Part shown: positions 1 to 64,000 of the stretch, piece by piece | Position numbering within the stretch: position 1 is the stretch's first letter | How the letters are laid out: each line of letters opens with the position of its first letter | Assembly (NCBI RefSeq): GCF_015694725.1 | Contig: NZ_JADQDQ010000001.1 | Location: forward strand, 248,001-312,000 | DNA: 64,000 nt | Reading direction: 5' to 3' | Source: Hymenobacter jeongseonensis | Lineage (GTDB): Bacteria; Bacteroidota; Bacteroidia; Cytophagales; Hymenobacteraceae | Program-made: the position numbers and the translations under genes | The notes under the pieces: generated by a model | What the model was told of the DNA's origin: nothing | Database searches by the model: none | Seen by the model: only the letters and a program-made list of their open reading frames with translations

Positions 1-1
1 C

Positions 2-529
2 CGCAGACCCTTGGGCTTCTGGCAGCCCAACCGCACCGACCGCCACGGCTTGGCCAAGGGGCGTTGGCGCACGTATTACGACGACGCCAAAAAGGAGCCG
101 TTCACGACCGGCCGGTACCGGCACGGCCGGCCGGTGGGCAGCTTCAACTACTATTCGCCCACGGGAGTTCTGGACCACACCGAACGCTACGGCGCGGACG
201 GCGTTTGCGAAGTGACTTATTGGTATCCCAACGGAAAAACGGCCCGCCAAGGCCATGCGCAATGGGTGACGGGCAGCGGCAAAACTCCCCGTTTCTACTG
301 GTTTGGGCCGTGGACTAGCTACGCCGAGGACGGCCAAAAAACAGCCATTCAAACCTACACCGATGGCACCCTCACCCGGGCCGAAACCTACGAAAACGGC
401 CAACTCGCCGAAGTAGAAACCTACGTGGGCAACAGCCGCACCCGCACCGAAACCTACCGGGCGGGCCAGTTGTTCAAGGTGGAAACCTTCGAAAATGGCC
501 GGCGCACAAGCATTACCAACACACTGTAG
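2..529 (+). CDS. MORN-repeat (YwqK-like) protein, 5' end outside window
   Basis: The reading frame is open to the first base of the window, and the first in-frame start-like codon is only a TTG at position 11, so the gene very probably begins upstream. The visible 175 codons are made of short aromatic-rich repeats of the toxin-antitoxin YwqK/MORN-variant type, with recurring words such as YYSPTGVLDHTERY, TYTDGTLTRAETYENG and TYRAGQLFKVETFENG. Such repeats form extended beta-hairpin stacks; the biochemical role is unknown and the antitoxin label of the family is historical. No toxin partner is visible. It ends 11 bases before the stop codon of a convergent gene, with no hairpin between them. 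Confidence 0.75.
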   Translation, partial: RRPLGFWQPNRTDRHGLAKGRWRTYYDDAKKEPFTTGRYRHGRPVGSFNYYSPTGVLDHTERYGADGVCEVTYWYPNGKTARQGHAQWVTGSGKTPRFYWFGPWTSYAEDGQKTAIQTYTDGTLTRAETYENGQLAEVETYVGNSRTRTETYRAGQLFKVETFENGRRTSITNTL

Positions 530-540
530 CGCGCCGCGGC

Positions 541-936
541 TTATTCGGCGGGGGGCAGGTCGGCACGGGTTTCGGCAGCGGCCGCGTCGGGGTCGAGCGG
601 GGCTTTTTTGCGTTTGGCCTCGCGGCTGGTGCGCTTCATAAAGTCCTCGTCGGTTTCTTCGGGCTCGGGCGAGTGCTCGGCGTCGGCAATGGGAAATGCC
701 TCGTCCTCGGTTTCGTCGGGGCCCGGCTTTTCGCCAAACTGGCCGGCGCGGTCCACTAGCTTTTTATCGCGCACGTGGCGCCCCAGAAACTGGTTGATTT
801 CTTCGATGCTGTAGTTGGAAGTGATTTCCCCCAAGGGGTTTACGCCGATTTCAAAGCCCTCCAGTTCTTTGTGCACGCGCGCTTTCTTGTCCGGGTCTTG
901 GGCTTTTGACTTGGGCTTGACGGGTTTCTTGGCCAT
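541..936 (-). CDS. conserved small charged protein, function unknown
   Basis: This 131-residue protein has no signal peptide or membrane segment. The N-terminus is lysine-rich (residues 1-22), the middle (about 24-62, VHKELEGFEIGVNPLGEITSN then SIEEINQFLGRHVRDKKL) looks like a small folded helical unit, and the C-terminal half is acidic and low-complexity (EPEETDED) followed by a basic RKK patch and an Ala/Pro tail. I recall similar short proteins with the VHKELEGF core as uncharacterised conserved proteins of Bacteroidota, but can assign no activity. It converges with the MORN-type gene and lies downstream of gltX, from which it is separated by a hairpin terminator. Confidence 0.7.
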   Translation of the reverse strand: MAKKPVKPKSKAQDPDKKARVHKELEGFEIGVNPLGEITSNYSIEEINQFLGRHVRDKKLVDRAGQFGEKPGPDETEDEAFPIADAEHSPEPEETDEDFMKRTSREAKRKKAPLDPDAAAAETRADLPPAE

Positions 937-1021
937 AATGGAATCGGTTAATTCGGGGAGCAGTTCGAGGCTTTACGCGAATTAGGGCCGAGAGGTGGTG
1001 TTGGAGCAGGCCCCAGGCAAG

Positions 1022-1052
1022 AAAAAAGGCTGACTATTGGCCAGCCTTTTTT
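1022..1052 (-). terminator. intrinsic terminator after gltX
   Basis: An 11-bp perfect stem (AAAAAAGGCTG with CAGCCTTTTTT) around a 9-nt loop, with A and T tracts on the two sides, so it can work in both directions. It sits 28 bases past the gltX stop codon and ends gltX transcription before the small downstream gene. Confidence 0.85.
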
Positions 1053-1079
1053 CACCATAATCTACGGATTGGCCTCGCG

Positions 1080-2621
1080 TTAGCCCAGCGCAGTCACCGC
1101 CGTTCGCAGGCGAGTGGCCACCTCTTCCGTGCCCAGAATTACCAAGGTTTCAAACAAATCCGGCCCCGCGCCGGCGCCGGTCACGGCTACGCGCAAAGCC
1201 TGCAGCACCTGGCCGGTTTTCAGGCCCTGCGCTTCCATGGTTTGGGTGAAAAGGCCCTTCAAGCCTTCGGCCGTGGGCTCGGCGGCGCTGGGCAGCGCGT
1301 CGGCGTAGGCCACCAGCGCGGCTGCTACCTGCGGGTTCCACTTCTTGCTGATAACCTGCTCGTCGTAGCTGTCCGGCGCCTGGAAAAAGTACTTCGCCTC
1401 CTGCCAGAAGTCCTTGGGGAAACTCACCCGCTCCTTCATCACGCCCACAATTTGCTCGGCCTTTTCCTGCGAACAGGCAATGCCGTGCTCGGTTAGCGCG
1501 GCAAGTAGGTAGGGCGCCAGCTCGGCGTTGGATTTGGCGCGGAGGTAGTGCTCGTTGTACCACTTCACCTTGTTCTGGTCGAAGCGGGCCGGGGATTTGC
1601 TCACCCGCTCGATGCTGAAGGCGGCAATCAGCTCGTCCATCGAGAAGATTTCCTGCTGCGAGCCGGGATTCCAGCCCAGGAAGGCCAGGAAGTTGATGAA
1701 AGCTTCGGGCAGGTAGCCGTCTTCGCGGTAGCCGCGGCTCACGGTTGGTTCGCCGGTTTCGCCGTCGAGGCCGTGCCACTCCAGCGGGAACACCGGGAAG
1801 CCGAGCTTGTCGCCGTCGCGCTTGCTGAGCTTGCCGGTGCCGTCGGGCTTGAGCAGCAGGGGCAAGTGGGCAAACTGGGGCATGGTGCTTTCCCAGCCCA
1901 GGTAGCGGTAGAGCAGCACGTGCAGCGGCGCTGAGGGCAACCATTCCTCGCCCCGAATCACGTGCGAGATTTCCATCAGATGGTCGTCCACGATATTGGC
2001 CAAGTGGTAGGTCGGCATGCCGTCCGACTTCATGAGCACCTTGTCGTCGATGGCCGAGGAGTGCACCACCACCCAGCCGCGAATGAGGTCCTGGAAGCGC
2101 ACTTCCTCTTTGCGCGGCACCTTGAGGCGAATAACATACGGCGCGCCGCCGTCGAGCAACTGCTTCACCTCGTCTTCGGGCAGGGTGAGGGAGTTGCGCA
2201 TTTGGGCGCGGGTGATGCTGTTGTACTGCGGGTTGGGCACCTTGGCGGCCTGCAGGCGGGCGCGCATAGTGTCCAGCTCCTCGGGGGTATCGAAGGCGTA
2301 GTAGGCGTGGCCGCTGGCAATGAGCTGGTCGGCGTACTGCTTGTACATGGGCTTGCGCTCGCTCTGGCGGTAGGGCGCGTGCGGGCCGCCGGGACCCACG
2401 CCTTCGTCAATCACGATGCCGCACCAGGCCAGGGCTTCCAGAATGTAGTTCTCGGCGCCCGGCACGAAGCGGTTCTGGTCGGTGTCTTCGATGCGGAGCA
2501 GCATCTTGCCGCCCAGCTTGCGGGCCAGCAGGTAGTTATACAAGGCCGTGCGGACCCCGCCAATGTGCAGCGGGCCGGTGGGCGACGGTGCAAAGCGCAC
2601 CCGAACTTCTCTCTCAGTCAT
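1080..2621 (-). CDS. gltX: glutamate--tRNA ligase
   Basis: Class I glutamyl-tRNA synthetase (513 residues, normal length) that charges tRNA-Glu in the cytoplasm. The N-terminal Rossmann catalytic core begins RFAPSPTGPLHIGG with the HIGH-type motif at residues 19-22; the second signature KLSKR is at 264-268, and the anticodon-binding helical domain fills the C-terminal third. The start chosen is the ATG at 2621 directly before EREVRVRFAP, rather than upstream in-frame codons that would add 14 unlike residues. A good -7 element (TACCTTTG on the minus strand, 2661-2668) lies 40 bases upstream, which also excludes the longer start. Monocistronic by its terminator at 1022-1052. Confidence 0.97.
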   Translation of the reverse strand: MTEREVRVRFAPSPTGPLHIGGVRTALYNYLLARKLGGKMLLRIEDTDQNRFVPGAENYILEALAWCGIVIDEGVGPGGPHAPYRQSERKPMYKQYADQLIASGHAYYAFDTPEELDTMRARLQAAKVPNPQYNSITRAQMRNSLTLPEDEVKQLLDGGAPYVIRLKVPRKEEVRFQDLIRGWVVVHSSAIDDKVLMKSDGMPTYHLANIVDDHLMEISHVIRGEEWLPSAPLHVLLYRYLGWESTMPQFAHLPLLLKPDGTGKLSKRDGDKLGFPVFPLEWHGLDGETGEPTVSRGYREDGYLPEAFINFLAFLGWNPGSQQEIFSMDELIAAFSIERVSKSPARFDQNKVKWYNEHYLRAKSNAELAPYLLAALTEHGIACSQEKAEQIVGVMKERVSFPKDFWQEAKYFFQAPDSYDEQVISKKWNPQVAAALVAYADALPSAAEPTAEGLKGLFTQTMEAQGLKTGQVLQALRVAVTGAGAGPDLFETLVILGTEEVATRLRTAVTALG

Positions 2622-2756
2622 ATCGCAAAAAAAGCGCGTCCCGTAGGCCGGAACGCGCCGCAAAGGTAAGGCCAGTCCTCAGTAGTAAGAAGCTCCGGTA
2701 CCGGCAGCCGTTCGCACAGCTTTGGCTGAGCAATCCGAAGCGGATTAGACAATTCT

Positions 2757-4052
2757 TTATTCGCCCCACGGGTAAAGGTCGGGCGGAACGTTGGCCTGCG
2801 GGTGCGTGGCCAACGGATGCAGGGCTTGGGTCCGGTCCAGAAACAAAAAGGCGTCGTAGCGCTCGGGAATAAGCGACGGTACGTAGTTGCCAAACTGCTC
2901 GCGCTCTGGATGGTAGACCACGCCAATGGCGCGGTGCCCCAGCAGCGTACTTAGTTGGTCGTCTTCCTTCAGCTCCTCGGATAGCAGCAACGCATTGGGC
3001 CCGCCCAACTGTTGATGCAGCCGGTCTTCCCAAGAATTGCGAAGGGCGGGCGGCACCACCATGGTTTCGAACGGCGCGCCCCATTCCCGCCCCGCAACGA
3101 CGCGGCCCTGGTAGGAGCCAACCCCCACGCTGAATACTTCCTCGCGCCCCAGGTGCTCGCGAGCCAGCTGCCCGATGTTCACCATCTCGGCGCGGCGCAT
3201 GGCGGTGTAGCGGGCGTCGCCAATGTGGGTGTTGTGGGCCCAAACAATGGCTTTGCTATCGGACCCGTGCAGGTCGAGCAAGCTGGCCAGGGTTTCCATC
3301 ATGTGCTCGTCGCGCACGTTCCAGGAGGCACTGCCCCCGCGTAGCATGGCTTTGTAGTACCGCTCGGCATTCACGGCCACTAGGGCATTCTGCTCGGCTC
3401 CGAAGGCCAGTTCCCGTTCGGGCAAATTGGTGGGCGCGTGCTGTTGCACTTGGCGGCGCAGCGCCTGCAACACGGCGGTGACTTCGTCCTGGCAGTCTTC
3501 CGACACGAAGGCAACGGCGCGGGCGTACTCCTGCGGGTCGGCGCTGTAGGGCTCGAAGCAGTGGAATGCGCGCCGGGCGGCGGCCACGGCCGCGTCGCCC
3601 TGCTGCTCCACGTAGCGCAGCACGGCCTGCAACGAATCCCATAGGCTGTACACGTCGAGCCCGTAGAAACCGATGCGTTTGCCGGTGGGCTGGTGGCTGT
3701 TGTGGCGGTGCAGCCACTCCACGAAAGCCGCAATTTCCCAGTTGCCCCACATCCAAGTGGGCCAGCGGTTGAAGGTTTGGAGCAGTTGTGCCGCCGAGCC
3801 GTAAGTAATTTCCGGTTGCTTGATGGCAGCGTTCACCGCAAAGCAATCGGGCCAGTCGCCTTCCACGGCGATGAACTGAAAGCCTTTCTCCCGAATCAGA
3901 CGTTTGCTGAGTGCTGTGCGCCAAGTGTAGTATTCGTGGGTGCCGTGCGAGGCCTCGCCAAGCAACACCACGCGGGCTTCGCCAATGGCGTCCAGCAAGG
4001 GGCTCAGGTCAGCCGCCGTGCGCAATGGGTAGGTAGGAATCAGGGACGCCAT
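2757..4052 (-). CDS. erythromycin esterase family protein
   Basis: A 431-residue member of the erythromycin-esterase (EreA/EreB/EreC-like) hydrolase family. The N-terminal catalytic signature LLGEASHGTHEYY places the conserved Glu and His at about 33 and 36, and a second signature WAHNTHIGD (271-279) supplies another conserved His. Characterised Ere enzymes hydrolyse the macrolide lactone, but most chromosomal relatives have unknown substrates, so resistance should not be assumed. There is no signal peptide, so it should be cytoplasmic. It stands alone: a 22-bp terminator hairpin lies upstream (4203-4250) and gltX follows 135 bases downstream. Confidence 0.88.
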   Translation of the reverse strand: MASLIPTYPLRTAADLSPLLDAIGEARVVLLGEASHGTHEYYTWRTALSKRLIREKGFQFIAVEGDWPDCFAVNAAIKQPEITYGSAAQLLQTFNRWPTWMWGNWEIAAFVEWLHRHNSHQPTGKRIGFYGLDVYSLWDSLQAVLRYVEQQGDAAVAAARRAFHCFEPYSADPQEYARAVAFVSEDCQDEVTAVLQALRRQVQQHAPTNLPERELAFGAEQNALVAVNAERYYKAMLRGGSASWNVRDEHMMETLASLLDLHGSDSKAIVWAHNTHIGDARYTAMRRAEMVNIGQLAREHLGREEVFSVGVGSYQGRVVAGREWGAPFETMVVPPALRNSWEDRLHQQLGGPNALLLSEELKEDDQLSTLLGHRAIGVVYHPEREQFGNYVPSLIPERYDAFLFLDRTQALHPLATHPQANVPPDLYPWGE

Positions 4053-4202
4053 GGCCGGGGAATGAAGGGGGAAGCCCCCGTGCTCAAATAAAATTCCCCG
4101 CTGGTCGTTGGCAGGGCTTGATATGCCTACGGCCTTGTCTGATAATTTGTTAAGGTTGAGTAAACCCTTCTCGCAAGGCTAATGAGGTGCCAGAAATGCC
4201 AA

Positions 4203-4250
4203 AAACGGCGAAGCCGCCCGTTGCCATAGCAACGGGCGGCTTCGCCGTTT
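4203..4250 (-). terminator. strong 22-bp perfect hairpin terminator
   Basis: A perfect 22-bp inverted repeat (4203-4224 and 4229-4250) around a 4-nt CATA loop, beginning and ending with AAA/TTT. It lies five bases past the stop of the small membrane protein gene and so ends the minus-strand RidA-small protein unit before the esterase gene. Confidence 0.85.
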
Positions 4251-4255
4251 CTCAT

Positions 4256-4447
4256 TTAATCCCGGTTTTTGAAACCCAGCCAGAGAACGAGCCCCAGCAG
4301 CGTGATGCCACCTCGTATGAGCCAGGCCACGGTGGGCCCCCAGTTGTCAATCCAAGTCAGAAAAACGGATTTAATGTTTGGGTTAATGAAGGGCAGCACC
4401 AGCGAGATGAGCCCAATGATGAGCAATCCGAGTCCAAGTTCTTTCAT
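4256..4447 (-). CDS. small two-helix membrane protein
   Basis: A 63-residue protein with two hydrophobic segments (about residues 4-22, LGLGLLIIGLISLVLPFI, and 41-58, WLIRGGITLLGLVLWLGF) joined by a polar loop with tryptophans (WIDNWGPTVA). It resembles short inner-membrane proteins of unknown role found widely in Bacteroidota. It starts with ATG 60 bases after the RidA stop codon on the same strand and ends five bases before the strong hairpin at 4203-4250, which supports it being a real expressed gene cotranscribed with the RidA gene. Confidence 0.75.
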   Translation of the reverse strand: MKELGLGLLIIGLISLVLPFINPNIKSVFLTWIDNWGPTVAWLIRGGITLLGLVLWLGFKNRD

Positions 4448-4507
4448 GCGTTGCGAGGAATAGGTGAAGAGATGATTTTAACCCTCAACGCCTCCCCCGG
4501 CTTTAAA

Positions 4508-4891
4508 TTATGCGCCCACGGCAATGCAGGAAATTTCAACTTCCACGTCGCGGGGCAAGCGGCTAACTTCCACGGTCTCACGGGCCGGGGCCGTGGCTTC
4601 GTCAAAATACGAGCCGTACACTTGGTTGATAACGGCGAAGTTGCTCAGGTCTTTGACGAATATGCTGCACTTCACCACGTCTGTGAGGCTGAGGCCGGCC
4701 GCGGCCAGCACGGCCGTCAGGTTTTTCAGCACTTGCTGGGTTTGGTCGGCTACGTCACCGGCCACCAATTGTCCGTCGGTAGTCAGCGGTATCTGGCCCG
4801 ATACATAAACGGTGTTGCCGGCCTTCACGGCTTGGGAGTAGGGGCCAATGGGAGCCGGTGCTTGGTCGGTCAGGATAATCTGGTGGGGCAT
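4508..4891 (-). CDS. ridA: RidA family enamine/imine deaminase
   Basis: A 127-residue RidA (YjgF/YER057c/UK114) protein. The family hydrolyses reactive 2-aminoacrylate and related imines released by PLP enzymes, protecting the cell from their damage. The characteristic N-terminal IGPYSQAV (15-22), SGQIP (31-35) and the substrate-binding Arg104 in PARETVEVSRLPRD are all present, so it is an active-type member. Length is standard and RidA proteins normally form trimers. It is followed on the same strand by the 63-residue membrane protein and is divergent from the 3-hydroxyacyl-CoA dehydrogenase-like gene, 49 bases away. Confidence 0.95.
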   Translation of the reverse strand: MPHQIILTDQAPAPIGPYSQAVKAGNTVYVSGQIPLTTDGQLVAGDVADQTQQVLKNLTAVLAAAGLSLTDVVKCSIFVKDLSNFAVINQVYGSYFDEATAPARETVEVSRLPRDVEVEISCIAVGA

Positions 4892-4940
4892 GAGCGGAAA
4901 TGGTTAGGGTATCTTTGAGGCCAAAGTAACAACCGAAACC

Positions 4941-5657
4941 ATGCACATTCTGGTCATTGACGGCGCACACGTAGAGGCGGAATTCCGCGAGAAGTTTGGG
5001 CCATCGCATGAATACCGCTTCATAAATACCCAACATGAAGAACCGAGCGAGTGGCCACTTATCGAGCAAGCAATTGCTGGTGCTGTTCCTGTTGCCGGAG
5101 TTGCTTTTTGCTTTGGCCAAACGGATAGGCATTCCCACTCTTATCGCTTGTTAGAAAAATCAGCTTCACCTGTTTTTGTAGAGAACCTAAAAGAATCTTT
5201 GTCGGAAATGCGGTGGGAAGCTATGAATGGGTCACCTGCAATGCATTTCTTTGGCTTCTGCGGCCTGCCTACTCTACTCAATCGCACCCTGCTTGAAGTC
5301 AGCCTTTATCATGAAGCCGACCGCACTAAGTTGGCCGAAATCTGCGCCGCTCTCGGTACCGACTACCGCGTAGTTGAAGACCGGGTGGGACTGGTCACGC
5401 CCCGCGTCATTTGCCAGATTATCAACGAAGCCTGTTTCACGCTGCAGGAAGGCACTGCCAGCATGCAGGACATCGACCTCGGCATGAAGCTCGGCACCAA
5501 CTACCCGCGCGGCCCATTTGCCTGGGCCAACGCCATCGGCGTGGAGCGGGTGTACGCCGTGCTGGAAGCCCTGTGGCACGATACGCACGACGAACGCTAC
5601 AAAGTCTGCCCGCTACTCAAGCGCCAGGCCTTGCGCGGCGAGCCATTTGCCGTGTAG
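4941..5657 (+). CDS. 3-hydroxyacyl-CoA dehydrogenase-like protein with degenerate N-terminal domain
   Basis: Residues 149-215 (GLVTPRVICQIINEA, GTASMQDIDLGMKLGTNYPRGPFAW) match the C-terminal dimerisation domain of 3-hydroxyacyl-CoA dehydrogenases. The N-terminal part (1-140) is much shorter than a normal Rossmann domain and lacks the GxGxxG dinucleotide loop, having only MHILVIDGAH, so NAD use is doubtful. Short dehydrogenase-like proteins of this shape occur in Bacteroidota without a proven reaction. A -7 box TATCTTTG lies at 4910-4917. Bases up to about 5290 are clearly AT-richer than the rest of the gene, as if the N-terminal half evolved differently. A terminator follows directly. Confidence 0.8.
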   Translation: MHILVIDGAHVEAEFREKFGPSHEYRFINTQHEEPSEWPLIEQAIAGAVPVAGVAFCFGQTDRHSHSYRLLEKSASPVFVENLKESLSEMRWEAMNGSPAMHFFGFCGLPTLLNRTLLEVSLYHEADRTKLAEICAALGTDYRVVEDRVGLVTPRVICQIINEACFTLQEGTASMQDIDLGMKLGTNYPRGPFAWANAIGVERVYAVLEALWHDTHDERYKVCPLLKRQALRGEPFAV

Positions 5658-5673
5658 CTGAGTCCGAAAACAG

Positions 5674-5705
5674 AAAGGCCGCTTCATTACTGGAGCGGCC
5701 TTTTT
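5674..5705 (+). terminator. intrinsic terminator between convergent genes
   Basis: A 10-bp stem (AAAGGCCGCT with AGCGGCCTTT) followed by a T run, lying 16 bases after the dehydrogenase-like stop and 24 bases before the glmS stop. The A tract on the other side lets it serve both genes. Confidence 0.85.
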
Positions 5706-5729
5706 GATTTACTGCTTTAAGCGGGGGGG

Positions 5730-7565
5730 TTATTCCACTGTTACCGACTTCGCCAGGTTGCGGGGCTGGTCCACGTTGCAGCCGCGCAGGACCGCAATGT
5801 GGTAGCTCAGCAGCTGCAGCGGCACCACCGATACCAGCGGCATCAATACTTCGCTGGTGTGAGGCACCTCAATCACAAACTCGGCCATGGACGGAATCAC
5901 GGTGTCGCCTTCGCTCACCACGGCGATGATGCGGCCTTTGCGGGCCTTCACCTCCTGAATGTTGCTTACTACCTTCTCGTACGAGCTGTCGCGGGTGGCA
6001 ATTACCACCACCGGCATGTTCTCGTCAATCAGGGCAATGGGGCCGTGCTTCATCTCGGCCGCTGGGTAACCTTCGGCGTGGATGTAGCTGATTTCCTTTA
6101 GCTTCAGGGCGCCTTCCAGTGCTACAGGGAAGTTGTAGCCGCGGCCTAAGTACAGGAAGTTGGTGGCATCCTTGAAGATTTCGGCGATGGCCTGAATCTC
6201 CGCGTCCAGTTCTAACGCCTTCTCTACCTTGGAGGGAATCGTATCCAACTCCACCATCAGCTCGCGCAGTTTGGTGTCGGTGATGGTGCCGCGCTTCTGG
6301 CCCATAATCATGGCCAGAAGCGTCAGAACCGTCACCTGAGCCGTGAAGGCTTTGGTAGAGGCCACACCAATTTCGGGGCCGGCGTGGGTATAAGCGCCGG
6401 CGTCGGTGGCGCGGGCAATGCTACTGCCCACCACGTTGCACACCCCGAAGATGGTGGCACCCTTGCTCTTGGCAAGCTCGATAGCGGCCAGCGTGTCGGC
6501 CGTTTCGCCGCTTTGCGAAATGGCAATCACAATGTCGCGCTCCGTAATAACGGGATTCCGGTAACGGAATTCCGACGCATACTCCACTTCAACCGGAATG
6601 CGGGCCAAGTCCTCAATCAGGTATTCGGCCACTAGTCCGGCATGCCACGACGTGCCGCACGCTACGATAATGATGCGCTGGGCATTCACAAACTTTTGCT
6701 CATATGCCCGGATGCCGCCCATGTTCAAATGGCTGGCTTCCAGTTCCAAGCGTCCGCGCATGGAGTCCAAAATCGAGCGGGGCTGCTCGAAAATTTCTTT
6801 CAGCATGAAGTGCTCGTAACCACCTTTTTCGATGCTTTCCAGCTCCATTTCCAGTTTCTGGATATAGGGCGTCTGGCTGACATCTTCCTTGGTACGAATC
6901 TCCAACTGACCGTCGCGGATAACCACTACTTCGTAGTCGTTGACATACACGACCTCATTGGTGTACTCGATGATGGGCGTGGCGTCGGAGGCAATAAAGA
7001 ATTCGCCTTCGCCAATGCCAATTACCATTGGCGAGCCTTTGCGAGCTGCAATGAGTTGGTTAGGAGCGTCTTTGCTCAATACCACAATGGCGTAGGCGCC
7101 CACTACCTCGTGCAGTGCCAGCCGAACCGCTTCCTCAAGCGAACAAGCGTTCTGCTTCTGGATTTCCTCAATCAGGTTGACGAATACTTCGGTGTCGGTA
7201 TCGGAGTGGAACGTGTGGCCCTGCGTTTGCAGGTGTTTTTTCAGCGCGGCATAGTTCTCAATAATGCCGTTGTGAATGATGGCAATGCGCTCCGAGGTCG
7301 AATAATGCGGGTGGGCATTCTCGTCGTTCGGTTCGCCGTGGGTAGCCCAGCGCGTGTGGCCCATGCCCACGTGGGCGTGCGTATCCTTGGTAGAAATATA
7401 TGCCTCTAAATCAGCAACTTTGCCTTTTTTCTTGTAGACATTCAACTCCCCATTGAGCAAGGCAACCCCTGCAGAGTCATAACCCCGGTATTCGAGCCGA
7501 TGTAAACCTTTTAAAATAATGGGGCAGGCCTCACGATGGCCCAAATAAGCAACGATGCCGCACAT
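5730..7565 (-). CDS. glmS: glutamine--fructose-6-phosphate aminotransferase (isomerizing)
   Basis: GlmS makes glucosamine-6-phosphate from fructose-6-phosphate and glutamine, the first step to UDP-GlcNAc for peptidoglycan and LPS. The 611-residue length is standard. The N-terminal class II glutaminase domain starts MCGIVAYLG, with Cys2 as the nucleophile after Met removal; two SIS sugar-isomerase domains follow (for example SQSGETADT), and the C-terminus ends NLAKSVTVE as in the family. It is transcribed in the same direction as the DUF4270 and GT5-type genes upstream; the 82-base spacer shows no clear promoter or terminator, so cotranscription is possible. No glmS ribozyme is recognisable and none is expected in this phylum. 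Confidence 0.97.
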   Translation of the reverse strand: MCGIVAYLGHREACPIILKGLHRLEYRGYDSAGVALLNGELNVYKKKGKVADLEAYISTKDTHAHVGMGHTRWATHGEPNDENAHPHYSTSERIAIIHNGIIENYAALKKHLQTQGHTFHSDTDTEVFVNLIEEIQKQNACSLEEAVRLALHEVVGAYAIVVLSKDAPNQLIAARKGSPMVIGIGEGEFFIASDATPIIEYTNEVVYVNDYEVVVIRDGQLEIRTKEDVSQTPYIQKLEMELESIEKGGYEHFMLKEIFEQPRSILDSMRGRLELEASHLNMGGIRAYEQKFVNAQRIIIVACGTSWHAGLVAEYLIEDLARIPVEVEYASEFRYRNPVITERDIVIAISQSGETADTLAAIELAKSKGATIFGVCNVVGSSIARATDAGAYTHAGPEIGVASTKAFTAQVTVLTLLAMIMGQKRGTITDTKLRELMVELDTIPSKVEKALELDAEIQAIAEIFKDATNFLYLGRGYNFPVALEGALKLKEISYIHAEGYPAAEMKHGPIALIDENMPVVVIATRDSSYEKVVSNIQEVKARKGRIIAVVSEGDTVIPSMAEFVIEVPHTSEVLMPLVSVVPLQLLSYHIAVLRGCNVDQPRNLAKSVTVE

Positions 7566-7647
7566 GGCAGGAAGGGTTAAGTACTTGAAATAAATTGAAA
7601 ACGTAAGAACGCATTAGCAAGGCTGAAAGCCAAGGCGTTCAACACCA

Positions 7648-9129
7648 TTACTGCTTGGAGTAATAGACGCGCAAACTAATGTTGGCGGCATCGATTACGG
7701 CCCGATTCAGCCCTAACGTTGAAGAAGAGCTAATGTTTGGCACCAGCACCAGCGAAGCCGGATTGCCATCCAACTTGTCGGTAAGGTACGCTTGCAAATA
7801 ATTGGTGATAACCAACGTGTAATACGGTTGTGTGGAAGAGGCATTCACCAACGTACCCAAAGCTGGCTGAGACGTGCCCAATTGGTTTTGCCCATCGGCT
7901 TGTACCACCCGGTCAGTCGGCAAAAAATTCGACAGGCGCTGCAAGGCATTGTTGTTGGCGTCAACCTCTAAGGCGTAAATAGCCGCAGGGTTAGAGTAAA
8001 GCGCGTTGCTGAAGGGTTTTACCGGTACCCGCAACTCTGCGCGGTTTACCGTCAGGCCGGGTTTGTTCATCAGCGCTTCTAAGCCCCTGAACGTGATGCG
8101 GGTGCCCAAACCCACGCCTTCCTGCACGTAGCTGTTCCCGTTCAACGTCGTGGACGCAACGGCTTGCGATGGGTTCGTCAGAGAGCTGAGTTGCGTTCCC
8201 GTGAGGGTGTTAGTTATTTGGGTGTAATAGCGCGGGTCGCGGATTGGAGAGGCGCCGGCATTGCTAAAAACTGGCCCAAAAAATACCGAATACGAGTGCC
8301 AGCTCCTTGGTTTAGTTGCGGCTTCGTCGTGAAAAAAGCAAGCCAGACGGGCATTGTACGACCGGCCAAAACTCAAGATGCCAGACGAATATCCCGCACT
8401 CGGCGCTATGGCTAATCCCTTCAGCAAGCCATCGAGTTGGGCTTGAGTGAAGCCGGATGTGCTGCTACGGAGGGCGGTATAGAAATTGGTGAAGAAAGCC
8501 GAAGAAACCGCCGGTGCCGGTGCAAAAGGGCTTGCTACTGCCGCTGTGCGCTGCAGTACCAAACGGATAGTAGGGCTGGGAACGACCGTAGTGGTGACCG
8601 GAGAGGTCGTCGTATCTGTTACCACCGTCGTGCGGTTGAGACTGCTCACGAGGTTTTCGCCCAGGGGGGCACCGACGGCTGTGGTGGAGCCGCTGTTGTA
8701 AGCGCCCCGTTCATCCAAGGGCGTCAGCAGGTTGAAAACGTCGAAGTGAACGGGCGTGACAACACTCCCATGAACTTTATCGAAACCCATCACTATTACT
8801 ACGGAATCGAGCACAGGCCGCGTAAACTTCGAGGGCAACGAGTCTGCGGGGCTGCCCGTCACGACATTAAAGTAAGCGCGCGCCTCGGTAGTGCCGACGA
8901 TGTTATCAGCCAACCGCCCAATTAAGTAATGGTCGGTTTTAAGGGTTTGCACCGGGGAAATGCGCACGGTGGCCACGTCCAAGAGCGGGTCCTTGTATTC
9001 GGTATACTCGGTACTGATGGCCGTGCTATCGGGCAGGTCCACGTTTAGGTCGGTGCCTCCGTCGCAGCTGGCCAGGGCCAGGGCCGACAAAGCAACCAGA
9101 GGAGCACAGCGGCTAGTTAGCCAATTCAT
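7648..9129 (-). CDS. DUF4270 lipoprotein
   Basis: A 493-residue exported lipoprotein. The N-terminal signal ends in a lipobox LALASC with the lipidated Cys at 22, followed by DGGTDLNVDLP. The mature part has the DUF4270 layout of beta-rich segments (YLIGRLADNIVGTTEARAYFNV near 70, the FSNALYSNPAAIYALEV region later) and ends IDAANISLRVYYSK. The function is unknown. Its start overlaps the end of the upstream GT5-type gene by 17 bases, implying coupled translation. The same neighbours (glycogen-synthase-like gene, DUF4270, glmS) recur in Bacteroidota as I know them, hinting at a cell-envelope or glycan role, but that is inference. Confidence 0.88.
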   Translation of the reverse strand: MNWLTSRCAPLVALSALALASCDGGTDLNVDLPDSTAISTEYTEYKDPLLDVATVRISPVQTLKTDHYLIGRLADNIVGTTEARAYFNVVTGSPADSLPSKFTRPVLDSVVIVMGFDKVHGSVVTPVHFDVFNLLTPLDERGAYNSGSTTAVGAPLGENLVSSLNRTTVVTDTTTSPVTTTVVPSPTIRLVLQRTAAVASPFAPAPAVSSAFFTNFYTALRSSTSGFTQAQLDGLLKGLAIAPSAGYSSGILSFGRSYNARLACFFHDEAATKPRSWHSYSVFFGPVFSNAGASPIRDPRYYTQITNTLTGTQLSSLTNPSQAVASTTLNGNSYVQEGVGLGTRITFRGLEALMNKPGLTVNRAELRVPVKPFSNALYSNPAAIYALEVDANNNALQRLSNFLPTDRVVQADGQNQLGTSQPALGTLVNASSTQPYYTLVITNYLQAYLTDKLDGNPASLVLVPNISSSSTLGLNRAVIDAANISLRVYYSKQ

Positions 9130-9925
9130 TGTAAAGCGCTAGGTAGGAAGAGTGCAGGTTTTCGTCGGTGGCTACCTGGCTAAGCCGGTTGTGCAGGGCG
9201 TATTCGGTGAACATGCCGTTCATGTTGTCGCTGAAGTCCTCGTCGGACCGCACCACGGTGTCGGCATATTCCATGCCCATTTTGATGAAGCCGCTGAAGT
9301 CAGCGGTTTTCAGCGAGGCCAGCATCTGGTCGTCAATGTCCAGCATTTTGGCTTTTTCGAGGATGTTGCCCTCGAATTTATCGGCAAACTCGTTGTTGTA
9401 AATCGAGAATACCGACTTGGCATCCTTGAAAACCGGGTCTTTTTTGTACGTGGTTTTCAGGTACAACGGTATCAGGCCCGTCATCCAGTCGCTGCAGTGC
9501 ACGATGTTGGGCGACCAGCCCAGTTTCTTGACCGTCTCAAGCACGCCTTTGCAGAAAAAGATGGCGCGCTCGTCGTTGTCGGCGTAAAATTTATCGTTTT
9601 TGTCGACCAAAGCCGACTTGCGGTGGAAATAATCCTCGTTATCGATAAAATAAACTTGCAGCTTTGCAGTCGGAATCGACGCTACCTTGATGACCAACGG
9701 CTTCTCGTCGTCGCCCACGGCAATGTTGATGCCCGAGAGGCGCACTACCTCGTGCAACCGGTTCTTGCGCTCGTTGATAATGCCAAAACGAGGCACGAAA
9801 ATGCGAATCTCGCAGCCCATTTCCTGCATGCTGGCGGGGAGCCGACGCAGCATTTCAGCCACTTTCGTGGTCTGTAGGAACGGGTCAATTTCGGTGGCCG
9901 CGTAAAGGATTCGTAGCTTCGACAT
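9113..9925 (-). CDS. glycogen/starch synthase N-terminal-domain protein (GT5-like, single domain)
   Basis: A 270-residue protein that matches only the N-terminal Rossmann half of GT5 glycogen synthases: ILYAATEIDPFLQTTKVAEM at the start, then IVHCSDWMTGLIPLYLK near 155. The second half, which carries the ADP-glucose-binding motifs of full synthases (usually about 480 residues), is absent, and the KxGG-type loop reads TTKVAE. The C-terminus runs into the DUF4270 start with a 17-base overlap rather than ending abruptly in a frameshift, so it is not a recent break. The catalytic role is uncertain; glycan binding or regulation is possible. A minus-strand promoter lies at 9971-10001. Confidence 0.82.
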   Translation of the reverse strand: MSKLRILYAATEIDPFLQTTKVAEMLRRLPASMQEMGCEIRIFVPRFGIINERKNRLHEVVRLSGINIAVGDDEKPLVIKVASIPTAKLQVYFIDNEDYFHRKSALVDKNDKFYADNDERAIFFCKGVLETVKKLGWSPNIVHCSDWMTGLIPLYLKTTYKKDPVFKDAKSVFSIYNNEFADKFEGNILEKAKMLDIDDQMLASLKTADFSGFIKMGMEYADTVVRSDEDFSDNMNGMFTEYALHNRLSQVATDENLHSSYLALYNELAN

Positions 9926-9970
9926 AAGAGATTATTGAAGAGAATGGAACAAGGCCATGCTATGGGTGCA

Positions 9971-10015
9971 CAAAATTAAACAATTTTGAGCGGAAATTCA
10001 ATAAAAGCTACTTTG
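9971..10015. promoter_or_regulatory. divergent overlapping promoters for GT5-like gene and panC
   Basis: On the minus strand TTG (9999-10001), 20 nt, TAATTTTG (9971-9978) matches the Bacteroidota primary-sigma promoter and points at the GT5-like gene starting at 9925. On the plus strand TTG (9986-9988), 19 nt, then CTACTTTG (10008-10015) points at panC starting at 10045. The two overlap, so polymerases should exclude one another. Confidence 0.6.
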
Positions 10016-10044
10016 GAGGCTATCTATAATTGCCTTCCTCCCTT

Positions 10045-10893
10045 ATGCAGATACTAACTACCGCCACCGGGTTGCAAGCCTACACGGAACAGGCCCGGCA
10101 AACCGGCAAAAGGGTGGGATTGGTTCCCACCATGGGCGCTTTGCACGCCGGCCATCTTCAATTAGTGCAAGCCGCCCGTACCGACTGTGACGAAGTCATC
10201 GTCAGCCTGTTCGTCAATCCCACCCAGTTCAACAACGCCGAAGACTTCCGGCTGTACCCCCGGGTGCCGGAGGCCGACGCCGTCCTGCTGGAGCCCGCCG
10301 GCTGCACGGCGCTCTTCGTGCCTTCGGTGGCAGAAATGTACCCGCTGCCCACTGTGCTCCGGTTCGATTTCGGAGCTTTGGAGCAGGTGATGGAAGGCGC
10401 CCACCGGCCCGGCCACTTCAATGGCGTGGCCACGGTGGTGAGCAAACTTTTTCATTTGGCGCGGCCCCACCGGGCCTATTTCGGCCAGAAGGACTGGCAG
10501 CAGGTGGCCGTGATTCGCCAGCTGGTGGCCGACTTATCGTTTGACCTGGAAATTGTGGCCTGTCCCACCATCCGCGAGGCCGACGGGCTGGCCATGTCTT
10601 CGCGCAACCTGCGGCTGGACGCGGCGGCCCGGGCGGCGGCTCCGCTGCTGCACCGGGTGCTTACGGAAGCCGCTGCCCAGGTGCGGGACGGGGTTATGCC
10701 CGCCCAAGTGCGCGCCGCCGCCGAAGCGGCCCTGGCGCAGGAACCGCTCGTAACGCCAGAGTACTTCGAAGTGGCCGATGCGCAAACATTGCAGCCGTTG
10801 GCGCAGTACGTGACGGGCCGGAATGTGGTGCTGTGCCTAGCCGCGCACCTGGGCGGCGTGCGGCTGATTGATAACGTAGTGGTGGCGGCGTGA
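10045..10893 (+). CDS. panC: pantoate--beta-alanine ligase
   Basis: PanC joins D-pantoate and beta-alanine with ATP to give pantothenate, the precursor of CoA. The 282-residue protein has the HIGH-type nucleotide motif PTMGALHAGH at 28-37, the FVNPTQF segment near 62, and the KMSKS-equivalent MSSRN at about 186-190. The ATG at 10045 was chosen over a TTG five codons earlier because it lies directly before the usual QILTT-type beginning and at a sensible distance from the promoter. The panD gene often found just after panC is not present here: a YbhN-like gene begins 57 bases downstream. Confidence 0.96.
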   Translation: MQILTTATGLQAYTEQARQTGKRVGLVPTMGALHAGHLQLVQAARTDCDEVIVSLFVNPTQFNNAEDFRLYPRVPEADAVLLEPAGCTALFVPSVAEMYPLPTVLRFDFGALEQVMEGAHRPGHFNGVATVVSKLFHLARPHRAYFGQKDWQQVAVIRQLVADLSFDLEIVACPTIREADGLAMSSRNLRLDAAARAAAPLLHRVLTEAAAQVRDGVMPAQVRAAAEAALAQEPLVTPEYFEVADAQTLQPLAQYVTGRNVVLCLAAHLGGVRLIDNVVVAA

Positions 10894-10950
10894 CCCGGCG
10901 CCCGGCGCCGTTTTACCTTTGTCGAACCACTCCTAGCCGTCTATCAGTAG

Positions 10951-11985
10951 TTGAAGCACCTTCTCACCATTTTCAAATACGCCCTGCTGGTGTCCCTGTC
11001 GGGGGCGCTGATGATGTACGCCGTGCGCGGGCAGGACTTGACTCGCATCGGCCAATACATTCGCTCGGCCAATTATTTCTGGCTCGGGGTAACCATGACG
11101 CTGTCGGTGCTGGGGTATTTCAGCCGGGCCTACCGGTGGAAAATGCAGCTCACCGCCTCGCGGCAAGAGGTTCGGTATTGGCACGTGTACCACGCCATGA
11201 TGGTGGGCTACCTGGCCAATATCGTGCTGCCGCGCATGGGCGAAGTCATTCGCTGCTCGGTGCTGCGGCGCACCAGCGGGGTGCCGGTGGAGGTGTCGCT
11301 GGGCACGGTGATAACCGAACGGGTGATTGACGTGCTGGTGCTGGCACTGCTGCTGGGTGTGGTGCTGCTGCTGGAATTCAACAAGTTCTGGGCCTTCATT
11401 CAAAGCCTGTTTGTGGACCAGTACGACTCCTTGGCGGCGAACCGGGGCGTGCTGCTCTCGGTAGCGGGCATTGCGGGGCTGCTGGTGCTGGTCTTCGGCT
11501 ACCTGCTGTTTCGCAACTTGGATAAGCTGCGGGAAAATGCCCTGTTCCTGAAGGCCATTGCCTTTGTAAAAGGCCTGCTGGCGGGCGTGTTCAGCGTGCG
11601 CAAAATGCAGAACAAGAGCCTGTTTCTGCTCCACACTGCTTTCACCTGGCTGGTGTATTACCTGATGGATTACTTGGCTTTTATGTGTTTTCCGGAGACG
11701 TATAACTTAGATATGAAGGCCGGACTGGCGGTGCTCACCTTTGGGGCGTTTGGCATGGCCGCGCCGGTTTCGGGCGGCATTGGCGTGTTCCACGTTTTTG
11801 TGCAGAGCACCTTGCTGGTGTATGGCGTGAGCAAGGAAGCGGGCATTGCCTACGCGCTGGTGGTGCACGGCGCCCAGACCATTCTGGTGGTGCTGATGGG
11901 CGGCATCAGCTTTGTTATCACGGCCATTCAGTCGGGCAAGTCGCCCCGCAAACTGGCCGCCGAATCGGTTGCCTCACACCTTTAA
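10951..11985 (+). CDS. lysylphosphatidylglycerol synthase transmembrane / YbhN-like flippase-fold protein
   Basis: A 344-residue polytopic membrane protein of the UPF0104/YbhN (LPG synthase TM region) family, with about eight hydrophobic helices. Landmarks are AYRWKMQL (47-54), the conserved NIVLPRMGEVIRCSVL near 90-105 and the late APVSGGIGVFHVFVQ segment. The fold is shared with lipid flippases; substrate unknown. The start is a TTG: a TAG stop codon directly precedes it in frame, and the next ATG (11011) would delete the first helix, so TTG is preferred. A -7 box TACCTTTG (10914-10921) lies upstream. The neighbour rfaE2 suggests an envelope-lipid context. Confidence 0.88.
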   Translation: MKHLLTIFKYALLVSLSGALMMYAVRGQDLTRIGQYIRSANYFWLGVTMTLSVLGYFSRAYRWKMQLTASRQEVRYWHVYHAMMVGYLANIVLPRMGEVIRCSVLRRTSGVPVEVSLGTVITERVIDVLVLALLLGVVLLLEFNKFWAFIQSLFVDQYDSLAANRGVLLSVAGIAGLLVLVFGYLLFRNLDKLRENALFLKAIAFVKGLLAGVFSVRKMQNKSLFLLHTAFTWLVYYLMDYLAFMCFPETYNLDMKAGLAVLTFGAFGMAAPVSGGIGVFHVFVQSTLLVYGVSKEAGIAYALVVHGAQTILVVLMGGISFVITAIQSGKSPRKLAAESVASHL

Positions 11986-12001
11986 CTAACCGCTGTGCAG
12001 C

Positions 12002-12478
12002 ATGTGGACAAAAGATAAAATCCTGACCCGCGAGCACCTGCCCGCTGCGGTGGCGGCGTGGCGCGCGCAGGGCCGCAAGGTGGTGTTTACCAACGGCTGC
12101 TTCGACTTGCTTCACCTCGGCCACGTTGATTACCTGGAGCAAGCCCGGCACTTGGGCGATGCGCTGGTGGTGGGCCTCAACACCGATGCTTCGGTGGGCG
12201 CCCTCAAACCGGGCCGGCCCATTCAGGACGAAACGGCCCGGGCGCGCATCCTGGCCTCGCTGGCCTTTGTCGATGCCGTGGTGCTGTTTGGCGAGCCCAC
12301 GCCGCTGGCACTCATTGAACTGGTGCAGCCCGACGTGCTGGTGAAAGGCGATGACTATGCCATCGACGGAATTGTGGGGCACGAATTAGTGTTGAACAGG
12401 GGCGGCCAGGTGCTGACGGTTCCCTTGGTATCGGGGTACAGTACTTCCCGCATTATCGAACGTATCCTTGGTTTATAG
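12002..12478 (+). CDS. rfaE2: D-glycero-beta-D-manno-heptose 1-phosphate adenylyltransferase
   Basis: A 158-residue nucleotidyltransferase equal to the C-terminal domain of HldE, here as a stand-alone RfaE2/HldE2 protein that makes ADP-heptose for the LPS inner core. The cytidylyltransferase-like motif NGCFDLLHLGH (31-41) binds the nucleotide, KGDDY (116-120) and SGYSTSRIIERI (C-terminal, ISSTKI equivalent) are also present. The kinase half (HldE1) is not in the window and must be encoded elsewhere if the pathway is complete. It starts 16 bases after the YbhN-like gene and is probably cotranscribed with it. Confidence 0.94.
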   Translation: MWTKDKILTREHLPAAVAAWRAQGRKVVFTNGCFDLLHLGHVDYLEQARHLGDALVVGLNTDASVGALKPGRPIQDETARARILASLAFVDAVVLFGEPTPLALIELVQPDVLVKGDDYAIDGIVGHELVLNRGGQVLTVPLVSGYSTSRIIERILGL

Positions 12479-12602
12479 AGGCGCTTAAAGCTGCACCGCA
12501 ATATGCACCTAGGAGATAATTAATCATCCGAGATGTAGAAACGTCAGCATTAAGTATCCTGCACCCGAGTTCCGTTTACCCACTCAATAACCATCCCTCA
12601 CC

Positions 12603-13280
12603 ATGTATCTGATTCTCATTGTGCTCATGCTGGTCAGCTTTGCTATTCAATGGCGGCTGCGCAGCAAGTTCAAGCAATATTCCCAAGTCGGGCTGAAAGC
12701 CAACCTCACGGGCGCTCAGGTAGCCGAGTTGATGCTGGCCGACCACGGCATCACCGATGTGCGCATCATCAGCACCGAAGGCCGCCTGACCGACCACTAC
12801 AATCCGACCGACAAAACCGTGAATCTGAGCGAAAGCGTGTACGCCGAGCGTAGCGCCGCCGCCGCGGCCATTGCGGCGCACGAGTGCGGCCACGCCGTAC
12901 AGCACGCCACGGCTTATTCCATGCTGCAGTTCCGCTCGGCCATGGTGCCGGCGCTCAGCGCCGTTTCTACCTGGATGCCGTGGATTCTGTTGGCGGGCGT
13001 ATTTATGATTAACCGTAGCGTGATTCCGCTGGGTGTGGGCATCGCCCTGTTTTCGCTCACCACGCTTTTTTCCTTCGTGACCCTGCCCGTGGAGTTTGAC
13101 GCTTCGCGCCGGGCCCTGGCTTGGATGGACACGCGCGGTGTGGTAACCACGCAGGAACACGCCATGGCCAAAGATGCTCTGTGGTGGGCGGCCATGACCT
13201 ACGTCATCGCGGCCATCAGCTCGCTGGCTACACTGCTGTATTACGTGATGATTTTTATGGGCGGCAGCCGCCGTAATTAA
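12603..13280 (+). CDS. YugP-type membrane zinc metallopeptidase
   Basis: A 225-residue membrane protein of the zinc-dependent neutral protease YugP family (DUF/PF04298). The first helix (1-16) anchors it; the catalytic HExxH motif is HECGH at 93-97 and the conserved EFDASRRALAWM (about 161-172) supplies the third zinc ligand region. Two or three more helices follow (WILLAGVFMI, VGIALFSLTTLFSFV, C-terminal YYVMIFMGG). Substrate unknown. It starts 124 bases after rfaE2, a gap that could hold its own promoter, and ends at a very long terminator stem. Confidence 0.9.
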   Translation: MYLILIVLMLVSFAIQWRLRSKFKQYSQVGLKANLTGAQVAELMLADHGITDVRIISTEGRLTDHYNPTDKTVNLSESVYAERSAAAAAIAAHECGHAVQHATAYSMLQFRSAMVPALSAVSTWMPWILLAGVFMINRSVIPLGVGIALFSLTTLFSFVTLPVEFDASRRALAWMDTRGVVTTQEHAMAKDALWWAAMTYVIAAISSLATLLYYVMIFMGGSRRN

Positions 13281-13345
13281 AAAAATCAGGACATAAAAAA
13301 GCCGCTTCCATTTGCTGGAAGCGGCTTTTTTATGTCCTGATTTTT
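13281..13345. terminator. 30-bp perfect-stem bidirectional terminator
   Basis: Bases 13281-13310 and 13316-13345 are exact reverse complements around a 5-nt loop (TTTGC). The GC-rich core GCCGCTTCCA is wrapped in A/T tracts and a further ATCAGGACAT extension. It separates two convergent genes, starting at the end of one and reaching to five bases before the stop codon of ettA. The stem is about three times longer than termination needs. Confidence 0.9.
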
Positions 13346-13350
13346 GCTGC

Positions 13351-15015
<1,665 letters not shown>

Positions 15016-15317
15016 GGTTCGTAAAGGGAGGAGGGAATGGATGAGAAGAGAGCGTTCCGCCAACCGGTCAATTGAACCCGGAGGGAGGAGCTGGGGAGCA
15101 AAGAACGGCAGGGGCGCCTTGGTAAACCACACCTTTTCTCGGGTTGTCATTCTGGCCAAATCCCGCCATTATCTCATTTCGGCCCGCTCTCAGCTCCTCA
15201 TTACGGAAGGAGAACATTAATTCATCACGTTTTTAGCGTAAACTTGTAACCCCTTCCCGGTCCACGTTTCAACTGTCCACGAATCCTACACTCCTACCCA
15301 CGAGCTCAATTTTTAGT
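15016..15317. other. intergenic region between divergent ettA and DUF349 genes
   Basis: About 300 bases carrying the two 5' leaders. The ettA-proximal part is purine-rich on the plus strand, the other half is more AT-rich. A TAAACTTG at 15239-15246 is a possible -7 element for the DUF349 gene. No RNA gene, hairpin or credible small ORF was seen. Confidence 0.4.
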
Positions 15318-16634
15318 ATGGAACCAACCGACCCCTTGCTGGCCGAAGCCAAGCGCTACGGCTACGTGGAAGCCGGCGGCGTGTGGCTGCGCCCGGTGCT
15401 GGGCCAGCCTGCCCGTCAGATAGGCTTGGTCAAAGAATCGGACGATGCCGCGCTGCTTTATTTTGCGCAACGCTTTGAATCCCTGCGTGCCAAAGTCGAC
15501 GCCCTGCTAGCCAAAATGGAAGCCAGCGATAACAAAGGCTCGTTTTTGATGAAGGCCCTGCACCTCAAGGAGCAACTGCTGACCTACGAAGGACTGGGCG
15601 ACTTCGTGGCCCTGCAGCGCCGGCTGACCGAGGCCGAAGAGGCCATTGCCGTGACCGTGGCCCGCAACCGCGAGAAAAACCTGGCCACCAAAATCGGCTT
15701 CATTCACGAAGCCGAAGCCCTGCGCGACAGCGTGGAATGGATATCGGCCAGTGAAAAAGTGAAGGACCTGCGCCAGGGCTGGCTCAAAACCGGCCCCGTG
15801 GACAAGGAAATGGCCGACGAACTGGAACACCGGTTTCAGGTGGCCATCCAAGTGTTTTTCGACCGCCGTAAGGCTTTCCAGACCGATAAGAAAGCCATGA
15901 CCTCGCGCGTGCAAAACCGCTACCGCGAGCTAATTCAGCAAGCCGAAAACCTTAAGAATTCCGACCAGTTCGAAACCACCTCACGCCAACTCAAGCAATT
16001 GCAGCAGGCGTGGCGCGAAGTGAACGGCACCCTGCCCAAGAAGCAAGCCTCGGAGCTGTGGACGCGGTTCCGCGCCGCCAACAACCATTTCTTTGAACGG
16101 CTGAAGGTGCACATCGCGGCCCAGCAGGCCGCCGGGGCGCCCGGCGCTCCGGCCTCGGCCGAAGAATTGCTGGCGCGCAAGCGGGCCCTGGCCGACCGCG
16201 CCGAGGCCCTGATGAGCGTGCCGCCCCAGGAGGCCATTCACCAGGCCAAGGCCCTGCAAGCCGAGTGGAAGCAGGTGGGCACCGTGCGCGGCGAAGAGTC
16301 GGACCGCATTTGGCAGCGCTTTATGGTGGCCTGCGATAAGATTTTTGAGTTGAGTGCCCTCGAATACCACCTGCGCAAGCGCGTGGGCGGCGAGCCTGCC
16401 AGCTCTCCCGCCGAGCGCGCCCGCTTCCGGGCCACCACCCTGCGCGAGCTGCTCAAAGATGACCACCAGGAACTGGAAGTGCTACGCGACAACCTGGACA
16501 AGCTCAGCCCCAGCGCCGCCAACGATGCCTTCCGCCAGATGCTGCAAACCAAAATCCGGTCTTTTGAGCGTAAGATTCGCACGAAAAACGACCTAATTGC
16601 TTTATTTAGCCAGCAGGCACAGGCCGCTAGCTAA
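15318..16634 (+). CDS. DUF349 domain-containing protein
   Basis: A 438-residue, almost wholly helical soluble protein made of repeated DUF349 units (W-x-x-x-G type: LRQGWLKTGPVDKEMADELEHRFQVA near 150-175, LQQAWREVNGTLPKKQASELWTRFRAA near 228-254, LQAEWKQVGTVRGEESDRIWQRFMVA near 313-338). The C-terminus is basic and coiled-coil-like. The molecular function of the family is not established. It is preceded by a 302-base divergent spacer and followed by a promoter for the DUF2795 gene, so it is probably transcribed alone. Confidence 0.9.
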   Translation: MEPTDPLLAEAKRYGYVEAGGVWLRPVLGQPARQIGLVKESDDAALLYFAQRFESLRAKVDALLAKMEASDNKGSFLMKALHLKEQLLTYEGLGDFVALQRRLTEAEEAIAVTVARNREKNLATKIGFIHEAEALRDSVEWISASEKVKDLRQGWLKTGPVDKEMADELEHRFQVAIQVFFDRRKAFQTDKKAMTSRVQNRYRELIQQAENLKNSDQFETTSRQLKQLQQAWREVNGTLPKKQASELWTRFRAANNHFFERLKVHIAAQQAAGAPGAPASAEELLARKRALADRAEALMSVPPQEAIHQAKALQAEWKQVGTVRGEESDRIWQRFMVACDKIFELSALEYHLRKRVGGEPASSPAERARFRATTLRELLKDDHQELEVLRDNLDKLSPSAANDAFRQMLQTKIRSFERKIRTKNDLIALFSQQAQAAS

Positions 16635-16679
16635 CCTTGGGCCGGGTTTTGCGTTGTCGTTTTCAATGTAGTTTCCGGC

Positions 16680-16709
16680 TTGCATTTTGACCGGAAACTC
16701 TTACCTTCG
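16680..16709 (+). promoter_or_regulatory. Bacteroidota-type promoter for DUF2795 gene
   Basis: TTG at 16680-16682, 19 nt spacer, then TACCTTCG at 16702-16709, one base off the TAnnTTTG consensus. The predicted start of transcription is about 20 bases before the ATG at 16735. Confidence 0.65.
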
Positions 16710-16734
16710 CCAACCTTTTTTTATCCTCCTTACT

Positions 16735-16956
16735 ATGTACTGGACACTCGAACTTGCTTCCTACCTGGAAGATGCTCCCTGGCCCGCCACCAAAGACGAA
16801 CTGATTGACTTTTCTATCCGCTCGGGTGCGCCCATGGAAGTGGTTGAGAACTTGCAAGCCTTGGAAGACGACGGCCAGCCCTACGAAAACATCGAAGAAG
16901 TATGGCCCGATTACCCGACCAAGGAGGACTTCATGTTCAACGAGGACGAGTACTAA
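16735..16956 (+). CDS. DUF2795 domain protein
   Basis: A 73-residue acidic protein matching the DUF2795 family: the core YLEDAPWPATKDELIDFSIR (10-29) and EVVENLQALEDDGQPYENIEEVW fit the family pattern of a short helical fold with a PATKxELI motif. The family's function is unknown. The ATG at 16735 was chosen because the upstream in-frame extension overlaps the promoter. The tail EDFMFNEDEY is strongly acidic. A hairpin repeat begins nine bases after its stop and overlaps the start of the next gene. Confidence 0.85.
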   Translation: MYWTLELASYLEDAPWPATKDELIDFSIRSGAPMEVVENLQALEDDGQPYENIEEVWPDYPTKEDFMFNEDEY

Positions 16957-16965
16957 GTTTTTAAT

Positions 16966-17043
16966 TATGAGCTGTGAATCATGAATGATGAGTTGAACCA
17001 GGAGCCAGCCTCTGAACTCATCACTCATAATTCACAACTCATA
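16966..17043 (+). repeat. heptamer-built inverted repeat overlapping the ABC ATPase start
   Basis: Arms 16966-16994 and 17015-17043 (29 nt each, 26 paired) enclose a 20-nt loop. The left arm is a run of degenerate 7-mers of the form nnnTGAR: TTATGAG, CTGTGAA, TCATGAA, TGATGAG. All three mismatches are A-C on the plus strand, that is G-U pairs in an antisense RNA. The ATG of the next gene (16981) is inside the left arm. Same architecture, other units, at 25388-25500 and 27167-27227. Confidence 0.75.
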
Positions 17044-17775
17044 GCTGCTGCCACACTCAGCGTGGAAAATCTGGTTGCGGGCTACCCCGGAAGGGTGCTG
17101 GTCCGCAACCTTTTTTTGTGCCTGCCCGAACCGGCTTTCGTGGCCGTGGTGGGGCACAACGGCAGTGGCAAAACCACGTTGTTTCGGGTGCTCACGGGCC
17201 AGCTGCCCTACCAGGGCAGTGCCCGCCTGCTGGGCGAGGAAGTGCGCGGGCTGCGGCGCGCGGCCACGGCCGGCTTGCTGGGCTACTTACCGCAGCGCGG
17301 CAGCATTGGGTTTTCCATTTCGGTGCGCGAGCTGGTGGTGATGGGCCGCTACCGGCACCACGGCTTGCTCAGCGCGTATGCCCCCGCCGATTACGCCCTG
17401 GCCGATGCCGCCTTGGTGCGCGTGGGCGTGCCTCATCTGGCCTTACGGGACTTTACCCAACTCTCCGGCGGCGAGCAGCAATTGGTGTGGCTGGCCCAGC
17501 TCAGCCTTCAGGACGCCCGGATTTACTTGCTCGACGAGCCCACCCAGCAGCTTGATGTGTACTACCGCCGTCAGGTGTTTGGCCTGGTGCACAATTGGGT
17601 GACGGAGCAGGGCAAAACGGTGCTCTGCAGCACCCACGATTTGGATAATTTGCCGGGCTTGAGCGGCTACTTGCTCAACCTTTCGGAGCCGCAGCCGCAA
17701 TTGCGGGTGCTTTCGCCGGCTACGGTGCAGGCCGCCCGCGAGTCGTTGGAGCAAGCCCCGGCCCGCATTGCCTGA
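16981..17775 (+). CDS. orphan ABC transporter ATP-binding protein (iron-siderophore/B12 type)
   Basis: A 264-residue ATPase close to the FecE/BtuD/HmuV group, which energises FecCD-type permeases for iron complexes, heme or cobalamin. Walker A GHNGSGKTT (58-66), signature LSGGEQQLVWLA (161-172) and Walker B IYLLDEPTQQLD (181-192) are intact. No permease or binding protein lies nearby, so its partner is elsewhere. Family similarity begins only at about residue 26 (LSVENLVAGY); residues 1-22 are encoded by the heptamer inverted repeat, so the true start may be the ATG at 16981 or a GTG at 17062. It ends four bases from the convergent crtY. Confidence 0.88.
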   Translation: MNDELNQEPASELITHNSQLIAAATLSVENLVAGYPGRVLVRNLFLCLPEPAFVAVVGHNGSGKTTLFRVLTGQLPYQGSARLLGEEVRGLRRAATAGLLGYLPQRGSIGFSISVRELVVMGRYRHHGLLSAYAPADYALADAALVRVGVPHLALRDFTQLSGGEQQLVWLAQLSLQDARIYLLDEPTQQLDVYYRRQVFGLVHNWVTEQGKTVLCSTHDLDNLPGLSGYLLNLSEPQPQLRVLSPATVQAARESLEQAPARIA

Positions 17776-17779
17776 AGCA

Positions 17780-18967
17780 CTAGCGGCGGCCTGGCTTGCC
17801 CCGCAGCACTTGCGCAATGGAGCGCATAAACGGCTCCGGGGCCACCGAATTCATTACGCGCAGGTTGTCGGCCCAGGAAGTGGTTTCGTCCAGAAAGCGG
17901 AAGATGCGTTCCACTGGATTGCGCGCGAAGAGCTGCCGAAAAATATCCCGCGTGGTTTCGCCGCGCCGCTGCATGATGTCGAGCAGCAGCGTGTCGAACA
18001 GCCGAAACTGCCACCGGTCGCCGGTGGGGTCGGCGGGCGGGTGGCCGGTGCTGGCCAAGGCCGCCACCAGCCTTTCCGACTGCTGCTGAATACGCTTAAA
18101 GGCATACCCGGTGCTGGCCTTGGCGCGTCCGCCCCGGGTGCCTAGGTTGATGATGTGCGCACCCGCTTTGGCCGGCAACGGGTGGTCCGTCATCGGAATG
18201 GCTCCGGTTTCTTCGGCCACAATCCGGTAGCTGCTTTCGCCCAAGAGGGAAGTTAAGTATTCCCGGATAGCCGCCTCGTATTCGGATTTGGCTAAGGGTG
18301 TTTCTGAAAACAACGTGTATTCAACCAGTGCTTTGCGTGGTGAAAAAGGCAGCACGTAGACAAATCGCGCCTCGTGGTGTTGTTCGCCGCGGAAGTCCAT
18401 GAACTCGACTACTTCCGGATTGAACGCATCGACTTCGGTTTCGACTTCCCAGCCCACAAAGTGCTGCAAGAGGTAGCGGTAGTTTTCGGGGCGCTTCAGC
18501 TTGGCCAGGTCCGGGGGGCGGCTATCGAACGCATAACGCGCCGTGAATTCGCCCGCACTGCTGCTCACGCTCACGCCATGAGGCAAGTTCTCCAGTTTTT
18601 CGACGGTGCCCCGGGCGGTGGTGAACTGCGGGTTATCAGCCAGCGCGGCGCGGATGAATTGGTAGTAATCCAGCCCGCGAATCATGCGGTAGCGGTAGGT
18701 TCCCAAGTCGATTACTTTGTCGAAGCCCGGGCTACGGAAGGCTATCTGGCGCCATTCGTGGGCGGCAAGGCCATCAAATACCATCGGCGTGTTCGACCAG
18801 TAGGACCAGGTGCGGTCGTTCTGGTCCTTGGCCTCGGGCTCGATAATCAGCACTTTTTGAGCGGCTAGGCGCGGCTCCTGGGCCATATGATACGCCAGGC
18901 TGAGGCCCGCGGCCCCGCCGCCCACGATGAGGTAGTCGTAATCAAGCGAAGCGTCCGAAGCAGGCAT
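17780..18967 (-). CDS. crtY: lycopene cyclase, CrtY/CrtL type
   Basis: A 395-residue FAD-dependent enzyme of the lycopene cyclase family, which closes the beta-ionone rings of carotenoids; pink-red carotenoids are usual in Hymenobacter. The N-terminus has the dinucleotide-binding strand DYLIVGGGAAGLSLAY (GGGAAG at 16-21), followed by the DRTWSYW segment typical of these cyclases (50-56), and the C-terminal GTRGGRAKASTGYAF motif. The ATG at 18967 is used because the 81 residues of open frame before it are basic and unlike the family. No other carotenoid gene is in the window. It converges with the ABC ATPase with a 4-base gap and no terminator. Confidence 0.93.
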   Translation of the reverse strand: MPASDASLDYDYLIVGGGAAGLSLAYHMAQEPRLAAQKVLIIEPEAKDQNDRTWSYWSNTPMVFDGLAAHEWRQIAFRSPGFDKVIDLGTYRYRMIRGLDYYQFIRAALADNPQFTTARGTVEKLENLPHGVSVSSSAGEFTARYAFDSRPPDLAKLKRPENYRYLLQHFVGWEVETEVDAFNPEVVEFMDFRGEQHHEARFVYVLPFSPRKALVEYTLFSETPLAKSEYEAAIREYLTSLLGESSYRIVAEETGAIPMTDHPLPAKAGAHIINLGTRGGRAKASTGYAFKRIQQQSERLVAALASTGHPPADPTGDRWQFRLFDTLLLDIMQRRGETTRDIFRQLFARNPVERIFRFLDETTSWADNLRVMNSVAPEPFMRSIAQVLRGKPGRR

Positions 18968-19065
18968 GGCGGCAATAAGAGGCAGCAAAAATGGCACATC
19001 CGCGCGCAAAAAAAGCCGAACCTTGCGGCCCGGCTGATTCTGTGGCTTGTAAACTAGCGGATGCC

Positions 19066-19935
19066 TTAGAAGTTCGGTGACAGCAAGTACTTGTGGTAGA
19101 AATCGTCGATGATTTTTACCGCCTCGCTGGCGTCGTCCACAATCTGCACCAGTTTCATGTCCTCGGCCGAGATGTTGTGCTCTTCGTGCAGCATCACGTC
19201 TTCTACCCACTTAAATAGGCCGCTCCAGTAGGCCGAGCCCACCAATACGATGGGGAAACGGCTGATTTTCTTGGTCTGAATCAGCGTCATGGCCTCAAAC
19301 AACTCGTCGAGGGTACCGAAGCCGCCGGGCATGCCTACAAAGGCCTGCGCGTATTTCACAAACATCACTTTGCGCACGAAAAAGTAATCGAAATCGATGC
19401 ACTTGTCCTGGTCGATGTAGATGTTGTGGGATTGCTCGAAGGGCAATTCAATGTTGAGGCCCACCGACTTGCCGCCCTCGGAACGGGCACCCTTGTTGCC
19501 GGCCTCCATGATGCCGGGGCCGCCGCCCGTGATAACGCCGTAGCCGTGGCGTACCAGTTTGGCCGCGATTTCCTCGGCCATCTGGTAGTACGGGTTGTCG
19601 GGCTTGGTGCGGGCCGAGCCAAAGATGCTGACGCACGGACCGATTTTGGACATCTTCTCGAAGCCCTCCACAAACTCGGCCATCACCTTGAAAATCTGCC
19701 AGCTGTCGGCGATTTTGATTTCGTTCCAGTCCTTGTCGACGAAGGCTTTGCGCAGGCGCTGCTCGTCCTCGATGGCGAGGGAAGGGTGGCCGCTCACTTG
19801 TTCCCGCATCTCGCTGATGGACGTTAGCTTGTCGTCGTTGACATTCGGCTGTTTGATGGTTTTGCCGCTGCCAGCATTCAACATGTCGTCCGACATCTTG
19901 GTCTTGCTGGTCTTCTCTTTCTTGATAGTGGACAT
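19066..19935 (-). CDS. LOG-family nucleotide hydrolase (TIGR00730 Rossmann-fold protein)
   Basis: A 289-residue lysine-decarboxylase-like fold protein of the LOG/TIGR00730 group, which cleaves the N-glycosidic bond of nucleoside monophosphates. The diagnostic pieces are VSIFGSARTKPDNPYY, GYGVITGGGPGIMEAGNKGA (phosphate-binding) and the PGGFGTLDE motif with its catalytic Glu. It carries an about 75-residue charged N-terminal extension (KKEKTSKTK) absent from the shortest LOG proteins. An intrinsic-terminator-like hairpin with its T tract ends 18 bases before the ATG (see 19954-20009), so expression may depend on read-through or attenuation. Confidence 0.9.
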   Translation of the reverse strand: MSTIKKEKTSKTKMSDDMLNAGSGKTIKQPNVNDDKLTSISEMREQVSGHPSLAIEDEQRLRKAFVDKDWNEIKIADSWQIFKVMAEFVEGFEKMSKIGPCVSIFGSARTKPDNPYYQMAEEIAAKLVRHGYGVITGGGPGIMEAGNKGARSEGGKSVGLNIELPFEQSHNIYIDQDKCIDFDYFFVRKVMFVKYAQAFVGMPGGFGTLDELFEAMTLIQTKKISRFPIVLVGSAYWSGLFKWVEDVMLHEEHNISAEDMKLVQIVDDASEAVKIIDDFYHKYLLSPNF

Positions 19936-19953
19936 ACGTTCTATGGGAATTCC

Positions 19954-20009
19954 TTCAAAAACAAAATCGCCCCGAAATAGGGGCGATTAAAAGTAGGGCG
20001 TCAAAGTTA
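19954..20009 (-). promoter_or_regulatory. promoter plus terminator-like leader (candidate attenuator) of LOG gene
   Basis: On the minus strand a -7 box TAACTTTG (20002-20009) is followed by a 9-bp hairpin AATCGCCCC / GGGGCGATT (19965-19988) and then the T-rich run TTTTGTTTTTG (down to about 19954), 18 bases before the ATG. The leader segment CGCCC just after the -7 box could pair with the right arm and prevent the hairpin. The -33 element is weak (CTG rather than TTG). The hairpin could instead simply end dehydrogenase read-through. Confidence 0.5.
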
Positions 20010-20045
20010 CCGAATTGTAACGATAAAACAGCGATGCCGTGAGGG

Positions 20046-20100
20046 ACTGCTTTTTAGCAGTGAGCGAAGCCAAGCGGTATGCCTGACTTCGCTCACTGCT
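20046..20100 (-). repeat. alternative-pairing hairpin after the dehydrogenase gene
   Basis: A perfect 14-bp inverted repeat (20056-20069 with 20087-20100; AGCAGTGAGCGAAG) with a 17-nt loop lies 26 bases past the dehydrogenase stop. A further ACTGCT at 20046-20051 can pair with the same AGCAGT (20056-20061), giving mutually exclusive stems. There is no T run on the minus strand, so it is not a plain intrinsic terminator. Confidence 0.6.
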
Positions 20101-20126
20101 AATTGCTTAAGAAATTGATTGTCAGG

Positions 20127-21356
20127 CTATATTAATTGCCGAAGCGCCATCTCGAATGAGCGCTGGGCAATACCTGTGGGATGCGCATTTTCCTGGTGCG
20201 TACGCTCCAGCGCGGCGCCGATGATGCGCGAGGTATCGGCAAAAATGGCTTGGTCGGTAATCTCGGCCCCGGTTTCCATGAGGTAGGCAAATACCCGCGC
20301 CATGCCGCAGTTGGCAATGAAGTCGGGTACCACGGCCGTGTGCTGGTCAGCAAACTCACCGGTGGGGCCGAAGAAGATTTCCGGGTCGGCAAAGGGCACG
20401 TTGGCGCCGCAGCTGATTACCTTCAGGCCGCCGGCCAGCAACTGCTCCACTTGCTCGCGGGCCACGAGGCGCGAGGACGCCGCCGGAACAAAAATGTCCG
20501 CGCCCATGGACCACACTTTCTCGTTCACTTCGCTGAAGGAAAGCAGGTTGTCGGCCGTTAGGGCATTGCCTTGGCGGGCCAGCAGCAGCGTCCGGATTTC
20601 TTCCAGGCCGAAGCCTTCGGGATTCAGCAGTCCCCCGGCCCGGTCGATGATGCCCACGATGCGCACGCCTTGCCCGGCTAGGTAGTAAGCGGCCGCAGCG
20701 CCCACATTGCCCCAACCCTGAATGATGGCGCGCTGCCCGCGCAGGTCGGTTTGGGGCCAGAGCCGGTAGTAGTGGCGCACGGCTTCGGCCACCCCGTAGC
20801 CGGTGATAAGGTCGGCGACGGTGTACTTGCGGGCCAGATTGGGCGAAAAAGTAGCGTCTTCCACCACTTTTATTACCCCTTGCCGGAGCTGGCCAAGTTT
20901 CTGTATTTTCTGGGGTTCCGTGGCGTGGTAGTGCCCGGTCACGACGCCCTCTTGCGGGTGCCACAGTCCGTATTCTTCAGTAATCGGAATAACCTCATGT
21001 ATCTCATCCACGTTAAGGTCTCCGCCGGTGCCGTAGTAGTTTTTCAGCAAAGGGAACACGGCGCGGTACCAGCGTTCCAATACGCCACGCTTGCGCGGGT
21101 CCTGCGGGTCGAAGTTGATGCCCGATTTGGCTCCTCCGATGGCCGGCCCTGATACCGTGAACTTTACTTCCATCGTTTTCGCCAAGCTCTCTACCTCGCG
21201 CTTGTCCAGGCCCTTGCGCATGCGAGTGCCCCCACCGGCGGCGCCCCCGCGTAGCGAGTTGATGACCACCCAACCTTCGGCATCCGTTTCGGAATCTTTC
21301 CACTCGAAGACGATTTCAGGGCGTTTGTTTTCAAACTTGGTTAGCAGGTCAAGCAT
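20127..21356 (-). CDS. Glu/Leu/Phe/Val dehydrogenase (glutamate dehydrogenase-like)
   Basis: A 409-residue amino-acid dehydrogenase that interconverts an amino acid and its 2-oxo acid with NAD(P). The N-terminal domain has GGGTRMRKGL (41-50) and the catalytic-lysine loop GPAIGGAKSGINFDP (K77); the C-terminal Rossmann domain has IQGWGNVGAAAAYYLAG. Length is closer to bacterial glutamate dehydrogenases (410-450) than to leucine dehydrogenase (about 365), and a leucine-type enzyme is present separately at 27238-28326, so glutamate is the likelier substrate. Start ATG at 21356; a -7 box TACCTTTG lies at 21397-21404 on the minus strand. Divergent from an ArsR-like regulator with palindromes between them. 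Confidence 0.92.
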   Translation of the reverse strand: MLDLLTKFENKRPEIVFEWKDSETDAEGWVVINSLRGGAAGGGTRMRKGLDKREVESLAKTMEVKFTVSGPAIGGAKSGINFDPQDPRKRGVLERWYRAVFPLLKNYYGTGGDLNVDEIHEVIPITEEYGLWHPQEGVVTGHYHATEPQKIQKLGQLRQGVIKVVEDATFSPNLARKYTVADLITGYGVAEAVRHYYRLWPQTDLRGQRAIIQGWGNVGAAAAYYLAGQGVRIVGIIDRAGGLLNPEGFGLEEIRTLLLARQGNALTADNLLSFSEVNEKVWSMGADIFVPAASSRLVAREQVEQLLAGGLKVISCGANVPFADPEIFFGPTGEFADQHTAVVPDFIANCGMARVFAYLMETGAEITDQAIFADTSRIIGAALERTHQENAHPTGIAQRSFEMALRQLI

Positions 21357-21467
21357 TGGGTGGGGATAAGGGCATTCGTGACAAAAAGCTGAACCGCAAA
21401 GGTACGGAGGCAAGCCGTTGGACTGCTGCAACCCAAAATTGTATTCGCCGTAGAAATGAGAGGTTTA

Positions 21468-21539
21468 AATACTTAAGTATTGTTGAGATAACCGGTCCGT
21501 TTCCCTCTGTTTTGCACCACACTTAGGAACTACCTAAGT
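21468..21539. promoter_or_regulatory. two palindromic operator candidates upstream of the ArsR-like gene
   Basis: Site 1 is the 14-bp perfect palindrome AATACTTAAGTATT (21468-21481). Site 2 is ACTTAGG, 5 nt, CCTAAGT (21521-21539). Both share the half-site word ACTTA and lie in the AT-rich spacer between the divergent dehydrogenase and the winged-helix regulator gene, so they are natural binding sites for that regulator. Confidence 0.55.
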
Positions 21540-21648
21540 AAATCAGATGTATTGCGGTTATTCTACTCTTCTAGCTTCTACCACCCATCTTCCGTCCTCT
21601 ACCCTTAACATCCTACTCTTCCATTTACATTTTACTTCTTATCGACTC

Positions 21649-21969
21649 ATGAAACCATTGCATTCGCGTGTAGAAGCGCAACAGTTGGACCGTGCCGCGG
21701 CTATGCTCAAGGTTCTCTCCCATCCCAAGCGGTTGGCTATCGTTGACTTACTAGGCAAGACCAAAGGCAAAGACAGCCAGATGTCTGTTACTGACATTTA
21801 CCAGGCCCTCGACCTGCCCCAGGCCATTGCCTCGCAGCACCTCATTACCCTCAAAGACCGGGGCGTACTGAAATCCAGTAAGATTGGCACCAAGATTTAT
21901 TACTCGCTGGCGGTGCCCCAGTTGCTCAAGGTGATTGACACCCTCGAAGATTATTCGGGTAAGCTGTAG
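21649..21969 (+). CDS. ArsR-family winged-helix transcriptional regulator
   Basis: A 106-residue dimeric winged-helix repressor type protein. The region MLKVLSHPKRLAIVDLL (19-35) is the classic ArsR helix, followed by the recognition segment DLPQAIASQHLITLKDRGVL and the wing KIGTKIYYSL. No metal-binding Cys cluster (ELCVCDL) is present, so it is not an arsenic or cadmium sensor of the known kind; the signal is unknown. The ATG at 21649 is chosen over an upstream frame extension of 34 residues that is Ser/Thr/Leu-rich and lies in the AT-rich leader. Palindromes at 21468-21539 may be its operators. A terminator follows. Confidence 0.9.
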   Translation: MKPLHSRVEAQQLDRAAAMLKVLSHPKRLAIVDLLGKTKGKDSQMSVTDIYQALDLPQAIASQHLITLKDRGVLKSSKIGTKIYYSLAVPQLLKVIDTLEDYSGKL

Positions 21970-22004
21970 TCGTAAAGACCGGCGCTAAAATGTATATAAA
22001 GGAG

Positions 22005-22035
22005 GCTGTTTCTTTCGAGGGAAGCAGCTTTTTTT
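22005..22035 (+). terminator. intrinsic terminator after the ArsR-like gene
   Basis: An 8-bp stem (GCTGTTTC with GAAGCAGC, one G-T pair) and an 8-nt loop, followed by seven T. The T run overlaps the stop codon of convergent coaE. Confidence 0.75.
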
Positions 22036-22639
22036 ATGCCTGCTGGCCGATGCCAAACATGTGGTGCAGCGCCAGCACCTGGGGCAGCAGCGGCTGCATA
22101 TCGTCGTTGGTAAGAACGTAGTCGGCCCGTTGCATCTTTTCTTCTTCGCTCAACTGCTTGGCCATAATCGCCTGTACGTCGGCCGGGGAGCGGTGCGGGT
22201 CGCGCCGCAACACCCGCGCCTGCCGCACGGCCAGCGGCGCAAACACGGTGATGATGCGGTCGAGCTGCTTATACGAGCCGGCTTCGAAGAGCAACGCGGC
22301 CTCTTTGAGCACATACGGGTGCCCAGCGGCTTGCTGCGCCAAGGCCCAACGCTCAAAATCGGTGCCGACGTGCGGGTGCACCAGTCCGTTGAGCTGGGCC
22401 AATAGAGCGGGATTGTTGAAGACCGTGCCGGCCAGAACGGGCCGGTTGAGCCGACCCGCGGCATCGTAGGTATCCGGCCCGAAGGCTGCGGTTAGCTGCT
22501 GGCGCAGTTCGGCATCGTTTTCCATCACCCAGCGAGCCCGAGTATCGGCATCGTAAATGGGTACGCCCAATGCGTGAAATAAACGGCTCACAATGCTCTT
22601 GCCCGAGCCAATGCCACCGGTGATGCCAATGCGCAGCAT
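22034..22639 (-). CDS. coaE: dephospho-CoA kinase
   Basis: CoaE phosphorylates the 3'-hydroxyl of dephospho-CoA, the last step of CoA synthesis. The 201-residue protein has the P-loop GGIGSGKS (8-15), DADTRARWV (the nucleotide/CoA-binding segment near 30) and the LKEAALLFEAG motif near 112; length is normal. It is the last gene of a tight minus-strand group YajC-YbbR-CoaE (3- and 5-base spacers), so translation is probably coupled. panC, an earlier enzyme of the same pathway, lies 12 kb away. Confidence 0.96.
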   Translation of the reverse strand: MLRIGITGGIGSGKSIVSRLFHALGVPIYDADTRARWVMENDAELRQQLTAAFGPDTYDAAGRLNRPVLAGTVFNNPALLAQLNGLVHPHVGTDFERWALAQQAAGHPYVLKEAALLFEAGSYKQLDRIITVFAPLAVRQARVLRRDPHRSPADVQAIMAKQLSEEEKMQRADYVLTNDDMQPLLPQVLALHHMFGIGQQA

Positions 22640-22644
22640 GCAGG

Positions 22645-23376
22645 CTATTGGTTAGTTTGGGAGAAGCGTCGCCCACGGCTCTTGGCGGGGCTTCGGACTT
22701 GCCAGTTCATGCGCACTTTGGGCACCGAGGCGCGCACGCGGGAGGGCGTTTCGACTGCTACTTGCACCTCCACTTCTTCGTCGCGTCGGGCAAGGGCTTT
22801 GGGAACCACGATGTACGGGTCGGGCAGGGCGTTTATCAAACTGGCCGGACCACTGAAGGTAACGGCCGCCGGGGTGAAGCGTGCCTGATAGCGTCGCGCC
22901 GAATCGCGGGGGAGCGAGAGGTAAAGCTGGCGGGTAGCGTAGCGGTCGAAGGTGAGCCGCAACGTATCGCCGGCCCATTCGGTAACCTGCACGTCTTCCA
23001 AGGCTGTCTGCAGGCCGCGGCGCCACACATCGGCGGGGAGGTAGCGGGTGCCGGGCAAGGGCACCGGGCGCAATACGGCCGGGTGCGTGCCCCAACCCAG
23101 GTTGGCACGTAGCAGGCGCCAGCCCTGGCCCGTCACCGTCACCGGCAGGGCGTCGGGCAAGGGGCGTAGCGGCACGTAGCGGGCAGAGTCGTAGCGCCAC
23201 GCCAACGGGTAATTCAAGCGGGTGGTATATGTCTTGTTCAGGGCATTCATCTGCCAGAAAAACCCCGCCGCGAGCAAGCACGCCGTTACAGCCCGGTAGA
23301 AACTGGGCTCTTGGCCAGCGAAGGGGCGCACAAACCAGCCCGCCAGCTGGCTCGCCCGGTTCAGCGGCCCGTCCAT
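22645..23376 (-). CDS. YbbR-like domain protein
   Basis: A 243-residue protein with one N-terminal membrane segment (about residues 26-42, RAVTACLLAAGFFWQMNA) and a periplasmic part whose beta-rich repeats (PLRPLPDALPVTVTGQGWRLL, then FTPAAVTFSGPASLINALPDPYIVV) match the YbbR fold. YbbR proteins in other bacteria accompany the cyclic-di-AMP cyclase CdaA, but no such gene is here; in Bacteroidota the protein sits between yajC and coaE, as seen here. Function in this setting is unknown. The C-terminal tail KSRGRRFSQTNQ is basic. Confidence 0.85.
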   Translation of the reverse strand: MDGPLNRASQLAGWFVRPFAGQEPSFYRAVTACLLAAGFFWQMNALNKTYTTRLNYPLAWRYDSARYVPLRPLPDALPVTVTGQGWRLLRANLGWGTHPAVLRPVPLPGTRYLPADVWRRGLQTALEDVQVTEWAGDTLRLTFDRYATRQLYLSLPRDSARRYQARFTPAAVTFSGPASLINALPDPYIVVPKALARRDEEVEVQVAVETPSRVRASVPKVRMNWQVRSPAKSRGRRFSQTNQ

Positions 23377-23379
23377 GAC

Positions 23380-23709
23380 TTAGGTGGTGGCGACGCCGTC
23401 GGTGCCGGCGCTCGCCTTGCTGCTCACTTCGCGGGCAATGGCGGAGCGGTCGAAACGCAGCTTGGTGCCGCGGTCTACTTCCACTACCACGGTGTCTTCG
23501 GTGAGGTCAACCACAAGCCCGTGCAGGCCGCCGATGGTGACAATGCGCGACCCTTTGGCCAGCGACTGGCGGAAGGCTTTGGCATCGGACGCCCGTTTTT
23601 GCTGGGGCCGAATCATGAAGAAATACACCACCAGACCGATGGCTATCGGGAAGAGCAATTGGGTGTAATCCATTCCTCCGGAAGCTTGCAAGAGTAAGGT
23701 CAAGAACAT
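23380..23709 (-). CDS. yajC: preprotein translocase subunit YajC
   Basis: A 109-residue single-pass inner-membrane protein: one N-terminal helix (about 17-32, LLFPIAIGLVVYFFMIRP) then the conserved RPQQKRASDAKAFRQSL and the cytoplasmic beta domain GSRIVTIGGLHGLVVDL. YajC associates with SecDF and the Sec translocon. It is 18 bases after the DUF1573 gene and 3 bases before the YbbR gene, an order common in Bacteroidota. Confidence 0.95.
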   Translation of the reverse strand: MFLTLLLQASGGMDYTQLLFPIAIGLVVYFFMIRPQQKRASDAKAFRQSLAKGSRIVTIGGLHGLVVDLTEDTVVVEVDRGTKLRFDRSAIAREVSSKASAGTDGVATT

Positions 23710-23727
23710 GGCGTGTGGGTTATGGGC

Positions 23728-24246
23728 TTAGAGGGGAGTGGCAGCCGTTGGGTTGCCGGTCAGCACGTTGCCTTTGATGAGAATGGTGGTGATGTTGGGC
23801 TGGGTGTTGGCCCGCACCGCAATTTGCTTACTGATGATGCCCTGCTTGCCGCGGCTGTCAAACTGCACTTCCATGGTGCCCTGGGCGCCGGGAAGTACGG
23901 GGGCCTTGGTCCAGCTGGGCGTGGTGCAGCCACACGACACAATGGCGTCCTGAATCAGCAGCGGCGACTTGCCGGTATTGGTGAAGGTGAAGGTATGGCG
24001 CACCTTGCTATCGGCCTTGATATCCCCAAAGTCAAACTCGGTTTCGGTGAATTTCATCACCGGCGCGTTGGGGTTGGGGGCTTCGTCTTCGCTCACCACG
24101 TTGGGGTTGTCCACGGTGGGGTTGGCCGCGGCGGAGGCGGCATCGGTAGCGGCGGCATTCATGCCTTCGGTGCCCACTTCGGCGGTTTTATCGCGGTTGC
24201 AGGCAGTAAACAGCAGCGCTGCGGCAAGGATAATCTGGTATTTCAT
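23728..24246 (-). CDS. DUF1573 lipoprotein
   Basis: A 172-residue exported lipoprotein with lipobox LLFTAC (lipidated Cys16) and a spacer rich in Ala/Asn, followed by one DUF1573 immunoglobulin-like domain: FTETEFDFGDIKADSKVRHTF, then FTNTGKSPLLIQDAIVSCGCTTP with its characteristic SCGCTTP cysteine pair. Such domains occur in ASPM-SPD2-Hydin type folds; role unknown. First gene of the DUF1573-yajC-YbbR-coaE group. A strong hairpin lies between it and the isocitrate dehydrogenase gene upstream. Confidence 0.9.
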   Translation of the reverse strand: MKYQIILAAALLFTACNRDKTAEVGTEGMNAAATDAASAAANPTVDNPNVVSEDEAPNPNAPVMKFTETEFDFGDIKADSKVRHTFTFTNTGKSPLLIQDAIVSCGCTTPSWTKAPVLPGAQGTMEVQFDSRGKQGIISKQIAVRANTQPNITTILIKGNVLTGNPTAATPL

Positions 24247-24328
24247 GCGGGGTTAAACGCGCCCTGGCGCGTTTGAGTAAGGCTCAGTAAAGGCTAGATG
24301 GCTTCAGCAACAAGCGGTTGTAGAAGAG

Positions 24329-24368
24329 AGTGCCCGCCCCCATTTTTAAGGAAATGGGGGCGGGCACT
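24329..24368 (-). terminator. 17-bp hairpin between isocitrate dehydrogenase and DUF1573 genes
   Basis: Perfect arms 24329-24345 and 24352-24368 with a GC-rich core (TGCCCGCCCCCATTT) and a 6-nt loop, 12 bases past the dehydrogenase stop. The minus-strand side lacks a T run, so it may act as a weak terminator or as an mRNA 3'-end stabiliser. Confidence 0.65.
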
Positions 24369-24380
24369 TTTCGCTGCGTG

Positions 24381-25379
24381 CTAGAGCTTGGCAATGATGT
24401 TTTGGGCGAACTGGCTGGTGCTGGCCTGGCCGCCAAGGTCGCCGGTGCACTCTTCCTGATGCAGAAGGGTAGCTTCCAGCGCTTTCTCAATCTGGTCGGC
24501 CTTGGCATGCTCGCCGAGGTAGTGCAGCATCATTAGCGCCGAGCGGAGCAGGGCGGTGGGGTTGGCTTTGCCCTGGCCGGCAATATCGGGCGCCGAGCCG
24601 TGGACGGCTTCGAACACGGCCATGTCGTCGCCAATGTTGGCCCCGGCCACCACGCCCAGGCCGCCTACAAGGCCGGCGCACAGGTCGGAAAGAATGTCGC
24701 CAAACAGGTTGGTCGTCACCACCACGTCGAACTGCTCGGGCTTGTTGACGAGCTGCATGCACATGTTGTCGATGATTTTATCCTCGAACACAATTTGCGG
24801 AAACTCGGCGGCAGCTTCTTTGCAGGCGTTGAGCATGAGCGTGCCCGCCATTTTCAGAATGTTGGCTTTGTGGGCCAGGGTCACCTTTTTGCGGCCGTGT
24901 TTGGCAGCGTAGGCAAAAGCAGCGCGGCAGATTTTGCGCGAACCCTCCACCGTGATGCGGTTGAAGGAGTCGGCGATGCCCAGCCGCTCGTCGAACACTT
25001 CCAGGCCCGAATACAGGCCTTCGGTATTCTCACGGAACAGCACCAAGTCGATGCCTTCGTAGCGGGTTTTGATGCCCGGCGTGGTTTTGCTGGGGCGCAC
25101 GTTCTGGTAGAGGTCGTACTTCTGGCGCAGCGTCACGTTGATGCTGCGGAAGCCCTTGCCCACCGGCGTGGTAATCGGGCCTTTCAAGGCCACCTTATTC
25201 TTTTCCAGAGATTTGAGCAGTGCGTTCGGAATCAATTCGCCCGATTGGTCGAACGTGGTTTGGCCCGCGTTCTGCTCTTCCCACTGCACGGGCACCTGCG
25301 CCGCCGTAAAAATGTCGGTGACAGCCTTGGTGATTTCGGGGCCAATGCCGTCGCCGGGAATAAGGGTTACTAAATGCAT
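24381..25379 (-). CDS. isocitrate/isopropylmalate dehydrogenase family protein, NAD-isocitrate dehydrogenase type
   Basis: A 332-residue beta-decarboxylating dehydrogenase. Features are [11 protein letters not shown] at the start, the substrate loop [13 protein letters not shown], the arginine-bearing [16 protein letters not shown] (about 114-129) and [16 protein letters not shown] near the C-terminus. The NVRP and ENTEGLYSG motifs fit the NAD-dependent isocitrate dehydrogenase subgroup better than LeuB; homoisocitrate or tartrate-type relatives cannot be excluded. It interrupts the YtxH and DUF1573 genes and is bounded by the octamer repeat (8 bases before its ATG) upstream and a hairpin downstream, like an inserted cassette. 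Confidence 0.9.
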
Positions 25380-25387
25380 GTTGTTAT

Positions 25388-25500
25388 CAATGGGTGAATG
25401 GGTGAATGAAGGAATGGGCGGATGAGCGAATGAACAGCAGGTGAACAGTCATTCACCCGGTTCCCTTTTCTCATTCACCCGTTCCTTCATTCACCCATTG
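25388..25500 (-). repeat. octamer-built inverted repeat upstream of isocitrate dehydrogenase gene
   Basis: On the plus strand the left half reads as degenerate 8-mers (TGGGTGAA, TGGGTGAA, TGAAGGAA, TGGGCGGA, TGAGCGAA) and the right half (about 25470-25500) is their reverse complement with one 8-mer missing and several transitions. A further copy in the middle (GGTGAA / TTCACC) adds an inner stem. It fills nearly the whole spacer between the YtxH stop and the dehydrogenase start. Confidence 0.75.
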
Positions 25501-25502
25501 GA

Positions 25503-25814
25503 TTAAGCGCCCTTGCGGGAATTGATTTGGTTAATGAGTTGGTCAACGTCACCCAGCAATTGCTCGGCTTTGGATTTGGCATCGGAAATCACGCGCTGGC
25601 CCTCGGTTTTAGCCGAGGATGGGCCGGCGGTGTCGCGGCTGGTCACCAGGCTATCGGTGAGGTCGGCCAGCACGGAGCGGTATTTCTCCAGCTGGTAGCT
25701 GAGCCAGGAGCGGGTTTCGGTGCCGGTTTCGGGAGCATAAAGCAAGCCTAGGGCCGCGCCGGTAAGGGCGCCGCCCGCGAAGCACAAGATGCCGGTAGTG
25801 GTTTTGCTGGCCAT
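25503..25814 (-). CDS. YtxH domain-containing protein
   Basis: A 103-residue protein with an N-terminal glycine-zipper membrane segment (about 8-26, GILCFAGGALTGAALGLLYAPETG) followed by a helical cytoplasmic tail, the layout of YtxH/general-stress-like proteins. The LLYAPETG sequence after the helix is the family hallmark. Function not established. The ATG at 25814 is used; 40 further open codons upstream overlap the spacer after nusB and show no similarity. A CACCTTTG (minus strand, about 25885) could serve as a -7 box. It lies 141 bases after nusB, same strand. Confidence 0.85.
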   Translation of the reverse strand: MASKTTTGILCFAGGALTGAALGLLYAPETGTETRSWLSYQLEKYRSVLADLTDSLVTSRDTAGPSSAKTEGQRVISDAKSKAEQLLGDVDQLINQINSRKGA

Positions 25815-25955
25815 GGTCGTCGGAATGGGGAGGGAAGGTGGGATAAGATTCGAGGGTAGGTACGGAGAAACGCCGCAGTAGATACAAAGGTGGCCAAAGT
25901 GACCAAATCTGCAACTGCTTTTTGCCGCCTCCACGTAGCGCCAGGCCGGCGGAGG

Positions 25956-27152
25956 CTACTGGTTGTCCAGCAGGCCGCGGCCCGATTTGCGAATGTCGCC
26001 ACTGGCCGCCAAATCCTGCGCCAGCTTGTCCAGAATACCGTTTACAAACTGCTTGCTCTTGGGCGTACTGTACAGCTTGCTGATTTCAATGTATTCGTTG
26101 ATAGTGACTTTCACCGGAATGCCACGGAATAGCTGCATTTCGGTGAGGGCCATTTTCAAAATAATCTTGTCGAGCAAGGCCACACGCTCTACGTCCCAGT
26201 TCTGCACCGAGCCGGCGATGAGCTTCTCCATCTTATCGTCCTCGATGAGCGTTTGCTTATAGAGCGTTTCGGCAAATTCGCGGTCGTCGGCCCAGTTCGC
26301 CGAAAGATTCATCAATTCCTGCTTCTCGTCGGCGGCGAAGGGCAGCATCTTCAGCGTTTTCAGCACCAAGTTGCGCACAATGGGCCGGTTTTCCTCCCAG
26401 TTCAGGTCGTCGGCTTCCAGCTGGCGCGGCAAAGCTTCGCCCTTAAACACGTAGTCCTTGTAGATAAGCCGCAGGATTTCCAGGTCGGCTTCGTAGTCGG
26501 CCTCGGGGATGCCGGTGGGCTGGCCGGCCAAATACTCGCGGAGCGGGCCGTCGGCCTTCATTTCTTGCCAGGCGGCGCGCAGGGCTTCGGTTTCCTCGGC
26601 GCCGTCCCAAGCCAGCTTGCGCCGTATGGTTAGGTCCTGCAGCTGCTCGTTGGCCATGAGCTTGGCAATGGCCGCGCTCTGGTGCAGGCGGGTGGCATCC
26701 AGGGCGTGCTCGCTCGGGCCGAGGCGGCGGCGCTCTTCGCGGCTCTGCTCTTCCTCAATTACCCCCAGCAACGCGGCCGGCAGGTTGAGCAGGTGCAGGT
26801 ACTGGTCGTGAATGCTTTCGGCACCCGCCAGCAGCTGCCCGCCGAAGAACGTGCCGTCCTTCTTTACCTGCGCTTCGAAGTAGCTAATGGCATCCGCCAA
26901 AGCGGCATCAACGGCTTTGTCGTCGGTTTTTTCGGGCTGCACGCCGGTCTTGTACCACTCGCGCAACTGGGCTTCGCCCAGCTTGCGCTGGCCTTCGAGC
27001 TGGCGGCGGTCCGGCGCCTCTTTGGCCGTCAGGTCCGGCTCAAAAGCGGCCGCGATGCGGTCCTGAGCCAGCAGCAAATCGGCTCCCACCGCCTGGTGGT
27101 AGGAGTAGAGCGACTGCATGACTTTGATACGGAGGAGGCGACGGTTGAGCAT
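25956..27152 (-). CDS. nusB: transcription antitermination factor NusB, long Bacteroidota form
   Basis: The C-terminal about 150 residues (from NWDVERVALLDKIILKMALTEM through INEYIEISKLYSTPKSKQFVNGILDKL) are the NusB fold, which with NusE binds boxA RNA during rRNA transcription. The N-terminal about 240 residues are a helical extension, giving 398 residues against about 140-160 for NusB of other phyla; such long forms are normal in Bacteroidota. It starts MLNRRLLRIKVMQSLYSYHQ, with the usual RxxRxxxMQxLY motif. A heptamer inverted repeat lies directly upstream, between it and the leucine dehydrogenase gene. Confidence 0.93.
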   Translation of the reverse strand: MLNRRLLRIKVMQSLYSYHQAVGADLLLAQDRIAAAFEPDLTAKEAPDRRQLEGQRKLGEAQLREWYKTGVQPEKTDDKAVDAALADAISYFEAQVKKDGTFFGGQLLAGAESIHDQYLHLLNLPAALLGVIEEEQSREERRRLGPSEHALDATRLHQSAAIAKLMANEQLQDLTIRRKLAWDGAEETEALRAAWQEMKADGPLREYLAGQPTGIPEADYEADLEILRLIYKDYVFKGEALPRQLEADDLNWEENRPIVRNLVLKTLKMLPFAADEKQELMNLSANWADDREFAETLYKQTLIEDDKMEKLIAGSVQNWDVERVALLDKIILKMALTEMQLFRGIPVKVTINEYIEISKLYSTPKSKQFVNGILDKLAQDLAASGDIRKSGRGLLDNQ

Positions 27153-27166
27153 GGGTTCTTTAAAGA

Positions 27167-27227
27167 AGCTAGGAATTAGGAGCTAGGAGTAAGGTAGCAT
27201 ATTGATTCTAGCTCCTAACTCCTAGCT
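27167..27227 (-). repeat. heptamer-built inverted repeat upstream of nusB
   Basis: Arms 27167-27186 and 27208-27227 (20 nt, one mismatch) with a 21-nt loop. The left half continues as 7-mers AGCTAGG, AATTAGG, AGCTAGG, AGTAAGG. The single mismatch is a G-U pair in the minus-strand transcript. It occupies most of the 85-base gap between leucine dehydrogenase and nusB. Confidence 0.8.
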
Positions 27228-27237
27228 CCTCAAATGA

Positions 27238-28326
27238 TTAATACGTCGATTTCACCTTGCCCACGCTGGCGATGCGCTCCTTGGCCTGCTTGATGGCAGC
27301 GGCCTGGGGGTGCGAGCCTTCTTCTTCGGCCTTGGCCAAAACCTGGAGGGTGAAATCGTAGATTTTTTCGGTTTGCGTGAGGGCGCCCTGGCGGCTGGAA
27401 CCCACTACTTCGGAGTACACATTGATGAGGCCACCGGCGTTGATGAGGAAGTCGGGGGCATACACGATGCCGCGGCGCACCAACTCGGGGCCGTGCTCGT
27501 TTTCTACCTTGAGCTGGTTGTTGGCGCAGCCGGCCACCACTTGGCACTTCAGGCGCGGAATGGTTTCGTCGTTGAGCGTGGCACCTAAGGCACAAGGCGA
27601 GTAGATGTCCATCTGCTGGTCGTAGATGTCGTCCAGGCCCACGGCGGTAGCACCGAAGCGCGCGGCGGCTTCCAGGGCACGGTCTTCGTAATAGTCGGTA
27701 ACGATGAGCTGGGCACCTTCTTTCTGCAGGTACTCGAGCAGATAGGTGCCCACGTGGCCCACGCCCTGCACACCAATGCGCTTGCCGGTCAGGCTCTCGG
27801 AGCCGAAGGCTTTTTTGGCGGCGGCTTTCATGCCCATGTAGGTGCCGTAGGCCGTTACGGGCGAAGGGTCGCCGGAGCCGCCCATGCTTTCGGGCAGGCC
27901 CGCTACGTGCTTAGTTTCCATGCGGATGTACTCCATGTCCTTGGTGGTCATGTTCACGTCCTCGGCCGTGATGTACTTGCCGTTCAGGTTCTTTACGAAA
28001 CGGCCGAACTTGCGCAACAGCGCCTCGTTCTTCATTTTCACATCACCGATGATGACAGCTTTGCCACCGCCCAGGTTAAGGCCCGAGATTGCCGCCTTGT
28101 AGGTCATGCCGCGCGAGAGGCGCAGCACGTCGTTCAGGGCTTCCATGTCGCTGGCGTAGTGCCACATGCGGGTGCCACCGAGTGCCGGCCCGAGCACGGT
28201 GTTGTGAATGCCGATAATAGCTTTCAGACCGGTTTCGTGGTCGTGGCAAAATACGACTTGCTCGTGCTGGTGTTCGGCAATTTGACCGAAGATGACCTCA
28301 GGGGCCAGGGTGTGGGTTTCAATCAT
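27238..28326 (-). CDS. leucine dehydrogenase (Glu/Leu/Phe/Val dehydrogenase family)
   Basis: A 362-residue NAD-dependent enzyme, the typical length of leucine dehydrogenase, which deaminates leucine, valine and isoleucine to 2-oxo acids for branched-chain fatty acid precursors and catabolism. The substrate domain has GPALGGTRMW (47-56), MTYKAAISGLNLGGGKAVI with Lys77 and Lys89, and the Rossmann domain GVQGVGHVGTYLLEYL. The start MIETHTLAPEVIFGQI is as in relatives. First gene of the minus-strand run toward nusB; its promoter must lie in the 55-base or so spacer to the divergent ABC exporter gene or within that gene's leader. Confidence 0.94.
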   Translation of the reverse strand: MIETHTLAPEVIFGQIAEHQHEQVVFCHDHETGLKAIIGIHNTVLGPALGGTRMWHYASDMEALNDVLRLSRGMTYKAAISGLNLGGGKAVIIGDVKMKNEALLRKFGRFVKNLNGKYITAEDVNMTTKDMEYIRMETKHVAGLPESMGGSGDPSPVTAYGTYMGMKAAAKKAFGSESLTGKRIGVQGVGHVGTYLLEYLQKEGAQLIVTDYYEDRALEAAARFGATAVGLDDIYDQQMDIYSPCALGATLNDETIPRLKCQVVAGCANNQLKVENEHGPELVRRGIVYAPDFLINAGGLINVYSEVVGSSRQGALTQTEKIYDFTLQVLAKAEEEGSHPQAAAIKQAKERIASVGKVKSTY

Positions 28327-28375
28327 GGGAGGGGATTGAGCGTGGTGGGAATTTAGGGTTGGGAAGAGTGTAGCG

Positions 28376-28383
28376 TAACTTTG
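28376..28383 (+). promoter_or_regulatory. -7 element for the MdlA-like ABC exporter gene
   Basis: TAACTTTG matches the TAnnTTTG consensus; the -33 element is weak. Because it overlaps the TTG at 28381, that codon cannot be the start of the following gene, supporting a downstream start such as GTG 28516. Confidence 0.5.
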
Positions 28384-28515
28384 TTAGGTCTTTGGGCTTG
28401 TACAAAAATCCGGAACGCCGTGCCCGGCACGAGCTTCTACCGGACCATTGACTTATCGTTTCAGGCCACAAAAGTACCCCTATTTTCTTATACCGGCCTC
28501 TTTCCCACCCAGCCT

Positions 28516-30300
28516 GTGCGCGCCCTAAACGCCGTTAACCCGTTCATCTTCCGCTACAAATGGCATTTCCTGGCGGGCGTGCTGTTTGTGGCGCTTAGCA
28601 CTTTGCTGGCCATTTTCCCGGCCCAACTGGTGCGCTACGCCTTCGATTTGGTGAACGAAGGCATCGACCTCTACCACCTCTACGCCGGCACCCGCGCCCA
28701 GAGCAGCGTGTACCAGCTGTTCGGGCGCAACGTGCTGTTCTACGGCATGCTCATCATCGTGCTGGCCTTGCTGCGCGGCATTTTCCTGTTTTTCATGCGG
28801 CAGACTCTTATCGTGATGTCGCGCCACATCGAAAACGACCAGAAGAACCAGATTTACCAGCACTACCAGTCGCTGCCGCTCAGCTTCTACCGCCGCCACA
28901 GCACCGGCGATTTGATGTCGCGCATTTCGGAAGACGTGAGCCGTGTGCGCATGTACCTCGGGCCGGCCATCATGTACTTCCTGCAGTTGGTGCTGCTGTT
29001 TCTGCTCATTGTGCCGCTCATGCTCATGGTCAACGTGAAGCTGACGCTTTACACGCTGCTGCCGCTGCCGGTGCTGTCGGTGAGCATTTTTTACGTTAAT
29101 AACCTGATTGAGCGCAAGTCCGACGAAATCCAGAAGGCCCTTTCCGGCATGACCACCTTTGTGCAGGAAGCATTTTCGGGAATTCGGGTGCTGAAATCCT
29201 TCGTGCGCGAAGCCGATTCGCACGAGCAGTTTTCCCAAGCCAGCAACGACTATAAGGAGAAATCACTGAGTCTGAACTTCGTCAATTCGCTGTTTTTTCC
29301 GCTCATTCTGTTTCTTATTGGACTGAGCACGCTCATTGCCGTGTGGGTTGGTGGCCAGGAAGTTATCCGCGGCACCATCACCACGGGCACCATCGCCGAA
29401 TTCCTGATTTACGTGAACCTGCTCACCTGGCCCGTCACGGCGCTGGGATGGACGTCGTCGCTGGTGCAGCGGGCCGAGGCCTCGCAGGCCCGCATCAACG
29501 AGTTTCTGGACCAGAAGACAGAAATCATTTCCCGCCAAAACGTGCAGCGCGAACTGGCCGGCGACATCGTGTTTGAGCACGTCTCCTTCACCTACCCCGA
29601 CACCGGCATTCAGGCCCTGAGCGATGTTAGCTTCCGGGTGCGGCCGGGGCAGACCTTGGCGGTTATCGGCAACACCGGCTCGGGCAAAAGCACCATTGCC
29701 GCGCTGCTCTGCCGCCTGTACGACGTGACCGCCGGCGGCATCCGCATCGATGGCACCGACGTGCGCGACTACTCTCTGCGCGCCCTGCGCGGCCAAATTG
29801 GCTACGTCCCGCAGGACGTCTTTCTCTTCTCCGATTCCATCCGCAACAACATCAATTTTGGCCTCGATGAGCCCGACGAAGCCCGAATGTTGCAAGCGGC
29901 CAAAGATGCCGATGTGTACGAGAACATCGTGGCGTTTCCCGAGGGCTTCGATACCAAAGTAGGCGAGCGGGGAATCACCCTTTCCGGCGGCCAGAAACAG
30001 CGCGTGAGCATGGCCCGGGCCTTGGTGAAAGAACCCAAAATTCTGATTTTGGACGATTCACTCTCGGCCGTGGACACCAAAACGGAGAATGCCATTCTCG
30101 GCAGCCTCCAGCGCATCATGGCGCAGCGCACCAGCCTCATCATTTCGCACCGGGTGAGTTCGGTGAAGCTGGCCGATGAAATCCTCGTGCTCGACGACGG
30201 CGTGATTGTGCAGCACGGCACCCACGAGGACCTCATGGCCGATGCCAGCGGCTTGTACCGGGCCCTATACGAGCGCCAGCTTCAGACCGAGGAAGCATAA
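28516..30300 (+). CDS. ABC exporter half-transporter, MdlA-like (degenerate ATP site)
   Basis: A fused permease-ATPase (about 594 residues): six-helix exporter domain, then one NBD. Walker A is GNTGSGKST, signature LSGGQKQRVSMARAL is canonical, but Walker B reads ILILDDSLSAVD, with Asp in place of the catalytic Glu, as in E. coli MdlA/SmdA. Such subunits work in heterodimers with a second half that supplies the intact Walker B, here probably the MdlB-like protein at 33977-35812. The frame is open 45 codons upstream (to 28381), but those overlap the promoter and lack similarity; GTG 28516 (VRALNAVNPFIFRYKWHF) fits family starts. Substrate unknown; multidrug or lipid export is usual for the group. 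Confidence 0.9.
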   Translation: MRALNAVNPFIFRYKWHFLAGVLFVALSTLLAIFPAQLVRYAFDLVNEGIDLYHLYAGTRAQSSVYQLFGRNVLFYGMLIIVLALLRGIFLFFMRQTLIVMSRHIENDQKNQIYQHYQSLPLSFYRRHSTGDLMSRISEDVSRVRMYLGPAIMYFLQLVLLFLLIVPLMLMVNVKLTLYTLLPLPVLSVSIFYVNNLIERKSDEIQKALSGMTTFVQEAFSGIRVLKSFVREADSHEQFSQASNDYKEKSLSLNFVNSLFFPLILFLIGLSTLIAVWVGGQEVIRGTITTGTIAEFLIYVNLLTWPVTALGWTSSLVQRAEASQARINEFLDQKTEIISRQNVQRELAGDIVFEHVSFTYPDTGIQALSDVSFRVRPGQTLAVIGNTGSGKSTIAALLCRLYDVTAGGIRIDGTDVRDYSLRALRGQIGYVPQDVFLFSDSIRNNINFGLDEPDEARMLQAAKDADVYENIVAFPEGFDTKVGERGITLSGGQKQRVSMARALVKEPKILILDDSLSAVDTKTENAILGSLQRIMAQRTSLIISHRVSSVKLADEILVLDDGVIVQHGTHEDLMADASGLYRALYERQLQTEEA

Positions 30301-30309
30301 ACCGGCACG

Positions 30310-30377
30310 GCGCAAAATGGAAGGAGGTGCGGCCGTTCGTCCTAAGACCAACCGCCGCACCTCCTTCCATTTTGCGC
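30310..30377. terminator. 24-bp perfect hairpin between convergent genes
   Basis: Arms 30310-30333 and 30354-30377 are exact reverse complements (core GGAAGGAGGTGCGGC) around a 20-nt loop. It lies ten bases after the ABC exporter stop and before the convergent small exported protein. There is no long T run; the AAAA/TTTT pairs are inside the stem. Confidence 0.75.
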
Positions 30378-30402
30378 AACAAGACCTGTGCCGCGCCAAA
30401 CG

Positions 30403-30861
30403 CTACAGCCCAATATTAACCCGCCGCATGCCCGTTTTTTCGTACGCCGTGCAGCGCACGATGTAGGCGCCGGCGGGCAATTGGCTCACGTTCAGAACCA
30501 GCGGGGTCTGGCCATTCATCATGGTATGGGTGAGCACGGGCCGGCCGCCCACGTCCGATACTTCGACGCGGGTGGGGCCGGGATTGTCCGTTTTAACCGT
30601 GAGACGACCGGCAGCGGACTCGGCTTTTACTTTAATGGCGTTGGGGTTCGCAGCGGGCGTTTCGGGGGCCGGAGCAATGAGGGACGCATTGGCAACAGGG
30701 GCCGGGGCGGCCGCGGGTGCGGGCGTAGCCACTACCCCGCTGGGCAGAATGGCCTCCTGGGCCGACTCCGGAACGGCCGCGGCCGGCGCTGGGGTGGCTT
30801 GCGCGTGAACGGCCGCCGGCACCAAGATGCAGGCCAATACAAGTAGTAATAGATGCTTCAT
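30403..30861 (-). CDS. exported Ala/Pro-rich protein with T9SS-like C-terminal domain
   Basis: A 152-residue protein with a clear signal peptide (MKHLLLLVLACILVPAAVHA, cleavage after AHA near residue 20), a low-complexity linker rich in Ala and Pro (about 21-75) and a beta-sandwich C-terminal domain (VEVSDVGGRPVLTHTMM, LNVSQLPAGAYIVRC, ending RRVNIGL) that matches the T9SS type A sorting pattern of a short strand, LPAGxYxV and a basic end. No catalytic domain is present, so it is either a small surface protein or uses this fold structurally. Function unknown. Confidence 0.75.
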   Translation of the reverse strand: MKHLLLLVLACILVPAAVHAQATPAPAAAVPESAQEAILPSGVVATPAPAAAPAPVANASLIAPAPETPAANPNAIKVKAESAAGRLTVKTDNPGPTRVEVSDVGGRPVLTHTMMNGQTPLVLNVSQLPAGAYIVRCTAYEKTGMRRVNIGL

Positions 30862-31002
30862 AATAGGTATACGAATTGACCAAGTTAAAATTGCTAGCGT
30901 AAAGCTAATAAATTCTGGGTCTCGTTAGTGCTTACTGTTCTGCAAGTGACGTGCCAGGGGCGACGGAAATGGACCATTAGCAAAATTTTATTTGCGCGCT
31001 GG

Positions 31003-31034
31003 TTGCACCAACTGCGAAAAAGCCCTTACCTTTG
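31003..31034 (+). promoter_or_regulatory. promoter of the tRNA-Pro genes
   Basis: TTG (31003-31005), 21 nt, TACCTTTG (31027-31034). The tRNA begins 16 bases further, a normal distance for a short 5' leader. Confidence 0.7.
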
Positions 31035-31049
31035 TCACTCCAATACCAA

Positions 31050-31123
31050 CGGGGTGTAGCGTAGCCTGGTATCGCGCCAGCATGGGGTGCTGGAGGTCGT
31101 AGGTTCGAATCCTGCCACTCCGA
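31050..31123 (+). tRNA. tRNA-Pro (GGG)
   Basis: A 74-nt cloverleaf: acceptor CGGGGTG with CACTCCG (one G-U pair), D arm around GTAGCCTGGTATCGC, anticodon stem CCAGC/GCTGG with loop ATGGGGT giving anticodon GGG, and the T arm GTAGGTTCGAATCCTGC. No CCA is encoded. Followed by its own terminator at 31143. Confidence 0.95.
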
Positions 31124-31142
31124 CGGAAGAGCAGCCGCTCTC

Positions 31143-31176
31143 AAAGCCTCCGAACTTCCGAGTTCGGAGGCTTTTT
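31143..31176 (+). terminator. intrinsic terminator after first tRNA-Pro
   Basis: A 14-bp stem (AAAGCCTCCGAACT with AGTTCGGAGGCTTT), 4-nt loop TCCG and a following T run. Confidence 0.85.
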
Positions 31177-31227
31177 TCGGCCGCAACATTTGGAAAATGA
31201 AACCAGGTCGCCCCATCGGCCTGCTTT

Positions 31228-31301
31228 CGGGGTGTAGCGCAGCCCGGTAGCGCGCGTCGTTCGGGACGACGAGGCCGTAGGTTCGAATCCTGCCACCCCG
31301 A
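31228..31301 (+). tRNA. tRNA-Pro (CGG)
   Basis: A 74-nt cloverleaf with acceptor CGGGGTG/CACCCCG, anticodon stem CGTCG/CGACG and loop TTCGGGA giving anticodon CGG; T arm GTAGGTTCGAATCCTGC is identical to that of the tRNA-Pro(GGG) 100 bases upstream. No encoded CCA. A terminator lies between the two genes, so it either depends on read-through or a promoter in 31177-31227. Confidence 0.95.
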
Positions 31302-31320
31302 CATTACGATTGCAAACAAG

Positions 31321-31354
31321 AAAGCCCGCTGAACAATCGTTCAGCGGGCTTTTT
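31321..31354 (+). terminator. intrinsic terminator after second tRNA-Pro
   Basis: A 14-bp stem (AAAGCCCGCTGAAC with GTTCAGCGGGCTTT), 4-nt loop AATC, T run. Confidence 0.9.
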
Positions 31355-31404
31355 GATTTGGGAGGGTGCGGTGCGCCGTTATTCAGAAGGCGCACGAGCG
31401 GAGT

Positions 31405-31932
31405 CTAGCGGTCCATCTGGTGCCGACCCCTGGCCCGTGGCCGCGACGAGCTGCTTTTCCGGGAGAGCAGCAGCGCGGCGCCGCCAACCACGGCCGCAAA
31501 TGTCGCCAGCTTCAGAACCAGGGTTTGCGGGCTGTGTTTCCACTCGGCCTTGTAGCCCTTCTCGGCAAAAATGTTGGGCACGGTGCCGTGAGCGAAATCG
31601 TCAATAATGCCTTCTACTACGTTAATCTTATCGGCCATCAGTAGGGGCAGCCAGTGCAAGTACTCGTTTTCACTGTACTTAAACGCGAACCGCCGAATCA
31701 TCCCGCTTAGACCGCTTGGTGGTACGGAATTGCCGACCACGGCCGTGTAGTCGGGCCGCTCGATGGAGTGCAGCACCTCGCGGTCGAGGGCCTGTTGGGT
31801 GGGCCGTACCCAGGAGCGGCCGTCGTGTTCTTCGCCAGTCCTATGCCGGTTCGGATAGGTGGGCTCGTTTTTGGGGTCATTATCGATGCCCCAGCCGGGG
31901 ATGTGGGCAAAGTCTTTTGCTGTCTTTTTCAT
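31405..31932 (-). CDS. hypothetical protein with C-terminal membrane helix
   Basis: A 175-residue protein I do not recognise. The N-terminal half is polar (KDFAHIPGWGIDNDPKNEPTYPN, EEHDGRSWVRPTQQALDREVLHSIERP), the middle (about 80-115) reads GMIRRFAFKYSENEYLHWLPLLMADKINVVEGIIDDF, and one hydrophobic helix (about 143-158, LKLATFAAVVGGAALLLS) precedes a basic tail RKSSSSRPRARGRHQMDR, as in a tail-anchored protein with cytoplasmic positive end. It starts 10 bases after the alcohol dehydrogenase stop and is surely cotranscribed with it, so a role linked to that enzyme or its stress regulon is plausible. Confidence 0.75.
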   Translation of the reverse strand: MKKTAKDFAHIPGWGIDNDPKNEPTYPNRHRTGEEHDGRSWVRPTQQALDREVLHSIERPDYTAVVGNSVPPSGLSGMIRRFAFKYSENEYLHWLPLLMADKINVVEGIIDDFAHGTVPNIFAEKGYKAEWKHSPQTLVLKLATFAAVVGGAALLLSRKSSSSRPRARGRHQMDR

Positions 31933-31942
31933 GATGCGCGGC

Positions 31943-33100
31943 TTAGCTATTGGCGGTTGGGGGAATGAGCACGGGCTTGATGCAATTGTCAAGCTTAGCC
32001 GAGAAAATGCGGTAGCCATCGGCCACTTCCTCTAGGGGGATGCGGTGCGTAATCAGCTCGCTGGGTTTGAGAATGCCGTTCATGACGTGTTCAATCAGGC
32101 GGGGCAGGTGGCGCTTCACCGAGGCCTGGTTGCCGCGCATGGTGATGCCCTTATTTATCATGTTGCCAATGGGCACCAGGTTATCGGTGGGGCCGTACAC
32201 GCCCACAATGGATACCACGCCGCCTTTGCGCACCGAGTTGATGGCCCAGTGCAGCGCCGTGGCCGAGCCGGCCTGCAGCAGCAGCTTGCGCCCGGTGATG
32301 GTTTGCATGGCATTGCCGGCGGCCTCGGCCCCCACGGCGTCGATGCAGGCGTCGGCGCCAATCCAATCGGTTTGTTTCTTAATGAACATAACCGGGTCGT
32401 CCATGTCGCTTTCGAAGTTGTAGGCTTCGCACTTGGCGAAATTCTTGGCGAATTCAAGTCGATAGTCTTCTTTGTCGATGATGATGACGCGGCCGGCGCC
32501 AAACAGCCAGCAGCATCGCGCCGCCATGATGCCCACCGGGCCCGCGCCAAACACCACCACCGTATCGCCGGGCTGAATGCCGGCCATTTCGGCGGCTTGG
32601 TAGCCGGTCGGGGTGATGTCGGTGAGCAGCACGGCATCGTCGAGGCTCATGCCTTCCGGAATTAGCGTGGGACCGAAGTTGGCGTAGGGCACCCGCGCGT
32701 ACTCGGCTTGGCCACCGTTGTGGCCGCCCCCCGTGTGCGCATACCCTAAGAAGCCGCCCACGGCCGTGGCCTCGGAGTTGGATTCGTGGCAGTTGCCGAA
32801 CATGCCCTGCTTACAGAAAATACAGCGCCCGCAGGCAATGTTGAACGGCACCATTACCCGGTCGCCCACTTTTACATTCGTTACCTCGGAGCCAATTTCT
32901 ACGATTTCGCCAACAAATTCATGCCCAAACGTCATTCCGACGCGGGTATCCGGCACGTTGCCGTTGTACAGGTGCAGGTCAGACCCGCAAATACAGGTGC
33001 GCAGTATCCGGACAATTGCATCCTCGGGATGCAAAATTTCGGGCATGGGCTTTTGAACAGCGCGGACCCTTTTCGGGCCCCTGAAATCCATTGCTAGCAT
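31943..33100 (-). CDS. zinc-dependent alcohol dehydrogenase (formaldehyde-dehydrogenase-like)
   Basis: A 385-residue medium-chain dehydrogenase. Catalytic-zinc ligands are around CICGSD (Cys38) and GHE (60-61); the structural zinc has Cys90, 93, 96 and 104 (CGRCIFCKQGMFGNC). The NAD-binding loop is VVVFGAGPVGIMAARCC. The GGHNGGQAEYARVPYAN segment and the length point to the glutathione-independent formaldehyde dehydrogenase-like subgroup. Substrate is not proven by sequence. First gene of a two-gene unit with the small membrane protein; its 5' leader contains two palindromes (33262-33327). Confidence 0.92.
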   Translation of the reverse strand: MLAMDFRGPKRVRAVQKPMPEILHPEDAIVRILRTCICGSDLHLYNGNVPDTRVGMTFGHEFVGEIVEIGSEVTNVKVGDRVMVPFNIACGRCIFCKQGMFGNCHESNSEATAVGGFLGYAHTGGGHNGGQAEYARVPYANFGPTLIPEGMSLDDAVLLTDITPTGYQAAEMAGIQPGDTVVVFGAGPVGIMAARCCWLFGAGRVIIIDKEDYRLEFAKNFAKCEAYNFESDMDDPVMFIKKQTDWIGADACIDAVGAEAAGNAMQTITGRKLLLQAGSATALHWAINSVRKGGVVSIVGVYGPTDNLVPIGNMINKGITMRGNQASVKRHLPRLIEHVMNGILKPSELITHRIPLEEVADGYRIFSAKLDNCIKPVLIPPTANS

Positions 33101-33261
33101 AGAATTAGTCGTTAAGGTGAGCGTGAGATACTGATGGTAAACTGCCGAACTTTCAATGTTTAAGCGGGTGCCTCCACTTTTGCAATTGCTTCCGGCATGG
33201 TCTAAGTCTGTACTTGCCTCATTCGGTTAAGTTGGCAGCAAGTTATTTTTGAACAGGTATT

Positions 33262-33327
33262 TAAGTACTTATCCATATCATTTATTTCCGTGCCTGCGTA
33301 TTATTACTTATACCAAGGCGTGGTATA
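33262..33327 (-). promoter_or_regulatory. palindromes in the upstream region of the alcohol dehydrogenase gene
   Basis: In the 306-base gap 33101-33406, which is AT-rich on its left two thirds, are TAAGTACTTA (33262-33271, perfect) and TATACCA, 5 nt, TGGTATA (33309-33327). Either could bind a regulator. No RNA gene or ORF is credible in the gap. Confidence 0.4.
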
Positions 33328-33339
33328 GGGGCAATAAAA

Positions 33340-33364
33340 AACGCTCAGCTGGGGGCTGAGCGTT
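33340..33364 (-). terminator. intrinsic terminator downstream of the 33407-33934 gene
   Basis: A 10-bp stem (AACGCTCAGC with GCTGAGCGTT), 5-nt loop, followed on the minus strand by a T run. Confidence 0.8.
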
Positions 33365-33406
33365 GCTTGAGCTAAATTGAGGTATTTGCCCGGGTGGTGG
33401 CAAGGG

Positions 33407-33934
33407 CTACTTCAAGCCCACCCACACCTCGGAAGCATCCTCTGCCCCAAAGCGCTCCAGGTAAAAGTCGCCGCGCTGGGTGAGTTTTTGCTTCTCCACG
33501 GCTTCGAGGGCGGCGGGATACAGCTTGTTGGGAGCCAGCAGGTAGCTCACGCCGCTGAGGCGGGCGGCCACCACGCGCTGCCCGGCCGGCACAAGGCGGT
33601 AGCGGAAGCCGGCTGGCAGGGGCCGGGTGGTATCGGCCACGGTGAAGCCGATGAAGGCGCTGATGGTGTCGTGGGCGGTTTCGGGGTCGTTGAAGTAAAG
33701 GTTGGCCAGGTCGCTGCCCCGTTTCTGCTGGGTTTGCACTTCTTTGGCGCGGCGAAACAGCTGGCCAAACTCATCGCCCCGCACGGAACCGTAGTAGGGC
33801 TGGCCCGCCAGGTACAAGGGCGTGCCCGTGGTTTCGAGGGTGACTTTGGGGTCGCGGGTGCCGCCCAGGTAAACGTAGGTGCCGGCTGCAACCAGCGTGA
33901 GCAGAATAATAGCGAGAAAAAGGTAACGGGTCAT
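33407..33934 (-). CDS. membrane-anchored protein, possible GyrI-like fold
   Basis: A 175-residue protein with one N-terminal helix (about 3-23, YLFLAIILLTLVAAGTYVYLG) that anchors a periplasmic domain. The C-terminal half (FRYRLVPAGQRVVAARLSGV, LYPAALEAVEKQKLTQRGDFYLERFGAEDASEVWVGLK) has the strand order and final hydrophobic strand seen in GyrI/SOUL-type small-molecule-binding proteins, but the match is only by eye. Function unknown. It follows the MdlB-like exporter with a 42-base gap on the same strand and ends in a terminator, so the two probably form a transcription unit. Confidence 0.7.
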   Translation of the reverse strand: MTRYLFLAIILLTLVAAGTYVYLGGTRDPKVTLETTGTPLYLAGQPYYGSVRGDEFGQLFRRAKEVQTQQKRGSDLANLYFNDPETAHDTISAFIGFTVADTTRPLPAGFRYRLVPAGQRVVAARLSGVSYLLAPNKLYPAALEAVEKQKLTQRGDFYLERFGAEDASEVWVGLK

Positions 33935-33976
33935 ACGGGCAGCTATCAGGGGGCAGTAGTTGGAGAAGCCGGCGGG

Positions 33977-35812
33977 CTAAGAAGCTTCGGGCAATTGGCC
34001 TTTGCCGGTCACTATTTCTTCGTTGCTGGCCGATAATTCGTGGTCGTGAACCACGTACTGCATGCGGTAGAGCTGGGCGTAGTAGCCGCCCTCAATGCGC
34101 AGCAGCTCATCGTGGGTGCCGGTTTCTTTGATTTCACCCTTGTCGAGGACGATGATTTTGTCGGCTTTTTGGATGGTGCTCAGGCGGTGGGCGATAACGA
34201 GCGAGGTGCGGCCCTGCATCAGCTTTTCGATGGCGGCCTGAATCAGCTCTTCGGTTTCCGAATCGACCGAAGACGTGGCTTCGTCGAGCACAATGACGCG
34301 GGGCTGGTACACCATGGCCCGCACAAAGCTGATGAGCTGGCGCTGGCCCACCGAGAGCGTGGCGCCGCGTTCCATCACGGGGTAGCCAAGGCCATTGGGC
34401 AGGCGCTCGATGAAGCGGCGGGCGCCCACAAGGTCGGCCGCTTCCCAAATTTGGGCGTCGGTGATAGCCTTGTTGCCAAGCGTGATGTTGTCGCGGATGC
34501 TGCCGGCAAAGAGGAAAACGTCCTGGAGCACCACGCCGATTTGCCGGCGCAGCAAGCTCAGGTCGTACTCGCGCAGGTCGCGGCCGTCGATGCGGATGCT
34601 GCCTTCCTGGATGTCGTAGAAGCGACTCAGCAGGTTGATGATGCTGGTTTTGCCGGCACCGGTGGCGCCCACAAAGGCAATGGTCTGGCCCGGCTGCACC
34701 CGGAAGCTGATGTCTTTGAGCACCCAGTCAGGCTCATTGTAGGCGAACTTGACGTTCTTGAACTCCACATCGCCCTTGATTTCAGCCGGAGCGTAGGTGC
34801 CGGTGGTGGCCACCAGGTCCTTGTTGTCGAGTAGTTTCAGAAGGCGCTCGGTGCTCACTAGGCCCAACTGCAGGGTATTGAAACGGTCGGCAATCTGGCG
34901 GATGGGGCGGAAGAACAGGGCGTTGTACATGATGAAGGCGATGAGCGCGCCCTTGGAAATCGTGCCCTCAATCTGGCCCTGGGCGGCGTACCACACCAGC
35001 AAACCCACCCCGATGGCGCCCAGCACCTCGGCCACTGGAAAGTAGATGCTGTAGTAGAGCACCGAGCGGATGTGGGCGTCGGTGTGCTCCTTGTTGATGG
35101 CCTCGAACTTGCGAAACTCACGCTCCTCGTTGTTGAAAATTTGCACCACGTTCATGCCCGTGAGGTGCTCCTGCACGAAAGAGTTGAGCTTGGCCACGGC
35201 GTTGCGTACGTCCTGAAACGACTTCTTAATTTTCTCCTTGAACACGTAAGTTGAGAAGAGCAGCGGCGGAATCACCGACAGGCTGATTAAGGTGAGCCGC
35301 CAGTCGATGTAAAACATGAAGGCCATGATAAAGAGCAACTGCAAGATGTCGCCCGCCATCGCCGCCAGGCCTTCACTGAAGACATCCGACAGCGTTTCCA
35401 CGTCCGAAATGTTGCGCGTGACCAGTACGCCGATGGGCGTGCGGTCGAAGAAGCTGAGCTTGAGGTTGAGCAGGTGCTGGTAGAGGTCGGTGCGGATGTC
35501 GCGCACAATGTACTGGCCGAGCCAGCCGCCGTAGTAGGTCTGCAAATAGCTCACGCCGGCGTGGCCCACCAACAGCACCAGCAGCAGCCCAAACATGGCG
35601 TTGAGACTCTGCGTGTCGCCCTGCTCGATGCTCACATCGACCATGCGCTGAATGAGAAACGGCCGGAGCGTGCCCAGCACAGCCGTGGCCACGGTGAGAA
35701 AAATCAGGCCGATAAACACGCGCCGGTAGGGCCGCACGTATGCCAGCAGGCGGCGCAGCACGGCCCAATCGAATACCTGGCCGGTTTTAGGAGCGGAAGG
35801 GGTGGGAGTCAT
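33977..35812 (-). CDS. ABC exporter half-transporter, MdlB-like (LSVGQ signature)
   Basis: A 611-residue fused exporter: six membrane helices (from about residue 28) and a C-terminal ATPase domain. Walker A is GATGAGKTS and Walker B VIVLDEATSSVD is intact with catalytic Glu, but the ABC signature reads LSVGQ instead of LSGGQ, the combination seen in E. coli MdlB/SmdB. It therefore complements the MdlA-like half at 28516-30300, which has a canonical signature and a defective Walker B. The two are 3.7 kb apart on opposite strands. Substrate unknown. The downstream membrane-anchored gene probably shares its transcript. Confidence 0.92.
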   Translation of the reverse strand: MTPTPSAPKTGQVFDWAVLRRLLAYVRPYRRVFIGLIFLTVATAVLGTLRPFLIQRMVDVSIEQGDTQSLNAMFGLLLVLLVGHAGVSYLQTYYGGWLGQYIVRDIRTDLYQHLLNLKLSFFDRTPIGVLVTRNISDVETLSDVFSEGLAAMAGDILQLLFIMAFMFYIDWRLTLISLSVIPPLLFSTYVFKEKIKKSFQDVRNAVAKLNSFVQEHLTGMNVVQIFNNEEREFRKFEAINKEHTDAHIRSVLYYSIYFPVAEVLGAIGVGLLVWYAAQGQIEGTISKGALIAFIMYNALFFRPIRQIADRFNTLQLGLVSTERLLKLLDNKDLVATTGTYAPAEIKGDVEFKNVKFAYNEPDWVLKDISFRVQPGQTIAFVGATGAGKTSIINLLSRFYDIQEGSIRIDGRDLREYDLSLLRRQIGVVLQDVFLFAGSIRDNITLGNKAITDAQIWEAADLVGARRFIERLPNGLGYPVMERGATLSVGQRQLISFVRAMVYQPRVIVLDEATSSVDSETEELIQAAIEKLMQGRTSLVIAHRLSTIQKADKIIVLDKGEIKETGTHDELLRIEGGYYAQLYRMQYVVHDHELSASNEEIVTGKGQLPEAS

Positions 35813-35959
35813 AAGTCAGGCAAAGGTCGGGACTGCGGCGTTAGCGGGCCACGGGATGAGTGCCCTCGTCGCCGCCACCTTCCTCCTTAACAAGCAACCG
35901 CGCGCGAAAGCGGCGGTCCCGTAGAAAATCACGTCGGCCCGCGGGCGGAGCCGGCGATT

Positions 35960-36433
35960 TTAGGACATGGGAAGCAGGCCCGAAATGCCTTTGACATTCA
36001 GGCGGGCGAAGCGTTTCACCCGCTCGAATCGGCTCTGGGTTTCGGCCAGCTCTTCGTCTTTAGGCCGCGGGGTGGAGGTGTGCGAATCAAGCAGCTCAAA
36101 CACGGAGGCCGCAATGTCGATGTAGCCGAGCAGCAGCAGGTAAAGCTGCTTCTTTTCCGCCTCCGCATAATTTTTGGTGCGGATGGCCTTGGTCAGCGTA
36201 TCGAGCTGCGCGGTTTCGTCCGTAAACAGGTCGCGCAAGGCCCGGCGCTCCCGGTCGTAGTCCGCCAGCTGCTCGGCCGTGGCCGAGGAAGCGGCAAAGG
36301 GGAAGGCCTCCGCAAAGGCAACTGCCTTCCGAAACGCGCTTTCGGCCGCGTACACCGTGGCTAGGTGTTTTTCCAGGCTGGTCCATAAACCCAGGCGGGC
36401 TTTGTCAAAGACGGTAGGGGCGGGGCTCTCCAC
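35960..36433 (-). CDS. hypothetical helical protein
   Basis: A 157-residue soluble protein that I do not recognise. It is predicted almost wholly alpha-helical: LGLWTSLEKHLATVYAAESAFRKAVAFAEAF, a central region with DYDRERRALRDLFTDETAQLDTL and a hydrophobic stretch (LYLLLLGYIDIAASVFELLDS, about 101-121) that is too polar on its flanks to be a sure membrane segment. A four-helix-bundle type fold is possible. A clean -7 box TACCTTTG (minus strand, 36460-36467) lies 27 bases before the ATG, which supports it as a real gene. Confidence 0.65.
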   Translation of the reverse strand: MESPAPTVFDKARLGLWTSLEKHLATVYAAESAFRKAVAFAEAFPFAASSATAEQLADYDRERRALRDLFTDETAQLDTLTKAIRTKNYAEAEKKQLYLLLLGYIDIAASVFELLDSHTSTPRPKDEELAETQSRFERVKRFARLNVKGISGLLPMS

Positions 36434-36542
36434 GGGTGCTTGTTTCGGGTGATGAGCGACAAAGGTACTTTCCGGCCAACGGGCGGGCGCATTGGGCGGC
36501 TAGGTGCATCTTTGGGCCTCCACTTTCTACCGTACCACGCGC

Positions 36543-37640
36543 ATGCCATTATTTTTCCGGCCCTTCCTCATTCTACTCGGCCTGCTGCTAGCCGCCGGTC
36601 CCGCTCGGGCCCAAACTATTAATGTTGACGCCGTGACGCGGTATTGGGAAATCACCGAAGGGCTGCGGCAAAACCGGCCCCTCACCGACCAGATGTGGCA
36701 GGATTTTCTGGAAATCCCCGGCAATAAAATTTACGTGCGCGGCATCTACTCAGCCGCCAACTTAGCGGCCTACCGCCGGGCCATCGAAGTGGTGTACATG
36801 CCGCGCCACGACTCGTTGCTGCAAGTCAAGCTGAAAAATAAGGTGTGGTACTACTTGATGGTAAACGACTACAAGGAGCGGGAGGCCGTGTACCGGAATT
36901 ACGTAGCCAACGTCGTCAGGAACCCCGGCTCCCGAGACATGATGTATCAATACGCGTATGAATACCTGCCCGCCCGGGCCCACACCAAGGTTCCGGATTT
37001 GCAGATTTACTACGAAGCCCTGGGCAATGACGCCACCTCGCAGGCCGAAGGACTGTTTTATAGCCTGCGGGCCGTGCTCGATGCCAACGAGGTAAAGCCC
37101 GGCCTGCTGGAAGGCCACGAAATGCACCACCAGCTGCGCCCCGGAAAGGATTTTGGCACCATTGCCGCCGAAGACGAAGGCTTAATTGGAATATTAGCCA
37201 GCATGCAAAACGAAGGCATCGCCGACCTGATAGACAAGCCCCTGACCATGGGCATGCCCGGCGACCCCCGGGGCATCCGTGAGTGGGCAATGGCCCCCGC
37301 GCCCGGCTTTATCAACAAGATGGATTCTGCCATTCAGGCCCGGGCCCGCGGCGGAGCACCGGCTACGGGCCGGTACTACCGGCAGCTTTCCAATGGCTCA
37401 AACGGCCACCTGCCGGGCTTCTTCATGTCGTCGGTCATCGAAAAAAATGGCTACAAAAAGCAGCTCCTGACAACTTGCGACGACCCCTTCGCCTTCGTGA
37501 CACTTTACCAGAAAGCTGCCAAAAAAGACAAATCACACCCGCCGCTCTTTTCGGTGGCTTCAATAACGTACCTCAACCAGCTGGCGCGTAAATACGCCAA
37601 GCCCCGCCCGGCGCCTGCCAGCGCGAGTGCCGCGCCCTGA
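36543..37640 (+). CDS. DUF5700 putative zinc-dependent peptidase
   Basis: A 365-residue exported protein: signal peptide MPLFFRPFLILLGLLLAAGPARA, cleavage near residue 23. The zinc signature HEMHH (192-196) is an HExxH motif in the family context GLLEGHEMHHQLRP, with a downstream Glu-rich segment (AEDEGLIGILASMQNEGIADLIDKP, about 205-230) that can provide the third ligand. This is the DUF5700 family, putative gluzincin-like peptidases of Bacteroidota; no substrate is known. ATG 36543 chosen because it begins the signal peptide. Its last 40 residues are Lys/Ala/Pro-rich. It ends 13 bases from convergent truA with no terminator. Confidence 0.85.
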   Translation: MPLFFRPFLILLGLLLAAGPARAQTINVDAVTRYWEITEGLRQNRPLTDQMWQDFLEIPGNKIYVRGIYSAANLAAYRRAIEVVYMPRHDSLLQVKLKNKVWYYLMVNDYKEREAVYRNYVANVVRNPGSRDMMYQYAYEYLPARAHTKVPDLQIYYEALGNDATSQAEGLFYSLRAVLDANEVKPGLLEGHEMHHQLRPGKDFGTIAAEDEGLIGILASMQNEGIADLIDKPLTMGMPGDPRGIREWAMAPAPGFINKMDSAIQARARGGAPATGRYYRQLSNGSNGHLPGFFMSSVIEKNGYKKQLLTTCDDPFAFVTLYQKAAKKDKSHPPLFSVASITYLNQLARKYAKPRPAPASASAAP

Positions 37641-37653
37641 TGCTCCGCCGAGG

Positions 37654-38415
37654 TTATTGAATGGATGGCACAATGCCCGGCCCGTATTCCACCTTGCTCA
37701 GAAACAGCCCCCGTGCCGGGGCCGCGCCGCCGGCATCGACGCGACGCTGGGCCCACAACAGCTCCTGAAACTGCTTGGGCGTCATCTTGCCCCGGCCCAC
37801 GTCGAGCAGCGTGCCCACCACCAGCCGCACCATGCCCCGCACAAAGCGGTTGGCCCGAATGCGGAACACGAGGCCGCCCGGCGCGGGGTGCCAGCCCGCC
37901 TCGTAGAGGTAGCACACGTAGTGGTCGACGCCGCCTTTCACTTTCGAGAACGAGGTGAAATCAAACTGCCCAATCATGCAGGCTGCCGCTTCGTTCATGG
38001 CCGCCACGTCGGGCGTGCGGTCCAGGTGCAAAGCGTGGTCGCGCCGGAATGGGTCGGGGCTGGGCGTGAGCACAAAGTAGTCGTAGGTCCGCTCTTCGGC
38101 TGAGAAGCGGGCGTGGTCGGTGTCGGCCACGGGGTGCAGGCGTAGGGCGGCAATGTCGGAGGGCAGGGCGCGGCGCAGGCGGTAGAGCAGGAGGTCCAGC
38201 GTCAGGGCTTCGGGCAGCTCAGCGTCGAAATGTGCTACTTGGTGGCTGGCGTGCACGCCCGTATCGGTGCGCCCGCTGCCCAGGCTGTGGATGGACTGGC
38301 GCAGCACCTGCGAGAGGCAGCGGTCCACTTCGGCCTGCACAGTGAGGGTGTTGGGCTGCACCTGCCAGCCGTGGTAGCGCGTGCCGTCGTAGGCAAAATG
38401 AAGGAAATACCGCAT
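37654..38415 (-). CDS. truA: tRNA pseudouridine synthase A
   Basis: TruA converts uridines 38-40 in the anticodon stem-loop of tRNAs to pseudouridine. The 253-residue protein starts MRYFLHFAYDGTRYHGWQ and carries the catalytic aspartate Asp51 in GSGRTDTGVHASHQVAHF. Length is normal. ATG 38415 is preferred over a TTG three codons upstream. A TACTTTTG on the minus strand (38422-38429) is a fair -7 box right before the ATG, implying a nearly leaderless transcript or another promoter further upstream. Confidence 0.95.
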   Translation of the reverse strand: MRYFLHFAYDGTRYHGWQVQPNTLTVQAEVDRCLSQVLRQSIHSLGSGRTDTGVHASHQVAHFDAELPEALTLDLLLYRLRRALPSDIAALRLHPVADTDHARFSAEERTYDYFVLTPSPDPFRRDHALHLDRTPDVAAMNEAAACMIGQFDFTSFSKVKGGVDHYVCYLYEAGWHPAPGGLVFRIRANRFVRGMVRLVVGTLLDVGRGKMTPKQFQELLWAQRRVDAGGAAPARGLFLSKVEYGPGIVPSIQ

Positions 38416-38487
38416 GAGCTGCAAAAGTACGGCTGCACGCGCCGTCTGGTCCAGCCTCTAGACCAGCCGGCCATCAGGGTGCAAGGC

Positions 38488-39147
38488 TTATTTGCCAGCC
38501 ACAGGGCCGCTCCTCCTCGTCCCTACTCCCCCTTGGGTGCGCATCAGCATCTCGGTTTTGGAATTGACTTCGAGCTTGCTATACACCGACCGAATGTGAG
38601 TGCGCACCGTGTCGATGCTGACGAAGAGGCGGTCGGCGATGCGCTGGTAGCTCAGGCCCTCGGCAATGCCCTGCACTACTTCCTGCTCGCGTACCGTGAG
38701 GGGAGCGGGAGGCTCGGGGGTTGCTGGCCGGAAGTAGCGCGTGACATGGCGGGCCACGCTCGGGCTCATGGCCGAGCCTCCGGCGGCCACCTGCAGCAGG
38801 TGCTCTTTGATGAGGGGTAGGGGGGTGGTTTTTTCGAGGTAGCCCACCGCACCTTGGCGCAGGGCTTCAAACACTCGCGCCGCGTCGGTGTGCACGCTCA
38901 GCAGCACCACCTCGGCGCCGGGCAGTTGCTGCCGCAACACCGCCAGTCCTTCTATACCGGAGCGGCCGGGCAGGCCAATATCGGAGAGCACAAGGGTGGG
39001 CCGCTGGGCCAGCCCGGACAGCCCGGCCACAAATTCTTCGTGCGAGCCGGCGCACAGCACGCAGTCAAATTCGGGTTGCGCGCACAGGTAAGCAAACAGC
39101 GCGTCGCGGATGGCCTCTTGGTCTTCGATAATGCCGAGGATAATCAT
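38488..39147 (-). CDS. NarL/LuxR-family response regulator
   Basis: A 219-residue two-component response regulator. The receiver domain (1-about 125) has the acidic pair IIEDQE (7-12) and the phospho-acceptor Asp56 in LVLSDIGLPGRSG, the Thr/Ser at LLSVHTD and the Lys in YLEKTTPL. A linker leads to a LuxR-type helix-turn-helix (LTVREQEVVQGIAEGLSYQRIADRLFVSIDTVRTHIRSVYSKL). It follows its probable partner kinase gene by 101 bases on the same strand. Target genes unknown. Confidence 0.93.
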   Translation of the reverse strand: MIILGIIEDQEAIRDALFAYLCAQPEFDCVLCAGSHEEFVAGLSGLAQRPTLVLSDIGLPGRSGIEGLAVLRQQLPGAEVVLLSVHTDAARVFEALRQGAVGYLEKTTPLPLIKEHLLQVAAGGSAMSPSVARHVTRYFRPATPEPPAPLTVREQEVVQGIAEGLSYQRIADRLFVSIDTVRTHIRSVYSKLEVNSKTEMLMRTQGGVGTRRSGPVAGK

Positions 39148-39248
39148 GCCGTAAAGGTCGGGGCCAGCCACAAGCGTCGGTATCGCATGAACATGTGAAA
39201 ATCAGGGAGGAGTTTGTGGATGGGAGGTTAAAAGCCTGTCATGCTCTC

Positions 39249-41243
39249 TTACCGTAGCGGCAGGCGCACGACCACCGCTGTGCCAACACCCGCGGCCGCG
39301 AAGGTGACGCTTCCCCCCACGGCGGCGGCCCGCATCCGCATGTTGGCTAAGCCCTGCCCGCTGTTGCGGCCCACACTACTGCCGTTTCCGGGCAGGCCGC
39401 GGCCGTCATCGCCTACTTCCAGCTCCAGCTCCGGTCCCTGCCGCCGCAGTCGTACCCGCACCTGCCGGGCCTGGGCGTGCTTCACCACATTGTGCAGCGC
39501 CTCTTTGTAGATGTAGTAAAGTGTTTGGCGAGTGGCCAGGGGAAGCACGGCGGTTTCCAAACCAGCCTCGGCTGCGAAGTCCAGTTCCACCCCGGCGGGG
39601 GGCAGCACCTCGTGGGCGTGGTCGCGTAGCCGGTCGAGTAAGCTGGCCGCCGAGTCGTGGCGGGCGTCAATGCTCCACACGGCGTCGCTCATCTGGCGGG
39701 CGGCGCGCTGACTGGCCTGCTGCATCTGGTCGAGGTAGGCCTGTTGCTGGGCGGGCCCATGAATTCCCTCGCGTAGCAGCGTGCTTTGCATCGAAATCTG
39801 AGTCAGGGCGCTGCCTACCTCGTCGTGCAGGTCGGCTGCAATGCGGGTGCGCAAGGCCTGCTGGCGGGCGGCCTCGCGGCGGCGCGTGCGCCAAAGCAGG
39901 GTGCCGCCCAGCAGTGCAAGTAAGCCAATCAGGGCTGTGAAGCCCACTATTTGCTGGCGGTAGCGGAGGCGGTCCAACTCCTGCTGCTGGGCCTGCAGCC
40001 GGGTCTGCTGGGTAAGGAGGCAAATCTGGATTTGCTGCTGACTGCGGGCGAATGTTATCTGCTGGGCTGCGGCTCGCTGCTGGGTGGCTACCCCATTCAA
40101 AGTATCGGCCAAGGCAGTGGCCAGGCTTTGGTGGCGGTAGGCGGCGGCCCAGCGGCCGGCCTGGGCATTGGTCTGGGCCAGCACCCGGGCCGCGTCGCGG
40201 GCTTCGCGCCGCACCTTTAGGCGCTGGTTGGCGGCCAGGCTGCGGGCGCCGTAATACCGGGCGCTGTCGAGGCGACCGGTGGCCAGTAGTAGCCGCGCCA
40301 GCAGCAGGTCGGCGCGGGCCAACTGGCCCGCAGTGCCAGCGGCCGCCCGGCGTCGCAGCGCGTACGCGGCCGTCAGCTCCGAGGCGGGAGGGGCAAGGTG
40401 GGCGTTCATCTCGGCCAAGCTCAGCTCGTTGGGCAGCATGCCGGCGGCGTTGTACACCTTGCGCTGGTAATGGGCTACCTTGGCATAATAGTCGCGGGCT
40501 AGTCGCCAGTTTCCCTGCTCCTGGTATATCTCGGCCAGCCCCGTGTAAATGCCGGCTTGGCTCAGCGGGTCGGGCACGGTGCGGGCCAGGCGTTGGGCTT
40601 GGTCAAAGTACTGCCGGGCTGCGGCGTACTCGTCTAGGTCCGTATTGGTAAAGCCCAGTTGGATGTTATGAAACAGCTGACTTCGGCGGTCGTGGTTGGC
40701 TTGGGAAATGGCCAGCCCATCGAGGTTGGCGGTCAGGGACTCGCCGTAACGGCCTTGCTCGTTGTAGATACGGGCCAGGTTGTAGAGGCCACGCGCGTGG
40801 TTGAAGCCATCGCCCAACTGGGCAAAGTGCTTGATGGACCGCTGCGTGTAGAACTGGGCCGAATCGTAGTGGTTATCGGCGCGATAGCAGTAGCCCAGGC
40901 CAAACTCGGCGTGGGCCAGCCCTTGCAGGTAGCCCAACTGCCGGGCCAGCCGCCACGACTCCCGAAACAACTGCGCCGCCCGCGGCCCCTCGTTGGTGCG
41001 CAGGCCAAAGGCTAACTGGTAGAGCCGGTTTACCCGCACCGTATCGGGGCGCAGGTCGGAACTCAACAGCCGGCGCAGGCTGTCCTGGCGCCGCAACTCG
41101 GTCGGCTTATACTGCCGGGGCTGGGCCTGAATCCCAGCCGCAAGCCCTATAGTGAATAATATAATCCACCAACCACTTCCCCGCACCACCCAACACAGCC
41201 ATTTAGCAAGAACCATGAAGGGCAACAAAGTATTAGAAGCCAT
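39249..41243 (-). CDS. TPR-containing sensor histidine kinase (NarL-partner, HisKA_3)
   Basis: A 664-residue sensor. A signal peptide or anchor (IILFTIGLAAGIQA) leads to a periplasmic array of tetratricopeptide repeats (about 70-400), then a coiled coil rich in Gln, one membrane helix (IVGFTALIGLLALLGGTLLW), a HisKA_3 dimerisation domain with the phosphorylated His in AADLHDEVGSALTQ, and a HATPase with N box KEALHNVVKHAQA and G boxes DDGRGLPG and GQGLANM. Substrate or signal unknown. ATG 41243 is used; an upstream frame extension of 39 residues is unlike the family. The hairpin at 41355-41409 separates it from the thiolase gene upstream. Confidence 0.9.
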   Translation of the reverse strand: MASNTLLPFMVLAKWLCWVVRGSGWWIILFTIGLAAGIQAQPRQYKPTELRRQDSLRRLLSSDLRPDTVRVNRLYQLAFGLRTNEGPRAAQLFRESWRLARQLGYLQGLAHAEFGLGYCYRADNHYDSAQFYTQRSIKHFAQLGDGFNHARGLYNLARIYNEQGRYGESLTANLDGLAISQANHDRRSQLFHNIQLGFTNTDLDEYAAARQYFDQAQRLARTVPDPLSQAGIYTGLAEIYQEQGNWRLARDYYAKVAHYQRKVYNAAGMLPNELSLAEMNAHLAPPASELTAAYALRRRAAAGTAGQLARADLLLARLLLATGRLDSARYYGARSLAANQRLKVRREARDAARVLAQTNAQAGRWAAAYRHQSLATALADTLNGVATQQRAAAQQITFARSQQQIQICLLTQQTRLQAQQQELDRLRYRQQIVGFTALIGLLALLGGTLLWRTRRREAARQQALRTRIAADLHDEVGSALTQISMQSTLLREGIHGPAQQQAYLDQMQQASQRAARQMSDAVWSIDARHDSAASLLDRLRDHAHEVLPPAGVELDFAAEAGLETAVLPLATRQTLYYIYKEALHNVVKHAQARQVRVRLRRQGPELELEVGDDGRGLPGNGSSVGRNSGQGLANMRMRAAAVGGSVTFAAAGVGTAVVVRLPLR

Positions 41244-41354
41244 CGGTGGCGTATACAATACTATCGTAGCGCGTAATAGTTTCGGCAAATAAACGCCATT
41301 GGGACAAGCTATCAAGTTCCCATTTTCCGGCGTTGCCAGCCACATCCGCTTGCC

Positions 41355-41409
41355 ACGCAAAACGGCAGGAACACAACTTGTAAGTAAGTGTATTCCTGCC
41401 GTTTTGCGT
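41355..41409 (-). terminator. hairpin after the first thiolase gene
   Basis: A 17-bp perfect stem (41355-41371 with 41393-41409; core AAAACGGCAGGAA) and a 21-nt loop, 66 bases past the thiolase stop. No clear T run after it, so termination is likely but not certain. Confidence 0.6.
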
Positions 41410-41474
41410 GCGCCTTTAGCTAAATAAAACTACCAGCAAGAGACGGCCTCCTACCAGTCAAAATCAAGTAGCTA

Positions 41475-42680
41475 CTACAGCTTCTCGTAAATCACGGCGG
41501 CGCCCTGGCCCACACCCACGCACATCACGGCCAGGCCGTAGCGCATGCCTTCGCCGCGGCGGTGCATCTCGTGCAGCAGCGTAGCCGTGATGCGGGCGCC
41601 GGAGCTGCCCAGCGGGTGGCCCATGGCAATGGAGCCGCCGTTCACGTTCACCTTGGCCATGTCGAGGCCTAGCTCGCGCACGCAGGCAATGCTTTGGGCG
41701 GCGAAGGCTTCGTTGAGTTCAATCAGGTCGATGTCGGCCAAGGTCAGGCCGGCGCGCTGCAGTACTTTTTGGGTGGCCGGAATGGGGCCCAGGCCCATCA
41801 CCGAGGGGTCGACGCCGGCCACGGCCGAGGCCACCACCCGCGCCAAGGGCTTCAGGTTGTAGCGCTTCAGGGCGTCTTCGCTCACCAGCAGCACGGCGGC
41901 GGCGCCGTCGTTGATGCCCGCCGAGTTGCCGGCCGTTACGGTGCCGCCTTCGGGCTGGAAAGCCGGCTTGAGGGTAGCGAGTTTCTCCATCGACGAAAAG
42001 CGGGGCTGCTCGTCGGTGTCAAACAAGGCCGTGTCGCCCTTGGGGTTGGGGATGAACACAGGCACGATTTCCTTGCGGAAGCGGCCTTTCTCTAGGGCGC
42101 GGGCGTATTTGCGCTGGCTCTCGAAGGCAAATGCGTCCTGCTCTTCGCGGGTGACGTTGTACTGCCTGGCCACGTTTTCGGCCGTTTGGCCCATGGCAAA
42201 GGGGTAGTGCAGCTTGGTGAGGCGCGGGTTGATGAAGCGCCAGCCCAACGTGGTGTCGTGGGCGGTGAGCTCACGGCCGAAGGCCGATTCCGACTTGGCC
42301 ATCACAAACGGCGCACGGGTCATGCTTTCGGCCCCGCCGGCCAGGTACACGTCGCCCTCGCCGCACTTAATGGCCCGGGCGGCGTCCATGATGCTTTGCA
42401 GGCCGGAGGCACACAGACGGTTCACGGTGTTGCCGGGCACGGTGATGGGCAGGCCGGCCAGCAGCGCGGCCATGCGGGCCACGTTGCGGTTGTCTTCCCC
42501 GGCTTGGTTGGCGGCGCCAATGATGACGTCCTCAATGGCATTTTTATCAACGGAAGGATTGCGGCGCATGAGCTCACGGAGGACGTGGGCGGCCAAATCA
42601 TCGGGGCGGACGCTGCTGAGCGCGCCGGCAAATTTTCCAATCGGGGTACGCACCGCGTCCACGACATAAGCAGTTGGCAT
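41475..42680 (-). CDS. acetyl-CoA C-acyltransferase (thiolase)
   Basis: A 401-residue thiolase that cleaves 3-oxoacyl-CoA or condenses acyl-CoAs. The nucleophilic cysteine is Cys90 in [10 protein letters not shown]; the C-terminal catalytic His is in [10 protein letters not shown] and the second Cys in [10 protein letters not shown]. It could be a FadA-type fatty acid enzyme or a 3-oxoadipyl-CoA thiolase (the [18 protein letters not shown] segment is typical of the latter), and sequence alone does not decide. A close paralogue lies at 49897-51111. No other beta-oxidation gene is adjacent. ATG 42680 is chosen over an ATA-type extension four codons upstream. Confidence 0.93.
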
Positions 42681-42770
42681 TCGAGGTATCAATTGCGGCG
42701 CAAGCGCCGGATGGGACTAAATTTGTGGGCCCGGCCTAAACCCGGACCTTTTTCTATACTTACAACAAAG

Positions 42771-43244
42771 ATGATACAAAGAATCCAAAGCGTGTTTTTA
42801 CTGTTGCTGGCGCTGGCCATGCTCAGCGTGTTAGCCCTGCCCCTGTGGCACAAAGTCGACGGCCTCACGGGCCAGGAACTCACCCTCACGGCCTTCGGCT
42901 TCACAACCCCGGGCAAGCCACTAGCTGTGCCACCGGGCCCGGTTTGGGTTATCGGTTTGCTGGCGGGCGCTTCGGCGGCAGTGGCGGCCTTCGAGATTTT
43001 TCAGTTCCGCAACCGCGGCCGGCAGCTCCTGCTGGGCTCGATAAACCTGTTGCTCATCACGGCCACGCTCGGCGCCTCGTTCTACTTCTCCAACCTCGGC
43101 GAGCAAGCCCTCAATATCAAGCTGGAAGGCAAATTTCTGGCTGGTTTTTACCTGCCCACCTTGGCCCTGTTGCTCAACCTGCTGGCCAACCGCTTCATTC
43201 GCCGCGACGAGCAATTGGTGCGCAGCATGGACCGCCTGCGGTAA
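42771..43244 (+). CDS. DUF4293 membrane protein
   Basis: A 157-residue integral membrane protein with four helices (MIQRIQSVFLLLLALAMLSVLAL, VWVIGLLAGASAAVAAFEIF, LLLGSINLLLITATLGASFYF, GFYLPTLALLLNLLANRFI) and a basic cytoplasmic end. The N-terminal MIQRIQSVFLLL and the RNRGRQL loop fit the DUF4293 family of Bacteroidota, of unknown function. The promoter TTG (42693), 22 nt, TAAATTTG (42718-42725) lies in the spacer to the divergent thiolase. A longer open frame upstream on the plus strand is antisense to the thiolase gene and was ignored. It ends before a 23-bp terminator. Confidence 0.88.
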   Translation: MIQRIQSVFLLLLALAMLSVLALPLWHKVDGLTGQELTLTAFGFTTPGKPLAVPPGPVWVIGLLAGASAAVAAFEIFQFRNRGRQLLLGSINLLLITATLGASFYFSNLGEQALNIKLEGKFLAGFYLPTLALLLNLLANRFIRRDEQLVRSMDRLR

Positions 43245-43295
43245 GAATAAAGGGTGATTTTGCCGGTTATTCGGTCATGCTGAACAAATATCTGG

Positions 43296-43344
43296 CAACG
43301 CAAAAGAGGCCGCTGTGACAATCACAGCGGCCTCTTTTGCGTTG
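43296..43344. terminator. 23-bp perfect hairpin between convergent genes
   Basis: Arms 43296-43318 and 43322-43344 with a 3-nt loop (core AGAGGCCGCTGTGA). It divides the DUF4293 and DUF4476 genes. Confidence 0.85.
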
Positions 43345-43350
43345 TCTTGA

Positions 43351-44205
43351 TTACTGCCCGGCTCGCACGGCTTGCTGCACGTCCCGGATGCTGTCGTCAT
43401 ACTGAAACGCTTCGTACACGCGGTAGAAATTTTGCGGGTCGGCCACGCGCGGGTAGGCAAACTTGGCCAGCTCAACGCGGGATGCTTCAAACTCCAGGCT
43501 CCGCAGCAGCCGCTTCAAATCATCGGCCTGAATGCTGCTTTGGGCCAAGGCTTCTTTAGCAATGCTGAGTTTGCTGGCCTCAAAGGAGCGTTGCTGCACG
43601 GCTTGCACCAGGGCGTCTACATCCTGCGAGGTCATGGTGCGGCTGCCGTTTCCTGCCGAACCCGGATAATAGCCGCCGTTGCTGGGCGTGTTCTCATACC
43701 CGGGGGCAGATTGGCGCGGGTTGTCGTAGCCGCTGTTCGCGTTGCCAGCGTCGTAGGGGTAGCTGCCGTTTCCACCCTGGTCGTAGGGCGTGGGGCGGTT
43801 GTTGTAGCTTCCGCCGTTGTAGCCGTTTCGGTTGCCCTGGCCCCGGTTGGGGCCGTAAAGGGCCACCGTCGCCACCTGCCGCAATCCCAACGGGCGGCCG
43901 GGGCGGGCTATCAATACAAAAGTGGTTTCGAGGCCCGGCTCCAGCCACACCCGGCTGCGGAAGCGCACCACGCGGCCGTAGGCTGCGGGCACGGTGAATT
44001 CGGCCCAGTGCAGCCCGGGAGCCAGCCGGTCCACGTGCACCTGCCGGGCCGCGCCGCGGGTCAGGGGCCGCCCGTCGAGCACGAGGCCAAAAGGCACACC
44101 GCGCTCCGAAGAAAAGTTAACATTGGCCGCAGGCGGGGGATACGCCAACGCCGGCGCAATGGCGGCAAACAACCCAGCCACCGCAAGAAGTAAAGCCTTT
44201 TTCAT
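43351..44205 (-). CDS. DUF4476 exported protein
   Basis: A 284-residue secreted protein: signal peptide MKKALLLAVAGLFAAIAPALA, an N-terminal beta domain (about 25-115), a low-complexity Asn/Gly/Tyr-rich linker (YGPNRGQGNRNGYNGG onward, about 117-180) and a C-terminal helical DUF4476 domain (about 190-284) beginning TMTSQDVDALVQAVQQRSFE and ending VYEAFQYDDSIRDVQQAV, which matches the family pattern. Role unknown. It faces a DUF4293 membrane protein across the long terminator and stands 183 bases before a PorE-like OmpA gene. Confidence 0.88.
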   Translation of the reverse strand: MKKALLLAVAGLFAAIAPALAYPPPAANVNFSSERGVPFGLVLDGRPLTRGAARQVHVDRLAPGLHWAEFTVPAAYGRVVRFRSRVWLEPGLETTFVLIARPGRPLGLRQVATVALYGPNRGQGNRNGYNGGSYNNRPTPYDQGGNGSYPYDAGNANSGYDNPRQSAPGYENTPSNGGYYPGSAGNGSRTMTSQDVDALVQAVQQRSFEASKLSIAKEALAQSSIQADDLKRLLRSLEFEASRVELAKFAYPRVADPQNFYRVYEAFQYDDSIRDVQQAVRAGQ

Positions 44206-44333
44206 GGCGCTAAAGAGAAAAGCTGCCCGGTAAAGTCGGGCGCTGTTTTCCCTGTTTTCAAAAGGTATGCCACGTTTGGACGCCTTCGAAGCCGAACGGT
44301 ATTCTCCCCCGGGTTACGGCCGAGGCAACATGA

Positions 44334-44369
44334 AAAAAGGCCCCGCAATTCGAACTGCGGGGCCTTTTT
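44334..44369 (-). terminator. intrinsic terminator after the OmpA-like gene
   Basis: A 14-bp stem (AAAAAGGCCCCGCA with TGCGGGGCCTTTTT), 8-nt loop, 19 bases past the OmpA-like stop. Confidence 0.85.
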
Positions 44370-44388
44370 CTGTACTTAAAGCGGCTGG

Positions 44389-46311
44389 TTACTTTGCCAC
44401 GCGTGTTACCTTAAACTCGGTGCGGCGGTTGAGCTGGTGTTCGGCCTCCGACTTGGGCGCTGCAATGATGGGCCGCGACTCGCCGTAGCCCCGGGCCGTG
44501 ATGCGGGCCTTGTCGATGCCTTTGCTCACGATGTAATCGACGGCCGCCTGGGCGCGCTGCTGCGAGAGTTTCTGGTTGTAGGCGTCCTTGCCGCGCTGGT
44601 CGGTGTGGGAGCTTAACTCGATGGAAATTTTGGGGTTGTCCACCAGCGTTTGCACCAGGGTGTCGAGGCGGATGGCCGCGTCCGGACGGATGTTGAACTT
44701 GTCGTAGTCGTAGAAAATGTCTTTGACTTCGATGGCCCGGGCCAGAATGATTTTGTTCAGCGTCAGCGTCACCGGCAGCCGGATGTCGTTGGTCGGGTTG
44801 GGCAACTGGTCCTGCGGGGGCTTGCGGCCCACGGTGCTCAGCGAGGCCCGCGCGGCGAAATCGCCCGGCCGCTCGGCCAGGAAGGTGTAGCTCGAAACCG
44901 AGTCCAGCTTGGTCGTGAATTTGCCGTCCGGGCCACTCGTTAGGGTTAGGCGCTGGTTGTTGGGGCCCAGCACGGTTACCTGAGCGCCCGCAACGGGCAC
45001 GGTGGTTTTGGCTTTGTCGTCGCGTTCCAGCACGGTGCCGTCTACGTAGAAGGTCACCAGCTTGGGTGACCTCTTTTTGAAGCTATACAGGTCGTCGGAG
45101 CCTTTGCCGCCGGCTCGGTTCGAACTGAACAAGCCCATGTCGGCGCCCATCGGCGCAGGGGCGAAGTCGTCGGCAATGCTGTTCACATCGGCCCCCATGT
45201 TCGTGACTTTGCCGCCCTTCGCCGTGAAAAGGTCGAGCTTGCCCACGCCCGGTCGGCCGTCGGAAGAGAAGTAAAGTGTGCCATCAGCCGCCATGCTCGG
45301 GAAGTTTTCGTTGCCCGCGGTGTTGATGGTTTCGCCCAGGTTTTCGGCGGGCGAGAAACGGCCGTTGGGGCCCAGCGTAGCCTTGTACAAGTCGTTGCCC
45401 CCTTGGCCGCCCTTGCGGCTCGAGGCGAAGTAAAGCGTGGTGCCATCGGGCCCAAAGGCCGGCGAGAAGTCGTCGGCCGTCCGGTCGTTGATGTTGGCCA
45501 GCACGGGCTCGCTCCAGGTGCCGGCTTTGTTGTAAGAAATCCAGATATCGACGCTCAGATAGCCTTTTTTGCTGCCGTCGTTCGAGCGGGCAAATACCAT
45601 CGTTTTGCCATCGGGTGTGTACGTGGCGCTGGCTTCGTGCTTGTTTTCGGTGTTGAACGGGCCTTCCAGCTTGCGGGCGGTGCCGCCGCTCATCGTGGCC
45701 GCGTTGTCAAACTTGATGGCGTAGAGGCTGTTGAAATTCTCGCCGTTGCCGAGGTATTTTTTGCCATCGCGGCCAGAGGTAAATACCAAATCGCCGGTGC
45801 TGGCCACCATCGTGCCGCCAAAGTCTGAGGCAGGTGAATTGAGCGCGTCCACCGGTGCCACGTCGTATTTGTTTTTGATGGCGGCTACCTCTTTGCTGGC
45901 CAGGGCGTTTTTGCTTTCGGCGTCGGCGCGGGCCGCAAGGGTGCGGTTGCCGCCGCTGCTGGCGTAGGTAGCAAACTGCGCGGCGGCTTCGTCGTACTTG
46001 CCGTTGGCCCGCAACGCCTCGGCGTAGCGGTAGCCGGCGTCGGCGTTTTTCACCCCGCCATCCAGGGCCGCTTTGTAAAACGGCTCGGCCTGCTCCACGC
46101 GGTTCGACAGGCGGTAGGCCTCGCCAATGCGGAAGTTGGCCATGGCCGCGCCCTTGCCTTTGGCCACGTCGGCTTTGTAAAGCGGAATGGCTAGCTCGTA
46201 CTGGCCGCGGGCAAACTGCTTGTCGGCCTTACTCATGCTGCCCGTCGTGGCGCAGCTGCTTAGCAACGCGGCAGAGCCAGCTGCGGCGCAGACGAACAAT
46301 AGTTTCCTCAT
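44389..46311 (-). CDS. OmpA-family lipoprotein with TPR, beta-propeller and carboxypeptidase-regulatory-like domains (PorE-like)
   Basis: A 640-residue outer-membrane lipoprotein: lipobox LLSSCATT near residue 20, tetratricopeptide repeats (about 30-130), a WD40/PD40-type propeller (repeated DDFSPAFGPDGTTLYFAS and NFPSMAADGTLYFSSDGRPG words, about 150-380), a small beta-sandwich (about 405-490) and a C-terminal OmpA peptidoglycan-binding domain (SSHTDQRGKDAYNQKLSQQRA then ITARGYGESRP). This domain order is that of PorE, a T9SS component linked to peptidoglycan, but Bacteroidota have several such paralogues, so the assignment is likely rather than sure. The many T9SS cargo genes nearby fit it. 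Confidence 0.85.
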   Translation of the reverse strand: MRKLLFVCAAAGSAALLSSCATTGSMSKADKQFARGQYELAIPLYKADVAKGKGAAMANFRIGEAYRLSNRVEQAEPFYKAALDGGVKNADAGYRYAEALRANGKYDEAAAQFATYASSGGNRTLAARADAESKNALASKEVAAIKNKYDVAPVDALNSPASDFGGTMVASTGDLVFTSGRDGKKYLGNGENFNSLYAIKFDNAATMSGGTARKLEGPFNTENKHEASATYTPDGKTMVFARSNDGSKKGYLSVDIWISYNKAGTWSEPVLANINDRTADDFSPAFGPDGTTLYFASSRKGGQGGNDLYKATLGPNGRFSPAENLGETINTAGNENFPSMAADGTLYFSSDGRPGVGKLDLFTAKGGKVTNMGADVNSIADDFAPAPMGADMGLFSSNRAGGKGSDDLYSFKKRSPKLVTFYVDGTVLERDDKAKTTVPVAGAQVTVLGPNNQRLTLTSGPDGKFTTKLDSVSSYTFLAERPGDFAARASLSTVGRKPPQDQLPNPTNDIRLPVTLTLNKIILARAIEVKDIFYDYDKFNIRPDAAIRLDTLVQTLVDNPKISIELSSHTDQRGKDAYNQKLSQQRAQAAVDYIVSKGIDKARITARGYGESRPIIAAPKSEAEHQLNRRTEFKVTRVAK

Positions 46312-46402
46312 GGAATTAGGCGGTAGTAGGGAAAAGGAAGCCAAGGGAAGGGATTTCTGTTGGCTTTGTTGGGTTAGCAATAATACTACGTTTGGATAGG
46401 AT

Positions 46403-46915
46403 TCACGCCGGCTGCCGGTTTTTCTCTGCCTGCCCGAAGTAGCGTGCCAACCAAGTATCGCCGGCCGGGCGGGGCCACTTGGTATCCAGTTCCGCTCTCG
46501 TTGCCAAGGTATTGTCGAAGTAAAATGTGTTGGGGCCCACGGTGCCGCTGGCCACGGCTTCCTTCAACTCGCTGCGCTTCAGTAGCAGCACCGCGCCATT
46601 GTGCAAAAAAGCCAACTGCGACTTGTCCAGCAATTCCACGGTGAGCAGCTTCTCTAGCTCCGCCACAAAACGCACCGAGGCATCGATAGAACAGCCACTG
46701 GCGCCGGCAATTTCCTGGTCGAGGCCAATCACCAGAAAGTGTTGGTGCAGGAACTCGGCCGAGGCGTGCAGGGTGCGGCCGTGGCTCGTCCATTCCTCCG
46801 CAAAGCGGGCCATGGTGGGCAGCACCGACACGATTTCCGGTCCCGTGAGCTGCCGGTTGGCTTGGTAAATCCACACCCGGGCTTCGGGCGGGAGTTGGTC
46901 AAAAGCAACGTACAT
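46403..46915 (-). CDS. conserved Bacteroidota protein of unknown function
   Basis: A 170-residue soluble protein starting MYVAFDQLPPEARVWIYQANR with an ATG at 46915; the frame is open 23 codons further into the palindromic element but those residues are repeat-derived. Similar proteins are often mislabelled as ABC transporter ATPase, yet no Walker motifs are present. Features are a central FLHQHFLVIGLDQE segment, a VGPNTFYFDNTLATRAELDTKWPR stretch near the end and WLARYFGQ. In relatives it commonly stands next to the Fe-S protein genes found here (47097-49543), so a related role is plausible but unproven. Confidence 0.75.
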   Translation of the reverse strand: MYVAFDQLPPEARVWIYQANRQLTGPEIVSVLPTMARFAEEWTSHGRTLHASAEFLHQHFLVIGLDQEIAGASGCSIDASVRFVAELEKLLTVELLDKSQLAFLHNGAVLLLKRSELKEAVASGTVGPNTFYFDNTLATRAELDTKWPRPAGDTWLARYFGQAEKNRQPA

Positions 46916-46973
46916 AAGCAAAGGGGGAATTAAACCACGAAAAGGCCCTTCCCTAACGGGAAATGCAAAAATA

Positions 46974-47074
46974 AAGTACGTCACATCGGGCTTGCCGACA
47001 CAACCCGCGGGGCATCGTTAGGTTCGGCCAACGACGCGAGCGAGGTGTTTCGGCAAGCCCGATAAGACGTACTT
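46974..47074. repeat. 101-bp imperfect palindromic element (MITE-like)
   Basis: Arms 46974-46997 and 47051-47074 pair at 22 of 24 positions (AAGTACGTC then ATCGGGCTTGCCG), and the 53-nt centre also folds as an imperfect palindrome. It lies in the spacer between the unknown-function gene and the CCG-domain Fe-S gene. No ORF inside. Confidence 0.65.
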
Positions 47075-47096
47075 ATGCTCTTAAACGGGAAGAATA

Positions 47097-48002
47097 CTAC
47101 GCGTTGATGCCTTCGGCCGAAGCAACGAGCTCTGCCAGGTCAAACACCTGCACGCGGCTCTCTTGTTCCTTGTTTTTTACGCCGTCGCTCATCATGGTCA
47201 GGCAGAACGGGCAGCTCACGGCAATGATGCTGCCTTGCAAATCGTGCGGGCCGGGGGCACTGGTTTCGGTTTCCACACCGCCCAAGTTGGCCAAAGCGGC
47301 TGCTTGTCCGCTCAAAGTGGCCAGGGCCTCCTCGGTGCGCTCGATGTTGATTTCCTTCTTGCCGGGCTCGGCATCCTTCCACATTTGGGCGCCGCCCGCG
47401 CCGCAGCACAGGCCGTTGGCGCGGCTGCGCTTCATCTCCACCAAGTCGGCGTCGAGGGCGGCCAGCACGTCGCGCGGGGCTTCGTAGATGTTATTGGCGC
47501 GGCCCAAGTAGCACGAGTCGTGGAAGGTGATGCGGCGGCCTTTGAAGCTTTCGCCACCACTCACGCCCACCTTGCCTTCGTTGATGAGCTGCTGCAAGTA
47601 GGTGCTGTGGTGAATCACCTCATAATCACCACCCAACGCGGGATATTCGTTTTTGATGGTGTTGAAACAGTGGGGGCAAGCCGTCACGATTTTCTTGATG
47701 CCGTAGCCATTCATCGTCGTGATGTTTTGCATGGCCTGCATCTGAAACAGAAACTCGTTGCCGGCGCGCTTGGCGGGGTCGCCGGTGCAGCTTTCTTCCA
47801 GGCCGAGTACGGCGTACTTGGTGCCCACATGCTCCAAAATGCGCACAAAGGCGCGGGTCACGCGCTTGTACCGGTCGTCAAAAGCGCCGGCGCAGCCCAC
47901 CCAAAACAGGATTTCGGGCGACTCGTTGCGGGCCGCCAAATCGGCCATGACGGGAACGTTGATTTGGCGCTTTTCGCCAGCGGCGGGAGTGGTTGGGGAC
48001 AT
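47097..48002 (-). CDS. CCG-domain (Fe-S)-binding oxidoreductase subunit
   Basis: A 301-residue protein with two cysteine-rich CCG domains of the heterodisulfide-reductase subunit B / glycolate oxidase / LutA type: the first around ILFWVGCAGAFDD, EESCTGD and ACPHCFN, the second around FHDSCYLGRANNIYE, NGLCCGAGGAQMW and SCPFCLTMM. Such domains bind an unusual [4Fe-4S] cluster and pass electrons to a partner. The partner is probably the membrane Fe-S protein encoded upstream (48140-49543), from which it is separated by a REP-like element. Electron donor and acceptor unknown. Confidence 0.9.
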   Translation of the reverse strand: MSPTTPAAGEKRQINVPVMADLAARNESPEILFWVGCAGAFDDRYKRVTRAFVRILEHVGTKYAVLGLEESCTGDPAKRAGNEFLFQMQAMQNITTMNGYGIKKIVTACPHCFNTIKNEYPALGGDYEVIHHSTYLQQLINEGKVGVSGGESFKGRRITFHDSCYLGRANNIYEAPRDVLAALDADLVEMKRSRANGLCCGAGGAQMWKDAEPGKKEINIERTEEALATLSGQAAALANLGGVETETSAPGPHDLQGSIIAVSCPFCLTMMSDGVKNKEQESRVQVFDLAELVASAEGINA

Positions 48003-48028
48003 GGAAGCTTGAGAATGGAAGACGGAAC

Positions 48029-48132
48029 TGTCATCCTGAGCGGTGCGAAGGACCTTATCACGTTCGCGCCGCGGTGAGTTAGTAAACCTGACGAAAGCAG
48101 CGCTGATAAGATGCTTCCTGCGTCAGCATGAT
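48029..48132. repeat. REP-like inverted pair between the two Fe-S genes
   Basis: Left arm 48029-48060 (TCATCCTGAGCG, GCGAAGGACCTTATCA) and right arm 48101-48132, whose reverse complement reads TCATGCTGACGC, GGAAGCATCTTATCA, flank about 40 bases. The TCATCCTGAGCG-GCGAAGGA wording resembles widely dispersed bacterial repeat families. It sits inside what should be one transcript, between the membrane and CCG subunits. Confidence 0.75.
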
Positions 48133-48139
48133 AAACAAT

Positions 48140-49543
48140 TTAGGCAACCGCAGTAGCTGCCGGCTTCTCCGCTGCAAACAAGTCATCGGCCCAGTTGAAC
48201 CGGTCCGACGGCGAGAAAGCCCACGGCGCACCGTTGTTTTCGATGTTGGAGAACATGACGTTGAGCGAGTTAGGAGCAGCCGACTCTTCCAGAACCAAGA
48301 AGCGACGCATCTCAATGATGCTTTCCAATGGGTTGATGTTCACGGGGCAGCTTTCCACGCAAGCGTTGCAGGTGGTGCAGGCCCAGAGCTCTTCAGGCGT
48401 CACTTTGCCGCGCAGCAGCGTGGCGTTGGCCAAGTCCGTGATGGGCTCGTGCTTGGCTTCGGCGCCATACACGTTGGGTCGGAAAATCAGGGGCGAATTA
48501 TATTTCTCTTCCACCCGGTCGCGCGTATCCATGATGATTTTGCGCGGCGAGAGCAGCTTGCCCGTGAGGTTGGCCGGGCACACCGAGGTGCAACGGCCGC
48601 ACTCAGTGCAGGAGTAGGCGTTCAGCAGGTTGGTCCAGGGCAGGTCCTCCACGTCCTTGGCCCCGAAAGATGTCGGCGCCAGGGCCGAGCCATCGGGCGC
48701 GGTAGGCGCGGGCGGCACCACGTAGCTCGGGTCCATCATGGCCTTCACCTCGTGGGTGATGCTCTCAACGTTCGAGAATTGCCCCTGCGGCACAAGCCGC
48801 GAGAACCACACGTTGGGGAAGGTGATGATGATGTGAAAGTGCTTGGAGCTGGGCAGGTAGTTCAGAAACAATAGAATACCTACGATGTGCGCCCACCAGC
48901 CCACGCGTTCCAGCACGTGCAAGGCACTTTCGCTGGCCGGAAACAAGCCCGTGAGCATACTGCTGATGGGAAAAGTGCCGGGCAGGTCTTCGCCGCGCAG
49001 CTGGTGCAGCTTGAGGTCGGCGGTGTTCATTGTGAACAGGGCCACCATCAAAATCACCTCCACATACAGAATAATGTTGGCGTCGAGCCGGGGCCAGGCG
49101 CGCAGCTCCACGCCGGTGAGGCGGCGCACGGGCTGGGTGCGGTTGCGGCGCCACCAAAAGGCGATGACGGCCACAATCACCAGCGCGCCCAGAATCTCAT
49201 TGGTCGCCATGAGCGCATCGTAGAGCGGCCCGAGGAAGCTCAACGACCGGTGGAAACCGAAGTAGTTGCCAAACAGACCATCGACCACAATTTCGATTAC
49301 CTCAATGTTAATCACCAGAAAGCCCACGTACACAATGAGGTGGAGCAGGGCAGGGGTGAGGCGCTTGAACATCTTCTGCTGACCAAAGGCCACCAGCATT
49401 GTCTTCTTAAACCGTTCGCCGACGTTGCCGCTCATGTCGCGGTCGCGGCCAACCAGGATGTTGGCGCGGATTTTCCGGACCTGCCACGCGAAAAAACCAA
49501 ATGCAGCTACCAGGAGCAGCAGAAAAATGATGGATTGCAACAT
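48140..49543 (-). CDS. membrane-bound (Fe-S)-binding protein, HdrC/NarI-like
   Basis: A 467-residue protein with several membrane helices in the N-terminal two thirds (LQSIIFLLLLVAAFGFFAWQV, LLHLIVYVGFLVINI, GALVIVAVIAFWW, VGILLFLNYLPSSKHFH) and conserved histidines suited to heme b, followed by a two-cluster ferredoxin domain (CTECGRCTSVCPANL and CTTCNACVESCPVNI, about 312-380). It resembles the membrane part of heterodisulfide-reductase or GlpC-type complexes, moving electrons between quinones and the CCG subunit encoded next. ATG 49543 chosen over a 20-residue extension. Confidence 0.9.
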   Translation of the reverse strand: MLQSIIFLLLLVAAFGFFAWQVRKIRANILVGRDRDMSGNVGERFKKTMLVAFGQQKMFKRLTPALLHLIVYVGFLVINIEVIEIVVDGLFGNYFGFHRSLSFLGPLYDALMATNEILGALVIVAVIAFWWRRNRTQPVRRLTGVELRAWPRLDANIILYVEVILMVALFTMNTADLKLHQLRGEDLPGTFPISSMLTGLFPASESALHVLERVGWWAHIVGILLFLNYLPSSKHFHIIITFPNVWFSRLVPQGQFSNVESITHEVKAMMDPSYVVPPAPTAPDGSALAPTSFGAKDVEDLPWTNLLNAYSCTECGRCTSVCPANLTGKLLSPRKIIMDTRDRVEEKYNSPLIFRPNVYGAEAKHEPITDLANATLLRGKVTPEELWACTTCNACVESCPVNINPLESIIEMRRFLVLEESAAPNSLNVMFSNIENNGAPWAFSPSDRFNWADDLFAAEKPAATAVA

Positions 49544-49649
49544 GCGGTAAAGGTAAGGAAGTGGGAACGTTTGCGACTGCAATATACTCGGCATGCCGAA
49601 CACTTTTGATAGAAATACCTTGGCTGAACTACTTTTTTTGCTTTGCTTG

Positions 49650-49679
49650 TTGCGTCATTGCTTTGGTTTCGTACCTTTG
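49650..49679 (+). promoter_or_regulatory. promoter of tRNA-Phe
   Basis: A textbook Bacteroidota promoter: TTG (49650-49652), exactly 19 nt, TACCTTTG (49672-49679), about 33 bases before the tRNA. Confidence 0.75.
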
Positions 49680-49712
49680 CGGTCCCCAAAGCGCACTCTG
49701 CCGCGGGGAAAC

Positions 49713-49785
<73 letters not shown>

Positions 49786-49786
49786 C

Positions 49787-49825
49787 AAAAAAGGCCCTTC
49801 AACGAGATGTTGAAGGGCCTTTTTT
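49787..49825 (+). terminator. intrinsic terminator after tRNA-Phe
   Basis: A 17-bp stem (core AGGCCCTTCAAC) with 5-nt loop GAGAT, starting one base after the tRNA, followed by T-rich sequence. Confidence 0.9.
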
Positions 49826-49896
49826 CTTTTCAGGCATTCGTTTGAGCCGCTATGGCCAGCTAAAAATGCTTTGGTGCGTGCCGCTAGGCATAATGC

Positions 49897-51111
49897 CTAA
49901 GTCCGCTCAATAATTACGGCGTAGCCCTGGCCTACGCCAATGCACATGGTCACGAGGGCATAGCGCTTGTTTTGTTTGTGCAGTTCCAACGCGGCGGTGT
50001 TGAGGATGCGGGCGCCGCTCATGCCCAACGGGTGGCCCAGGGCAATGGCCCCGCCGTTGGTGTTAATGCGCGGGTCGTCATCGGCCAAGCCCAGGCCCCG
50101 AATGCAGGCCAGCGCTTGGGCTGCGAAAGCCTCGTTGAACTCAATCAGGTCGATGTGGTTGAGGGTAAGCCTGGCTTTCTTGAGGGCTAATTGGCTGGCG
50201 GGTACCGGCCCGATGCCCATGATGCGCGGCTCGACGCCGGCCACACCCATGGAAACGATGCGGGCGCGGGGCGTGAGGCGATGTTGCTTCAAGCCCGTTT
50301 CGGAAGCTAGCAGTAGGGCTGCGGCGCCGTCATTCAGGCCCGAGGAGTTGCCGGCCGTCACGGAACCGGTTTTGCGGAAGGCGGGGCGCAGCTTGGCCAA
50401 GCCATCCAGGGTGGTGTTGGGCTTGATGAATTCGTCGTGCGCAAATAGCAGAGGCTCGCCTTTGCGTTGCGGAATGGGCACAGGCACAATTTCCTCGGCA
50501 AAGCGGCCTGAGTCGCGGGCTGCGGCCGCCCGCTGGTGCGAATCGAATGCAAACTTGTCCTGGTCCTCGCGGCTAATGTGGTCGCGCTCGGCCAGGTTTT
50601 CGGCAGTTTCGCCCATGGCGTCGGTGCCGTAAAGCTCCTCCATGCGCGGGTTGACGAAGCGCCAGCCGAAACTGGAATCGTACATCTGCGAATCGCGGCC
50701 AAAGGCGGCGCTAGCTTTCGAAATCACGAGGGGGCCGCGGGTCATGTTTTCCACACCGCCGGCCACAAACAGGTCGCCGTCGCCGCTCTGAATGGCGCGC
50801 GCTGCCGCAATGCTCGCCGACAGGCCCGAAGCGCAGAGTCGGTTGACGGTCTCGCCGGGCACGGAAGCGGGCAGGCCGGCCAGCAGCAGGGCCATGCGGG
50901 CCACATTGCGGTTGTCTTCGCCGGCTTGGTTGGCGCAGCCCATAATTACGTCGGCAATGCCGGCGGGATCGGCCGTGGGGTTGCGGGCCAACAACTCACG
51001 GATAACCAGCGCCGCCATGTCGTCGGCCCGAACCGGAGCCAGCGTACCGCCGAAATTGCCAATGGGAGTGCGGATGCCGTCAACAATATAGGCGTCATAG
51101 GCGTCGGTCAT
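49897..51111 (-). CDS. acetyl-CoA C-acyltransferase (second thiolase)
   Basis: A 404-residue thiolase closely related to the one at 41475-42680. The nucleophile is Cys93 in [11 protein letters not shown], with GHPLGMSGAR and MCIGVGQGYA at the C-terminal catalytic sites. ATG 51111 (TDAYDAYIVDGIRTPIG) is used; an open frame extends 39 codons further without similarity. The two thiolases differ across the protein at the residue level and in base composition, so they are old paralogues rather than a recent duplication. No other fatty-acid genes are adjacent. Specificity (3-oxoadipyl-CoA, short- or long-chain) cannot be read from the sequence. Confidence 0.93.
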   Translation of the reverse strand: MTDAYDAYIVDGIRTPIGNFGGTLAPVRADDMAALVIRELLARNPTADPAGIADVIMGCANQAGEDNRNVARMALLLAGLPASVPGETVNRLCASGLSASIAAARAIQSGDGDLFVAGGVENMTRGPLVISKASAAFGRDSQMYDSSFGWRFVNPRMEELYGTDAMGETAENLAERDHISREDQDKFAFDSHQRAAAARDSGRFAEEIVPVPIPQRKGEPLLFAHDEFIKPNTTLDGLAKLRPAFRKTGSVTAGNSSGLNDGAAALLLASETGLKQHRLTPRARIVSMGVAGVEPRIMGIGPVPASQLALKKARLTLNHIDLIEFNEAFAAQALACIRGLGLADDDPRINTNGGAIALGHPLGMSGARILNTAALELHKQNKRYALVTMCIGVGQGYAVIIERT

Positions 51112-51662
51112 AAAAATAGAGTAAGGGCTGGCAAGAAGTAAAATGACTGTAAAGTTAGAGTGAAACCCCAGCGCAAAGCCTTGCCACGAGCAAGGAAGCG
51201 CTGTTGTCCTGCCTCCCTTTCTGGTCAAAAAGAGCTACCGTGCCTCAACTGAATTCGTGCTTGAAGGAAAAGCTATAGGCATGAATTGTAAGCAGATGCA
51301 CAGGGGAGAAAGAGATCCTATTACAGACTAGGTATAAAATATAATTAATTTAATTTACCATTTGCTTCAATTAGCATTATTCAGTGCTCTTCTATTTCAA
51401 ATGCTATGGGTTTTGACATAATGCCCAACTGTCCGCTCCTCCAGCGGAGGAAACCAATCCCATTTTGAGCATATACCCCCTATTGTAGAGCATATTATCT
51501 GCTGTTTTCAAGCGAATAAAAACGCCAATTGGAGTCACGTATAGAAATTCATTAAATGTATTTATCAAATATTAAGTTTATTTTAACTAAACTACTCGTA
51601 TATTATTCATGGATATTGTGTAATAGAGCCAAGCGCTTTCACACTTTTTACAAAATATTGCT
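51112..51662. other. AT-rich intergenic region upstream of a T9SS protein gene
   Basis: The 551-base gap is normal in composition up to about 51240 (thiolase leader) and then markedly AT-rich to the start codon at 51663. A small palindrome TCCTCC-AGC-GGAGGA lies at 51437-51451. No RNA gene, transposase remnant or credible small ORF was found. It should contain the promoter of the T9SS gene, but no convincing TAnnTTTG pair was identified. Confidence 0.5.
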
Positions 51663-52973
51663 ATGAAAAGATTTCTAAACACCCTTTTGGTACTGGTAGT
51701 GTTCAGTACCTTTTGCCCCCAATTGGCCCGGGCGCAGTGCATTTATACCGCTGTCAAAAGCGGCAATATGTCCGACCCAACGGTCTTTGCAGTTGATGCG
51801 CGAGGCAAGGTGAATTGCTCGATGACTCCAACTTCCGGAAGTGCGGCAGTAATCGTTATCAACGGATTTAGTATTGAACTTAACAAAGATTATGTAGTAG
51901 GAAGGAATGGTTCGATTACGGTGTCAGGCGGGGGCTCGCTAGTAGGCAGTGCCAACCTGAAACTGGGCGATGGCACCGGTAGTCAGAGCGATACCAAACT
52001 GACGTTGGTCGGGAGCACTGTGGCAGTGGGGCAGCTCACGGTTGATAAGGCGTCTATTAACGTTGATGCTACCTCGCGGCTCAGCACCTCTTGCAATCTG
52101 ATACTGCTCAATTCCTCCATTGTCGATAATAACGAGATGGTGATTTACGGAAACCTGGACCTCTCCTTGGGCGGAGCCAACAACACACTCTGCGGTAGTG
52201 GCAAGGTGGCCATCCGGGGCTGCGTATTCGGGGGGAATGGCGCTTCTAACCGCATTATTTCGAATTGTGCCGGTTCCCTGGCGGTGCCCCTTATCTGTGC
52301 GCAGCAGCAGGCGCCTATTGGGTGCGCCGGCCCCATCGCGGCCACCAACATATCAGAGTCGGCTTGCGATGCCTTGGTAACCACATCCGGTCCAGGTTGC
52401 TCGCCCTTTAATCCGCTGCCAGTGGAGCTTGTTTTCTTTGCGGTTGAGCCAACAGGCCGGCAGGCGGTGTCGTTGCGCTGGACCACGGCTTCCGAAACCA
52501 ACAACGAAAGCTTTCTTGTGGAGCGCTCCGGCAATGGCAAGAGCTTCCGCGGCATTCACACGCTGGCCGGAGCAGGCACGGTGCAGGGCCGCACCTCCTA
52601 CGCCGTGGTTGACGAGCAGCCGCTGCCCGGCACCAGCTATTACCGCCTGCGGCAGACCGACTTCGACGGCAAGGCTACTTTTTCGCCAGTGCGGGCCGTG
52701 ACCATGGGCACCGCCCGCAACAGCCTAGCCGTCTACCCCGGCCGTACAACTCAGGAATGGGTGGTTAGCAGCAGCCTTCCCGCCGAACTGCTGACGGGCG
52801 CGACTACTGTGGAAGTGATGGATGCTGTGGGGCGGGTGCAAGCGGTGAACAGCACCGCCGATGCTACCCAAAGCGGCCGCTGGACCCTGGACCTGACCGC
52901 CTTGCCCACGGGGATGTACATCGTACGGCTGCTGACGGACTCGGGCGCTTTCAGCCAACGCATCGCAAAGTAA
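51663..52973 (+). CDS. T9SS type A sorting domain-containing exported protein
   Basis: A 436-residue secreted protein: signal peptide MKRFLNTLLVLVVFSTFCPQLARA, then a beta-rich Ser/Gly/Asn repeat region (about 45-200) with right-handed beta-helix character (LTLVGSTVAVGQLTVDKASINV), a Cys-containing linker, and a fibronectin-like unit beginning PLPVELVFFAVEPTGRQAVSLRWTTASETNNESFLVERS as in many Hymenobacter surface proteins. The C-terminal T9SS sorting domain ends LPTGMYIVRLLTDSGAFSQRIAK. Export through Sec and T9SS is expected; ligand unknown. The upstream region is unusually AT-rich. Confidence 0.88.
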   Translation: MKRFLNTLLVLVVFSTFCPQLARAQCIYTAVKSGNMSDPTVFAVDARGKVNCSMTPTSGSAAVIVINGFSIELNKDYVVGRNGSITVSGGGSLVGSANLKLGDGTGSQSDTKLTLVGSTVAVGQLTVDKASINVDATSRLSTSCNLILLNSSIVDNNEMVIYGNLDLSLGGANNTLCGSGKVAIRGCVFGGNGASNRIISNCAGSLAVPLICAQQQAPIGCAGPIAATNISESACDALVTTSGPGCSPFNPLPVELVFFAVEPTGRQAVSLRWTTASETNNESFLVERSGNGKSFRGIHTLAGAGTVQGRTSYAVVDEQPLPGTSYYRLRQTDFDGKATFSPVRAVTMGTARNSLAVYPGRTTQEWVVSSSLPAELLTGATTVEVMDAVGRVQAVNSTADATQSGRWTLDLTALPTGMYIVRLLTDSGAFSQRIAK

Positions 52974-53002
52974 TTGCTCAGTTCTTGGCTCGAAGTGATA
53001 AA

Positions 53003-53043
53003 CATAACAAAGCCCGTCCTTGGTTAGGGCGGGTTTTGTTATG
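53003..53043. terminator. intrinsic terminator between convergent genes
   Basis: A 17-bp nearly perfect stem (CATAACAAAGCCCGTCC with GGGCGGGTTTTGTTATG) and a 7-nt loop, separating the T9SS gene and the glycosyltransferase gene. Confidence 0.85.
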
Positions 53044-53092
53044 CCCAAAACCAAGCAGCAATGACTTGGCCCCGGATTGGCCCGCCGACATG

Positions 53093-54241
53093 CTAGGCTT
53101 CCTCTAAAGCCCGCCGGTAGCAACTTGCCAGTGCTTGATACGTGTGGACCGGGGCAAATTTTTCACGCACAAAAAGGCGGCTTGCCACCGAAAACCGGTG
53201 TCGTAACGCGGCGTCGTCGGCTAGCTGGAGCATGGCCGCTGCCATGGCATTAACGTCCCGGTTGGGGACCAGCAATCCCGACTTGCCGGATTCAAACAAC
53301 TCAGCTGGCCCGCCGCAGTCTGTGGCAATGAGGGGGACCCCGTAGTAAAGGGCGTCGAGGCAGGTAAGGGAAAACGATTCGGCCTCAGAGAAATTGAGGA
53401 CGATGTCGTGGGCTTTCATAGCCAACTCGGTATCGGCCGCAAACCCTTTAAAATCGACTACTTTCGACAACCCCGCTGTTTGCACCGTGGCTTCCAGTTC
53501 CTGCCGAAACTGCTGATTCTTGGCCATGCCCATGTCGCCGCCCACGAAACGAAGGCGCAGGGCAGGGTTTTGAGCATAAGCGAGCCGAAATGCCGCCAAG
53601 GCAAAGTTCTGGCCTTTGCCTCGGATGTAATTGCTCAGGTAAAGCAGTTGCGTGCAGCCGTCAATAGCGGAATTTGGCGTGTGGGGCGGCTGCGTCTCAC
53701 CGCGTGCGGGCAACGGGTCATATACCGTGTGCACGCGGCCATTCGTCGGGGTGAAATATGAACGTACCGCTTCCGAGACGCACAGGACTTGGTGCGCGCC
53801 GTGTTCGGCCAGCCACTTCCACATCCGCGCAAAAGACTGCGGCAGCGTCTGGGGTAAAAAGCGGACGTGAACGATTACCTGCAACTTGCCCAGGCTAAAA
53901 AGGCGGGCCACGTAGCCGGTGAGGTTATAAAAATCGTTGAGGTGAATGAGGCTGGCCCCGCGCTGGCGGGCCAACTGGCGCAGCCGCCAGCCGTTGAGCA
54001 GCAGCATCGGAACATACCGCAGCAGGTCGGCCTTACGGCGGCTGATTTCCACGAACGGCAGTTCGTGCACCACATAGCCGTCGGCTTCGAGCACGGCCCG
54101 GCCCGTACTGCCGGTAGGCAGCACGTACTCGAAAGCCAGGTCGGGCCGCAAGGGCCCCGTGGCATGGCGGATGGCATTGAGCGCGCCCGTCACGGCTCGG
54201 GAATTATCTACCACCAGAATCGTGTGCTTCGGCTTAATCAC
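53093..54241 (-). CDS. glycosyltransferase family 4 protein
   Basis: A 382-residue GT-B fold transferase. The N-terminal domain begins HTILVVDNSRAVTGALNAI and the C-terminal domain has the donor-binding YLSNYIRGKGQNFALAAF and the EX7E-type motif EAESFSLTCLDALYYGVPLIATDCGG, typical of GT4 retaining enzymes acting on cell-surface polysaccharides. The acceptor is unknown. Its first eight bases overlap the end of the upstream glycosyltransferase gene, so the two are translationally coupled. No signal peptide; cytoplasmic, peripheral to the inner membrane. Confidence 0.9.
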   Translation of the reverse strand: MIKPKHTILVVDNSRAVTGALNAIRHATGPLRPDLAFEYVLPTGSTGRAVLEADGYVVHELPFVEISRRKADLLRYVPMLLLNGWRLRQLARQRGASLIHLNDFYNLTGYVARLFSLGKLQVIVHVRFLPQTLPQSFARMWKWLAEHGAHQVLCVSEAVRSYFTPTNGRVHTVYDPLPARGETQPPHTPNSAIDGCTQLLYLSNYIRGKGQNFALAAFRLAYAQNPALRLRFVGGDMGMAKNQQFRQELEATVQTAGLSKVVDFKGFAADTELAMKAHDIVLNFSEAESFSLTCLDALYYGVPLIATDCGGPAELFESGKSGLLVPNRDVNAMAAAMLQLADDAALRHRFSVASRLFVREKFAPVHTYQALASCYRRALEEA

Positions 54242-55472
54242 GACACACTTCCTTTAACAACTGCAGCCACTGGCCAAAGATGCGCTCCCGGGTAAAGTCC
54301 TGCATGCGCTCCCGGGCCAGCTTGCCCAGTTGCTCCCGTTCGGAAGCGTTGCTGAGGAGCGTCGTTAGCGCGCTGGCCCAGATGCCTTGGTCGGCCGCCG
54401 CCGTGGCCGGACTGGTGAGCATGGGCAGCAGAATCCCGAACTCTCCTTGCTCAGCCCGGCGCAGCGGCGCTGCCGGGGTGGCGGTGGCCGGTGCCAGCAT
54501 CTCGCGCGGGCCGGTGGGGCAATCGGTGCTTACGACCGGCAACCCGCAGACCATGGCTTCGCCCAATGCCATGGGAAACCCTTCCCAGGCCGAAGGGAAA
54601 ACGAAGGCCGTGGCCGGCCGCAAGTACTTAAACGGGTTTTGCTGCAGGCCAAGAAAATACACGTCGAAGTCCGGCGTGAGGGCCGCGGTATTTTCCCAGG
54701 CGGCGTACACCCGCAAGCCCAGCCCGCGCGCGTGGCTCGTGAGCTCCTCGCGCAGTTCGCCATCGCCAACAAAGACCAGTTTGGCGGGCTGCTGGCGCAA
54801 CACCGCCGCAAAAATATCGAGCAATGGCGCTTGGTTTTTTTGAATCGTCAACCGGCCTGAGGTCACCAGCACCGGCGCGGCGGCATACACAGCGGCTTCG
54901 GAGGCCGACAGGGGCTCTTGGCTTTTGGCCTCGATTTGGGGGACGTCGAAAAAATTATTAATCGTGAGCAGTTTCTCCGGCTTCACGCCAAAGCCCGTTA
55001 TCAACTCGGGCATGATGTCGCGGCTCACCGTTACAATGCGGTCGGCGCGGTTGTAGAGCAAGGGCATCAGTACTTTTTTTCGTAACCACCCCACTGGCCC
55101 TTTAATGTTGGCATCGTGCAGCTTCGAGCCGTGCACGCAGAGGATGGTTTTGCCGGGGCCGCCGCTGAGCAGATTCACATAGTCGGCCCCTTCGAGGTGG
55201 CTGATGCAGGCCGTCGGCTGTAGGCGCTCGCGCAGCTGGCGCAAGCCCCCGATGCGCCGCCGGAAGTTGGTTAGCTTGGCTACTACGCCGCCGCCGCCAC
55301 TCACTTCCAGGCTCTCAACCGGGTTGCCACTCGGGTACAGGTCGCCACCCTCCAGGTTGAAGACGGCTTCCGTTACCGCATAGTGCTTCGCCAGCTCCAC
55401 GCTGTGGTCGTGGAACACCCGCTGGGCGCCGCCCAGGCCCAAGTTGGGAATCAGTAATACTAATGGTTGCAT
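54234..55472 (-). CDS. glycosyltransferase family 4 protein
   Basis: A 412-residue GT-B transferase. The N-terminal Rossmann domain has LLIPNLGLGGAQRVFHDH with the GGAxR loop; the C-terminal domain has VTSGRLTIQKNQAPLLDIFA, FPSAWEGFPMALGEAMVCGLPVVSTDC with the two glutamates of the GT4 motif, and GPREML. It is the first gene of a two-gene glycosyltransferase unit (8-base overlap with the next). The gap to the GT25 gene upstream (255 bases) makes cotranscription with that gene unlikely. Probable role: exopolysaccharide or glycoprotein glycan assembly. Confidence 0.9.
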   Translation of the reverse strand: MQPLVLLIPNLGLGGAQRVFHDHSVELAKHYAVTEAVFNLEGGDLYPSGNPVESLEVSGGGGVVAKLTNFRRRIGGLRQLRERLQPTACISHLEGADYVNLLSGGPGKTILCVHGSKLHDANIKGPVGWLRKKVLMPLLYNRADRIVTVSRDIMPELITGFGVKPEKLLTINNFFDVPQIEAKSQEPLSASEAAVYAAAPVLVTSGRLTIQKNQAPLLDIFAAVLRQQPAKLVFVGDGELREELTSHARGLGLRVYAAWENTAALTPDFDVYFLGLQQNPFKYLRPATAFVFPSAWEGFPMALGEAMVCGLPVVSTDCPTGPREMLAPATATPAAPLRRAEQGEFGILLPMLTSPATAAADQGIWASALTTLLSNASEREQLGKLARERMQDFTRERIFGQWLQLLKEVCRD

Positions 55473-55727
55473 AGAAGAAGGGGTGCGGCAGATGGGGGGG
55501 AAGGGACTTGCTAGCTATTGTGATAACTGAAAAGATACTTTTTTGCAGAGCAGATTGCTGGAGCGCATAACATTGAAAAATCGCTGCTTCGTTGCGCAAA
55601 AAAGGCAACTCCAGACTTTAGTCTCAAGGAGCAAGGGTAGGGCTTAGGAGACAAATGCTGGACCCGTGCTACGGAATGAAGACAGGCTGGCCTCTTCAAT
55701 AGCTGTAGGCAAAAACCATTTGCTTTT

Positions 55728-56552
55728 TTATATTGAATTAAACGGTTTGGCATCTACAAAGCGCAGAATGTTTCTGGCCTCCAACCTGCTTTTATTCCTC
55801 TTTTCCAGGTATTGAAATAAGAAAGGGAATTTTGTTTTGCGCACGAGTGAGGCTACGCTACCGAGCACATTTTTGGCCATTTGGCGTGTAAAAGATGTCT
55901 TTATTGAATTGTAATTCAGGGTGCTGCGAAACTCTGCATCATCAGTCATTATTGGATAGAGGCATCGGAAAGAAGTAAAAGCCCCTTTCCGGTAGTGTGC
56001 TTCCCAATAGTCTGCAGCTACTCGAACTGGGATTATTGCTGCCGAAAGTTTGGCCGCCGCCGCATGGGTTATCACATAAGCCATGGCCGAACCGAGGTTA
56101 TGAAGATTAGCAGGATAAAACAGACTGCTCTCGTTATCTAACTTTTGAACGTTCTGCAAGCTGATTTCCACCGGCGAACCAAAGTGGCTATAGTAATGCA
56201 ATGATATTACCTCTTCACTGCCAATGTGTTGCTCAATCAGGGATAGTGATTCTTTAATACTGTCGGGCAATTGGGCGTCGTCTTCGAGAACCAAGGCCAT
56301 TTTGACGTTATTCGCCGCCATAAGACGACTCACTTTCGCGTGAGACAGCGCACAGGCAAGCACTCCTTTGGTTAAGTAAGGGTTGGCACTTACCGCTTCC
56401 TGGTCTACGCATTCCGCATAATCAGCGGGAGTCATTTCTTGGTAGTCAACAGCGTCAATAATTTCGTATTCCAGCCCCAAAAGCGTAAGCTGCTTTTGCA
56501 TGTAGGCCCGTCGCTCGGTGGCACGACGCAGGCTTATGACGTATACTTTCAT
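55728..56552 (-). CDS. glycosyltransferase family 25 (LOS-type)
   Basis: A 274-residue GT-A protein of family 25: the MKVYVISLRRATERRAYMQ beginning, the VLACALSHAKVSRLM segment (64-78) and the DxD-like LVLEDDAQLP (88-95) are diagnostic. Family members transfer galactose or similar sugars to lipooligosaccharide. Base composition is clearly lower in GC than the neighbouring glycosyltransferases, which with the isolated promoter (56620-56649) suggests acquisition from outside. ATG 56552 (MKVYVISL) is used instead of an upstream start nine codons earlier. Confidence 0.9.
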   Translation of the reverse strand: MKVYVISLRRATERRAYMQKQLTLLGLEYEIIDAVDYQEMTPADYAECVDQEAVSANPYLTKGVLACALSHAKVSRLMAANNVKMALVLEDDAQLPDSIKESLSLIEQHIGSEEVISLHYYSHFGSPVEISLQNVQKLDNESSLFYPANLHNLGSAMAYVITHAAAAKLSAAIIPVRVAADYWEAHYRKGAFTSFRCLYPIMTDDAEFRSTLNYNSIKTSFTRQMAKNVLGSVASLVRKTKFPFLFQYLEKRNKSRLEARNILRFVDAKPFNSI

Positions 56553-56619
56553 GAAAGCGGTAGTGTATGACGGCATCAATTGCCCTTTGACAAGCGTGCA
56601 GTTTGCTCTGCTTTACAGA

Positions 56620-56649
56620 CAAAAGTAAGTTGCAGCCAAGCACTCGCAA
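56620..56649 (-). promoter_or_regulatory. promoter of the GT25 gene
   Basis: Minus-strand TTG (56647-56649), 19 nt, TACTTTTG (56620-56627), an exact-spacing match; transcription should start near 56613, 60 bases before the ATG at 56552. The rest of the 337-base gap 56553-56889 shows no gene or RNA. Confidence 0.65.
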
Positions 56650-56889
56650 TAAATGGGACGCTTAGCGCCAACTACTTTGGCCCTTCACACACTGTTATAC
56701 CGGGGTTGTGATTGCCAGAGCAGCCACCCTTGATTCTCATCTCGAAAGCATTTCACCTTCTGCTTTGGTTACGTGAGCACCACCCTCATCTAGCCTTTTT
56801 AAGATTATAAAAACACAGGTGCGCTCCCCAAAATAGTTGCTGCGTTCAGGCCGAAGTCGCAGAATACTTCAGCCGCAACCTCTAATCCA

Positions 56890-58590
56890 CTATTCCACCA
56901 GTAGGCCGCCCGTAAGGTGCTGGCCCTTTGCCGTGATGGCCCGCACGGTGTAGAAACCCGGCGTCAGGCCGCGCACCGATACGAGCGCGCCCGCGGATAC
57001 TTGGGTGTCGCGCGCCACGCGGCCAAGGGCATCGAGGAACTGCACGCGGCTGCCGGCGGCCAGAGTGGGCAGGTGCAACTGGTCGGTAGCGGGGTTGGGG
57101 TAGAAGGCGAGGGCCAATGGGCCGGCTGTGGGCTGCGTGGCCGTGGGGAGCCCGGCCAGCCGCGCTACCCAGCCGCTCGCTGAGTTGTTGGGAGTGGCTG
57201 GGCTGGTGAGCGTGGTGCTGCCAAAGCGGCCTTCGCCCCTGAAAAAACCCATGACAGCCAACTGGCCCGTGCCATCGAGCGAAACAAGGTCGGCCCCTTC
57301 GTCCAAGTAGCTGCCGGACTGCTGAGCCCACCGGACGCTGCCCTGCGGCGAATAGCTGACCACCAGCGCATCCCCGTTGATGCTCCCGACGCTGCTAAGC
57401 TGCTGCGTGCCCACGGTAGCGGTGCCCGTGATGCTGCCTGCCACGTAGCTGTTGCCCGCCGCATCGATGGCAATGCTCCGGAAGAAGCAGTTGCGGTCGG
57501 CGCTGATGGTGCGGGCCCAGCCCAGCGCACCGGTGGCGGCATCGAGTTGCAACAGGGAGGCGAAATAAAGGCCGGTGCCAGTCAGGGTTTGGGAGCCCAC
57601 GGCGGTGGGCCCTCCGGCGAAGGACCCGGCGAAGCGCATGGTGGCCAGCAAGTGCCCGTTGGCGTCGAGGGCGGTATTGCCGGCGTAATCGGCCAACCCA
57701 GAGCCGTAGCGCTGGAGCCAGCGGGGCGTGCCTTGGCCGTCGTATTTCACCAGTACCACGTCGTAAGCGCCGTAGCCGGCCGGGGTCTGAAGGGCGCCAA
57801 AGCTGCCAAACTGCGAGTTGAGAGTGCAACTCAGGTAGCAGTCGCCGGCCGGACTCACGGTGAGGGTGTGGTTAACTGTCATCACGGCTGGTCCGCCCGG
57901 CAGCAGGGCCACGCGGCCGCCCTGCCTGGCCCACACGGCCTCGCCCTGCGGGTCAAACTTGGCGAGAAAGATGTCGATGCCGTTGACAGTGCTCAGCGAC
58001 AGCGAACCGAAACCCACGGTGCCGGAAATCTGGCCGCTGACGTAAAAATTGTCGGCCGCATCCAGCCCCATATTTTGCGCCCTGACTCCAGTGTTGGTGG
58101 CCTGGCTAAGCCAGAGCGGCTGGCCCTGCGCACTTAGCCGCGCCAGGTACAGGGCCGCGCCGTAAGGAGGACTCAGGCTCAGGGAACCCAACTGCATCGA
58201 GCTGCTGCAATTGCCCGCCAGGCAAAGGTTGCCGGCCGTGTCCAGGGCCAGTCCTGCCACATCGTCCATGCCGTCGCCGGCCAGGTGCTGGGCCCAAAGC
58301 AGCGCGCCCGAAGGGCTGTACTTGGCCACGTAAGCGTCTTGCTGGCCCTGCGAATTGAACACCGTGCCGGGCGCCAAGGTGAGGGGTTCAATAAAGGTGC
58401 CGCCCACGTACACGTTGCCAGCGGGGTCGGTAATCATTTTGCTGGGCCACACATCATTGGCGCTGGTGCTGGCGCGGGCCCATTGCCAGGCCGGAGGCGC
58501 TTGGCAGTAGGCCCTTGGGCCGAGGGTGAGGACGAGCAGCCCAATAGCCACGCGGCTGAGCAATAAGGGTATAAAAGAAGCAGGGGACAT
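56890..58590 (-). CDS. SBBP-repeat beta-propeller T9SS exported protein
   Basis: A 566-residue secreted protein. After the signal peptide (ending near LGPRAYCQA) come about seven or eight beta-propeller-like repeats with the pattern DPAGNVYVGGTF, KYSPSGALLWAQ, DTAGNLCLAGN, DAADNFYVSGQ, DANGHLLATMRF, DAAGNSYVAGSI. The C-terminus is a T9SS sorting domain (LAFYPNPATDQLHLP, then LTPGFYTVRAITAKGQHLTGGLLVE). Related proteins decorate the surface of Bacteroidota; ligands unknown. ATG 58590 precedes the signal peptide; an earlier in-frame start adds 18 residues. No terminator is evident directly after it. Confidence 0.88.
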   Translation of the reverse strand: MSPASFIPLLLSRVAIGLLVLTLGPRAYCQAPPAWQWARASTSANDVWPSKMITDPAGNVYVGGTFIEPLTLAPGTVFNSQGQQDAYVAKYSPSGALLWAQHLAGDGMDDVAGLALDTAGNLCLAGNCSSSMQLGSLSLSPPYGAALYLARLSAQGQPLWLSQATNTGVRAQNMGLDAADNFYVSGQISGTVGFGSLSLSTVNGIDIFLAKFDPQGEAVWARQGGRVALLPGGPAVMTVNHTLTVSPAGDCYLSCTLNSQFGSFGALQTPAGYGAYDVVLVKYDGQGTPRWLQRYGSGLADYAGNTALDANGHLLATMRFAGSFAGGPTAVGSQTLTGTGLYFASLLQLDAATGALGWARTISADRNCFFRSIAIDAAGNSYVAGSITGTATVGTQQLSSVGSINGDALVVSYSPQGSVRWAQQSGSYLDEGADLVSLDGTGQLAVMGFFRGEGRFGSTTLTSPATPNNSASGWVARLAGLPTATQPTAGPLALAFYPNPATDQLHLPTLAAGSRVQFLDALGRVARDTQVSAGALVSVRGLTPGFYTVRAITAKGQHLTGGLLVE

Positions 58591-59034
58591 TGGCGGGAAG
58601 ATAATGTGGCACCGGCTAGAAAGTCCGAGCCGCATCCAGGCCATTGGTTGGGCACAATGGCTCTATTGTAATTAACGGATGCCCTAAGAGAAGCAGCTGT
58701 GGCCAAAGAAGCCGTTGAATTAGGTGTTGCCAGCGGGCAGTATCAGGGGACGTTACCGATAATTGGCTACCTCAGAGTGTCCCGAACAGGAGGGGGGAGT
58801 ATAAAAAAGGTCCGGCAACATAAGCAGTACCTGCACTGAGCACATAACGGAGCAGCACCCGCACGCATCCGGCGGAGCCAAGATGGAATTATTGGAAATT
58901 TTACGCAAACGATTGTGTAAAAATAAACTTAATTCCTTATTATTGCCATACAATGCACATGAATATTGCATTGAAGTACCATCTGACTCTTATCAATCGT
59001 TTGTTTTTCTCATTCTTCATTTCTTCAAACTCTC
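58591..59034. other. intergenic region between divergent T9SS protein genes
   Basis: A 444-base spacer, AT-rich in its last 150 bases. It contains the inverted repeat CAATGCA, 9 nt, TGCATTG (58951-58973), about 60 bases before the ATG of the ricin-type gene, a candidate operator or leader hairpin. A 72-codon minus-strand ORF (58753-58971) has no plausible features and is not called. Both promoters should lie here, but neither is clear. Confidence 0.45.
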
Positions 59035-59907
59035 ATGACGAAATCTTTACTCTTGGGTTCTCTGTTGGCCATTTGCCTAACAGGCTCTGCAACTTCTGCC
59101 TGGGCCCAGGGGGCCATCGTGAACGGCGGCACCTACAAAATGACGCACTACGGGGTACTATCCGGTAGCACCACACCAGGTGCTGACGCTGGCTTGCCTC
59201 TGTGCATGGACGTAGACCTCAACCTTGCCACTGCCGGCACTAGCATTGGTCAATGGGTTGACAATGGCAACGACGCACAGCGCTACATCTTCGAGGTGCA
59301 AGCCGATGGCTCGTATAAGCTGCGCCACAAAGGCACCGTGATGTACGTGCAGCCCGTTGCCCTCGGCAAAACGGCCGGCACCCAGATTGAACAGAATGTG
59401 CTCCTGACTACCGGCGACGATAGCCAGCGCTGGTTCATCACCGACCCCAACAACAACGGGCGCTACAAATTCACGCTAAAAAATTCGGCCAACGCGGCCG
59501 GTGTTTCGCAGGTGCTCGAAATTGGTTCCGGCAGTAATGCGCCCGGTGCCCGCGTCAACCTTTGGGATGACAACGGTTTCGAGCCCGCCCAGCGCTGGGA
59601 ACTAACCCTAATCACCACTGCCACGGCCACGAAAGCAGCCAACAACGCCGCCCTCAAAGCCGAAGCTTATCCCAATCCCGCGGGTCCCGGACAGCGCTTC
59701 GCCCTGCGAGTGGAAGCCACCAAAGCCGGCGCGGCCGAAATAGAAGTGCTGGACGTATTGGGCAAGAAAATCCACAGCCAATCGGAACTCCTGAAAACCG
59801 GCGGCAACGTTGTATCGCTACGTGGCAAGCACTTGGCAGCCGGTTCGTATGTGGTGCGCGTGCACCAAGGCGAATTCACGCAGCAAACCCGCGTGGTGCA
59901 GCAATAA
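59035..59907 (+). CDS. ricin-type (RICIN) lectin-domain T9SS exported protein
   Basis: A 290-residue secreted protein: signal peptide MTKSLLLGSLLAICLTGSATSAWA, then one ricin-type beta-trefoil (about 25-195) with the repeated Q-x-W-like signatures AQRYIF, SQRWFI and AQRWEL, which usually bind carbohydrate. A linker leads to a T9SS sorting domain (AYPNPAGPGQRFALRVEA, LDVLGKKIHSQ, LAAGSYVVRVHQG, ending TQQTRVVQQ). No catalytic domain accompanies the lectin part. A terminator lies about 80 bases downstream. Confidence 0.9.
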   Translation: MTKSLLLGSLLAICLTGSATSAWAQGAIVNGGTYKMTHYGVLSGSTTPGADAGLPLCMDVDLNLATAGTSIGQWVDNGNDAQRYIFEVQADGSYKLRHKGTVMYVQPVALGKTAGTQIEQNVLLTTGDDSQRWFITDPNNNGRYKFTLKNSANAAGVSQVLEIGSGSNAPGARVNLWDDNGFEPAQRWELTLITTATATKAANNAALKAEAYPNPAGPGQRFALRVEATKAGAAEIEVLDVLGKKIHSQSELLKTGGNVVSLRGKHLAAGSYVVRVHQGEFTQQTRVVQQ

Positions 59908-59985
59908 GCAGCGCAGTGGAAACAGCCCGCTTAGACGGTGCCGTTAGTAAAATCAGTGCGAGGGTTGACACTCGCTTATCCAAGG

Positions 59986-60018
59986 AAAACCCCGGCCGCA
60001 GCAGTGGCCGGGGTTTTT
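59986..60018 (+). terminator. intrinsic terminator after the ricin-type gene
   Basis: A 12-bp stem (AAAACCCCGGCC with GGCCGGGGTTTT), 8-nt loop and T run. The rest of the 311-base gap 59908-60218 holds only this and the next terminator. Confidence 0.85.
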
Positions 60019-60161
60019 TGCTGTGAATAGTTCAGCTTCCTGTCAAGTGCAGTGGGCCCGGTGCAGCGCCGCCATTCGTAGCGTCCCAGCATCTGTCGGT
60101 GAGTCGTCGCTCAGCACCGCAACACAAAACATGGTGCGACTACAAGATGCTGGAAAGTAAA

Positions 60162-60197
60162 AAAAAGCCCCGTCTGCAAGTGCAGACGGGGCTTTTT
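60162..60197 (-). terminator. 17-bp perfect terminator after the DUF4394 gene
   Basis: Arms 60162-60178 and 60181-60197 (core AGCCCCGTCTGCA) with a minimal 2-nt loop; A/T tracts on both sides. It lies 22 bases past the DUF4394 protein stop. Confidence 0.85.
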
Positions 60198-60218
60198 AGA
60201 TGAGTGAAACGAAGCTTG

Positions 60219-63200
60219 TTATTCCACTACCAAGCGCTTGTTCACCGTGCCTTGCTCGGTTTGCAGGCGCAGCGTGTACACGCCACGGGATACCCCGTTC
60301 AGCGACAGGGTGCGGGCCTCCGAGCCAGCGGCCAGCGTGCTACGCAGCACGGTTTGGCCGAGGGCATTCACCAGCTGCACTTCCGTGGCCTGGCGGGCCA
60401 GGGCAGCGGGCAAGCTGATGGATACGGCGCCACGGGCCGGGTTCGGGAACACCGATATTTGCTGGCCTACCGCGGCCGGAGCGTTGGCTAACACCGTTTG
60501 CTGGGTAAGCAGCAGCGTGAAGCGGCCGGCCGCCGAGCCAGATGCCAGCTGGAACGAGTACTCGGGCTGGGTAGCCAGGTCGATGCGGGCACCGGTCTGG
60601 GCATCGCGCAGGTAGGCGAAAGTGCCCGTGGGCAAGCGCAGCAGCTCCGAAGCGCGCAACCGGTAGGTTCCGGCCTGGGGGGCCGTCACTTGTAAGTTCA
60701 CCACAACATCGGCGGTGCCCAGGGCGGGCAGGCCATTGATGGCCAGGGCTGTAGCTGGCGATTCGGATTCTGTCGCTATCGATGGGCCATTGCCGCCCAA
60801 TTTGTAGGCATCAAATTCAGCGTCGAAGCCGGTTGTGGCAGCAGCGTCGAAGTACACCACCGCTTCATCAACCGAGCCGCTGGCGCCCCGAATATCGAGC
60901 CGAACTAGCGGTGCCGTGTTAGCGCCACGCTGGAAAACAGGGCTAGCATAGGTGGTCAGGCGAGCGGCGTTGGTGAAGTTCACGCTGCCGATGTTGCCGC
61001 TTGCGTTCACGCGCACAAAGAATCCTTGGGCTACTGCAATTTCGGCGGTGCCTCCGTTGACGCCCACGCCGTTGGCTACATAAGAAGAGTAATTGCCAGC
61101 GTATTGGCTGGTAGAGCGGTACACATACACGGCGGCGCCAACATTGGTGCGCCCTACTGCGTCCCAAGTGATGGGCGAGGGGTAGGGGTTGCCAAGTAAG
61201 TGCCAGCCCGATTTGTCCTGCGTGCCGCGCGTCAGTCCTGTTGCGATGTAAGCACCGTTGTTCAGGATGCCTACGAAATCAACTTTGGCCGTCGAAGGAA
61301 TATTCACCGTGTAGCCACGGGTTGCTGCCAGCGCCGTGCTCAACGCGGCGGGCGAGAAGAATCCCTTGTCAAAATCGATGGTACCGGCGCTGCCGCTCGT
61401 GTTCACCCGGGTTTCGTCGTAGCCAAATACTGTGGGGAAAGGCTTAACCGTATTGGGCATTGGCGCCGAATTGTAGGCCGCGTTTACCACGGGCGTGAAG
61501 CTCGTCGTGGCCAGGTCGGCTACGGTCGAGCCCGTGACCGGGGCGGAATAGTGACGGTAGCCCAGGCCCGTATTGATGGGGGTGATGTAGCGCTGCACCG
61601 TGGCATTGCCGGATACCGCGCCGCTGGCGTTCACCACGTGGGCCGTGCCGGTGGCGTTGGAGAGCAAGGTCAGGTTGCCGCTGGAGGCCAGGTTGCCGTT
61701 GAGGAGCAGCACCCGCTGCACCTGTACTGGCGCTGCCGCCGTAACGCCGGAACTCCCAACGGTGAGGTTGTTGAAGAAGGTAGTGGTGCCGATAACGCTC
61801 TGGGCTGCGGAGCCTGCGAAGGCTACTGTGCCCGTGCCGCTGCCGAGGGTGGTGCCGCCGTTGTTCACGAAGTTGCCATTCAGCGTGAGCGTGCCGCCGG
61901 GTGCAGTGGTCAGGGTGGCTCCGGAAGCCAGCGTGAGGCTATTAGCCTGCTGGGCGTTGTCTACCACGGGGTCGTTATCCACGTTCGGAATGACCACATT
62001 GTCAGCCGCCGTGGGCACCCGCATGGGCATCCAGTTGCCGGCTAATCCCCATTCCGTCGATACTGCACCGGTCCAGGTCAGGTCGCCAACCACGGGAGCA
62101 GTTGGGAAAGCGGCCAGGCCGGTCAGGTTGGTGCCGTTGCCAATGCGGCCCACAGAACTGAGCGCCCCCGAGGTCAGGTTCACCATGTAGAGGTTATCAG
62201 CGGTGGCGCCCGTGGGCGATGCTACCAAGAAGGCATTGTTAACAGGGGTACTTGGATTTGTAAGGTCAGAGAAGACGTCGAAATCAACACCGGGATTCAC
62301 CGTGATGCCCGAACCGGAGCCCACGTTGCGGTAGGTGCCAGCATTGGCGGCATTCGCGCCGGGAGCCAGCGGCGTTGCCTGCACCAATACATTGGCCACT
62401 TGGTCGTAGCCAAACAGCATGGTACCCGTGGCGGCGTTGTTATCGTTGTTGGTATAAGCCGCGCCGGATACTGCCGGAGGCGTGTTGTTATCCGGGTTGG
62501 TCAGGGGCGTATCGGTCAGGAACGTTCCGTCGGCGGGGTTCATGCGCAGATTGACCTGGTTGGTGGCCGAAATAATGCGGATACGGTCCACCGTGGGGTT
62601 GAAGTCAAAGGCGATGCCCGACGCTGTCATGCCCAGCGGAATGGTTTGGAGGCTGCCCACTGGCGTGAGGGCGCCGGTGCTCAGGTTCACTGTGTAGAGC
62701 TGGCCTTGCTCGGCAGCAGCGTTGTAGCCCAAGGCGAATAGCTCGCCCGTGGCAGGGCGAAAATCGAGGCCTACCAGTACTTGCACCTGCCCGGCAACCG
62801 TAGGCAATCCCGTGATGTTCACGGCCGAGCGGATGTTGCTCGGATTACTCGAATCAAACGAAATCAGGTTGCCGCCGGCCACGCCGTACAGCAACCGGCC
62901 TACCAGCGTGGGCTGGGTAAGCGGGGCAATCAGCGCCGCCACATCGCGCACCGGAATGCCCAGACCAATGGTGCCCACAGCCGTAGCTGTACTAGCCATC
63001 GGGCTTAAGTTCAAAGTATAGAGGGTGCTGAAGCCAGTTGTAGGAATGGCACCATCTGGGTTCGACACGATGAAGCCGCGGTTCGACTGGGCCGTTGCGT
63101 CGTAGTAAAAGTCGAGGTCATTGACCGCGCCGCTGCTGGGCAGCAAGTTGGTGCCGCTTGCCGAGGTTAGCTGGCCCAGGTTGGGATTGCTCTGTACAAA

Positions 63201-64000
63201 CAGTTGGTTCCGAACATCGTCGATGTCGTAGAGCGTGGTGCTGGTGCTGCCGGCAAAAGAGTTAGTGTAGGCCACGGCACCGATGGTGGGCGTGCCAGTG
63301 GCACCGCTCACAAAGTTTAGGTCGCCGTCGGTTGCGGCAATCGCGCCGTTGTTGGGGTTGAGGCGGAAGTTTTTGGTGTTGTAGCCCGTCACGCGGATGC
63401 GGTCCACGGTGGGGTTGAAGTCGAAACCGATGCCGTTAATCTCAGCGGGTGTGGTGCCCAGCGCCAAGGGCTGTGCGGTTCCGACGGCCGAAGCCACTCC
63501 GGTGGACCTGTTGATGAGGTAGAGCTGGCCCATGCCAGTGCCATCGTAACCCAAGCCAAATAGCTCGCCGGTGTTGGGGCGGAAGTCGGTGCCCACCAGC
63601 GTCTGGCCGGCGACAATACCCGTGATGCCCACCGCTGAAAGAATATACCCTGGCGTGCCCGAGTAGAAGGAGATGAGGGCGTTGTTGGTGTTCACCGCAT
63701 ACAGCAGCTGGCCGCTGGGCGCAGGCGCCGTGCGGTCGATGCCGAAAGTGATGTCGGTAACAACGAAGCCCGGGTATGCTTGCGGCACGGTAGCGATGCC
63801 GGAAGTTAAATCAAGGATGTAAAGCGTAGTAGTGGTGCCCCGAACCACCGACAATGCGGCCACTTGCCCGCCGCCAGCGGGGTTGGTGAAAATATCGAGG
63901 TCCGTTACGTCGGTGGCCAACAGCAAAGGAGTGGTTCCGTTCGTAGTAATTGAAACCGGCGAGCCCAGTACCCCGCCGTTGGGGTTAGTTTGCTTGTACA
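60219..64000 (-). CDS. giant DUF4394 T9SS exported protein, N-terminus outside window
   Basis: The frame is open to the window edge, giving at least 1,259 residues. It begins inside the tail of one DUF4394 unit (LTSGIATVPQAY), followed by two full units (each about 270 residues, with the pair VGTDFRPNTGELFGLGYDG and VGLDFRPATGELFALGYNA, then FDFNPTVDRIRV / FDFNPTVDRIRI). Next comes a region typical of Hymenobacter surface proteins (TEWGLAGNWMPMRVPTAADNVVIP, GYRHYSAPVTGSTVADL, GWHLLGNPYPSPITWD), and a C-terminal T9SS sorting domain (ISVFPNPARGAVSISLP, VSRGVYTLRLQTEQG). DUF4394 units probably form beta-propellers; function unknown. Confidence 0.9.
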   Translation of the reverse strand, partial: YKQTNPNGGVLGSPVSITTNGTTPLLLATDVTDLDIFTNPAGGGQVAALSVVRGTTTTLYILDLTSGIATVPQAYPGFVVTDITFGIDRTAPAPSGQLLYAVNTNNALISFYSGTPGYILSAVGITGIVAGQTLVGTDFRPNTGELFGLGYDGTGMGQLYLINRSTGVASAVGTAQPLALGTTPAEINGIGFDFNPTVDRIRVTGYNTKNFRLNPNNGAIAATDGDLNFVSGATGTPTIGAVAYTNSFAGSTSTTLYDIDDVRNQLFVQSNPNLGQLTSASGTNLLPSSGAVNDLDFYYDATAQSNRGFIVSNPDGAIPTTGFSTLYTLNLSPMASTATAVGTIGLGIPVRDVAALIAPLTQPTLVGRLLYGVAGGNLISFDSSNPSNIRSAVNITGLPTVAGQVQVLVGLDFRPATGELFALGYNAAAEQGQLYTVNLSTGALTPVGSLQTIPLGMTASGIAFDFNPTVDRIRIISATNQVNLRMNPADGTFLTDTPLTNPDNNTPPAVSGAAYTNNDNNAATGTMLFGYDQVANVLVQATPLAPGANAANAGTYRNVGSGSGITVNPGVDFDVFSDLTNPSTPVNNAFLVASPTGATADNLYMVNLTSGALSSVGRIGNGTNLTGLAAFPTAPVVGDLTWTGAVSTEWGLAGNWMPMRVPTAADNVVIPNVDNDPVVDNAQQANSLTLASGATLTTAPGGTLTLNGNFVNNGGTTLGSGTGTVAFAGSAAQSVIGTTTFFNNLTVGSSGVTAAAPVQVQRVLLLNGNLASSGNLTLLSNATGTAHVVNASGAVSGNATVQRYITPINTGLGYRHYSAPVTGSTVADLATTSFTPVVNAAYNSAPMPNTVKPFPTVFGYDETRVNTSGSAGTIDFDKGFFSPAALSTALAATRGYTVNIPSTAKVDFVGILNNGAYIATGLTRGTQDKSGWHLLGNPYPSPITWDAVGRTNVGAAVYVYRSTSQYAGNYSSYVANGVGVNGGTAEIAVAQGFFVRVNASGNIGSVNFTNAARLTTYASPVFQRGANTAPLVRLDIRGASGSVDEAVVYFDAAATTGFDAEFDAYKLGGNGPSIATESESPATALAINGLPALGTADVVVNLQVTAPQAGTYRLRASELLRLPTGTFAYLRDAQTGARIDLATQPEYSFQLASGSAAGRFTLLLTQQTVLANAPAAVGQQISVFPNPARGAVSISLPAALARQATEVQLVNALGQTVLRSTLAAGSEARTLSLNGVSRGVYTLRLQTEQGTVNKRLVVE

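Follow-up and report, generated by a model that had tools for sequence, protein, structure and literature searches.

A short-period inverted-repeat hairpin between a DUF2795 gene and an ABC ATPase gene in Hymenobacter, and its counterparts in Hymenobacteraceae

The locus and its hairpins

The region considered here is a stretch of 64,000 nucleotides from Hymenobacter jeongseonensis (the window; positions are counted from its first letter), part of a genome of 5.19 Mb (G000) in which the ABC locus most resembles those of named Hymenobacter species. On its plus strand, a gene for a DUF2795 protein of 73 residues (16735..16956; open reading frame with a match to Pfam PF11387, E 2.8e-19) is the upstream member of a pair. 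Its partner encodes an ABC ATPase, called at 16981..17775 from the open frame, Pfam and alignment; the Pfam ABC_tran domain spans residues 42–189, and the conserved core begins at about 17065. Between the two lies a hairpin built from heptamers of the TTATGAG type, separated by 9 nt from the DUF2795 stop (16956). The inverted-repeat search gives a 5′ arm at 16966..16994, a loop of 20 nt at 16995..17014 and a 3′ arm at 17015..17043, all on the plus strand. The 5′ arm is also marked by its repeat lag; the 3′ arm, as seen in the protein alignment, encodes part of a non-conserved N-terminus.

Both arms are 29 nt long and 90% complementary, with Watson–Crick pairs at 26 of 29 positions, and the best repeat lag of the arms is 7 (score 0.68), which agrees with the two heptamer-built 29-nt arms pairing at 26 positions described in the initial annotation. 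The three mismatched positions are all A–C on the plus strand, with no G–U and no transversion. Folded as RNA, the hairpin has z-scores of −5.3 (plus strand) and −7.9 (minus strand), and none of 200 shuffles folds as well on either strand. The loop length of 20 nt is shared with six relatives (L181, L183, L184, L185, L189 and L197). Two assignments were discarded. A search for an Rfam family gave eight matches, all far below gathering scores and mostly to microRNA families. An intrinsic terminator would have a T-run after the stem, and this is found at one of 70 hairpin loci; the earlier judgement that the heptamer hairpin is no simple terminator thus holds.

The window contains two further hairpins of this kind, both on the minus strand and both between minus-strand genes whose names are our reading of the sequence. 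One, of period 8, occupies 25397..25499 between YtxH-like and isocitrate-dehydrogenase-like (IDH) genes; the other, of period 7, occupies 27164..27230 between leucine-dehydrogenase-like and NusB-like genes. Both fall within about 10 kb. By our reading of the hairpin listing, three of about six short-period hairpins in 864 kb of this genome are in the window.

The same gap in relatives

Two overlapping sets of loci were compared. In the first, a search of 58 relatives (36 from the genus Hymenobacter) gave 30 loci including that of the window; no close ABC orthologue was found in six of the 36 genus relatives, nor in G059. The order DUF2795–gap–ABC occurs at all 30 loci. Of the 30 gaps, 20 yielded an ungapped hairpin, with lag 7 best in 18 of these, and ten yielded none. 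The second, named set consists of the best 80 of 154 loci, from which 74 gaps were parsed (the six others are L216, L217, L245, L253, L254 and L258), making 75 unique gaps with that of the window. Because the sets overlap (L013 and L230 are examples), they are not independent.

Across the 75 Hymenobacteraceae loci, the gap from the DUF2795 stop to the ABC core carries a hairpin in 70, and 59 of these have 7 as their best lag; the hairpin finder returned nothing in five of the 75. Fold z-scores are −2 or lower on at least one strand at 62 loci and above −2 on both strands at 13. In the seven Pontibacter loci the corresponding gap is richer in AT, and most have a heptamer hairpin there (weakly so in L255). 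The hairpin slot is old, being present in both Hymenobacter and Pontibacter. By eye, the outgroup L177, from another family (49% identity), has a gap of about 30 nt with no hairpin and with the terminator stem described below, and in L176 (54% identity) the gap is longer and free of heptamers.

Each arm matches its partner from the same species, not the arms of other species. At the ABC slot, left and right halves from 33 loci (the 30 of the first set plus three more) pair at −31.0 kcal/mol with their own partners and at −19.2 kcal/mol when arms are swapped between species, with 0 of 20,000 permutations reaching this result. For 63 thinned loci of the named set the values are −32.7 and −18.8 (again 0 of 20,000), and the IDH and NusB slots, with 30 loci each, both gave 0 of 20,000. 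Coding controls from the DUF2795 and ABC genes gave 17,173 and 6,938 of 20,000.

The repeat period is also kept at each slot. The IDH slot has a hairpin in 22 of 30 relatives, with period 8 in 14, 9 in four, 7 in none and other lags in four; the NusB slot has one in 25 of 30, with period 7 in 15 and 8 in three, five being REPIN-like by eye and two of other kinds. When other lags are set aside (eight of the 70 ABC loci, four of the 22 IDH rows), period 7 stands against 8 or 9 at 59 to 3 for the ABC slot and 0 to 18 for the IDH slot (Fisher p 4e-15, relatedness ignored).

The letters of the repeats change. The 75 gaps yielded 38 distinct best heptamers. At the 59 better-scored loci (16 of the 75, L239 among them, were left out for weak repeat scores), 31 repeat types require at least 38 type changes on the tree of flanking sequence. 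Since 200 shuffles all needed at least 45, the cassette type is inherited, yet often changed; the TTATGAG type of the window, with six members, needs five changes. Between sister species, the heptamer types of the cassettes can be unrelated. The pair L187 (H. artigasi) and L188 (H. siberiensis), joined as sisters with SH-aLRT 99, has 0.88 identity at third codon positions; the two gaps, at 0.48 identity, are unalignable and the hairpins unrelated. L239 groups with L230, L233 and L240 (SH-aLRT 93), yet its hairpin differs. The pair L021/L018 is not counted as a replacement, because L021 has a shortened gap with a weak fold.

Among the pairs listed with third-position identity of at least 0.81, gap identity is either 0.81–0.99 or 0.48–0.60. 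In several close pairs the gap is better kept than third positions (0.92–0.99 against 0.83–0.85); no such difference is seen in L220/L226 (0.92 against 0.91) or in the L244 pairs (0.81–0.85 against 0.81). Slow compensatory drift as the sole process is insufficient, because sister pairs have unrelated gaps. Drift also happens, as intermediate pairs (gap identity 0.66–0.90 at third-position identity 0.77–0.81) and one compensatory A–T to G–C change between L230 and L233, seen by eye, indicate.

Copies of the cassettes elsewhere were counted as matches at E ≤ 1, with both arms and both strands included. The initial annotation had suggested a search with the arm sequence: by DNA similarity the window cassette is single-copy in its own genome (one match), with 4 to 24 matches in five relatives (4 in L186, 10 in L182, 23 in L185, 24 in L183 and 13 in L189). 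In two of these relatives another type occupies the ABC slot. A loose heptamer pattern (up to three mismatches) matches three more places in the genome of the window (C21:445621, C22:331724 and C22:497273); the one that was read, C22:331724 (L340), is a hairpin in a gap that a crude ORF finder scores as co-directional. The L187 cassette has 44 matches in its own genome, three in its sister L188 and 13 in L193, which has a similar type in the slot; two other copies were read and both are hairpins. For the L239 cassette the counts are 12 in its own genome, four in L240 and two in L230, and for that of L188 they are 19 in its own genome and 53 in its sister L187. Of the four slot cassettes counted against sisters, two (L187 and L239) are commoner in their own genome and two are not. 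Repeat families differ strongly between sister genomes, and the type in the slot is not in every case the commonest one of its genome.

Triplets of CTGACAA occur in 39 of 41 genomes, with up to 173 matches (G027), 0 for the reversed control and three in the genome of the window. CTCATAA occurs in 31 of 41, its reversed control being itself a repeat type and often as high. According to the crude ORF finder, 20 loci (19 from G002, one from the genome of the window) comprise nine co-directional, four convergent and two divergent gaps and five ‘inside’ an ORF; at three of the 20 (L328, L334 and L336) the finder took another hairpin.

The ABC start and the terminator-like hairpin

The cassette overlies the ABC start and first codons. 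The annotated ATG at 16981, with its frame open to 17775, sits within the 5′ arm, and an alignment with 11 relatives (12 proteins in all) shows conservation from about residue 28–29, past the right arm. The initial annotation had placed both the start and the onset of ABC similarity in this way, and had read the repeat as possibly supplying a start. Comparison of orthologues, which it had also proposed, favours that reading: the N-terminal residues are not conserved among the 12 proteins, and the in-frame start position varies by species. Of 70 loci, 26 have their first in-frame ATG (the one furthest upstream) in an arm, 24 have it in the loop and three after the hairpin; 17 have none. These data support the view that each cassette carries its own start for the ABC gene. 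As the cassette covers the start and first codons, the N-terminus is rewritten whenever the cassette changes, and the conserved core is left as it was. In L188, L182 and L204, the 3′ arm appears to enter the first conserved codons of the core, where ENL reads QHL or QNL, and the end of the gap looks as if the repeat had overwritten coding sequence.

Just inside the ABC coding sequence, a hairpin at 17073..17117 on the plus strand resembles an intrinsic terminator, with a stem at 17073–17080/17103–17110, a T-tract at 17111–17117 and a fold z-score of −2.8. In the 75 loci, including those of Pontibacter, standard pairs fill 599 of 600 stem cells (575 Watson–Crick), and at least five of the eight positions after the stem are T in every locus; in the first set of 33 loci, all 264 cells are paired. 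Stem and T-tract being kept in relatives, this hairpin is a candidate terminator. Codons for V/I and N/D covary, which keeps the stem paired (GTT/AAC in 48 loci, ATT/AAT in 19, GTT/AAT and ATC/GAT in three each, GTC/GAC in two). The covariation is modest once relatedness is stripped, since 54 of 10,000 shuffles pair as well as observed when the first set is reduced to its six unique haplotypes. In the swap test, the terminator halves were unremarkable (2,999 of 20,000). A consensus terminator scan, which as far as described allows loops of 3–8 and stems without internal bulges, returned nothing at 17073–17117. By eye, the distant orthologue L176 has an in-frame tandem repeat (GGGACCATCCAGTCC-like) in the loop region of this hairpin.

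Possible function, alternatives and related systems

The explanation regarded as best has three parts, which taken jointly are given about an even chance. The heptamer hairpin would belong to a class of inverted-repeat cassettes that occupy Hymenobacteraceae gene gaps and have a short period, 7 nt here and 8 or 9 nt elsewhere; it would act as a separator or attenuator; and cassettes would be replaced by copying. In the transcript, a long hairpin is predicted to form after the DUF2795 stop and ahead of the ABC core, and this intercistronic separator would hold ABC translation low. With a stable hairpin lying over the ABC start, initiation should be slower, and this, together with a terminator just downstream, would favour DUF2795-only transcripts; through the joint effect of the two hairpins, most transcripts may end after DUF2795, with read-through only by those on which ABC translation starts promptly. 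Published accounts describe Bacteroidetes as generally lacking Shine–Dalgarno sequences, with initiation in Flavobacterium tuned by mRNA structure (PMC3155529, PMC6847099), and in the E. coli gal operon intergenic termination, which there is by Rho, is linked to failure to initiate the following gene (PMC9239205).

The copying step, by gene conversion or transposition, could draw on hairpin families elsewhere in the genome or in other strains. Its support is mixed, because the copy counts disagree (19 against 53 for L188; 1 against 4 to 24 for the window). Also counting against the best explanation are the pair types at the ABC slot, the non-conserved position of the start relative to the stem, the gaps that lack a hairpin or fold weakly on both strands, the relatives in which no close ABC orthologue was found, and the unremarkable swap test of the terminator halves. 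A more general form is tentative and rather unlikely: that Hymenobacteraceae gene gaps act as permanent sites for exchangeable hairpin cassettes, in which some copying process replaces the two arms together with those of another hairpin family of matching repeat period, with the result that gene starts are rewritten repeatedly and structure is kept.

With nine rows left out as REPIN-like or without a periodic hairpin, the sense-strand counts of imperfect pairs (G–U, A–C and transversions) are 39, 52 and 69 at the ABC slot, 28, 7 and 11 at the IDH slot and 19, 13 and 15 at the NusB slot. The ABC-slot pair types give no sign of RNA-level selection; those of the IDH slot fit selection on sense RNA. 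The excess of A–C at the ABC gap would fit a DNA-strand effect (99 against 59 on the plus strand of the window, p 0.002, with relatedness ignored and relatives assumed to have the same gene orientations); GC skew, which is close to zero around the window, does not settle the matter. The initial annotation was right that the three window mismatches, A–C on the sense strand, become G–U on the minus strand, which also folds better here. Its conclusion of selection on, or origin from, an antisense RNA hairpin is very improbable, given that the fold is stronger on the sense strand at 38 of 75 loci and on the antisense strand at 37 (medians −3.6 and −3.4), and that the three gaps pooled have 86 G–U against 72 A–C on the sense strand (p 0.30).

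The same even balance of strands, with no G–U enrichment at the ABC slot or over the three slots pooled, would be expected of selfish or neutral repetitive DNA, REPIN- or STRR-like, whose cassettes spread between gaps while DNA-level processes such as template switching keep the arms complementary and genes tolerate them. Such repeats form genome-wide families, and REPIN-like hairpins (by eye) occupy the NusB slot of five of 30 relatives. This explanation is a substantial possibility, somewhat short of an even chance; it sits poorly with a slot filled across a family and a period kept per slot, with gaps better kept than third codon positions in several close pairs (not L220/L226 or the L244 pairs), and with the preponderance of G–U over A–C at the IDH (28 against 7, transversions 11) and NusB (19 against 13) slots, as selection on sense RNA would give. 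A narrower proposal makes the stem a gate of this ABC gene, hiding the ATG at 16981 and opening on DUF2795 translation or a ligand. The position of that ATG and the tuning of initiation by mRNA structure described for Flavobacterium (PMC6847099) speak for it. It is nonetheless improbable: at 41 of 70 loci the first in-frame ATG falls in the loop or is lacking, and an ATG in the arm at just 26 makes gating weak as a conserved role. Nor is the hairpin peculiar to this ATPase, the same kind being found in unrelated gaps and across Hymenobacteraceae.

The closest known system is that of the cyanobacterial STRR (short tandemly repeated repetitive) sequences, heptamer hairpins found for example in the hupS–hupL and hoxW gaps and described there as of unknown function (PMC2670836). 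Tandem 7-bp repeats and a hairpin in a gene gap are common to both, lag 7 being best in 59 of the 70 hairpin gaps; the Nostoc repeats csR1.1 and csR1.2, as published (PMC2408588), share the heptamers TTGTCAG and TTGTTAG with NusB gaps of several relatives, by eye. Unlike STRR, the present repeats belong to a different phylum; their slot has a hairpin of constant period throughout a family, with a complete turnover of its letters, and a start codon comes with the cassette. Direct repeats of TAACTGA, reported from Beggiatoaceae, Cyanobacteria and five Bacteroidetes (Hymenobacter not among the five), are likewise heptamers that lie in gaps, frequently right in front of a start codon, and have a scattered phylogeny; as described, they are direct repeats of one fixed heptamer, whereas the Hymenobacteraceae cassettes are two-armed hairpins (PMC4679880). 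Heptamer hairpins in cyanobacterial gene gaps (PMC2670836, PMC2408588) and heptamer repeats in a few Bacteroidetes (PMC4679880) are already on record in these sources. A literature search by title and start of abstract, with subscription papers mostly outside its scope, showed among the matches listed no paper on slot-conserved heptamer hairpins with changing letters, nor on such repeats in Hymenobacter.

The ABC slot offers a test case for the spread and role of such repeats: the slot recurs in dozens of species, sisters can hold unrelated cassettes and controls are easy, which makes it possible to test how cassettes are replaced and how they affect the genes beside them. It also carries a warning that repeats can be the source of gene starts and N-termini next to gaps of this kind. 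Members of a REP family share a single conserved sequence; at the ABC slot, by contrast, the 59 scored loci show 31 repeat types that have period and pairing in common, and membership of a REPIN/REP family defined by one conserved palindrome was rejected on this count. REPIN/REP palindromes, as published, are also short hairpins present in many copies in gaps (PMC3116915, PMC3733652). REPIN-like hairpin families (GTCATGCTGAGCGCAGC… and GTAGCGCGGACTTTTAGTCCGCG…) recur in those parts of this genome that were sampled (L035–L051), for example at L037:3737–3838 and L036:3148–3226.
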